From: Levilactobacillus fuyuanensis
GTDB lineage: Bacteria; Bacillota; Bacilli; Lactobacillales; Lactobacillaceae
Reading direction: 5' to 3'
Length of the DNA stretch: 34,957 bases
Assembly (NCBI RefSeq): GCF_003946395.1
Contig: NZ_RHNZ01000024.1
Span: 1 to 34,957, forward strand
Of this stretch, positions 1 to 34,957 are shown piece after piece (position 1 is the stretch's first letter; each line of letters begins with the position of its first letter). Under the pieces are notes generated by a model. The model saw only the letters and a list, made by a program, of their open reading frames with translations, was not told where the DNA came from and did no database searches. The position numbers were made by a program, and so were the translations under genes.

Positions 1-78
1 GCGCCTTGAGACGCTGGCCAGTAACCCAGGGCTTATAGCCCTCGAGAAAACCACCCGTTCAACGGGTGGTTTTTATTT
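1..78. repeat. Terminal inverted repeat, left copy, with hairpin
   Basis: Bases 1-78 are identical to the reverse complement of 34880-34957, and the match stops abruptly at base 79. The repeat holds a short palindrome (AGGGCT TAT AGCCCT, 28-42) and a perfect hairpin at 49-73 (ACCACCCG, loop TTCAA, CGGGTGGT) followed by a T-run, so it could end transcription in either direction. The likeliest reading is that the window is an assembled contig whose two ends run into inverted copies of one multi-copy element. The hairpin near an element boundary recalls an IS200/IS605-type end, but no transposase is present to confirm this. Confidence 0.8.
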
Positions 79-162
79 ATCTCGGGACTAGGTTGCCCCA
101 TCACTAACGGTTGCTATCGGTTGTGCCCCTACCTGTAGCCCCTTTCCGACTAAGTCCACTCA

Positions 163-195
163 CCAAAAAGAGCCTAGCAAATTATGCCAGGCTCT
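163..195 (-). terminator. Rho-independent terminator of the LytTR/LiaF unit
   Basis: On the minus strand a 10-bp stem (AGAGCCTGGC pairing with GCTAGGCTCT, one mismatch) is followed by TTTTT. It begins 13 bases past the stop of the LiaF-like gene, as expected for the end of this two-gene transcript. Confidence 0.8.
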
Positions 196-207
196 CGCGA
201 TTACAAT

Positions 208-945
208 TTAAATGTAGATAATGGACAGGCCACCCAACGACGCGCGTCCAGTAATGACGACCAACGGCCCATCTGTTCCCGCGGGTTCGCCCGTGGTTTC
301 AACAGCGCCCAAGTTTGCGTCCACATCAGTCTGGACATTCCAAGCAGACGGCAGGTACAACGCAATCCCACCTAGATGAACATCAATGTTAATCGTGGCT
401 CCCTGGTCACTCAGCGTCACGTCATCGAAGTACAACTTGGCATCTCCCATGGAAACTTGAACATCCGCCCGTCGAAAATCAACTGACTGTAGATAACGAA
501 TGCTACTACTCATGCTGACGTTGACCGTGATATCCGGATCGTTCAACGTTTCCACGTCTTCTTCATAATGATGGGACCAATCACCGTGATGATGGTGACT
601 CCAGTTGCCCTGCGTCTTCCAATTATACCGATACCAGCGCTTGGGCCGAATGATCAGTGACAGTCCTAGCGACAACAAGACGGCCGCAATCAGGATGGTC
701 CACGGTGCCAGGGCCGCGATTCCCAGTGGCTTGGCAAAGATGATTGCCAGAAATGCCAGAGAAAACACCATCCCCCACACCGCCAAATGCATGAGACTTT
801 CGACAAAGGCAGCCACCAAGAACACACCGAGTAGCAGTGGCCAGATACCCACGTGAGTGCTAAAGATTCCCATCTGGCTGGTCACGAGAACGACCGCACC
901 CAACACCAGAAAGACACCCCAGAACCAATTTGCGCGTTTACGCAT
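208..945 (-). CDS. LiaF-like membrane protein partner of a LytTR regulator
   Basis: A 245-residue protein. Four hydrophobic segments (about 8-24, 33-49, 53-72 and 76-98) are followed by a basic stretch, a His-rich patch at 117-126 (HHHHGDWSHH), and a soluble C-terminal domain from about 135 to 245 that is rich in beta-strand-like alternation. This layout resembles LiaF/YvqF-type envelope-stress proteins (N-terminal membrane part, C-terminal toast-rack-like domain). The gene starts 5 bases after the LytTR gene stops, and the AAGGGG ribosome site lies in the end of that gene, so the two are co-transcribed. Small LytTR regulators are often paired with a membrane protein that restrains them; by analogy this could be the membrane inhibitor or sensor. 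That role is inferred; the domain assignment is fairly secure. Confidence 0.75.
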   Translation of the reverse strand: MRKRANWFWGVFLVLGAVVLVTSQMGIFSTHVGIWPLLLGVFLVAAFVESLMHLAVWGMVFSLAFLAIIFAKPLGIAALAPWTILIAAVLLSLGLSLIIRPKRWYRYNWKTQGNWSHHHHGDWSHHYEEDVETLNDPDITVNVSMSSSIRYLQSVDFRRADVQVSMGDAKLYFDDVTLSDQGATINIDVHLGGIALYLPSAWNVQTDVDANLGAVETTGEPAGTDGPLVVITGRASLGGLSIIYI

Positions 946-950
946 ATTTA

Positions 951-1397
951 TTACCCCTTTTCCTCTAATGCCCGTTTCAGTGCCTGATAGTAGCGGCGTG
1001 AAACGTAGAGTTGTTTGTGTGAATTTTGAAATTTTACCAAGTTTCCTGTGACTGATCGAGTCAGCGAGAAGACTTGCGTGCGATTGAGAATGGCCGACTT
1101 GGAAACCCGCATAAACTGCGGTGGCAAGCTCTCAGCCAATTCGTAAAGTCGTTGGCCCGTCGTATACATCGCCGTGGCAGTATGCACGGCCACCTGATGG
1201 TCACTCGCCTCAAAGAATAAGATATCTGTGAGATTGACACGGTAGCTCTCCCCGTGCCAGCTAAACATCAACTGCTGCGTCGTATCAGCCGCGCGAATCG
1301 CTGCGACTAGCTGATCGACCGCAACCGTCCGTGCCGGTACCCGAATGGTGACCTCCGAATCGGATAATTCAGGATCGACCTCCACATGAATTTTCAA
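951..1397 (-). CDS. LytTR-domain transcriptional regulator
   Basis: A 148-residue protein with a LytTR DNA-binding domain over roughly residues 45-146. Typical features are FFEASDHQVAVHT and LPPQFMRVSKSAILN, then a terminal YVSRRYYQALKRAL helix. It has no receiver domain, so it is a stand-alone regulator rather than a two-component response regulator. The start is TTG at 1397, chosen because a strong site (AGGGGGTGA) sits 6 bases upstream and no ATG is better placed. It is the first gene of a pair with the LiaF-like membrane protein. Two exact 12-base direct repeats at 1461-1493, with a 21-bp period, lie upstream and suit dimeric LytTR binding, so autoregulation is likely. Its target genes are unknown. 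Confidence 0.88.
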   Translation of the reverse strand: MKIHVEVDPELSDSEVTIRVPARTVAVDQLVAAIRAADTTQQLMFSWHGESYRVNLTDILFFEASDHQVAVHTATAMYTTGQRLYELAESLPPQFMRVSKSAILNRTQVFSLTRSVTGNLVKFQNSHKQLYVSRRYYQALKRALEEKG

Positions 1398-1460
1398 GTC
1401 GTCACCCCCTCTCGTCTCTATAAGTTAACCATAGGCTTATCTAAAAATAAATAGGAGAAC

Positions 1461-1493
1461 CGTAACTGGTCACTTTCTTAGCGTAACTGGTCA
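1461..1493. promoter_or_regulatory. Direct-repeat operator, probable LytTR binding site
   Basis: The 12-mer CGTAACTGGTCA occurs at 1461-1472 and again at 1482-1493, a period of 21 bp or two helical turns. On the minus strand each copy reads TGACCAGTTACG, similar to the ACAGTTAAG-type half-sites bound by LytTR proteins such as AgrA and ComE. The repeats lie 64 bases upstream of the LytTR start. A weak -10-like TATAGA lies between. That the neighbouring LytTR protein binds here is inferred from position and geometry. Confidence 0.65.
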
Positions 1494-1612
1494 TCTTGCG
1501 TGATAGAATACGTGACGTTTGGCCAAACTCTGGTATGATAGTTCTAGTCAAATGGTTGTGGGCGTGAATTCAATCACGTTAAATCAAAGGTTAAAAGAAC
1601 GAAGTCATATTG

Positions 1613-1642
1613 TTTGACCTACTTTGACCATAGCGGTACACT
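1613..1642 (+). promoter_or_regulatory. clpP promoter with overlapping CtsR operator
   Basis: The tandem heptad TTTGACC TAC TTTGACC (1613-1629) is, read on the minus strand, GGTCAAA GTA GGTCAAA, a perfect CtsR heat-shock operator. It covers a promoter with -35 TTGACC (1614-1619), a 17-bp spacer and -10 TACACT (1637-1642). CtsR bound here would block RNA polymerase until heat or protein stress. A second possible start is the extended -10 TGGTATGAT about 100 bases upstream (near 1535). The rest of 1398-1706 shows only a small hairpin (CGTGA ... TCACG near 1564) besides the LytTR repeats. Confidence 0.85.
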
Positions 1643-1706
1643 AGCAACATGTTAGCAAAACGCTAGCCATTTCTACGTTAAATTAATTAAGGGAGGCTAT
1701 CTTGTC

Positions 1707-2303
1707 ATGAATTTAGTACCTACAGTTATCGAACAATCATCCCGTGGCGAACGGGCCTATGATATCTATTCACGACTTTTAAAAGACCGGATCATTATGC
1801 TTTCCGGTCCAATCGAAGATGACATGGCAAACGCCATCATTGCACAACTGCTCTTCTTGGACGCCCAAGACTCCACCAAGGACATTTCACTTTACATCAA
1901 CTCACCTGGTGGTGTGGTTTCTTCCGGCCTGGCCATCTACGATACCATGAACTTCATCCAATCCGACGTGCAAACGATCACGTTGGGGATGGCAGCTTCT
2001 ATGGCTAGTGTCTTGGCTTCATCTGGGACTAAGGGTAAGCGGTTTGCTTTGCCTCACGCCCAAGTCTTGATTCACCAACCATCCGGTGGTGCTCAGGGTC
2101 AACAGACTGAAATCGAAATTGCCGCTCGTGAAATCTTGAAGACGCGTGAACTGATCAACAAGATTTTGGCCGACAACTCTGGTCAACCTGTTGAACGGGT
2201 CAATAAAGATACCGAACGTGACAACTACTTGAGTGCTCAAGAAGCCGTCGATTATGGTTTAATCGACCACATCATGACCAACAGTAGCGAACAAAAGAAG
2301 TAA
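1707..2303 (+). CDS. clpP: ATP-dependent Clp protease proteolytic subunit ClpP
   Basis: A 198-residue serine peptidase that forms the two-ring barrel degrading proteins fed by ClpC, ClpE or ClpX in the cytoplasm. The catalytic triad falls at the standard positions: Ser98 in GMAASMAS, His123 in LIHQPSGG and Asp172 in TERDNY. Length and N-terminus ([10 protein letters not shown]) are normal for the family. The start has a GGGAGG site 9 bases upstream. It is the only confident plus-strand gene here and is monocistronic, with its own terminator at 2317-2353. It converges on whiA, read from the other strand. The upstream CtsR operator implies heat and stress induction. Confidence 0.98.
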
Positions 2304-2316
2304 ACGTGTTTTAATG

Positions 2317-2353
2317 AATCGCCTAACGACTCTGGTCGGTGGGCGATTTTTTT
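2317..2353 (+). terminator. clpP terminator
   Basis: Stem AATCGCC pairs with GGCGATT, with an inner CGAC/GTCG pairing, followed by a run of T. It starts 14 bases after the clpP stop. Confidence 0.85.
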
Positions 2354-2387
2354 ATTACCGGTTAACCACTGTCGCCAGCAGCGCAAC

Positions 2388-2432
2388 AAAAATGGAAGTA
2401 GCCGACCGCAATAGCCAACTACTTCCATTTTA
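2388..2432 (-). terminator. whiA terminator, possibly bidirectional
   Basis: Arms AATGGAAGTAG and CTACTTCCATT form an 11-bp perfect stem with a GGC/GCC-containing inner part. On the minus strand it is followed by TTTTTG, so it ends the rapZ-yvcK-whiA transcript. On the plus strand it is followed by TTTTAATTT, so it may also back up the clpP terminator. Confidence 0.8.
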
Positions 2433-2473
2433 ATTTCATTAACTTTATTTCAGAAACATCTCACAGTAGTAAG

Positions 2474-3412
2474 TTAGGCCGAAGCTTCTCCCCGTAACTG
2501 TTTGGCGTAGTCGTTAATCTTGCGCAAACGGTGATTGATCCCAGACTTGGAGATTGGGCCACCAGGAACCAGATCGCCCAGCTCCTTCAGACTAACTTCC
2601 TTGTGCGCCAACCGCGTCTCGGCCACTTCACGTAGCTTCACAGGCAATTGGCTCAGACCAACCGTCGACTCGATGAACTGAATATTGTCGATCTGCCGCG
2701 TTGAGGCATTGGCTACCTTATCCAAGTTGGCATTTTCGCAATTAACCAACCGATTGACGGAGTTCCGCATGTCCCGCATGATCCGAATATCTTCGAATTT
2801 AAGCATGGACGTTGTAGCCCCAATCAGAGACAAGAAATCCGCGATTTCCTCGGCACTCTTCAAGTAGGTGATGTAGCCACTCCGCCGCACGATAGTTCGC
2901 GCGTTCAAGTTGTAGCGATTCATCATCTCGGCGATCATCTGATTGTGCTCTTCATATAGAGAGTAGATTTCCAGATGGTAACGACTCGTCTCCGGATTGT
3001 TGACCGATCCACCGGCCAAGAAGGCCCCGCGCAAATAAGAACGCACGGACATGTCGGAATTCAAAATATCATCTGGCACCGACTCCAACAGCTGCATGCC
3101 GTCAAAAATACCCAAATCGGATAAGACTTCCGTCACCCCCGTCTTGACCCGCACGATGTAGAGGTTATTTTTCTTGAGCTTCATCTTGCGCCGCACGAGC
3201 AATTCACTTTCCAAATCATAGAATTGCTTAAGTAATTGGTACATCCGCCGGGCGATAGCGGGATTTTCCGTCTGAACATTCAGCACGAAATGGTGGTTCG
3301 CTAACCCCAAGGCCCCGTTCATCCGGATCAACGCAACCAGCTCGGCTTTGGCGTTCTCACGGTGGACCTCAAGGGTCGTTAATTCTTTCTTCACTTCACT
3401 GGCATACGACAT
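2474..3412 (-). CDS. whiA: DNA-binding protein WhiA
   Basis: A 312-residue protein of the WhiA family: a LAGLIDADG-type domain without nuclease activity in the N-terminal two thirds ([13 protein letters not shown], around 130-145) and a C-terminal helix-turn-helix ([23 protein letters not shown], split here for length: [10 protein letters not shown] then [10 protein letters not shown]) at about 275-300. In Firmicutes, WhiA binds the chromosome and affects cell division and chromosome segregation; in Actinobacteria it controls sporulation division genes. It is the last gene of rapZ-yvcK-whiA, 4 bases after yvcK, with GGAGG overlapping the end of yvcK. Length is normal and nothing is missing. 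Confidence 0.96.
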
Positions 3413-3416
3413 TTCG

Positions 3417-4430
3417 TTAGAGCCTCCGTTTCATCCGATAACGTGGCTGGCCAATCAAGTTCAAGAGTTCGTGAACGACCTCTTGCCCGTTGTGAAAAGC
3501 CCCGTTATCGCGTAGTTCAAGAAAGTCCGTCGAGATGACCCGGCACCCCTGATCACGGAGTCCCTGGAAATCATGACGCACTGGCTGAGACATTTCATCC
3601 CAGCGCTGATAATCAATGTACTGGTCAGGTACCTTACGCGTATTGACCAGGACGGTATCAATAAAGTTTTCGTTTAAGTGTTGATTCAAAACACGAACGT
3701 GATCGGCATCGGTAAAGTTTTCGGTTTCACCCTTCTGCGTCATGATATTGCAAATATAGACGACCTCTGCCGGGCTTTCCTTCACGGCCTTACCCACACC
3801 CTCAATCATCAGGTTGGGGAGAATGCTAGTAAACAGACTACCGGGACCCAGCACAATTTGATCGGCATCCATAATGGCATCGATCACTGGTTGCACCGCG
3901 TGTGGTTGATCGTGGTGATCACTAGTTTCTACCCACACCCGTTTGATCAGTTTGTGCGCCGCAGTAATCTCGGATTCCCCGCTCAACGTACTGCCATCTG
4001 CGAACTGCGCATGCAATTCCAAAGGTTCGTTTGCGGCCGGATAAATGTGGCCGTTAACCCGCATCAGTTGGGAAAGTTCTTGGACAGCATCAAAAATACC
4101 GCCCCGCATTTCCGACAAGGCGGCAATGATTAGGTTTCCAATGGCGTGGCCGGCAAAGAAATCATCAGTCGTTTCAAATCGGTATTGAAATAAATCCTTA
4201 TAAATGTTGGGAACTTCGGCAAGCGCCACCATGACGTTTCGAATATCTCCAGGCGGCACGACGTTAACGTAATGCCGAATGATGCCTGAAGAACCCCCGT
4301 CATCGGCAACCGTGACCACCGCGGTGATATCAACATCGCGGTCGCGCAGGTTGCCTAAGATGACTGGCAAGCCAGTCCCCCCGCCAATGACCACAATTTT
4401 AGGCCGGCGAGTACGCAATGGATCTCTCAT
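3417..4430 (-). CDS. yvcK: Gluconeogenesis factor YvcK/CofD-like protein
   Basis: A 337-residue cytoplasmic protein of the YvcK family. The N-terminus has the nucleotide-sugar-binding loop IGGGTGLPV (about residues 15-23), followed by [10 protein letters not shown] and [12 protein letters not shown]. In Bacillus, YvcK binds UDP-sugars and is needed for growth on gluconeogenic carbon sources and for normal cell-wall synthesis. Its start overlaps the rapZ stop in an ATGA junction (4427-4430), so translation is coupled. A CofD-type transferase would be the alternative name, but the rapZ-yvcK-whiA context decides for YvcK. Confidence 0.95.
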
Positions 4431-5311
4431 GATCGGTTAGCAGACTCCTTTCGCTTCTCAATGTCGCGATGGGTCATGTGGACTGGATATGTGTTGCCCA
4501 GCTCCCGACCAATACGCGTTGCCAAGGCGACAGACCGATGTTGCCCACCCGTACACCCAATGGCAATGGTAAGGTTAGCCTTACCTTCTTTTTTATAACC
4601 CGGCACGATAGTCGTGAGGAGCTTGATAAACTGTTCATAGAATTCTTCGGTTTGTGGCTGCGCCATGACGTAGTCGTAAACTTCCTGATCCTTCCCCGTG
4701 AGATTCCGTAACGCCGGAATATAGTACGGGTTGGGCAGAAAACGGACGTCCATGACGATATCAGCATCGATGGGTAACCCATACTTAAAGCCGAATGACA
4801 TGACCTCGATGTGAAAGACTTGTGCGGACTCGGTCTCGTAGTTGTGGAAAATTTCTTCCCGCAGCTTACGGGGACTCAAGGACGTGGTATCGATGACCAA
4901 CTGCGCTGCTTGTCGAATTGGTAATAGCAGGCGCCGTTCGCGTTGAATCCCCTCCATGACCCGACCATTTCTGGCTAGCGGATGAGAGCGCCGCGTCTCC
5001 TTGTAGCGGGAAACCAGCTCTTCATCTGAGGCATCCAGAAACAAGACCTGTGCATTCATGGTTCCGTGGACGGCCACATCGTTCAACATCTTGACGATTT
5101 CATCGTAAAATGCCCGGGACCGTAAATCGATAACCAGGGCAATCTTCGAAAGCTTGCCAGATTCACGGACCAAATCCCAAAACTTGGGGAGTAACGAAGG
5201 CGGCATATTATCAATACAGAAATACCCCAAATCTTCAAAGCTCTGCATGGCGACGGTCTTACCGGCACCACTCATCCCAGTTATGATGACTAAATGGATT
5301 TCATTTGTCAT
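4427..5311 (-). CDS. rapZ: RNase adapter / nucleotide-binding protein RapZ (YvcJ)
   Basis: A 294-residue P-loop protein with Walker A GMSGAGKT at 12-19 and a conserved C-terminal half ([16 protein letters not shown], around 255-270) typical of RapZ/YvcJ. In enterobacteria RapZ directs RNase E to a glucosamine-6-phosphate synthase regulatory RNA. In Firmicutes YvcJ hydrolyses GTP and affects competence, and the RNA role is not established. It is the first gene of the operon with yvcK and whiA. The ATG has GGAGGAG 5 bases upstream. An extended -10 (TGTTATACT) lies 38 bases in front. Confidence 0.95.
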
Positions 5312-5348
5312 GGCTCTCCTCCAGCTTCTTTTAAAAACGTCTTTAAGC

Positions 5349-5357
5349 AGTATAACA
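5349..5357 (-). promoter_or_regulatory. Probable rapZ promoter (extended -10)
   Basis: On the minus strand TGTTATACT matches an extended -10, 38 bases before the rapZ start. No good -35 hexamer is found at the normal spacing. A short inverted repeat (ACAC GCCCGG TGTGT) lies directly over its upstream edge and could be an operator. Confidence 0.5.
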
Positions 5358-5499
5358 CACCGGGCGTGTCTTTTCCTAACAATTCCCTTAAATTCCGAAA
5401 AAGAGTGACTAAGTTGAGACTAACATAGGATGATTAACCGTCCTAACACCCAAAAGAGCACGGAAAACTTTCGGAATCTCTCAGCCGTCTACTTCAAAA

Positions 5500-5537
5500 A
5501 GCAGCCGTCTCCACCTCACTCGGTCAAGACGACTGCT
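5500..5537 (-). terminator. Terminator downstream of the DUF308 gene
   Basis: On the minus strand, arms AGCAGTCGTCT and AGACGGCTGCT with an inner ACC/GGT pairing are followed by TTTTTG. It lies 36 bases past the stop of the DUF308 gene and separates it from rapZ. Confidence 0.8.
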
Positions 5538-5572
5538 CTGAACTCTATATTTTACCAGACAAAGTTGATTCT

Positions 5573-6115
5573 CTACCGGCTACGGGCAATGGAAATCCAA
5601 ATGGCATTGACCCCGAAGATAGCGAAGAAGATGGCAATCAGGCCGTTCAGCGACAGCGCCGCTACCACGGGGTGAACGAACAACATAATTCCCACAACCA
5701 GAGCTAACACGTCAAAAACAATCGATAGCCAGAAGAAAACACCACCGAAGCTCCGCAGGTGACTGGCAACCAGTAAACGTTCCAACGAATCAACGATAAA
5801 CCACAGGGCGAATAGGTAACCCAACGTCACGATAGCACTGTTCATATCGAAGAAGAACACGACTGCAATCAGGATGTCTAAGATTCCTAAAACTAACGCA
5901 AAGTTGGCCCGAAACCCGGTTACCTCGTGAAGTTTGCTGTAACCCGCAATCGTTGTCATCCCACTCAGCAACGCCATAATGGCAAAGATAATGGCTAATC
6001 CAGTTAATCCAATCTTAGGAGAACGAAAAAGTCCAAACGCAGCAACTAGAAATAAAATGCCGAGAATAAATTCGCTCCAATCAAAGCCCCAACGGGTACG
6101 ATTCAAATTAAACAT
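5573..6115 (-). CDS. DUF308/HdeD-like small membrane protein
   Basis: A 180-residue hydrophobic protein with about six predicted membrane segments in pairs, the pattern of the DUF308/HdeD family. HdeD in Escherichia coli is linked to acid resistance; the role here is unknown. An open frame runs up to 6199, but the ATG at 6115 (MFNLNRTRWG) is preferred because GAGGAG sits about 9 bases upstream and the extra 28 residues upstream are polar and not family-like. It lies alone between uvrA and rapZ, with terminators on both sides, so it is probably its own transcription unit. Confidence 0.8.
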   Translation of the reverse strand: MFNLNRTRWGFDWSEFILGILFLVAAFGLFRSPKIGLTGLAIIFAIMALLSGMTTIAGYSKLHEVTGFRANFALVLGILDILIAVVFFFDMNSAIVTLGYLFALWFIVDSLERLLVASHLRSFGGVFFWLSIVFDVLALVVGIMLFVHPVVAALSLNGLIAIFFAIFGVNAIWISIARSR

Positions 6116-6210
6116 TGTCTGTATCTCCTCACAACTTCGGTCAAGTGTTGACCGGTTTTCAACTATTGTACTGGTTTTCGGTATGGTAAACAAGTTCACT
6201 TAACTAAAAT

Positions 6211-6246
6211 GGGCGTTGAAACCGCTACATAGCAGTCTCAACACCC
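6211..6246 (-). terminator. uvrBA terminator
   Basis: On the minus strand a 15-bp stem (GGGTGTTGAGACTGC with GCGGTTTCAACGCCC, three mismatches or wobble pairs) and a short loop are followed by ATTTTAG. It lies 26 bases after the uvrA stop. Confidence 0.75.
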
Positions 6247-6272
6247 TAATTTACAATTTGGTAACGCTAGTG

Positions 6273-9122
6273 TTAAGCGTCCTCTTCCGTTCGTGCCTTG
6301 TCTCGTTCCAAGACGGGCTTCAGATACTGACCGGTATAACTATTCTGCACTTCGGCTAACTCTTCAGGTGTCCCGGTAGCCACAACGTTTCCGCCGGCTT
6401 CCCCACCTTCAGGGCCAAGGTCAATCAAGTGGTCCGCCGTCTTGATCACATCAAGATTATGCTCGATAACCAAGACCGTATTCCCCTTATCCACCAAGCG
6501 ATGCAACACCGTCAATAACCGTTTGATATCGTCGGTGTGCAACCCAGTAGTTGGTTCATCTAAAATGTAGAAGTTCTTCCCATTCTGTTGCTTGTGCAGT
6601 TCTGAAGCCAACTTCATCCGTTGGGCTTCCCCTCCAGATAAGGTCGTCGCAGGTTGGCCCAACTTCACGTAGCCTAAACCAACATCCTGAATCGTTTGGA
6701 GCTTCCGCGTAATCTTAGGAATGGCCTCGAAGAACTTCAGGGCTTCACTGACCGTCATATCCAACACGTCAGCAATGTTCTTCCCCTTGTATTCAACTTC
6801 CAACGTTTCGGAGTTGTACCGCGTCCCATGACAGACTTCACATGGCACGTAAACATCGGGCAAGAAGTTCATTTCGATTTTTAAGATACCATCCCCGTGA
6901 CAAGCCTCACAACGACCACCCTTGGTGTTGAAGCTAAAGCGGCCCTTCTGGTACCCTCTGAGCTTGGCATCGTTAGTCTGAGCAAACAGAGCCCGCACGT
7001 CGTCAAATACCCCAGTATACGTGGCTGGATTACTCCGTGGCGTTCGGCCAATCGGACTCTGGTCAATATCAACCAGTCGTTCAATATTCTTCACGCCGGC
7101 AATACTCTTGTATTTCCCAGGCTTTTCAGAATTGCGATTCAACTTCTGTGCTAAAGCCCGCTTTAAAATCGTGTTAACCAGCGTGGACTTCCCGGACCCA
7201 GAGACACCGGTCACCACGACGAATTCGCCCAGTGGAAAATCAACCGTAATATCCTTCAGGTTATTCTCGGCAGCACCGGTCACCCGAATCGTCTTCCCGT
7301 TACCGGTCCGACGTTCCAGCGGCACTGGAATGTAGCGTTTGCCCGCCAGATACTGACCTGTCAATGACTTGCGGGAACGCATGACTTGCTTAGGCGTTCC
7401 AGCAGCCATCACGTGACCCCCGTTTTCGCCGGCACCCGGACCAATATCCACGATATAATCGGCGGCCCGCATGGTGTCTTCATCATGTTCCACCACGATC
7501 AGGGTATTGCCGAGATCACGCATCTGCTTCAATGAGGCAATCAGCCGGTCATTGTCCCGCTGATGCAACCCGATTGACGGTTCATCTAGGATATAGAGGA
7601 CCCCAGACAGGTTAGACCCAATTTGCGTAGCCAACCGAATCCGCTGGGCTTCCCCACCAGATAGGGTACGGGCGGACCGACTCAGCGTCAGATAGTCCAG
7701 GCCCACGTTCCGTAAGAAGGTCAGCCGATCGCGAATTTCCTTTAAGATCGGTTGGGCAATCACCTGGTTCTGTTCACCAAAGGTCAGATCCTTGAAGAAA
7801 GACAATTCCTTATCAACGGGCAGATCAGACACGGCCCCGATGTGTTGGTGATTGATCTGCACACTGAGGGCTTGCCGGTTCAACCGGTAGCCGTGACACG
7901 TCTGGCAGGTCAGTTCGGCCATGTACTTACGCATCACGTCGCGCGTAAAGTCGCTGTTGGTTTCCTTGTAGCGCCGATCCACGTTAGGCACGACCCCTTC
8001 AAAGGCCACATCAACGTCACGCACGCCACCGAAGTCATTTTCGTAGTGGAAATGGAATTCCTTACCGTCAGATCCGTAAAGGACGAGCTGTTGGTCGGCC
8101 TTTGATAAGTCCTTGAATGGTGTATCCAAATCCACACCAAAAGCGTCACAAGCTTGTTCCAGCAATGCTGGATAGTATTGCGAACTGATTGGATTCCAGG
8201 GTGCTAAGGCCCCTTCGCGCAGTGTCTTTGTCTTATCGGGAACGACGAGATCCAAGTCGACTTCCAGCTTGACGCCTAACCCATCACAATCCGGGCAAGC
8301 CCCGAATGGCGCGTTAAAAGAGAACAACCGTGGTTCCAGCTCGCCCACTGTGAACCCACAGACGGGACAAGCATAGTGTTCGGAGAAAATTAAGGGTTCA
8401 CCATCGATCACGTCAGCAATCGCATATCCGCCACTCAACCGCAATGCGGCTTCAAAGGAATCAAATAGTCGCGAACGAATGCCAGCCTTAACCACGATCC
8501 GGTCAATGACAATCGCAATATCATGATTTTGATTTTTATTTAATTCGGGCACATCGTCCAAGTCCATGATGTCCCCATCGACTCTAACGCGTACGAATCC
8601 TTCACGTCGAATCTTTTCAAAAATTTTCTTGTGTTGGCCCTTCTTGGCTCGCACGATGGGCGACAAAATCTGGAGTTTCGTCCGCTCAGGCAAATTAAGA
8701 ACCTGATCGACCATCTGCTCAACACTTTGACTGGTAATCTCTGTACCATCGTTAGGACAGATAGGGGTTCCGACCCGTGCCCATAGTAAGCGCAGGTAGT
8801 CGTTGATTTCAGTAACGGTTCCCACCGTTGACCGGGGGTTCTTTGAGGTGGTCTTTTGGTCGATTGAAATAGCTGGACTGAGCCCATCGATAGAGTCCAC
8901 GTCCGGCTTATCCATTTGTCCTAAGAATTGGCGCGCATACGACGATAGACTTTCCACGTAACGGCGTTGGCCTTCAGCGTACAACGTGTCAAAGGCCAGG
9001 GAACTCTTCCCCGAGCCGGACAGACCACTGATCACAACCAACTTATTCTTAGGAATGGTAACGTCAATGTCCTTTAAGTTATGCGCTCTGGCACCATGAA
9101 TCACGATTTTATCGTTTAACAC
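6273..9122 (-). CDS. uvrA: Excinuclease ABC subunit A
   Basis: A 949-residue damage-recognition ATPase of nucleotide excision repair. It has two ABC ATPase halves: the first Walker A is GLSGSGKS (33-40), the second is GVSGSGKS in the C-terminal half, and each half has an ABC signature (LSGGEAQR). Zinc-binding CxxC pairs are visible (CPVCG ... CPDC in the first half, CEACHG ... CEVCHG in the second). The start is GTG at 9122 with AAGGAG 8 bases upstream. It follows uvrB by 21 bases, so the pair is co-transcribed as uvrB-uvrA. Full length and intact. Confidence 0.98.
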
Positions 9123-9143
9123 TTAACATTCTCCTTACTCGAC

Positions 9144-11150
9144 CTAATCTCCGATCTCGGTCTTCATATCCATGACGGTATCTCGCAACGAGGCGGCTTG
9201 TTCAAAGTCTAGCTTCTTAGCGGCAGCACGCATCTCGTCTTCCAACCGGGAGATTAACTTGCGTTGGTCATCCTTGGACATATCTTCAAAGTCATTCGAA
9301 ACAAAGTCATCCTTTTCGCCCTCATGATCGTTCTTTTTCGTCACCGCAATCAAATCACGGATTGGTTTAATAATCGTTGTTGGGGTAATCCCGTGCTTCT
9401 TGTTGTAAGCCATCTGAACTTTCCGCCGACGAGCCGTCTCGTCCATTGCGGCCTGCATCGACGCTGTCACGGAATCAGCATACATGATGACTGACCCGTG
9501 AGAATTCCGAGCTGCTCGCCCAATCGTCTGAATCAATGACCGTTCGTTACGCAGGAACCCTTCCTTATCGGCATCCAAAATAGCCACCAGGGAAACCTCA
9601 GGAATATCGATTCCTTCCCGCAACAGATTGATGCCGACCAAGACGTCATACTTACCCAGTCGAAGGTCCCGCATAATCTGTGTCCGCTCCAGCGTCTTAA
9701 TATCGGAATGCAGATAGGCCACTTTGATTCCCAGATCCTTCAGGTAATCGGTCAAATCTTCTGACATCTTCTTGGTTAGCGTCGTCACGAACGTCCGCTC
9801 ATTAGCTTCAACTCGCTTATTGATTTCACCTACCAGATCATCCATCTGGCCCATAATTGGCCGAACATCGATTGTCGGATCAAGCAAGCCGGTTGGCCGA
9901 ATGATCTGTTGAACGACATGGTCAGTCTGCTCGTGCTCATAGTCGCCAGGCGTGGCGGACATGTAGATGACTTGATTGATGTGCTGCTCAACTTCACCTA
10001 ACTTGAGCGGCCGGTTATCCAGTGCACTTGGCAACCGGAAACCATAATCGACCAATTGCTGCTTCCGCGCACGGTCCCCGTTATACATCCCGCGAACCTG
10101 CGGCATGGTGACGTGAGACTCGTCGACTACGAGCAGGAAATCCTTGGGGAAGAAATCTAACAGCGTGTATGGTGGCTCTCCGGCCTTACGACCGTCCATC
10201 CAGCGCGAATAGTTTTCAATCCCACTGGTGTAGCCCATTTCACGCATCATTTCCAAATCATAGGTCGTCCGTTGCTTTAGGCGTTGGGCCTCCAGCAACT
10301 TACTTTGGCCTTCCAATTCGGCAACCCGGTCCTTCATTTCACCTTCGATGCCCGCCGTGGCCTTAGCCATGATGTCATCGTTCGTCATAAAGTGGGTCGC
10401 TGGGAAGATGGCCACGTGTTCACGGTCGGCCACAATTTCACCTGTCAGTGAGTCGACCTCACGAATCCGGTCGATCTCATCGCCAAAGAACTCGACTCGT
10501 AGTGCCCGGTCGTCCCGCGATGCTGGGAAGATTTCGACCACGTCACCGTGGACTCGGAACCGGCCCCGTTGAAAGTCATAATCGTTGCGTTCAAATTGAA
10601 TATTCACTAATTTGCGGAGTAAAGCATCCCGCTCGATCTCTTGGCCCACGCGTAGTGAAACAACGTGGTTCTTGTATTCGGTGGGGTCCCCTAAACCAAA
10701 GATAGAGGATACGGAAGCCACAACGATGACATCGTTTCGTTCCAGCAGCGAGCTCGTTGCCGAGTGCCGGAGCTTATCGATTTCATCGTTGATCGACGAA
10801 TCCTTTTCAATGTAAGTATCACTCGAAGGCACGTAAGCCTCCGGTTGATAATAATCATAATAACTAACGAAGTATTCCACCGCATTGTTGGGGAAGAACT
10901 CCTTGAATTCCCCGTAAAGCTGACCAGCCAACGTTTTGTTGTGAGATAAAACCAGTGTCGGTTTGTTCACGTTCTTAATCACATTGGAGATTGTAAACGT
11001 CTTCCCAGTCCCAGTAGCTCCCAGTAGAATCTGTGCCTTCTCGTGCTCATTAAGTCCCTTAGTCAGCTGTGCAATTGCCTCTGGCTGATCACCAGTAGGC
11101 TTGTACTTCGAAACCAGGTCAAACTTACGGTCTGATTGTCGATCAATCAT
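9144..11150 (-). CDS. uvrB: Excinuclease ABC subunit B
   Basis: A 668-residue helicase-like subunit that takes damaged DNA from UvrA and positions UvrC. Walker A is GATGTGKT at 44-51. The beta-hairpin region [12 protein letters not shown] follows, then helicase motif DESHVT, and a C-terminal UVR domain (about 630-665, [20 protein letters not shown]) that contacts UvrC. The ATG has GGGAGG 7 bases upstream. It heads the uvrB-uvrA operon. SOS control is usual in related bacteria, but I could not find a clean LexA box in the 264 bases upstream. Confidence 0.98.
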
Positions 11151-11331
11151 GGCATAACCTCCCTACCAAATCTCTAGTTTACTTTAAACCATCGTAAAAC
11201 TACCGCTCAAACCGGCTGCCTGTTCGTCATCGAAAAATTACTTAACAGCCGTAATGACAGTTAGTCCTCAAAAGTTCCAAAGGCCTATCACATCAGTGTT
11301 TTATCACGGAAAAATCTTTTTAATCATCAGA

Positions 11332-11361
11332 AAAAATGGGAAACAATCCGTTTCCCATCAT
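11332..11361 (-). terminator. Terminator of the HD/GNAT gene pair
   Basis: On the minus strand GATGGGAAAC pairs with GTTTCCCAT around a short GGATT loop, followed by TTTTTT. It lies about 54 bases past the stop of the GNAT-like gene. The rest of the 264-base gap up to uvrB shows no clear promoter or other structure. Confidence 0.85.
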
Positions 11362-11414
11362 GCTCAAATATTTTACCATACCGAACATACTTTCGCCAGC
11401 TTCACGCTCTATGC

Positions 11415-11936
11415 TCAGAACTTATCCTGATAGATGGTCACATTGGCTGCACGTTCCCCACGAATGACCGTCGTGGTATGAATCGGCTGGAGTTGTTGGC
11501 TTTCCCAGAACTGCTTCATTTTCCGGTCGCCCATAAAGACGCTGAGTTGTAATTGAACCGCCCCAGCTGCTCGCAACGTAGCCACCAAGCTGTGATAATA
11601 GTCTGCCGCTTGCTCGGTCGTTAACTGCTTATCAGTCATCCACATACCTAGCCAAACCAGGCTAGGCAGGGGGTAATCAATGATCAGATCCACCAGAACC
11701 ACCAGTTGATCATCCTTAAAAATACCCAAGTAGGCTTTCTGATCTGGCAGAGCGTTCATGGGAACATCGGTCACATCCTGAATGGCTTCGTTCCGAGTTA
11801 CCGGATGATCCTGAAAGTGGTTAAAATAATCTGGGTGAGCCGCCTGAAACTTATAAATTAAGTCGTCATCATCGTGGGTCAGCGGACGGACCGTGGCTCC
11901 CGTAATCATTTGATTCCAAACTTCAGCTAATTTCAT
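11415..11936 (-). CDS. GNAT-like N-acetyltransferase
   Basis: A 173-residue protein with the look of a GCN5-related acetyltransferase: an N-terminal VRPLTHDDDDLIYKFQAAHP segment (residues 16-35), a central strand pair (AYLGIFKDDQLVVLVDLI, about 69-86) and a C-terminal segment (QLSVFMGDRKMKQFWESQ) that would form the end of the acyl-CoA fold. The acetyl-CoA pyrophosphate loop (Q/RxxGxG/A) is not obvious, so the assignment is at family level and the substrate is unknown. The start lies 2 bases after the HD-domain gene stops, so both are co-transcribed and translationally linked. Confidence 0.65.
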   Translation of the reverse strand: MKLAEVWNQMITGATVRPLTHDDDDLIYKFQAAHPDYFNHFQDHPVTRNEAIQDVTDVPMNALPDQKAYLGIFKDDQLVVLVDLIIDYPLPSLVWLGMWMTDKQLTTEQAADYYHSLVATLRAAGAVQLQLSVFMGDRKMKQFWESQQLQPIHTTTVIRGERAANVTIYQDKF

Positions 11937-11938
11937 GC

Positions 11939-12577
11939 TTAATCTCCCTGCTTTAACAAATTATCTGTCAACATGGCCAACTTCTGGCGGTCACTAAAGT
12001 CCGTGGCCAACATTTCTGGCAAGACTTCCGTCAAGAAATACTGCACACACGCCATCTGCTTAAATTTCAAAATCGTGGTTAAACTTTCCCGGTAGATTTC
12101 AGTAAAAACGGGTTCCGGATTGCCCTTTTGAATCTCACCAAATGATTCATAGAGCAAGTCCACCTTGTCGGCCACGGAAAGAATCTGCCCCTCCAAGGTA
12201 TCATCCTTGCCTTCACCTAGACGTCGCGTATAGGCAGCTTGGAACTGCTTGGGAATTTCATTTTCAATAAAATTGGCGGTCAGCGAGGATTCCACGTCAG
12301 CCAACATCTGCCGTAGCTGCGGTGTGGCATACTTCACGGGTGTCTTGATGTCGCCAATGAACCGCTCCGTGTAATCGTGATTCAAGGATTTTTCGTAAAG
12401 TAACCGCCAGTCCACTTTGTGACCAGCCTGCTCCTCAACATCACCAAGAAACTGGGCAACTTCCGCCACCTTAAACGAATGAGCTGCCACGGAATGTTGT
12501 TCAAACTTAAAATAGCCTGGTGCCCGGTCAATCGTTTCCAGATCGCTCAAACTCTGTAAAAATTGATTCATCCCCAT
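11939..12577 (-). CDS. HD-domain phosphohydrolase, YfbR-like 5'-deoxynucleotidase
   Basis: A 212-residue HD-superfamily protein. Its metal-binding residues appear in order: His33 (AAHSFK), His67-Asp68 (LNHDYTE), Asp76 (IGDI) and Asp137 (VADKVD), with Arg18 in the N-terminal helix. These positions closely parallel E. coli YfbR, which removes phosphate from deoxynucleoside 5'-monophosphates. A nucleotide or dNTP-pool role is therefore likely, though other HD hydrolases cannot be excluded. The ATG has GAGGAG 9 bases upstream. It is the first gene of a pair with the GNAT-like protein. Confidence 0.82.
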   Translation of the reverse strand: MGMNQFLQSLSDLETIDRAPGYFKFEQHSVAAHSFKVAEVAQFLGDVEEQAGHKVDWRLLYEKSLNHDYTERFIGDIKTPVKYATPQLRQMLADVESSLTANFIENEIPKQFQAAYTRRLGEGKDDTLEGQILSVADKVDLLYESFGEIQKGNPEPVFTEIYRESLTTILKFKQMACVQYFLTEVLPEMLATDFSDRQKLAMLTDNLLKQGD

Positions 12578-12687
12578 GTTTTAACACTCCTCTATTTTAT
12601 TTTCCGTATATGTACAGCAGGAACCAGCCGCCCGCGGCGACACCGGTTCTCACCTCTACGCATTCAAAATTTTCTAAAAAAAGCGGA

Positions 12688-12720
12688 AACCACCCCAATG
12701 AGGTTGTTCCCGCTAAATCG
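12688..12720 (-). terminator. Terminator of the hprK-trxB operon
   Basis: On the minus strand AGCGGGAACAACC pairs with GGTGGTTTCCGCT (two mismatches or bulges) and is followed by TTTTTTT, starting 5 bases after the trxB stop. Further left, a GC-rich hairpin at about 12620-12647 (GAACC ... GGTTC with an inner CGCC/GGCG) lies in the leader of the HD-domain gene; its role is unclear. Confidence 0.85.
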
Positions 12721-12724
12721 TCCA

Positions 12725-13666
12725 TTATTGGGCGGAAGCTGCCTTAGCCTTCAAGTCTTCCAGAAAACTGAAAGCTTCTTGGCCAGCAATCCCACCGTCC
12801 CCAACGGCAGTCGTAATCTGCCGCAAGGTCTTTTGCCGAACGTCACCGATCGCAAAGATGCCGGGAACAGCTGTGGCCATCCGGTCATCAGTCTTGATCC
12901 AACCCTTGTCGTCAGTAATGCCCAGGTCAGTGAAGGCGTCAGTCATTGGTAAGTTCCCCACGTAAATGAAGACCCCACTTGCCGCAATCTCACCGGTCTC
13001 GCCAGTTTGGTTGTTCTTCGTGGCCACACCGGTCACCTTCATCTCGTCACCTAAGACTTCGGTAACGTTAGTGTTCCATACAAATTCAATCTTATCGTTA
13101 GCAAATGCCCGATCCTGGATAACCTTTTGGGCGCGCAGTTGATCACGCCGAACCACAACAGTTACCTTGGAAACGATGCCTGCCAGGTAGAGGCTTTCTT
13201 CAACAGCTGAGTCACCACCGCCGACAACGACGACTTCACGGTTCTTGAAGAAGGCACCATCGCAGACCGCGCAGTAAGACACACCACGGCCACCAAATTC
13301 ATTTTCGCCAGGAACGCCTAATTTCTTATATTCGGAACCAGACGCAATCAGTACGGCACCGGCACTGTAATCACCATCGTCAGTCTTGACGACCTTGTGA
13401 TCACCGTGATCTTCGATGCTTTCCACGTTGCCGTACGCAAATTCTGCGCCAAACTGCGTGGACCCATCATACATATCCTTAGCCAAATCTGGTCCGAGAA
13501 CGGACTTGAAGCCTGGATAGTTTTCGATGGCTGCCGTATTGTTCATTTGACCGCCGTAGATTCCGCGATCCAACATCAAAACGGACAGATTAGCCCGTGA
13601 GGCGTACAACGCACCGGTCATACCACCAGGACCCGCACCAATTACAATAACATCATAGTTTTTCAT
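12725..13666 (-). CDS. trxB: Thioredoxin-disulfide reductase
   Basis: A 313-residue flavoprotein that uses NADPH to reduce thioredoxin. The FAD-binding GAGPGG is at 10-15, the redox-active pair is Cys132-Cys135 in CAVCDG, the NADPH motif is GGGDSAVEE (about 154-162), and the C-terminal FAD motif is GIFAIGDV. Length is normal. It is the last gene of hprK-lgt-gpsA-galU-trxB, 63 bases after galU with no terminator between them. An AAGGGAG site precedes the ATG. It keeps cytoplasmic thiols reduced and matters for oxidative-stress tolerance in catalase-poor lactobacilli. Confidence 0.98.
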   Translation of the reverse strand: MKNYDVIVIGAGPGGMTGALYASRANLSVLMLDRGIYGGQMNNTAAIENYPGFKSVLGPDLAKDMYDGSTQFGAEFAYGNVESIEDHGDHKVVKTDDGDYSAGAVLIASGSEYKKLGVPGENEFGGRGVSYCAVCDGAFFKNREVVVVGGGDSAVEESLYLAGIVSKVTVVVRRDQLRAQKVIQDRAFANDKIEFVWNTNVTEVLGDEMKVTGVATKNNQTGETGEIAASGVFIYVGNLPMTDAFTDLGITDDKGWIKTDDRMATAVPGIFAIGDVRQKTLRQITTAVGDGGIAGQEAFSFLEDLKAKAASAQ

Positions 13667-13729
13667 TTTAACGCTCCCTTCTGCTCTTAGCCTTTAGTGT
13701 ACTTTACTATCAAAAAGGAAGTTTGTCAC

Positions 13730-14635
13730 CTATTTTGACTTATTGCTCTTTTCATCTTCAGCGGTGAGCTTGGCACCCATCTCTTTAATATACTCTCGCA
13801 AGGGATCCTTCGTTTCTGGATGACGCAGGCCATATTCAATGTTGGTCTGCAACCAACCAAACTTATTGCCGACATCGTAGCGCTTACCCGTGTATTCATG
13901 GGCAAAGACGCGCTGAGTCTTGTTTAAATTATCAATAGCATCCGTCAATTGGAGTTCATTACCTAAACCAACTGGTGTATTTTCCAAGGCTTCAAAAATT
14001 TCTGGCGTGAAAAGGTACCGCCCGATAATGGCTAAGTCGCTTGGTGCTTCTTCGGGTTGTGGCTTCTCAACAAAGTTCGTCACGTTGTACAAACCTGGTG
14101 CCGTTTCTTCAGAAGGGTTAATGACCCCATACTTGGCAGTCTCTTCGTGAGGCACTCGCATCACGGCTAAGGTTGAAGCGCCAGTCTCGTTATACCGGTC
14201 AATCAATTGCTTGGTCAACGGCACCTTACTATCCGTCATGTCATCACCCAACATAACCACGAACGGTTCATCACCGATGAAGGCCTTCGCTGTTAACACA
14301 GCGTCCCCCAGGCCTCGTGGATAGGGTTGCCGAATGAAGTACAGATTCATCCCAGTTGTTTCTTGCACTTGGCGCAACATCTTTTCCTTATGCTTAGCTT
14401 CCAAGTTAGCTTCCAATTCTGGATTGGAGTCGAAGTGATCTTCGATAGACCGCTTAGACTTACCATCAACGATGACGATATCTTCGATGCCGGACTTCCG
14501 GGCTTCTTCGACGATAAACTGAATCGTTGGCTTGTCCACGATTGGTAGCATTTCTTTAGCTAATGCCTTGGTTGCTGGCAGGAAGCGGGTTCCTAAACCG
14601 GCGGCTGGAATGACTGCTTTTCTAACTTTTCGCAT
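13730..14635 (-). CDS. galU: UTP-glucose-1-phosphate uridylyltransferase
   Basis: A 301-residue nucleotidyltransferase that makes UDP-glucose from UTP and glucose-1-phosphate for exopolysaccharide, teichoic-acid glucosylation and glycolipid synthesis. The N-terminal signature [20 protein letters not shown] (about 10-29) holds the UTP-binding loop, and [12 protein letters not shown] and the GRYLF segment follow as usual. The ATG has AGGAGG about 9 bases upstream. It sits between gpsA (26 bases upstream) and trxB, in the operon order typical of lactobacilli. Confidence 0.97.
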
Positions 14636-14661
14636 AATTCTTATTCCTCCTGTATCCCCTA

Positions 14662-15675
14662 TTAAAATTCCGAACGGCCCTCACGTTGCATCAAGTCTGA
14701 AATTGCCGTACGGATATCTTTACCCTCATAAAGTACCTGGTAAATGGCTTCAGTGATTGGCATTGAGACGCCGCGCTTCTTAGACAATTCGTAAGCGGCC
14801 TTCGTCGTTGCCAATCCTTCGATCACCATTCCCATATGATTAATCACATCGTCTAAAGCTTCGCCGCGACCCAACTCATCACCAGCCCGCCAGTTCCGTG
14901 AATTGGAACTCGTTGCAGTTACGATGATATCGCCGACACCGGATAATCCGATGAAGGTCATGGGATCAGCGCCAAATGACGTCCCCAAACGTGAAATTTC
15001 AGCTAACCCCCGAGTCATCAAGGCAGCTTTAGCGTTGTCACCATAGCCCAGTCCATGTAAGGCCCCGGCACCTAAAGCAATGATGTTCTTCAATGCCGCA
15101 CCAATTTCAACGCCAATAATGTCAGGGTTGGTGTAGACCCGGAAGTAAGTTGTCATAAATAACTTTTGCGTGTGCTTCGCAGCATCTAAACTTTCACTCG
15201 CAGCCGTCACCAGCGTCAAATCATGCCGGGCAACATCTTCAGCATGGCTAGGCCCAGATAAGACCGTAATCGACTTGCGATTAGTAGCTGGAATTTCTTC
15301 GGCCAAAATCTCTGAGATTCGCTTGTAGGTTTTCTGTTCGATCCCCTTGCTGGCATGAATCAGTGCTGGTTGGTTGCCGTCCTTTTGCAAGATGGTGGCC
15401 ACTTGACCGGCTACGGAACGCACGGCCTTGGTTGGCACGACAAACAGAATCGTTTGCACACCATCTAGGGCGCTAGCCAGATCGGAGTAAGCTACTAACG
15501 AGGGAGAAAACTTAAAATTCTTGATATAGTGCGAGTTCGTGTGCTCTGTGTTCAGTTCCTCGACTTGCTTGGGATTGTACGACCAAAGCCGGACGTCATG
15601 CCCATTTTCATCCAAGACGCTCGCTAAGATTGATCCCCATGAACCGGCACCGAGTACTGCAATTTTCTCTGACAT
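14662..15675 (-). CDS. gpsA: NAD(P)-dependent glycerol-3-phosphate dehydrogenase
   Basis: A 337-residue enzyme that reduces dihydroxyacetone phosphate to sn-glycerol-3-phosphate, the backbone of membrane lipids and lipoteichoic acid. The Rossmann loop GAGSWGS is at 9-15. The catalytic lysine region [20 protein letters not shown] lies near residues 190-210, and the second conserved block (GLSGVGDI) follows. GGAGAA lies 9 bases before the ATG. It is 15 bases downstream of lgt in the hprK operon, matching its role in supplying phospholipid precursors for lipoprotein lipidation and envelope growth. Confidence 0.98.
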
Positions 15676-15690
15676 AGTAATGGATTCTCC

Positions 15691-16554
15691 TTATTTAGAA
15701 AGTTTAGATGACTCACGAAACGGGTTGCCATCCAGGTAAGCTGCCGGGGCAATTACTTGTCGCCGACGGTAGATCCAGATAACTAACGCGCCAATAAACA
15801 AGACCACTGAGAGTAGCTGTGAAACCCGCAGTCCTCCGAACAACATCAGGCTATCCGTCCGCATTCCCTCAATGAAGAAACGACCGAACGAATACCAGAG
15901 CACGTAGCTCAAGAAGACTTCTCCCTGCTTAAAGAGTCCGGGCGTATGCCGCAGGCTCATCAACACAATGAACCCCAAGAGGTCCCAGGTTGACTCATAA
16001 AGGAAGGTCGGCTGACGATAAGCACCATTGATCAACATCTGATTAACAATGAAGTTCGGCAGATGCAGACCTTGTAAGAAAGCCAGACTGGTGATACGAC
16101 CGAAGGCTTCTTGATTCATGAAGTTACCCCAACGGCCAATGGCTTGTCCCAAGATAACGGTCGGTGCGGCCACGTCAAGCATCAGCCAGACCGGAATAAA
16201 CCGCGATCGACAGAAGAAGAACACGACGAGTCCGGCCCCAATCAGGGAACCATAGATGGCGATTCCTCCATCCCAAATGGCGATAATCTCACCGGGATGT
16301 TTGGCATAGTACGGCCACTGGAAGACGACATAGTACGTCCGTGCCGCAATCAATGCCGCTGGTAGCGCCCATAGAATCATATCGTAAATGTCGTCGGGAT
16401 TGATGCCCCGTCGACGACCTTCGCGCACCGCTAAGATGACCGCGATGACGACCCCAGTGGCGATAATCACGCCGTACCAGTGCACAGCGATGGGGCCTAA
16501 ATGAATGGCGATGGGATTAAGCGCCGCCATAATTGGTGAAAAAATAACGCCCAT
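15691..16554 (-). CDS. lgt: Prolipoprotein diacylglyceryl transferase
   Basis: A 287-residue integral membrane enzyme that transfers diacylglycerol from phosphatidylglycerol to the lipobox cysteine of prelipoproteins. The Lgt signature [13 protein letters not shown] begins at residue 140, with the essential Arg141, and about seven membrane segments are visible. The annotated ATG at 16554 directly abuts the GAGGAG site, which is unusually close. The next ATG in frame (16530, [10 protein letters not shown]) is 24 bases further in. The true start is therefore uncertain by a few residues. It starts 5 bases after the hprK stop, so the genes are coupled. Confidence 0.95.
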
Positions 16555-16559
16555 CTCCT

Positions 16560-17495
16560 CTATTTGTTTTGTGAGTTTTGCTTAATCAAACGATTCAGAT
16601 TTTCGTCGAATACCTTGGTGGCATCGTACCCCATGGAACGGGCTCGGAAGTTCATCGCTGCCGCTTCAACGATGATGGCCAAGTTACGCCCAGTACGGAC
16701 TGGAATCGTAATCTTTGGCACAACCACGTCAAAGAACTTCTGTGATTCACTGTTATTCCCTAACCGGTCGAAATGATTGTCATCTTTCCAGGCCTGTAAG
16801 TGAACAATGAGATCGATGTCCGTTTCCGCACGAACGGCCCCAGCACCAAACAGATTCATCACGTCGATGATCCCAATTCCTCGAATTTCCAAGAGGTGAC
16901 TGAGAATAGCAGGTGCGGCCCCAACCAAGGTCTGTTCGTCTTGTTGATAGACTTCGACCCGGTCGTCAGCAATCAACCGGTGACCCCGCTTGACCAATTC
17001 CAAAGCGGTTTCACTTTTACCAACGCCGGAATCCCCGGTGATCATAACCCCGACACCATAGATGTCGACCAAGACCCCGTGAACTGACTGGCGTTCAGCC
17101 AATTTACCTTCAAGGAAGTTCGTCATGTTACTCAAGACCCGTGACGTTGTCAGCTTCGTTCCCAAGATTGGAATCTCGGCCTCTTCGGCGGATTGCTTGA
17201 GTTCTTCTGGTGGATCCAATTGCGTTGAGATCACGAATGCTGGCGTTTCAGGCTGACACATTTTCCGCATCACGTCGAGCATCTTTTCGTGGGTCATCCC
17301 TTTAGCAAAGGACGTTTCCGTAATCCCCAACAATTGAATTCGTTTTGCTGGATAATAGTTAAAGTACCCGGTTAATTCCAAACCGGGACGTGAAATATCG
17401 CTGGTCGTAATCAGCCGATCCAAATGATCCTCACCGGAATAAACATCCAGGCGATTCGCTTTCACAAGATCAGCCACTGTAACACTCTCTGGCAT
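16560..17495 (-). CDS. hprK: HPr kinase/phosphorylase
   Basis: A 311-residue bifunctional enzyme that phosphorylates or dephosphorylates Ser46 of HPr and so sets carbon catabolite repression through CcpA. His139, the phosphorylase residue, precedes the P-loop GDSGVGKS (154-161). The HprK signature [18 protein letters not shown] lies near 203-220. The length is typical. AAGGAGG lies 7 bases before the ATG. It heads the operon with lgt, gpsA, galU and trxB, linking sugar status to envelope precursor genes. Confidence 0.98.
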
Positions 17496-17531
17496 AGGAG
17501 TTCCTCCTTATTGCATAGTGAACTACCTTTA

Positions 17532-17540
17532 ATTTTAGCA
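17532..17540 (-). promoter_or_regulatory. Probable hprK operon promoter (extended -10)
   Basis: On the minus strand TGCTAAAAT is an extended -10 about 36 bases before the hprK start. No convincing -35 is seen, which is common with an extended -10. Its position between the small membrane-protein gene and hprK suggests the five-gene operon can start here, although read-through from the pspC pair is possible because no terminator separates them. Confidence 0.5.
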
Positions 17541-17584
17541 CTTTACACGGACGACTCCTACCAAATTCGCCCGTATTGGGTAAC

Positions 17585-17956
17585 TTAATTACGGACGAAA
17601 TGGTCACTGATGATTGCGTTAAATATTGACATAATAATTGCCACAATCATCGTGACCCCAAATGAAGCAAAGGCAAAACTACTGCCCACAAACCAAGATG
17701 TTAATTCCAGCATGATGGCATTGATGACCACACTGAACAATCCCAGAGTCAGCACCGTAATCGGCAATGACAAAACGAATAGAATTGGCTTAACGACGGC
17801 GTTGAGCAGTGCTAAGACAAAGCTAGCCACGAGTGCAATCCAGATGCTAGAAACGTAAAAGTCATTTTGAAAACCACCGGCGAGTGAGCTTTGAAAGAAT
17901 CCAGCAAGGGCCAGAAAAATGACGGCATTAACTAAAATTCGCGTCCAAAAGCGCAA
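17585..17956 (-). CDS. Phage holin superfamily IV-like membrane protein
   Basis: A small hydrophobic protein of about 123 residues with four predicted membrane segments, matching the PF04020-type family (called phage holin family 4 or YvlD-like) often found beside PspC genes. The name does not imply a prophage; none is seen here. An ATG lies at 17989, but the TTG at 17956 (giving MRFWTRILVNAV) is favoured: it starts 1 base after the pspC stop, and the sequence in front, AAGGATGGTGAT, reads as an extended ribosome site ending 4 bases before it. A role in envelope stress is inferred from the pairing with PspC. Confidence 0.78.
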   Translation of the reverse strand: MRFWTRILVNAVIFLALAGFFQSSLAGGFQNDFYVSSIWIALVASFVLALLNAVVKPILFVLSLPITVLTLGLFSVVINAIMLELTSWFVGSSFAFASFGVTMIVAIIMSIFNAIISDHFVRN

Positions 17957-17957
17957 A

Positions 17958-18296
17958 CTAATCACCATCCTTGTGTGAATCTTTAACATCTTGCTCCGTC
18001 ACATCGTGAATCACTTTACGCCCATTATCCTTGGGTGCAGGACTTGCTCCGCGGAAGAGGTCCCGAAAACTTGGTCCCTCACCTTCCGCCCGTTCTTCCA
18101 GCGGCATGAACGTGTATAAAATCACGTAAATCGCGAGGCCCAAGATACCGTGTACAAATGGAATCGCGATAGTAACTAAAACGTAGATTAACCGTAGGAG
18201 GTTCGCATTCCAGCCAAAATGCTCAGCGATGCCTCCCAATACACCGCCCAATAGGCGATTAGTCCGTGAACGTGTAAACCCTTTTTTTGCTGCCAT
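17958..18296 (-). CDS. PspC-domain membrane protein
   Basis: A 112-residue protein with an N-terminal PspC domain: RLLGGVLGGIAEHFGWN (residues 13-29) then a long hydrophobic segment (IYVLVTIAIPFVHGILGLAIYVILYTFMP, split as IYVLVTIAIPFV and ILGLAIYVILYT), ending in a charged tail. PspC proteins sense or relieve membrane stress. The frame is open to 18371, but the ATG at 18296 (MAAKKGFTRSR) is preferred: AAGGAG lies about 9 bases upstream and the N-terminus fits the family. It is co-transcribed with the holin-like gene that follows it by one base, upstream of hprK. Confidence 0.85.
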   Translation of the reverse strand: MAAKKGFTRSRTNRLLGGVLGGIAEHFGWNANLLRLIYVLVTIAIPFVHGILGLAIYVILYTFMPLEERAEGEGPSFRDLFRGASPAPKDNGRKVIHDVTEQDVKDSHKDGD

Positions 18297-18356
18297 TGAC
18301 GGCCACTCCTTTTTTAAAGTTATTAGATTTCCTTTTATGGCAAGAATAACGAAAGC

Positions 18357-18384
18357 GGCCACTGAAAGCAAGTTTCCAGTGACC
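18357..18384 (-). terminator. Hairpin upstream of pspC, weak terminator candidate
   Basis: Arms GGCCACTG and CAGTGACC form an 8-base stem with one mismatch and an extra AAA/TTT pairing around the loop. On the minus strand it is followed by the interrupted tract GCTTTCGTT, so termination would be weak. It lies 60 bases before the pspC start and may insulate that gene from pst read-through. Confidence 0.35.
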
Positions 18385-18424
18385 GTTCGTCTAAATCTTC
18401 ATCTCAGGTTAAGCTTTGGGTAGC

Positions 18425-18490
18425 TGTTGTCGCCTGCGGTTGCCAGAATTCCGACTGCTGTGGGCAATACAGAGGTAAGCAGTGCCTTAC
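18425..18490 (-). repeat. Partial structured repeat element (3' end only, A')
   Basis: Read on the minus strand it holds GCCCACAGCAGTCGGAAT followed by TCTGGCAACCGCAGGCGAC, the same 3' core as the other elements of this family, plus a small hairpin (GGTAAGGCA CTG CTTACC). The 5' half expected for a full copy is absent. A complete copy (18492-18658) adjoins it, so it may be a remnant into which, or beside which, another copy was inserted. Confidence 0.55.
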
Positions 18491-18491
18491 C

Positions 18492-18658
18492 GGGCAGTGG
18501 CAATCAACCGGAACGCGGTGGGCGGACGTCCAGAGCCAAAGAGCGGTCTCTGAACTTGCTTTGAACCTCTGAGAACCGAGTTTCAAAGACACCAGTTCTC
18601 TAAGTGGTAAAGCCCACCACTAAGAGAACTCCCACGGCCGAGTTGATTGCCACTACCC
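18492..18658 (-). repeat. Structured intergenic repeat element, copy A
   Basis: A 167-bp element closed by a 17-bp stem (GGGCAGTGGCAATCAAC with GTTGATTGCCACTACCC, one mismatch). Inside are a long hairpin (AGTTCTCTTAGTGGT with ACCACTTAGAGAACT), a TTTGAAAC/GTTCAAAG hairpin, and on the minus strand the family motif AGACCGCTCTTTGGCT. No open frame of note. It lies in the 734-base gap between phoU and pspC. The function is unknown; the fold is seen directly. Confidence 0.7.
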
Positions 18659-18722
18659 TCACGGCTTACATCCATTTGGCCCCCGCACCACTACTACATA
18701 TACTGATTAAACCTGTGATACC

Positions 18723-18748
18723 AAAACAGCAGTCCAAATTGACTGCTG
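18723..18748 (-). terminator. Hairpin terminator for the pst-phoU transcript
   Basis: An 8-bp perfect stem (CAGCAGTC, 6-base loop, GACTGCTG) is followed on the minus strand by TTTTGG. It lies about 280 bases after phoU, beyond structured element B, and before copy A. Confidence 0.65.
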
Positions 18749-18824
18749 CAAAACATGGTTCTATTGGATGGCTCACGTGATGACTGTCCCATCAGCAAAT
18801 GGAATGGTTTCAAAAACTTATCCA

Positions 18825-19007
18825 GCCGCAGACAGCCAGGAATGTAACCGGCCGTGTCAACTGTGTTAGCTGGCGTTTCTCGCCAGGTTACACAGTGGGA
18901 TGTGTTTGAAGCTTCACGTTTTCTGTGAGGCTTCAAACCAAGGTCAAAGACCGCTCTTTGGCTTTGACCGGTCCCCACAGCAGGTGGAATTTCTGGCTGA
19001 CGGAGGC
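18825..19007 (+). repeat. Structured intergenic repeat element, copy B (best-preserved)
   Basis: A 183-bp element closed by a 19-base stem (5' arm GCCGCAGACAGCCAGGAAT, 3' arm at 18989-19007, four mismatches). Internal hairpins are GTAACC...TGGCGTTTCTCGCCA...GGTTAC, GTTTGAAGC...GCTTCAAAC, and GGTCAAAGACC-type with CTCTTTGGCTTTGACC. The 3' core GGTCCCCACAGCAGGTGGAAT is shared with copies C and D. It is followed by a T-run, so it might end transcription from the left. It lies 24 bases from the phoU stop, on the opposite strand to the gene. The function is unknown. Confidence 0.75.
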
Positions 19008-19030
19008 GACAGTTTTTGCGAATCATGTCG

Positions 19031-19708
19031 CTAGTTGGGACTGTCTGAATTGGCGGGATTAAGTTCGATGATCTGGCCAGACTTCAAGTAAACAATCCAC
19101 TCGCACACGTTCGTCACGTAATCCCCGATTCGGCTCAAGTCCTGCGCCACATTGAGATAGATGGAGGCCCCGGTCTCGAAGGCTGGGTCCATCCGCATTT
19201 GTTGATAACTGTCCGCCCGAATCTGGTGATTCAAGTGGTCCAGTTTTCGATCGACTTCTGCCAATTCACGTGCCCCGTGTTCGTCCTTGTTGACGTATGC
19301 TGTCAAGACATCGCGAATCATTTGCGTGGTGATCTGGCTCATCTCACCGATCAACTGCTCAAGCACCGGAATCTTCTGCTTACTCCCAAACTTAATGGCG
19401 GAGTGGGCCACATTTCTCGCATGATCCGCTGCCCGTTCCAATTCCGAAACGGCCTTCAAGATCGTGACAATTTCTCGTAGGTCGGTCGTCACCGGTTGGT
19501 ACAACGCAATCATTTCAAAAGTTTTCTGTTCCAACGCAATTTCACGTTGGTTGATCTCGTGGTCGTGGTCAATTAATTTCTGTGCCGCAACGGCATCACG
19601 ATTCATAAAAGCATCAACCGCTTGCTGGACGACTTCACTGACCAACATGCCCATTTCCGTGAAGTCAGCGTCTAGTTCTGCTAACTCATCATCAAACAAT
19701 CTGCGCAT
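19031..19708 (-). CDS. phoU: Phosphate-specific transport system accessory protein PhoU
   Basis: A 225-residue helical protein made of two similar halves, each with the PhoU metal-binding pattern (E/DxxxD: ELERAADHARNVAHSAIKFG in the first half, DLSRIGDYVTNVCEWIVYLK in the second). PhoU dampens phosphate uptake and mediates contact between the Pst transporter and PhoR when phosphate is plentiful. It is the last gene of the pst operon, 11 bases after the second pstB. Length is normal. Confidence 0.97.
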   Translation of the reverse strand: MRRLFDDELAELDADFTEMGMLVSEVVQQAVDAFMNRDAVAAQKLIDHDHEINQREIALEQKTFEMIALYQPVTTDLREIVTILKAVSELERAADHARNVAHSAIKFGSKQKIPVLEQLIGEMSQITTQMIRDVLTAYVNKDEHGARELAEVDRKLDHLNHQIRADSYQQMRMDPAFETGASIYLNVAQDLSRIGDYVTNVCEWIVYLKSGQIIELNPANSDSPN

Positions 19709-19719
19709 AACTTGCCTCC

Positions 19720-20478
19720 TTAACCGAATCGGCCGCTGATATAATCTTCCGTCTGCTTTTCAGCGGGATTCATGAAAATATTTTTGGTTTGGTCCACTTC
19801 CACCAACTCACCGTTCATAAAGAACGCGGTACGATCCGCAATTCGGGAGGCTTGTTGGAGATTATGGGTTACTGTAATAATCGTATAATCGTGGCGTAAA
19901 TTCAAGAGGGTTGTTTCAATTTGGCTACTGGAAACCGGATCCAAGGCGCTGGTCGGTTCATCCAAGAGAATAATTTCCGGCGAAACCGCGAGAACGCGCG
20001 CAATGCAGACCCGCTGCTGTTGCCCACCGGATAGGGCCAGCGCACTCTCATGAAGGTGGTCCTTGACCTCGTCCCACACGGCAGCCTGCCGCAAGGATTT
20101 TTCAACGACCGCATCTAACTTTTCTTTGTCCTTTTCACCGGCGATTCGTAGCCCGTAGATGACATTATCGTAAATGGAGAACGGAAACGGATTGGGCTGT
20201 TGGAACACCATGCCGATTTCCTTACGAATTTGAACGGTGTCGGCACTCGGTGCATAGAGATCCTGATCCTTAAACTTAATGGTCCCGGTAATCGTGACAT
20301 TGGGAATCAGGTCATTCATCCGATTGAGCGTCCGTAAATAGGTGGACTTCCCACACCCGGATGGCCCAATCAGTGCCGTAATTCCCTTGGCATCAAAGTT
20401 CAGATTGATTCCCTTCAAAGCTTCCTTGTCCCCGTAATACAAATGTAGATCCTGGGTCGTTAAAATTTCCTTACTCAT
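19720..20478 (-). CDS. pstB: Phosphate ABC transporter ATP-binding protein PstB (second copy)
   Basis: A 252-residue ABC ATPase that powers phosphate import. Walker A is GPSGCGKS, the signature is LSGGQQQR, Walker B is [12 protein letters not shown], and [16 protein letters not shown] and [14 protein letters not shown] are PstB hallmarks. A TTG at 20484 is also in frame, but the ATG at 20478 is preferred because GGAGG lies 10 bases before it. It follows the other pstB by 17 bases and precedes phoU by 11. Two pstB genes in one operon are usual in lactobacilli; they may form a heterodimer. Confidence 0.96.
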
Positions 20479-20495
20479 TTTCAATTTTCCTCCTC

Positions 20496-21320
20496 TTAAC
20501 CGAAGTTCCCCGAAACGTAATCACTCGTGATCTGAACCTGTGGATTGGTGAAAATATGGCTCGTGGTATCGTATTCCAATACCCGCCCCTGATTGAAAAA
20601 TGCCGTATATTCACTGATCCGTCCAGCCTGTTGCATGTTGTGCGTGACGATAATGATGCTGTAATTCTGCTTGAGTTCTAACAACGTATCTTCTAACTGA
20701 CTGGTTGACACTGGATCCAACGCACTCGCCGGTTCATCCAACAGTAGAATGTCCGGCTTGACTGCGATGGCTCTGGCAATGCAGAGCCGCTGCGCCTGCC
20801 CTCCCGATAACGCTAGTGCACTCTTATTCAGGTCGTCCTTGACCTGATTCCAGAGGGCCGCCTGCTTCAGGGATGTCTCAACGATCTCATCAAGCTCATG
20901 CTTGTCGGTCGTCCCCCGCAGCCGCAGCGCAAAGGCAATGTTATCGTAGATGGACTTGGCAAATGGATTCGGTCGTTGGAAGACCATCCCCACGCGCCGC
21001 CGCATCTCGTAAACGTCGATGCTCGGTTGATTGATATCGACGCCCCGATACATAATACGTCCCGTTACCGTAGCAATCCGATCGTTCATCCGGTTCAAGG
21101 ACCGTAAGAATGTTGATTTACCAGACCCGGATGGTCCAATCAAGGCCGTAATCTGATTACTGGCGAACCGTAAGTCGCCCTCGGAGATGGCTTCCTTCTT
21201 GCCATAGTAAACATGAAGGTCCTCCGTGGATAAGATTGTCGGGTGTTCTGCATCTGCTGGTTGCACAATGTGGCGTTCCAGCATTTCCGTATTTTCCTGA
21301 ACATCATTACTTAGAAACAT
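20496..21320 (-). CDS. pstB: Phosphate ABC transporter ATP-binding protein PstB (first copy)
   Basis: A 274-residue ABC ATPase with Walker A GPSGSGKS, signature LSGGQAQR, Walker [13 protein letters not shown] and the PstB segment [14 protein letters not shown]. About 25 extra N-terminal residues (through [11 protein letters not shown]) come before the ABC domain and are not in the second copy. GGAGG lies 8 bases before the ATG. It is clearly a different paralogue from the second pstB, not a recent duplicate, because many positions differ throughout. Confidence 0.96.
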
Positions 21321-21333
21321 GGCTGACCCTCCT

Positions 21334-22221
21334 TTACGCTGACGTCAATCGTTTGTACAGCCGCTTACCCAAGTAACGGGCCGCGAAGTTAAATAGTAAG
21401 ATAGCGAGAACCAATACCGCCGAGGACCCAGATGAAATGGCCTTAGCGTCCGGCATGATGCCCTCGGAGTTGATCTTCCAGATGTGAACGGCCAACGTTT
21501 CAGCTGGTCGCATCGGATTCAACGGACTGGAGATGTTGAATGGATTCCAGTCGGTGAAGTCCAATGCCGGTGCACTTTGGCCCGCCGTATAGATCAAGGC
21601 GGCCGCTTCACCGAAGACCCGGCCCGCACTCAGGATGACCCCCGTCAGGATGCTGGGTACCGCTGCGGGTAAGATGACGCGCGTGACCGTTTCCCACCGC
21701 GACAATCCTAACGCCAGTCCCCCTTCGCGTTGCGTGGTATCGATCGTTCGTAAGGAATCCTCGATACTCCGCGTCAACAGCGGTAGGTTGAAGAAGGTCA
21801 GGGCAAAGGCTCCCGAAAGAATCGAGAAACCCAATCTCAGTTTGACTACGAAGAACAGGAAACCGAAGAGTCCCACCACCACGGAAGGTAGTGAACTTAG
21901 AATTTCGATTGCCGTCCGAATCGTGGTCGTGACCCAGTTATCTTTAGCGTATTCATAGAGGTAAATGGCCGCGCCTAACGCAATCGGAAAGGAAATCAGC
22001 ATGGCCAGAATCAAAAGATAGAATGAATTGTACAGTTGAACGCCGACGCCACCACCCTTGAGAAAGGCTTTCGCAGGAGCGGTCAGGAAGTGCCAGCTCA
22101 ACTGTGGCAGACCACTGACCAGAATATAGCCGAGGAGGGCCAACAAAATCAAGACAACCAACCCGGCAACGCCGTACAACGTCCCAATTGCCACTTTATT
22201 TTGCGTTTTTGGATTCATCAC
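21334..22221 (-). CDS. pstA: Phosphate ABC transporter permease PstA
   Basis: A 295-residue membrane permease with six predicted membrane segments and the ABC-permease EAA-type loop ([20 protein letters not shown], about 165-185). With PstC it forms the channel for phosphate. The codon at 22221 is GTG and overlaps the pstC TAG by one base; the ATG immediately after it (22218) is equally possible. The overlap points to coupled translation. Confidence 0.95.
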
Positions 22222-23153
22222 TATTGGAGACGCCCCTTTCGACCGATCAAGCGAACGATCAGGTTAAAGACTAACGACATGAGGAGCAGGACCAGCGCTA
22301 ATGACCACAGCGCGTTGTTCTGCAGCGAGCCCATGACGGTGTTTCCAATCCCCGTAGTCAACACGGAGGTCAACGTGGATGACGGGTCGACTAAGCTCCC
22401 TGGCATCAACGCGGCGTTCCCAATAACCATTTGAACGGCCAGTGCTTCACCGAAGGCCCGCGCCATCCCGAAGACCACCGCCGTCATCAGCCCTGGCGTC
22501 GCCGCACGGAGGACCACCTTATAGATGGTCTGCCACTGCGTCGCACCTAGCGCTAATGAGGCTTCTCGGTAATACCGTGGGACTGCTCGTAGTGCATCGA
22601 CACTCATCGAGGTCACGGTCGGTAGAATCATGACGAACAGGACACAGGTCCCGGAGAGAATCCCAAATCCACTCCCGCCAAAGATGGCTCGCGTTGCTGG
22701 TACGACCACAGAAAGCCCGATGAACCCATAAACAACGGACGGAATCCCCACTAAGAGTTCAGTGACCGGTTGGAGAATCTTGGCCCCCTTGTTCGGGGAG
22801 ATTTCGTTCATGAAGACCGCTGTCCCGATGGCAAACGGTGTCGCCACGATTGCCGAGAGCACCGTAATCAGGAAGGATCCCATGATCATCGGCAGGGCGC
22901 CGACTTCTGGTTTCCCGTTAGCATCCGTCACCCCGGGATTCCAGCTCTTCCCAGAGAGGAAGTCCCAGAGACTGACGTGATTGGTAAAGAAGGTTGCAAG
23001 CCCTTTGGAGGCAACAAAGCCGATGATACCGACCACAACCGCGACAATCAGGATCAGCGCCGAGAAACTGACGACCTTACCCCAGATTTCTAACTTAGCC
23101 GCCTTGGAGTGGCGTTTGAGCTGTTGCTCCAGTTGCTGGGTAGACTTCATCAT
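22221..23153 (-). CDS. pstC: Phosphate ABC transporter permease PstC
   Basis: A 310-residue permease with an N-terminal charged stretch, then six or so membrane segments and an EAA-type loop (REASLALGATQWQTIYKVVL, about 195-215). The large periplasm-side loop with the FLSGKSWNPG segment (about 64-73) is characteristic of PstC. The ATG overlaps the pstS stop in an ATGA junction at 23150-23153, with GGAGG just upstream. Confidence 0.95.
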   Translation of the reverse strand: MMKSTQQLEQQLKRHSKAAKLEIWGKVVSFSALILIVAVVVGIIGFVASKGLATFFTNHVSLWDFLSGKSWNPGVTDANGKPEVGALPMIMGSFLITVLSAIVATPFAIGTAVFMNEISPNKGAKILQPVTELLVGIPSVVYGFIGLSVVVPATRAIFGGSGFGILSGTCVLFVMILPTVTSMSVDALRAVPRYYREASLALGATQWQTIYKVVLRAATPGLMTAVVFGMARAFGEALAVQMVIGNAALMPGSLVDPSSTLTSVLTTGIGNTVMGSLQNNALWSLALVLLLMSLVFNLIVRLIGRKGRLQ

Positions 23154-24034
23154 TTGGCGCCTCCTAACTGCTTAATTTGGCCGTCAACATTACGTTCGAC
23201 CTTCATCTGGTCCGGTGACAGGTAACCTAACTGCCGGACCAGCGTTTTCTGAATGGCTGGCGATTGTACGTAACGAATGAAATCCTTCGTTAGGCCCGTC
23301 GGTTGGCCTTTGGTGTAAAGATGTTCATACGACCAGATCTTCCAGTCGTTGGTCTTGACGTTAGCCTCCGTTGGAGCAACCTTGTTCAGGGCAACGTCTT
23401 GAACAGTATTATTCACGTAGGAAAAAGCCACATAACTGATAGCTCCCGGCGTAGTCGCCACGATTTGGCGCACCATCCCGGATGAATCTTGTTCTTGTGA
23501 GGTTTTCGATTGATGGCCCGCGAGACCAAATTGTTCAAAGGTCGCCCGAGTTCCGCTTCCCTGTGCCCGGTTAATCAGCACGATGGGAACGTTGGCGCCA
23601 CCAACCTGTTTCCAGTTAGTGACCTTGCCCGTAAAGACCTGAATCAATTGGGCTGTCGTCAGGTTGTTGATACCGACCTTCTTGTTGATTATCGGTGTAA
23701 TGCCAACAACAGCCACCCGGTGGTCGACTAACTCGTCTGCCCGGATGCTCTTCTGCTCGCCCGCGAAGAGGTCGGAGTTCCCAATCTGAACGGCACCTTC
23801 TTGAATCTGGCTCAGTCCCGTCCCGGTTCCCCCACCTTGAACGTTGATGAACGTTCCCAGATGATCACTTGTATACTCTTCACCAGCTGCTTCTACTAAA
23901 GGCTGTAAGGCCGTGGACCCTACTGCCGTGATAGATTCACCCGCGTGACTGACCTCGCGCGTTTGGTAAGCAAAGAGGCCCAGACCTACGATGATCAATA
24001 AGCCCAGCCCTTGCCACCAGCGTTTCTTCGACAT
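23150..24034 (-). CDS. pstS: Phosphate-binding protein PstS
   Basis: A 294-residue extracytoplasmic solute-binding protein that delivers phosphate to PstCAB. Phosphate-contact motifs are visible: VGSTALQPLVE near residues 38-48, GGGTGTGLSQIQ near 67-78 and RAQGSGTRATFE near 156-167. The N-terminus has a hydrophobic helix (LGLLIIVGLGLFAY, 10-23) but no lipobox cysteine, so it appears to be held by an uncleaved anchor or released, not lipidated. It is the first gene of the pst operon. GGAGG lies about 8 bases before the ATG. PhoP-box repeats lie 67 bases and more upstream. Confidence 0.95.
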   Translation of the reverse strand: MSKKRWWQGLGLLIIVGLGLFAYQTREVSHAGESITAVGSTALQPLVEAAGEEYTSDHLGTFINVQGGGTGTGLSQIQEGAVQIGNSDLFAGEQKSIRADELVDHRVAVVGITPIINKKVGINNLTTAQLIQVFTGKVTNWKQVGGANVPIVLINRAQGSGTRATFEQFGLAGHQSKTSQEQDSSGMVRQIVATTPGAISYVAFSYVNNTVQDVALNKVAPTEANVKTNDWKIWSYEHLYTKGQPTGLTKDFIRYVQSPAIQKTLVRQLGYLSPDQMKVERNVDGQIKQLGGAK

Positions 24035-24085
24035 ACCGCTAACCTCCTATCGGCCAGATGCTGCCACCCGACCCTTTCGAAAATA

Positions 24086-24139
24086 AGTATACCGAACGAA
24101 TGTAAATGTCATGTAGACGTATTGTAAAGGTTGTGTAAA
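24086..24139 (-). promoter_or_regulatory. pst promoter with four PhoP-box repeats
   Basis: On the minus strand four hexamers TTTACA, TTTACA, TCTACA and TTTACA occur with 5-base gaps. In plus coordinates they begin at 24134, 24123, 24112 and 24101, an exact 11-bp period. This is the PhoP box known from Bacillus (TTAACA-like repeats). A -10 TATACT lies at 24086-24091, 9 bases beyond the last repeat, without a good -35, as expected for an activated promoter. Phosphate-starvation control by the PhoP of this window is inferred. Confidence 0.85.
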
Positions 24140-24228
24140 TATAGCCCAATCACGCAACTTTTTTTGGATAAATAGGTGTCTTCCCCTGATTACTGGGGCG
24201 GCTAACTACTGATTGGACTGTCTAGTTC

Positions 24229-24400
24229 GTCTGTGGCTGTCAAAGATTCCGCCTGCTGTGGGGACCGGCAAAAGCCAAAGAGCTGTCTTTTGCCTCGACT
24301 TGAAGCCGTCAAAGTTCAGACGTCTTCAAGCTCGTCCCATGACCTAAACTGACAGAAAACGTCAGCTAAGGTCATCGTCACGGCTGGCTGCACCTCCGAC
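24229..24400 (-). repeat. Structured intergenic repeat element, copy C
   Basis: Read on the minus strand it contains AGCTCTTTGGCTTTTGCC, GGTCCCCACAGCAGGCGGAAT and, upstream, hairpins GACCTTAGCTGACG...CGTTTTCTGTCAG and CTTGAAGACG...GGCTTCAAG, in the same order as copy B. The 5' outer arm has decayed, so the closing stem is poor. Boundaries are approximate. It lies between the surface-protein gene and the PhoP boxes of pstS. Confidence 0.65.
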
Positions 24401-24487
24401 CTCCTCCGACTTAGGTCAACTCTAACTACAACGAGTGACGTCACCTTCCAAAAACACCTCAACCAGGCAAAAGGATCCCAATCCAAA

Positions 24488-24517
24488 AGCCACAATGGCA
24501 ATCATCCCATTGTGGCT
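24488..24517 (-). terminator. Terminator of the MucBP surface-protein gene
   Basis: On the minus strand an 11-bp perfect stem (AGCCACAATGG with CCATTGTGGCT) and an 8-base loop are followed by TTTGG. It lies 78 bases past the gene's stop. Confidence 0.75.
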
Positions 24518-24594
24518 AATTATTTCAGTCTATACCTTGTTAATTGCTCACTTCATTCAAATTATCGGCAATTATACCCAACAATTGTTCTACT

Positions 24595-26442
24595 TTATTT
24601 AATCACTTTCACCAACCGTGGATTCCCACTGATGTAGCCGCCAGCTACCTGGTAGCGCAACGTGTCACCCTTGCTGAAGTTATTGGTGTTGGAGTAGTCC
24701 CAGCCCCGAACTTTGAAAACGGCCTGTGCCTTTTTGGTGTAGTGGCGATTGCGAGTCGTTAAATTAACGTTGTTGTAGCGCTTCAACGCCTGTTTGGCCT
24801 GAACCTGCTTAGGCATCGTCTTCTTTCCAGCCTGCACTAATGTCTTGTTGGCGGTCACGTAACGACCATTATTGAGAACGAACCGCGTAGTTAGGTTGTG
24901 TTCGACAATTTTCTTAACGGTTACGACCTGTCCTTGATGATAATGTATAGCCTTTCCCGTCAGATTCTTCTTGCTGTAGGCATTGACGCCCCGCGGATTG
25001 ATGACCGTGATTTGCTTGTGTTTTGTCCCATAGTAAACGGGTGCCGTGTACTTGCCGTTGGCCGTCACATAACCAGTCTTACCAGCTGTTTTACTGTGAT
25101 GATTGACGTCCTTGACCTTGTAACGGGCCACGCCATGCTTGGATTCCGCATACCCGGTGACCACGAACATTGGCCGGTTCAAGCGTGACTTGCGTTGATA
25201 CCACTGCTTGCGGGCTTGCTTCGTAAAGGTCGCCTGACGGTAAAGACCAATCTTCTTGGTGGCGTAAATCACCGTGCCCTCGGGTACCGCCGTGTCACCA
25301 TCCCCACCGGTCTGCAGATCGGCCCGGTAGACGTAGGTCACAGTCTGCGCCATACTGGTAAATTTCCCAGTTGCGTTCGCCGGTGTTTTGGTCAACGTGT
25401 AACCTTTAACCTTAGCTGCTTTCGCCTGGTAAGCACTGTCCAGGCTTCCCGTCAGTGTCTGACTCGGTGCGACCTGACTGCCATCCTCGGCTACGTAATG
25501 AACCGTCACCGGTTGACTTGTCACTGGCGTCGGATCAGGACCAGGTTCGGGAGTCACCACATCCTCATACCAGGAACTGAAGGCCCTGAATTCCGTTGAA
25601 AGCATCCCATCGTATTTGTACGTCCCATCAGCCTGTAGATGCAGGTAATCCGTCAACGGCTTAGTCGACAAGGCAGTCAACTGCCGCTCAGTGGCAGCTG
25701 GATCAACCGCAGCAGCTTGTTTTGCAGTGTCTTTATCTAATTCACCTAAATGATATGAACTAAAATACATTTTACAATTGCCGACCATAATTTGATAAAA
25801 ATTATCTGGACTCGTGGCCAGTGTCTGTTCAACCTGCTTCATGACAATTGCGCCTTCAGGACTCTCAGCTAACTTAGGCTTGAGATTAGCCTCATAGTCC
25901 GCCTGAACTTCTGCCTGCGTCGTTTTATCCAGGAAGACCTTTGCCCCGGTGCTAAAGTCCCAAGCAAAATAGTACGCCATGACTGCATTCGACTTGATAT
26001 AATCTGCTGCGGTCATCCCCGTGGCCTCTTCACCGCCAGCCTCTCTGATCACATAGTCATAAAGATTTTCTCCGGGTACTAACGAAATCTGAGCGCTCGC
26101 AAGCTCCGGAATGCTGTTGGCAAACTCTTCCGCCTTTCTGTCATTAGGATACTTGGCAATCATGTCCTGAATGAATCCCGGCTGTTCCGCCTGAGCTCGG
26201 GTCACACTGGTTCCCCAATCAGGATACCAATAAACCTTTTGCGTGCCCTCTTTATCGCTGATCAGCGTGTAGGGCATTTCCACTGCGCCAATCTGGTACG
26301 TCTTCTCAGTGGCGGTCACCCTCGCTATCGGCTGTGCGCCACTTATTGTTGTATCTGCTAGTGCAACACGGGGACTCGCAATTCCCCCTAGTAAGAGTAA
26401 TGTTAGTCCTGAAATGGTAAGTCGCTTCATCGCCTTCTTCAT
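24595..26442 (-). CDS. Secreted surface protein with MucBP and DUF5776 domains
   Basis: A 615-residue exported protein. A signal peptide spans about 1-29 (ending in VALAD). Residues 30-300 form a region I do not recognise, followed by a Pro-rich linker (PEPGPDPTP). A MucBP repeat lies at about 312-373 (VTVHYVAEDGSQVAP), and a basic C-terminal region from 392 to the end has two or three DUF5776/SLAP-like units (FVVTGYAESKHGVARYKV; GRYVTANKTLV). There is no LPxTG motif, so it is probably held non-covalently to the wall by its basic C-terminus. Mucus or host-glycan binding is inferred from MucBP. It is transcribed alone, between the pst operon and phoPR. GGGGTGA lies 5 bases before the ATG. Confidence 0.85.
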   Translation of the reverse strand: MKKAMKRLTISGLTLLLLGGIASPRVALADTTISGAQPIARVTATEKTYQIGAVEMPYTLISDKEGTQKVYWYPDWGTSVTRAQAEQPGFIQDMIAKYPNDRKAEEFANSIPELASAQISLVPGENLYDYVIREAGGEEATGMTAADYIKSNAVMAYYFAWDFSTGAKVFLDKTTQAEVQADYEANLKPKLAESPEGAIVMKQVEQTLATSPDNFYQIMVGNCKMYFSSYHLGELDKDTAKQAAAVDPAATERQLTALSTKPLTDYLHLQADGTYKYDGMLSTEFRAFSSWYEDVVTPEPGPDPTPVTSQPVTVHYVAEDGSQVAPSQTLTGSLDSAYQAKAAKVKGYTLTKTPANATGKFTSMAQTVTYVYRADLQTGGDGDTAVPEGTVIYATKKIGLYRQATFTKQARKQWYQRKSRLNRPMFVVTGYAESKHGVARYKVKDVNHHSKTAGKTGYVTANGKYTAPVYYGTKHKQITVINPRGVNAYSKKNLTGKAIHYHQGQVVTVKKIVEHNLTTRFVLNNGRYVTANKTLVQAGKKTMPKQVQAKQALKRYNNVNLTTRNRHYTKKAQAVFKVRGWDYSNTNNFSKGDTLRYQVAGGYISGNPRLVKVIK

Positions 26443-26468
26443 TCAGCTCACCCCTTAAACTTTTCACT

Positions 26469-26474
26469 ATTATA
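26469..26474 (-). promoter_or_regulatory. Probable -10 of the surface-protein gene
   Basis: A consensus TATAAT lies on the minus strand 27 bases upstream of the start, inside an AT-rich tract. No good -35 is seen at 16-18 bases. Confidence 0.45.
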
Positions 26475-26554
26475 TATAGAGGTAGTATATCATGATTATC
26501 CCGATTAGTCTCTCTTATTCTTTCATTAGAATAGCATTTGGGTTCTTATTAAAA

Positions 26555-26662
26555 GGCTCAGTTAGGTTAATGACAAGCTAAACTAGGCATTGCACACATT
26601 ACCAATTATGGGTAAAAGCCATGAAAGCATATCCCCACAGGCCCAGAATCCGCTAACTGGCC
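26555..26662 (+). repeat. Probable short, degenerate structured repeat element, copy F
   Basis: The 3' part (ATCCCCACAGGCCCAGAATC and then CGCTAACTGGCC) matches copy D at most positions. The 5' part (GGCTCAGTTAGG) can pair with GCTAACTGGCC at the end. A small TTACC AATTATG GGTAA hairpin lies inside. It is much shorter than B, so it may be a deleted copy. It lies between the phoR terminator and the surface-gene promoter. Confidence 0.4.
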
Positions 26663-26663
26663 A

Positions 26664-26706
26664 ATAAAAAATGGCGGTCTCACCTTTGTCGATGAGTACC
26701 GCCATT
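26664..26706 (-). terminator. Terminator of the PDZ-phoP-phoR operon
   Basis: On the minus strand AATGGCGGT pairs with ACCGCCATT, with an extra CTCA/TGAG pairing, followed by TTTTTTATT. It starts about 26 bases past the phoR stop. Confidence 0.85.
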
Positions 26707-26731
26707 TCATTTACACAAAATTTTCAATTAT

Positions 26732-28081
26732 TTAACTCGGTGCACTCACCGGAAAAGTCATCGTAACCGTGGTGCCCTCGTCTAAGTGACTTTGCAAGTC
26801 AATCTTACCATTCAGAGATTCCACTAATTCACGCACAATGGCCAGACCCAGGCCACTCCCACTGACCCGCTGATTGGAGTGCGATACTTCGGCACGGTAG
26901 AACCGCTCGAAGACCCGTAACTGATCCTGCGGTGAAATCCCCACACCGGTATCCGCAATGCTCAGCGACCACGTCTGGGACGTTACCGCTGTGGTAAGCG
27001 TCACACTACCGCCGGATCGGTTGTACTTAATGGCATTCCCCAACACGTTCTTGAGAATCTGATCAAACTTGTGCTGGTCGGTCACCGCGATTAAATCTGC
27101 TGGGACTTGGTTGATCAGGGTCACTTGGTTAATGGCGGCCAATGGCTTCAACAGGGAGACTTGCATCTCAACCTGTTGACCCACGGGCACTTCGGCGGCC
27201 TCTACGGCATTCCCCGATTCCAAATGAGAAATCGTCAGCACATCGTTGATCAATTCGACCAGACGTTCACTCTGCTGGTCGATGATTTCTAGGAACTCCG
27301 TCAACTTCTCGGGATCGTCCTTGGCGCCCGCCAAGAGAGTCTTAGCAAAACCAGAAATCGCCGTCACCGGCGTTTTCAGTTCGTGCGAGGCATTGGACAC
27401 AAAATCCACCTGCATCTGCTCGACCGCATAGACCTCGGTCACATCATATAGCAGGACCAACACCTGAAAGTAATCTTGGGAGGTCTCCGTATAGATGGCC
27501 TGGGCATCGACGGTCCGCTCGTGCGGCGTCCCTGGCAGCTTCAACACTCGGTGCTGGGTCGCCGATTCGCTCAAAGCCGAATTGATCAGGCTGGCCAATT
27601 CGAACTGCCGGACATCCTGAGTAAACGGGTGGCGGCGAGGCGAAATCTGTTGCTGCAAAAACTGCTCCATTGCTGGATTAGCCAACTCGACCTTGCGGTA
27701 ACGGTCGATCACCATAACCCCAATCGGCAGATAGTCCAATAACGTGGCGAACTCCTGATTCTGACCGGCAATCTTGCGTTGAACCTTGCGCTGGTGCGTC
27801 TGTAAATAATTAATTTGCAACGCTAACTGGTAGAACGGGTCATGCGGCGACAACAACACGTGGGCTGGCGTCTCCTCGTGCCGAATTCCCTCGACCTTTT
27901 TGGTGAGGATGCTGATTCGCTGATCGCCCCAGCGAAAGAGGTAGCTAACCCCCGCCATTTCAATCAGGGCCAACGACCACGCAATCAGGAGGGCAGTCCC
28001 CAGTTGTGAGGGCCGTACACACCAAACCAGCAGGCTGTTCAGGCTCCCGCAAATCACCAGCACGGCAAGTAGCCGCCTCAT
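26732..28081 (-). CDS. phoR: Sensor histidine kinase PhoR (PnpS)
   Basis: A 449-residue membrane kinase. Two membrane helices (about 4-20 and 29-49) with almost no extracellular loop are followed by a linker, a PAS-like domain (GVMVIDRYRKVELANPAMEQ, about 121-140), an H-box with His233 in NASHELKTPVT, and an ATPase domain with N-box (LKNVLGNAIKYN), G1 (IADTGVGI) and G2 (GSGLGLAIV). The lack of a large sensor loop fits PhoR proteins that read phosphate through PstSCAB and PhoU rather than directly. It overlaps phoP by 4 bases. Confidence 0.94.
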   Translation of the reverse strand: MRRLLAVLVICGSLNSLLVWCVRPSQLGTALLIAWSLALIEMAGVSYLFRWGDQRISILTKKVEGIRHEETPAHVLLSPHDPFYQLALQINYLQTHQRKVQRKIAGQNQEFATLLDYLPIGVMVIDRYRKVELANPAMEQFLQQQISPRRHPFTQDVRQFELASLINSALSESATQHRVLKLPGTPHERTVDAQAIYTETSQDYFQVLVLLYDVTEVYAVEQMQVDFVSNASHELKTPVTAISGFAKTLLAGAKDDPEKLTEFLEIIDQQSERLVELINDVLTISHLESGNAVEAAEVPVGQQVEMQVSLLKPLAAINQVTLINQVPADLIAVTDQHKFDQILKNVLGNAIKYNRSGGSVTLTTAVTSQTWSLSIADTGVGISPQDQLRVFERFYRAEVSHSNQRVSGSGLGLAIVRELVESLNGKIDLQSHLDEGTTVTMTFPVSAPS

Positions 28082-28785
28082 GACTGCGCCTCAAAGGTGT
28101 AGCCGAAGCCCCGCACTGTTTTTAGAAGCACCGGATGCTTCGGATCGATTTCAATCTTTTCGCGTAAATGGGACACATGAATATCAACCATCCGCGTTTG
28201 CCCACTGTAATCGAAGCCCCAGACTCCCTCCAGTAATTGTTCACGACTCCACACCTTCCCTGGCCGTTTGGCAAAGAAGAGTAAGAGTTCAAATTCCTTG
28301 GGTGTCAGATCGATCGACTGGTTACCCCGTTTGACCTGAAACTTGTCCTGATCGATAGTCAGGTCAGCCACCTGCAAACGACTGGCGACTGGCTTAACGG
28401 GCTTCTCTTCCGGTTCATCCTCGTGGTAACGGCGCATGACCGCCTTCATCCGGGCAATCACCTCACGCGGACTGAAGGGCTTGGTGATGTAATCATCGGC
28501 CCCCAGTTCGAGTCCAAACACGGTGTCGAACTCACTGGTCTTAGCCGTAATCATGATGATGGGTGTGCTGATTTTTTCCTGCCGCAACCGTTTGGTCACT
28601 TCAACACCATCTAACTTCGGTAGCATTAAATCTAACAGAATGACATCAAACTTTTCGTGTAATGCCAAATTCAACGCCTGCTCACCGTCAATTGCCGTAA
28701 CCACCTGATAATCTGCTTGTTCCAGGTTGTATTGCAACAACGTCACGATTGCCGGCTCGTCATCGACGACTAGGACTCTGCTCAT
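28078..28785 (-). CDS. phoP: Response regulator PhoP (PnpR)
   Basis: A 235-residue OmpR-type regulator. Acidic pocket residues are Asp8 and Asp9, and the phospho-acceptor is Asp52 in LLDLMLP. The winged-helix domain covers about 130-232 (LTPKEFELLLFFAKRPGKVWS; DIHVSHLREKIE). It is between the PDZ membrane protein (3-base gap) and phoR (4-base overlap). The PhoP-box array before pstS is its likely target. Other OmpR regulators, such as WalR, are similar, but pairing with a minimal-loop PhoR and the nearby pst operon favour PhoP. Confidence 0.94.
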   Translation of the reverse strand: MSRVLVVDDEPAIVTLLQYNLEQADYQVVTAIDGEQALNLALHEKFDVILLDLMLPKLDGVEVTKRLRQEKISTPIIMITAKTSEFDTVFGLELGADDYITKPFSPREVIARMKAVMRRYHEDEPEEKPVKPVASRLQVADLTIDQDKFQVKRGNQSIDLTPKEFELLLFFAKRPGKVWSREQLLEGVWGFDYSGQTRMVDIHVSHLREKIEIDPKHPVLLKTVRGFGYTFEAQS

Positions 28786-28788
28786 GGG

Positions 28789-29958
28789 TTATGCCTCCTG
28801 ATCTCTGAATAGAACGATACCGATTTCGTGTGGCGCACCGGCATAAATGGCCGTCTCCGTCACCTTCAACTCACCCGCCATGTTACGAACCTTCAAGTGG
28901 CAGTACGTTGGATTAATCAGTAACGCTTCATAAAAGGATGTTTCACTATCGATTGGTTGGTGATTACATTCAAGAATAATATCACCAGCAGTCAGATCAA
29001 GTTTTACTGCCGGCGTCTGTGGTCGAATCGCAAGGACCCGAACCCCATCGTCAACTTGAGAATACCAGAATTGTTGGTGCTCGTCATAACGTTTCGCCCG
29101 CCATAGGACAATGGCATAACCAACCAGTAATAACACGAGTAATACAGGAAAATCCTGTGGGCGGTAAGTGGTCCAGCCGAAGAAGCCCATGGCAACGACC
29201 GCTAACCAAATCAGTTGCTTGGCGAGTTTTTGATAAACCTCGCGCGGAACCTGCCGAAAGACGGTAAACCGTAACCCAACCAACAGCGGCACCACTAAAA
29301 TAGCGAAGGAATGGCCGTGAATGGTCAAGAGTGGCCAGAAGGCCCAGTGACTGGCAAACCAGTCCCCGGGAACCAGCGTCACCATTGGCAAAACAAGGAA
29401 CTCACGCCAGGGATACCCAGCAATTCGCTTGCCCCGTTGCTTAGCATAAATTCGTGGGGCCGTGAAACGCCCGCCGTAGTGGGACAGCCAGTGTCCGAGA
29501 AAGAGGAAGAAGAATGCCGCCAGCCACAAGTAATTCTGTGCTGGCACCTGGCTCGCTGTGCCATTTCCCCAAAGCAATCCGGTTGGCGCTAAACTCGGCC
29601 AATCGGTTATGTAAGCTCCCCCAAAGTAAGTGGCAATCGAACTCACCACAATCAGCGTTAACGGCAACACCGTCGTTGGCAAAATTAGCAACGTGATGGT
29701 CGCCAAGATTTCATAAATCGCGATCCACAGCAACGGCAGGCTAAAGCCCACCGCCAAATTTACCACTGAAAGTCCCAGACCCAAAACAACCCCCTGCGTC
29801 AGAAAATGACGTAACTCAAAATGATCACTGTAGACGGCGCTCCCAAAACTCCGTCGTTCGCGCTTAATCCGTGAGCGACTCGTCACCCACAATCGCAGCA
29901 CCGCAACCCACACCATCAGTTGCAGGAGGTAACTGCCACACGCTATAAATATCCGCAT
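28789..29958 (-). CDS. PDZ-domain membrane protein (MinJ-like)
   Basis: A 389-residue protein with about eight membrane segments over residues 1-290 and a C-terminal PDZ domain (GVRVLAIRPQTPAVKLDLTAG, IILECNHQPIDS) over about 300-385. Such proteins resemble Bacillus MinJ, which links DivIVA to MinD at the cell poles; a division role here is only an analogy. An open frame runs to 30030, but the ATG at 29958 is chosen because AAAGGTG lies 8 bases upstream. It heads the transcript with phoP and phoR, an arrangement that may let envelope or division state influence phosphate signalling. Confidence 0.8.
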   Translation of the reverse strand: MRIFIACGSYLLQLMVWVAVLRLWVTSRSRIKRERRSFGSAVYSDHFELRHFLTQGVVLGLGLSVVNLAVGFSLPLLWIAIYEILATITLLILPTTVLPLTLIVVSSIATYFGGAYITDWPSLAPTGLLWGNGTASQVPAQNYLWLAAFFFLFLGHWLSHYGGRFTAPRIYAKQRGKRIAGYPWREFLVLPMVTLVPGDWFASHWAFWPLLTIHGHSFAILVVPLLVGLRFTVFRQVPREVYQKLAKQLIWLAVVAMGFFGWTTYRPQDFPVLLVLLLVGYAIVLWRAKRYDEHQQFWYSQVDDGVRVLAIRPQTPAVKLDLTAGDIILECNHQPIDSETSFYEALLINPTYCHLKVRNMAGELKVTETAIYAGAPHEIGIVLFRDQEA

Positions 29959-29995
29959 GTCATCGACACCTTTCTTGAAAAAAATAACTGTCCCC

Positions 29996-30004
29996 AGTAT
30001 AGCA
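29996..30004 (-). promoter_or_regulatory. Probable promoter (extended -10) of PDZ-phoP-phoR
   Basis: On the minus strand TGCTATACT matches an extended -10, 38 bases before the PDZ-protein ATG and just past the prfB terminator. No PhoP-like repeats are seen here, so autoregulation is not evident. Confidence 0.55.
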
Positions 30005-30010
30005 TGAAAG

Positions 30011-30043
30011 AAAAGCGGGTCGCACGACATTCGTGTTACCCGC
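30011..30043 (-). terminator. prfB terminator
   Basis: On the minus strand GCGGGTAACACGA pairs with TCGTGCGACCCGC (an internal AA/CG mismatch) around ATG, followed by TTTTCTTT. It lies 68 bases past the prfB stop. Confidence 0.85.
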
Positions 30044-30110
30044 CTAATGATTTTACAATATGACTACTATCGTTTGCGACCACTCGTAATGACTGGACAT
30101 TTCACGTTAG

Positions 30111-31227
30111 TTAGTCCGGATTCTTCTGACTGAGTTGCCATTGCAGGTAGGCGTCGATGAAGGGATCGAGATCCCCATCCATGACGGCCTGGCCGTTCCC
30201 GGTTTCATAATCCGTCCGGTGATCCTTGACCATCGTGTACGGATGGAAGACGTAGGACCGAATCTGCGAGCCCCAACCAATATCCATCTGTTCACCCTCG
30301 ATAGCGGCCTTTTCCTGAGCCTTCTTTTCCTCTTCACGTTCATACAGCTTGGCCCGTAACATCCCCATCGCCGTCTGCCGGTTTTGAAGCTGTGACCGTT
30401 GTGCCTGACTCTGCGTCACGATTCCAGTTGGAATATGGGTAATTCGTACAGCCGAAGAGGTCTTGTTAACGTGTTGCCCACCGGCACCGGAAGCCCGGTA
30501 AACGTCAACCTTTAAGTCAGCTGGATTGATATCTACGTCCACCGTATCGTCCAACTCGGGTAAGACATCCACGGAAGCAAAGGACGTGTGACGCCGCCCT
30601 GCCGAATCAAATGGTGAGATTCGTACCAGACGGTGAACCCCCTTTTCTGACCGAAGATAACCGTAGGCATTGTGACCAGCAATCAGCAACGTTGCGCTAC
30701 TTAAACCGGCAACTTCACCCGGTTGGTAGTCCAACACCGTAACCGTAAAGTCGTGCTGGTCCGCCCAGCGCGTGTACATCCGCATGAGCATTTCGCCCCA
30801 GTCCTGGGATTCAGTACCCCCAGCACCCGGATGAATTTCCAGAATCGCATTGTTCCGGTCATACTTCTGATTCAACAGTTGATTTAGACTGTACTGATGC
30901 AGGGCATCCTGAGCAGCCTTGAAATTCTGTTCGAACTCCGCCTGCATATCAGCATCGGGTTCTTCTTGCAACAATTCCACAGCAACTTCCAAGTCGTCGA
31001 TCTGATCGTTGAGGCTCTGGAATTCCTCAACCTTTTTCTTCATTTCATTGGTTGCATCAATCAGTTTCTGGGCCGACTGCGCGTCGTTCCAAAAATCCGG
31101 TTGGGCCATCTGACTTTCATTGATACTGATGCTCTCGCTTAGGGCATCAAAGTCAAAGTGACCCCCTAAAGCCGGCAAGTTGTTCCTTCATGGTCGCAAT
31201 GTTACGTTTGGCATCGCTAAGTTCCAT
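30111..31227 (-). CDS. prfB: Peptide chain release factor 2, with programmed +1 frameshift
   Basis: RF2 ends translation at UGA and UAA. The product is 371 residues when read through the frameshift: frame one is 31227-31156 (24 codons, MELSDAKRNIATMK...FRGSL), then an in-frame TGA at 31153-31155, then frame two from GAC at 31154 down to 30111. The shift site AGG GGG TCA CTT TGA C is the classical one, with an internal ribosome-like site 3 bases before the slippery CTT. Later motifs are the SPF recognition tripeptide (RISPFDSAG) and the GGQ loop (SGAGGQHVNKT). AAGGAG lies 9 bases before the ATG at 31227. Low RF2 favours the shift, so the protein controls its own synthesis. It lies downstream of secA. 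Confidence 0.96.
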
Positions 31228-31316
31228 AGTGGTTGGCTCCTTTTTATGTTTTGTGGTTTTCATTTTTCGTTTTGTACCTTTTCGGTTCGTAGTTTTATTG
31301 GCTACGTTGCCGAAAC

Positions 31317-31428
31317 GTGGTCTCCGAGGCAGCCGATTCCGCTTAACCCCGCTAAGCCAAAAATCCAGACCCGGGATTTTCACCTTAGCGACGTTAATGC
31401 TCGTCGGCTAACCAGCCTTGGAGACCAC
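31317..31428 (-). repeat. Structured intergenic repeat element, copy E, between secA and prfB
   Basis: A 112-bp element closed by a perfect 9-bp stem (GTGGTCTCC with GGAGACCAC), then AGCCGA/TCGGCT, and an inner hairpin CGCTAAG...AAAATCC...GGATTTT...CTTAGCG. On the minus strand TTTTTGGCTTAGCGGGG and GCGGAATCGGCTGCCTCGGAG align with the 3' part of copies B and C, although the CCCCACAG core is changed. It looks like a diverged family member. It is transcribed only if secA or prfB transcripts cross it. Confidence 0.6.
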
Positions 31429-31435
31429 TCTTTTT

Positions 31436-31470
31436 CCAAAAAACGAGGCCGGAATTTCTTCCCGCCTCGT
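31436..31470 (-). terminator. secA terminator
   Basis: On the minus strand ACGAGGCGGGAA pairs with TTCCGGCCTCGT (one mismatch) around GAAA, followed by TTTTTT. It starts 8 bases after the secA stop, so prfB is largely insulated and needs its own promoter. Confidence 0.88.
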
Positions 31471-31478
31471 CTCCCGTA

Positions 31479-33842
31479 CTAACGGGTAATATTTTGTCGA
31501 ATTTCTGACTTCATGAATAATCGGGTGGCATCGTAATCGATGTCAGAGATCATTTCACCAAACATCCGGAATCCTTCTTGTTGATATTCAACTAATGGGT
31601 TCAATTGACCATAGCCCCGCAGACCGATTGATTGACGCAATTGGTCCATGGTGTCGATGTGGTCCGTCCAGTGAGAGTCCACACAACGTAAGAGCACAAC
31701 CTTTTCGAATTCCAACATTTGGGCTGGATCGTAGAGTTGCTTTTGCTTTTCGGTGTAGACATCCTCGGCTAAGCCCATGAAGTAGGCCTTGATTTCATCA
31801 GCGGACTTGCCCTTCAATGCATCCAGGCTAATCTTTTCTGGTGAAACCATTGCGGAGATCCCGAAGTCGAGTAACGTATCCAAATCCCAATCGGCTTGGT
31901 CGCCTTGCGTGTGTAAGTTAACCACCCGGTCAACGGTCCGTTTGATCATTGGCATCAAGACCCATTTGAGGGACTTGTCTTGGTTAATAACTTGGTTACG
32001 TTCGCCATAGATCACATCACGTTGTTGACGCATAACGTCATCGTATTGCAGCACGTTCTTCCGGGAATCATAGTTGTTCCCTTCAACCCGCTTTTGTGCG
32101 GATTCAACTTGCTTCGTGATCATCCGGCTACGGATAACGGCATCTTCACCATCAACGTTCATCCGTTCGAGGAAGTTCTTAACCCGTTCGGAACCGAACC
32201 GGCGCATCAAATCATCTTCCAAGGACAGGTAGAACTGAGTCATACCAGGGTCACCTTGACGACCGGAACGTCCACGAAGCTGGTTATCAATCCGCCGCGA
32301 TTCGTGTCGTTCAGTCCCAATAACCGCTAACCCACCAATTTCAACCACGCCGGGTCCCAATTTAATATCGGTCCCCCGCCCAGCCATGTTGGTCGCAATG
32401 GTAACGGCGCCACGTTGGCCGGCGTTTTGGATAATATCGGCTTCCTTCGCATGGTTCTTAGCGTTCAAGACCACGTGCGGAATGTTTTCGTCATCCAACC
32501 GTTGTGAAATGTATTCGGACGTTTCAACGGCAACGGTACCAATCAACATGGGTTGACCCTTTTCGTGTAACATCTTGATTTCATCAACTACGGCATCGAA
32601 CTTGGATTCCAAGGTTGGGTACAACAGGTCAGGTTCATCGACCCGGACAACCGGCTTGTTGGTTGGCACGGAGATAACGTCCATGTTGTAGATTTCCCGG
32701 AATTCTTCAACTTCGGTCTTCGCAGTACCCGTCATCCCGGCAAGCTTCTTGTACATCCGGAATAAGTTTTGGTACGTGATGTTGGCCATCGTCTTGGTTT
32801 CTTCTTGAATCTCGACGCCTTCCTTGGCTTCAATGGCCTGGTGCAGCCCGTCGGAGTACCGACGACCTTCCATAACCCGCCCAGTAAAGGAATCAACGAT
32901 CAGAACTTCACCATCTTGGACCACGTAGTCTTTGTCCCGCAGCATAATGAAGTTAGCCCGTAAGGCTTGGTCCATATGGTGGGTCAAGGCCGTGTTGTCA
33001 GTGTCATATAAGTTCTTGAGGTTAAAGTATTTTTCAGCCTTTTCAATCCCAGTATCGGTCAAAGCAACCGTCTTGGATTCAAGGTCAATCTTAAAGTCTT
33101 CTTTTTCATGTAACGTCTTAGCGAAACGGTCGACCCGCTTGTAGAGAGCACTCGTTCCTTCAGACTGACCAGAAATGATCAATGGCGTCCGCGCTTCATC
33201 AATTAAGATAGAGTCAACTTCATCGACAATCGCGAAGTTCAAGGGACGTTGAACCATGTCTTCCTTATAGACAACCATGTTGTCTCGCAAGTAATCGAAC
33301 CCGATTTCTCCGTTAGTAGAATACGTGATATCAGCCTTATAGGCCTCACGCTTCTCTTCAGGAGACTTTTCAGCTGAGTTCAATCCGACAGAAAGACCCA
33401 TCCAGTTATAAAGTTCACCCATTTCAGTGGCATCACGTGCGGATAAGTATTCGTTAACCGTAACAACGTGCACCCCTTCGCCAGCTAAGGCGTTCAGGTA
33501 AACAGGCATGGTGGCGGTCAAGGTCTTCCCTTCACCGGTCTTCATTTCGGCAATGTTACCTTCATGAAGCACAATTCCCCCCATAATTTGGACGTGGAAT
33601 GGATAGAGGCCGAGGACCCGCTTTGCGCCTTCACGAACGGCAGCGAAGGCCTCGGGCAGTAAATCGTCCAAGGTTTCGCCGTCTTGATAGCGTTGCTTTA
33701 ATTCTGGCGTTTTTGCTTGCAGATCTGCATCTGAAAGCTTTGCGTATTCATCAGCGTAAGCACCGACTTCATCCGCTAATTTACTGAGGCGTCGTAAAGT
33801 CCGTCGATCACTTTCGACCCATCGTTTCAAAATATTTGCCAT
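31479..33842 (-). CDS. secA: Preprotein translocase ATPase SecA
   Basis: A 787-residue motor that pushes unfolded proteins through SecYEG. Walker A is MKTGEGKT (100-107), the DEAD-type motif is [16 protein letters not shown], and helicase motifs ([25 protein letters not shown]) are present. The Cys-rich zinc tail found in many SecA proteins is absent; the protein ends in [11 protein letters not shown], as is common in lactobacilli. An in-frame upstream ATG at 33986 would add 48 residues, but no ribosome site precedes it, whereas GAAGGGA lies about 8 bases before the ATG at 33842 and MANILKRW is the family N-terminus. The gene usually upstream (hpf) is not seen. Confidence 0.98.
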
Positions 33843-34710
33843 GTGAGAATTCCCTTCAGTACATTTTAATAAGTCTGCGTCAACCACTCCCGGCTTACAC
33901 CGGCAGTTTGTGGATCCAACGCCGAACAGCGCTGCCACCACAATTACTCCAAAATAGATTGGGTCATCCCCAATCCTAAGAGTCATTGCTGCCCACAGGT
34001 TGCTGGGCGGACAGCTGAATAATCTTAATAAAATCGCTCATTCTTTTGCAAGAATCGTTCCCGCCGCCAGCAAGCTAAACTTACCGCGCGCGAGACAGTG
34101 ATTTCAAACGTTTATTTTGGCAATAAATCAATCTACATTTTAACACTAACCCAGCCAATATGAAACTTTTCTAATCATGTAAATGCCGTAAAACCGCTTT
34201 CTTTCGCACGATTATTGACTAAAATAGTCACTAAACTATCACCCTTATTGATCCCAGATCTACGTCAGCTTCCTCCAAGGTGGGAATCGCATCGTTTCAG
34301 CAGGCCTGGTCCCTAGGAGTAATCTTACTAATTTTACCAGATTCATCGCTCAATGTATCGCCTTTTGCATAACAGTTGCTTAACAATCCCATGACAGATA
34401 GGCATATGGATTAGCCCCCTTAATCATTCGACGATACCGGCAAAAGCGGTAATTCCAAGTACCTATTATTTCTCAATGCGGTGACAGTAACGCTAGGATA
34501 ACCATTTCGAGACAACCTATCTATCGTTCAGCCCACCGGCCCAGACTGAGTGACTAACGACTAATCTTTATGTAGCGTGCATTGTTTGGTGAGCAACCGA
34601 ACTGTGAACCGATAGTGTTAGTTAAAGATGGCTTCTTAGGATTTGGAGAAAATCTACTCTATCAAACCATCTAAAACTTCAGGCAAGCAAAATTAGTTAA
34701 TGTTGCCATA
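33843..34710. other. Gene-free region upstream of secA
   Basis: About 870 bases without a supported gene and with lower GC than the genes. Near secA, on the minus strand, are a perfect hairpin (GATTGGG GATGA CCCAATC, 33957-33975) and a stem at 33988-34015 (GCTG..GCCCA with TGGGC..CAGC), which would lie in a secA leader. A weak promoter candidate is TTGCAA (34046-34051), 18 bases, TAAGAT (34022-34027, minus strand). A palindrome TGACTA AAA TAGTCA lies at 34216-34230. Between 34230 and 34700 I see nothing convincing. Confidence 0.5.
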
Positions 34711-34853
34711 GCCGGAGGCAGTCAGGGATGGCGCCAACCGTGGGACGCGTTTGGAAAATCGCCGGGCCTTGGCGAGATTTCAAACCGAGCCGGAAGCCCG
34801 CTCCTCGGCTGTAGGCGGTCCCCACAGTGGCAGAATCCCTGACTGCCGCAGGC
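34711..34853 (+). repeat. Structured intergenic repeat element, copy D
   Basis: A 143-bp element closed by a 19-bp stem (GCCGGAGGCAGTCAGGGAT with ATCCCTGACTGCCGCAGGC, two mismatches). Inside are GTTTGGAAAATCGCC pairing with GGCGAGATTTCAAAC, a small AGCCG/CGGCT hairpin and the core GGTCCCCACAG at 34817-34827. The paired changes between this stem and that of copy B (for example CAGTCAGGG versus CAGCCAGGA) keep the pairing. It lies close to the right terminal repeat. The function is unknown. Confidence 0.75.
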
Positions 34854-34879
34854 GAATGCCCATTAACTTTCTGGTTGCA

Positions 34880-34957
34880 AAATAAAAACCACCCGTTGAA
34901 CGGGTGGTTTTCTCGAGGGCTATAAGCCCTGGGTTACTGGCCAGCGTCTCAAGGCGC
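34880..34957. repeat. Terminal inverted repeat, right copy, with hairpin
   Basis: The exact reverse complement of bases 1-78. The hairpin ACCACCCG TTGAA CGGGTGGT lies at 34885-34909 and the palindrome AGGGCT ATA AGCCCT at 34916-34930. See the left copy for interpretation. Confidence 0.8.

Follow-up and report, generated by a model that had tools for sequence, protein, structure and literature searches.

The bcr repeats of the Bacillus cereus group are interspersed, group-restricted sequences of 100-400 bp, of which bcr1 reaches up to 130 copies per genome (PMC6542083). For bcr1, a common structure has been predicted, and its copies lie between genes (PMC2267715). The mobility of bcr repeats was linked to TTTAT motifs (PMC6542083), and some bcr families are found on plasmids. 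BOX, RUP and SPRITE of Streptococcus pneumoniae are short, highly paired and present in 30 to 125 copies; BOX is modular, the TIR is hybridised in BOX and RUP, and both give target-site duplications (PMC3049150). Screens of intergenic regions gave MRSC, multicopy structured motifs with inconsistent orientation (PMC11109978). Efa-1 of Enterococcus faecalis is a 163-nt structured intergenic family with 65 copies, while Lac-1 of L. johnsonii, the sole Lactobacillus in the 2008 survey, lies in coding sequence (PMC2267715).

By kind, the repeat family described here from Levilactobacillus fuyuanensis is nearest to bacterial interspersed structured repeats of this sort (bcr, BOX/RUP and MITEs). Like bcr1-bcr18 it is interspersed, structured and intergenic, and it resembles Efa-1 and MRSC as a multicopy structured motif; these likenesses are of description only, as given in the passages cited. 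Enterococcus faecalis is in the same bacterial order as the Lactobacillaceae. BOX and RUP are set apart by their target-site duplications, of which the present family showed none; the present family is also G+C-rich. MITEs are likewise short and non-coding, with inverted ends and a high copy number, but our family is without a target-site duplication or an identified transposase, and it shows flanking inverted repeats and selection on a fixed strand. For the REP/REPIN-RAYT system, recognition of a folded single strand is one possible reading; compared with REP/REPIN, the fold here is far larger and branched, and Y1_Tnp genes do not track the repeat. Passages of PMC2267715, PMC3049150, PMC6542083, PMC10969869, PMC11109978 and PMC2864571 served for these comparisons.

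The analysis started from an earlier annotation made from the letters alone (the sequence-only reading) of a window of 34,957 nt, which is the whole of contig C17 (NZ_RHNZ01000024.1) of the home genome (G000, 2.72 Mb). That reading knew of no named family with this core, which stands for Rfam 15 and for the open-licence literature. The Rfam check gave no match in the window at the gathering threshold, and three matches with E≤5 were below threshold and outside the repeats. A literature search returned no paper on the repeat among open-licence papers; the string "lactobacill" is absent from the main text of PMC8632094, PMC11109978 and PMC10969869, and PMC11109978 is also without "brevis".

We read and folded 30 loci, and 26 full-length copies were aligned to build the covariance model R1. 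A second model, R2, was built from 19 copies of the A-type subfamily. The 26 training rows of R1 include copies B and C of the window (C as L006) and exclude A and D, while copy A is among the 19 rows of R2, so that its R2 match holds by construction. The features of the window are as follows.

18423..18464, minus strand: truncated B-type 3' end adjoining copy A, its 3' end outward (sequence reading; weak R1 match at 18431-18464, E 0.94)
18483..18664, minus strand: copy A, A-type subfamily, three hairpins (R2 188.9 bits; 3' end toward a pspC-like gene)
18657..18825, no strand: spacer of the divergent A/B pair, 169 nt, 5' ends facing (R1 coordinates)
18786..18818, plus strand: left arm of a copy-specific inverted repeat flanking copy B (alignment score 24 against the reverse-complemented right arm)
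18826..19008, plus strand: copy B, B-type subfamily, full length (R1 180.4 bits; fold z -7.1)
19011..19041, plus strand: right arm of the inverted repeat flanking copy B, overlapping the very end of phoU (19031-19708, minus strand), stop codon included
24228..24409, minus strand: copy C, B-type, full length (R1 188.3 bits; fold z -5.2)
34712..34854, plus strand: copy D, B-type variant without hairpin 1 (R1 104.5 bits; fold z -5.1)

The sequence-only reading had proposed six copies, A to F, with a common order of parts, lying in intergenic gaps in both orientations. An unfiltered run of R1 on the window matched A, B, C and D, confirming one shared architecture for these four; A and C are on the minus strand, B and D on the plus strand, and all four are intergenic. 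Copy A was placed by R1 at 18492-18656 on the minus strand (50.7 bits, E=2e-13; fold z -7.3). The 3' end of copy B is 22 nt from the stop codon of phoU, to which the copy is antisense, and an ORF of 110 aa in the mechanical ORF list (18694-19026, minus strand), which our gene scorer passed over, spans it. The start of pstS lies 193 nt downstream of the 3' end of copy C. Copies E and F are not members, as R1 had no match up to E=10 at either. Copy E (31310-31435, upstream of prfB) is a separate, very stable foldback with z -8.9, and the fold of copy F is matched by its shuffles (z +0.76; 151 of 200 shuffles fold as well). The truncated B-type 3' end at about 18423-18464 and the paired arrangement had been overlooked.

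The distance from phoU to the pspC-like gene is 141 nt in the L. hammesii locus (L092) and about 730 nt here (18297-19030), mostly repeats. At syntenic loci, phoU has 97-99% identity to L. hammesii, L. parabrevis and a MAG. The contig ends (1-78 and 34880-34957) form a perfect 78-bp inverted repeat with a AAAACCACCCGTT/AACGGGTGGTTTT hairpin, probably a repeat where the assembly broke.

The family is real, and its size is far above the five or six copies first noted. A core pattern allowing up to 3 mismatches occurred 104 times in the home genome, and the same pattern reversed occurred once. R1 found at least 149 copies in the home genome. From an R1 listing of 237 matches in fetched home-genome stretches and the window, weaker opposite-strand matches over stronger ones were removed by hand, leaving 172 non-overlapping copies. 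Six of the ten R2 matches in the home genome lie outside these stretches, giving a total of at least 178 copies.

The covariance-model search of relatives that had been proposed as a check, run with stricter filters, gave R1 matches in 34 of 35 Levilactobacillus genomes, home included, with copy numbers per genome that are lower bounds, and in none of 23 genomes from elsewhere in the order. R2 matched 8 of 246 genomes of the order, home included, and under strict filters no match fell beyond the Lactobacillaceae. The other seven genomes belong to four other genera of this family and have 41, 32, 21, 21, 17, 12 and 4 matches (E≤0.001). Carriage as plasmid or phage cargo was rejected for the copies tried, since three copies had no match in 72,556 plasmid records and one copy had none in 50,697 phage records; such absence is unusual for an active element. 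Nearest-neighbour identity among 116 copies had a median of 86% and a best value of 93.6%, indicating no recent transposition. The element is apparently inactive now.

The core is 164-193 nt long in the 116 copies with at least 140 bits. It is closed by a long interrupted outer stem, inside which an inner stem pairs CCGTG with CACAG. The interior consists of a first hairpin followed by a GGGAC/GTCCC stem around two further hairpins, and individual hairpins are lost or exchanged between copies. The G+C content of copies is 0.47-0.69, with a median of 0.60. The A-type subfamily comprises many copies that score weakly with R1 while keeping the order of parts. R2 matches B-type copies and R1 matches A-type copies, indicating that the two subtypes are related. 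A minimal form of the element is seen in short variants that have a single internal hairpin or none (L157:2480-2541, L172:2001-2103, L228:2001-2096 and L190:2001-2095), and GGCGCC lies beside the outer stem in three of these four.

RNAalifold on the 26 aligned copies gave 56 consensus pairs, of which 33 have changes on both sides, against a mean of 19.9 in shuffled alignments and 6-11 in slid controls. The cells that pair amount to 96.8% (84.3% shuffled, 31.6-43.4% slid), and covariation was 0.399 compared with 0.165 in shuffles. Thus stems do vary between copies while pairing is kept, as had been suspected, and the both-sided changes together with the core pattern counts exclude a chance origin of the family.

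G-U and A-C mismatches are one change seen from two strands, so that they should be equally frequent if only double-stranded DNA mattered. Base-pair tests were made on the 134 of 172 copies with at least 100 bits. In the MAFFT-only alignment of these 134 copies, pairs that covary, being of two or more types and at least 85% Watson-Crick, had 119 G-U and 34 A-C mismatches. When mismatch states were counted at pairs with at least 85% Watson-Crick, those present in four or more copies were 17 G-U and 3 A-C (16:1 in the CM alignment), those in two or three copies 12:11 (13:11) and those seen once 17:18 (17:17). This contrast between common and rare, which counts states that are partly non-independent when shared, and in which alignment errors could swell the rare class, suggests that one fixed strand was fold-selected during spread and that inserted copies decay near-neutrally. 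The shared G-U excess fits RNA or ssDNA alike. Selection on the fold, one of the suggestions of the sequence-only reading, is accordingly seen during the spread of the family, and is undetectable in each resident copy.

We consider that these Lactobacillaceae repeats are non-coding, non-autonomous foldback mobile elements whose spread passed through a folded single strand (RNA or ssDNA), with a probability of roughly 0.55. The mismatch asymmetry supports the single-strand selection step. The strongest rival is that the repeats are resident cis-acting RNA structures, i.e. UTR elements that stabilise, cut or insulate transcripts and are selected in place, with the pairs insulating genes. The shared-variant G-U excess would be in keeping with it. 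The private mismatches, with no preference for G-U, show no constraint in place, and at the level of cells the ratio of G-U to A-C was 98:33 for copies facing a stop codon and 59:32 for copies facing a start, so that the strand with the excess does not depend on whether the transcript of the neighbour would be sense or antisense. We regard this rival as unlikely, though deserving of weight.

Part of that weight comes from placement. Context was counted on 138 or 172 copies, with gene borders from a home-made ORF scorer instead of a standard gene finder. By these borders, any overlap with a predicted ORF is at most 25 nt in 170 of the 172 copies, and the remaining two overlap short doubtful ORFs by 63 and 81 nt. 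The 3' end has a median distance of 36 nt to a facing stop codon and 107 nt to a facing start, and the medians on the 5' side are 367.5 nt (stop) and 432.5 nt (start). The gene is farther on the 5' than on the 3' side in 61 of 71 single copies and in 59 of 61 paired copies, which have another element on the 5' side. Of the 44 pairs of neighbouring copies up to 421 nt apart, 41 are divergent, so that their 5' ends face each other (two are --, one ++, none +-).

Pair counts in other genera take in all 148 R2 matches. All 10 pairs of G233 are divergent, as are both pairs of G251; in eight of the G233 pairs the spacer measures 139-156 nt. All five pairs in G246 are same-direction, and G198 has one each of -+, -- and ++, so the divergent-pair rule is not universal. 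In the four G233 pairs aligned (L239, L308, L314 and L321), the near-constant spacers contain a two-way terminator-like hairpin that is conserved, and in this genome the divergent pair may be one unit.

The intergenic location, in which the 3' end mostly points to the closer gene border, the divergent pairs, and the conserved hairpin in the G233 spacers all speak for resident cis-acting RNAs, as does the absence of the copies tried from plasmids and phages. Against them, terminator-like hairpins in the home genome are not one-sided, being found on the 5' side of 26 of 133 copies, on the 3' side of 27 of 133 and in 7 of 40 spacers. With this 5' and 3' balance, the transcription-insulating repeat that the sequence-only reading had offered is not supported. 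The same home counts ruled out a terminator-centred placement, with elements around a two-way terminator, which G233 had suggested. The 3'-toward-gene rule is left unexplained by mobility itself.

The sequences flanking the copies were tested on 138, 134 or 116 copies. Beyond the core, 116 copies share a weak consensus, GGTTAAAA-R-YTAGCTTAG on the 5' side and ACAATTTTTAACC on the 3' side. The flanks of one copy complement each other more than they complement the flanks of other copies: 43 of 134 copies exceeded the 95% control level at -45..-19/+14..+40 (6.2 expected) and 39 of 134 at -60..-30/+25..+55 (6.4 expected). At -90..-60/+55..+85 the count was 6 of 134 (5.1 expected), and at 120-150 nt it was 8 of 133 (3.9 expected), which we take as noise; significant inverted repeats are within about 60 nt. 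Inverted homology over 300 nt around single copies was rejected as unconvincing, with 9 of 73 exceeding the 95% control level and gappy alignments. Among 44 copies with a stop codon no more than 40 nt away, the arm extends into coding sequence in 15 (1.9 expected). L200:2001 has beside it the final 45 nt of the neighbouring gene in inverted, decayed form, stop codon included.

Snap-back copying and template switching at palindromes are mechanisms that yield inverted copies. The inverted flanks may have arisen through snap-back copying when the element inserted, or through template switching at the palindrome afterwards. Insertion into palindromes already present may also have occurred, though the arms inside coding sequence (the 15 of 44 above) speak against it. 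The repeated spread of a foldback element, as put forward at the outset, fits these copy-specific inverted repeats.

An ordinary MITE would be moved as double-stranded DNA with terminal inverted repeats by an IS transposase, the fold being a by-product of palindromic ends. In its favour, the copies are many, short, non-coding and intergenic, and a terminal inverted repeat, GGTTAAAA...TTTTTAACC, is weakly conserved in addition to the outer stem, as in MITEs. Direct repeats of at least 8 nt between 40-nt flanks occurred in 4 of 116 copies and in 13 of 464 control pairings, i.e. there was no target-site duplication, and the flank repeats are inverted rather than direct. The copies are not AT-rich, and a strand-polar G-U excess is unexpected for a double-stranded process. 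We give the MITE explanation only a small chance.

The search for a mobilising gene covered RVT_1 and Y1_Tnp and found none. The home genome has no RVT_1 (PF00078) match, while 9 of 33 genus genomes have one; a reverse transcriptase acting in trans was rejected on this ground, with room left for a past or unrelated one. Y1_Tnp genes occur in 22 of 33 genus genomes without tracking repeat copy number. An IS200-like Y1 transposase in trans was rejected as well: it is absent in G001, G011 and G016, which have at least 44 R1 matches each, and present in G021, which has no R1 match. A SINE-like retroelement, in which folded RNA would be reverse transcribed from its 3' end at a gene-side nick, is improbable in our estimation. 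The hairpin cDNA would snap back and copy the adjacent target strand, and such copying would leave the element with an inverted gene-side flank (coding sequence, stop codon included) and no direct target duplication.

We also compared orthologous sites. L. parabrevis is 86-94% identical to the home genome over the stretches compared. Of 13 home copies aligned to it, six are plain orthologues (L180:2001, 8395 and 8821; L215:6421, 7368 and 7664), and five keep ends and position with one, two or all hairpins different (L203:2001, 6236 and 8419; L215:5998; L180:5682). L234:9324 differs throughout from its counterpart, and L234:5490 is internally deleted. A-type and B-type copies are swapped relative to L. 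parabrevis at L203:2496, at L234:2001 and at the phoU site, probably also at L234:9608 (by position only), and at the pstS site between L100 and L103. That many copies are kept at orthologous positions is in keeping with a cis-acting RNA function; that single sites show internal deletions and subtype swaps counts against it.

At the phoU site, the A-type copy of L105 (10943-11119) is inverted relative to those of L106 (10873-11049) and L120 (10911-11087). Compared on their own strands, the L105 copy and the L106/L120 copies are 88% identical, against at most 78% for any other compared copy. The genomes are about 93% identical yet carry the copy in opposite orientations, and the change is, as judged from these alignments, an in-place inversion.

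A comparison of empty and filled sites, also proposed earlier, gave no clean empty site among some syntenic loci and four element-rich L. parabrevis stretches. At the apparent absences inspected, part of the element was kept, the other subtype was present, or the site was too diverged to judge; they were mostly internal deletions. The short phoU gap of L092-L094 may be truly empty, though in genomes too distant for its junctions to be placed.

These site histories bear on the possibility that there was no dedicated mobility, and that long palindromes seeded once increased in number through template switching during replication and through gene conversion between copies. Hairpin-wise exchange and in-place inversion would follow from it. 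The flank arms are also DNA-like, with no G-U excess (62 G-U to 87 A-C over 90 arms), and at L234:5490 they differ between home and L. parabrevis by paired, compensatory changes (CGCAGAGTTA/TAACTCTGCG vs CGCTGGGTTA/TAACCCAGCG). On the other hand, the shared-variant G-U excess and the defined ends are left unaccounted for, and more than 100 dispersed copies per genome are not readily produced in this way. We attach little credence to it.

Of the options that the sequence-only reading had listed, a non-autonomous mobile element fits best. We infer mobility in trans of a folded single strand as follows. A trans-acting enzyme would have recognised a folded single strand of fixed polarity, and this strand would have been placed beside genes with its 3' end gene-ward. 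New copies would have been dead on arrival and then subject to neutral decay. The long palindrome at each site would drive inverted copying of flanks, internal deletion, in-place inversion and hairpin-wise exchange. Through such palindrome-driven DNA events copies would stay heterogeneous, and one subtype could replace another at the same spot.

The family has at least 178 copies in a single genome of 2.7 Mb, is present in 34 of the 35 genomes searched of a food genus, and lies outside Rfam and the open-licence literature searched; annotators of lactobacilli would do well to give it a name or to mask it. Its inverted flanks, specific to each copy, suggest that insertion or repair followed a route that differs from the footprint usually left by a transposase. 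Comparing shared with private mismatches offers a general test for folded-single-strand selection in spreading repeats, and the family is a large natural data set on how structured non-coding bacterial repeats multiply.
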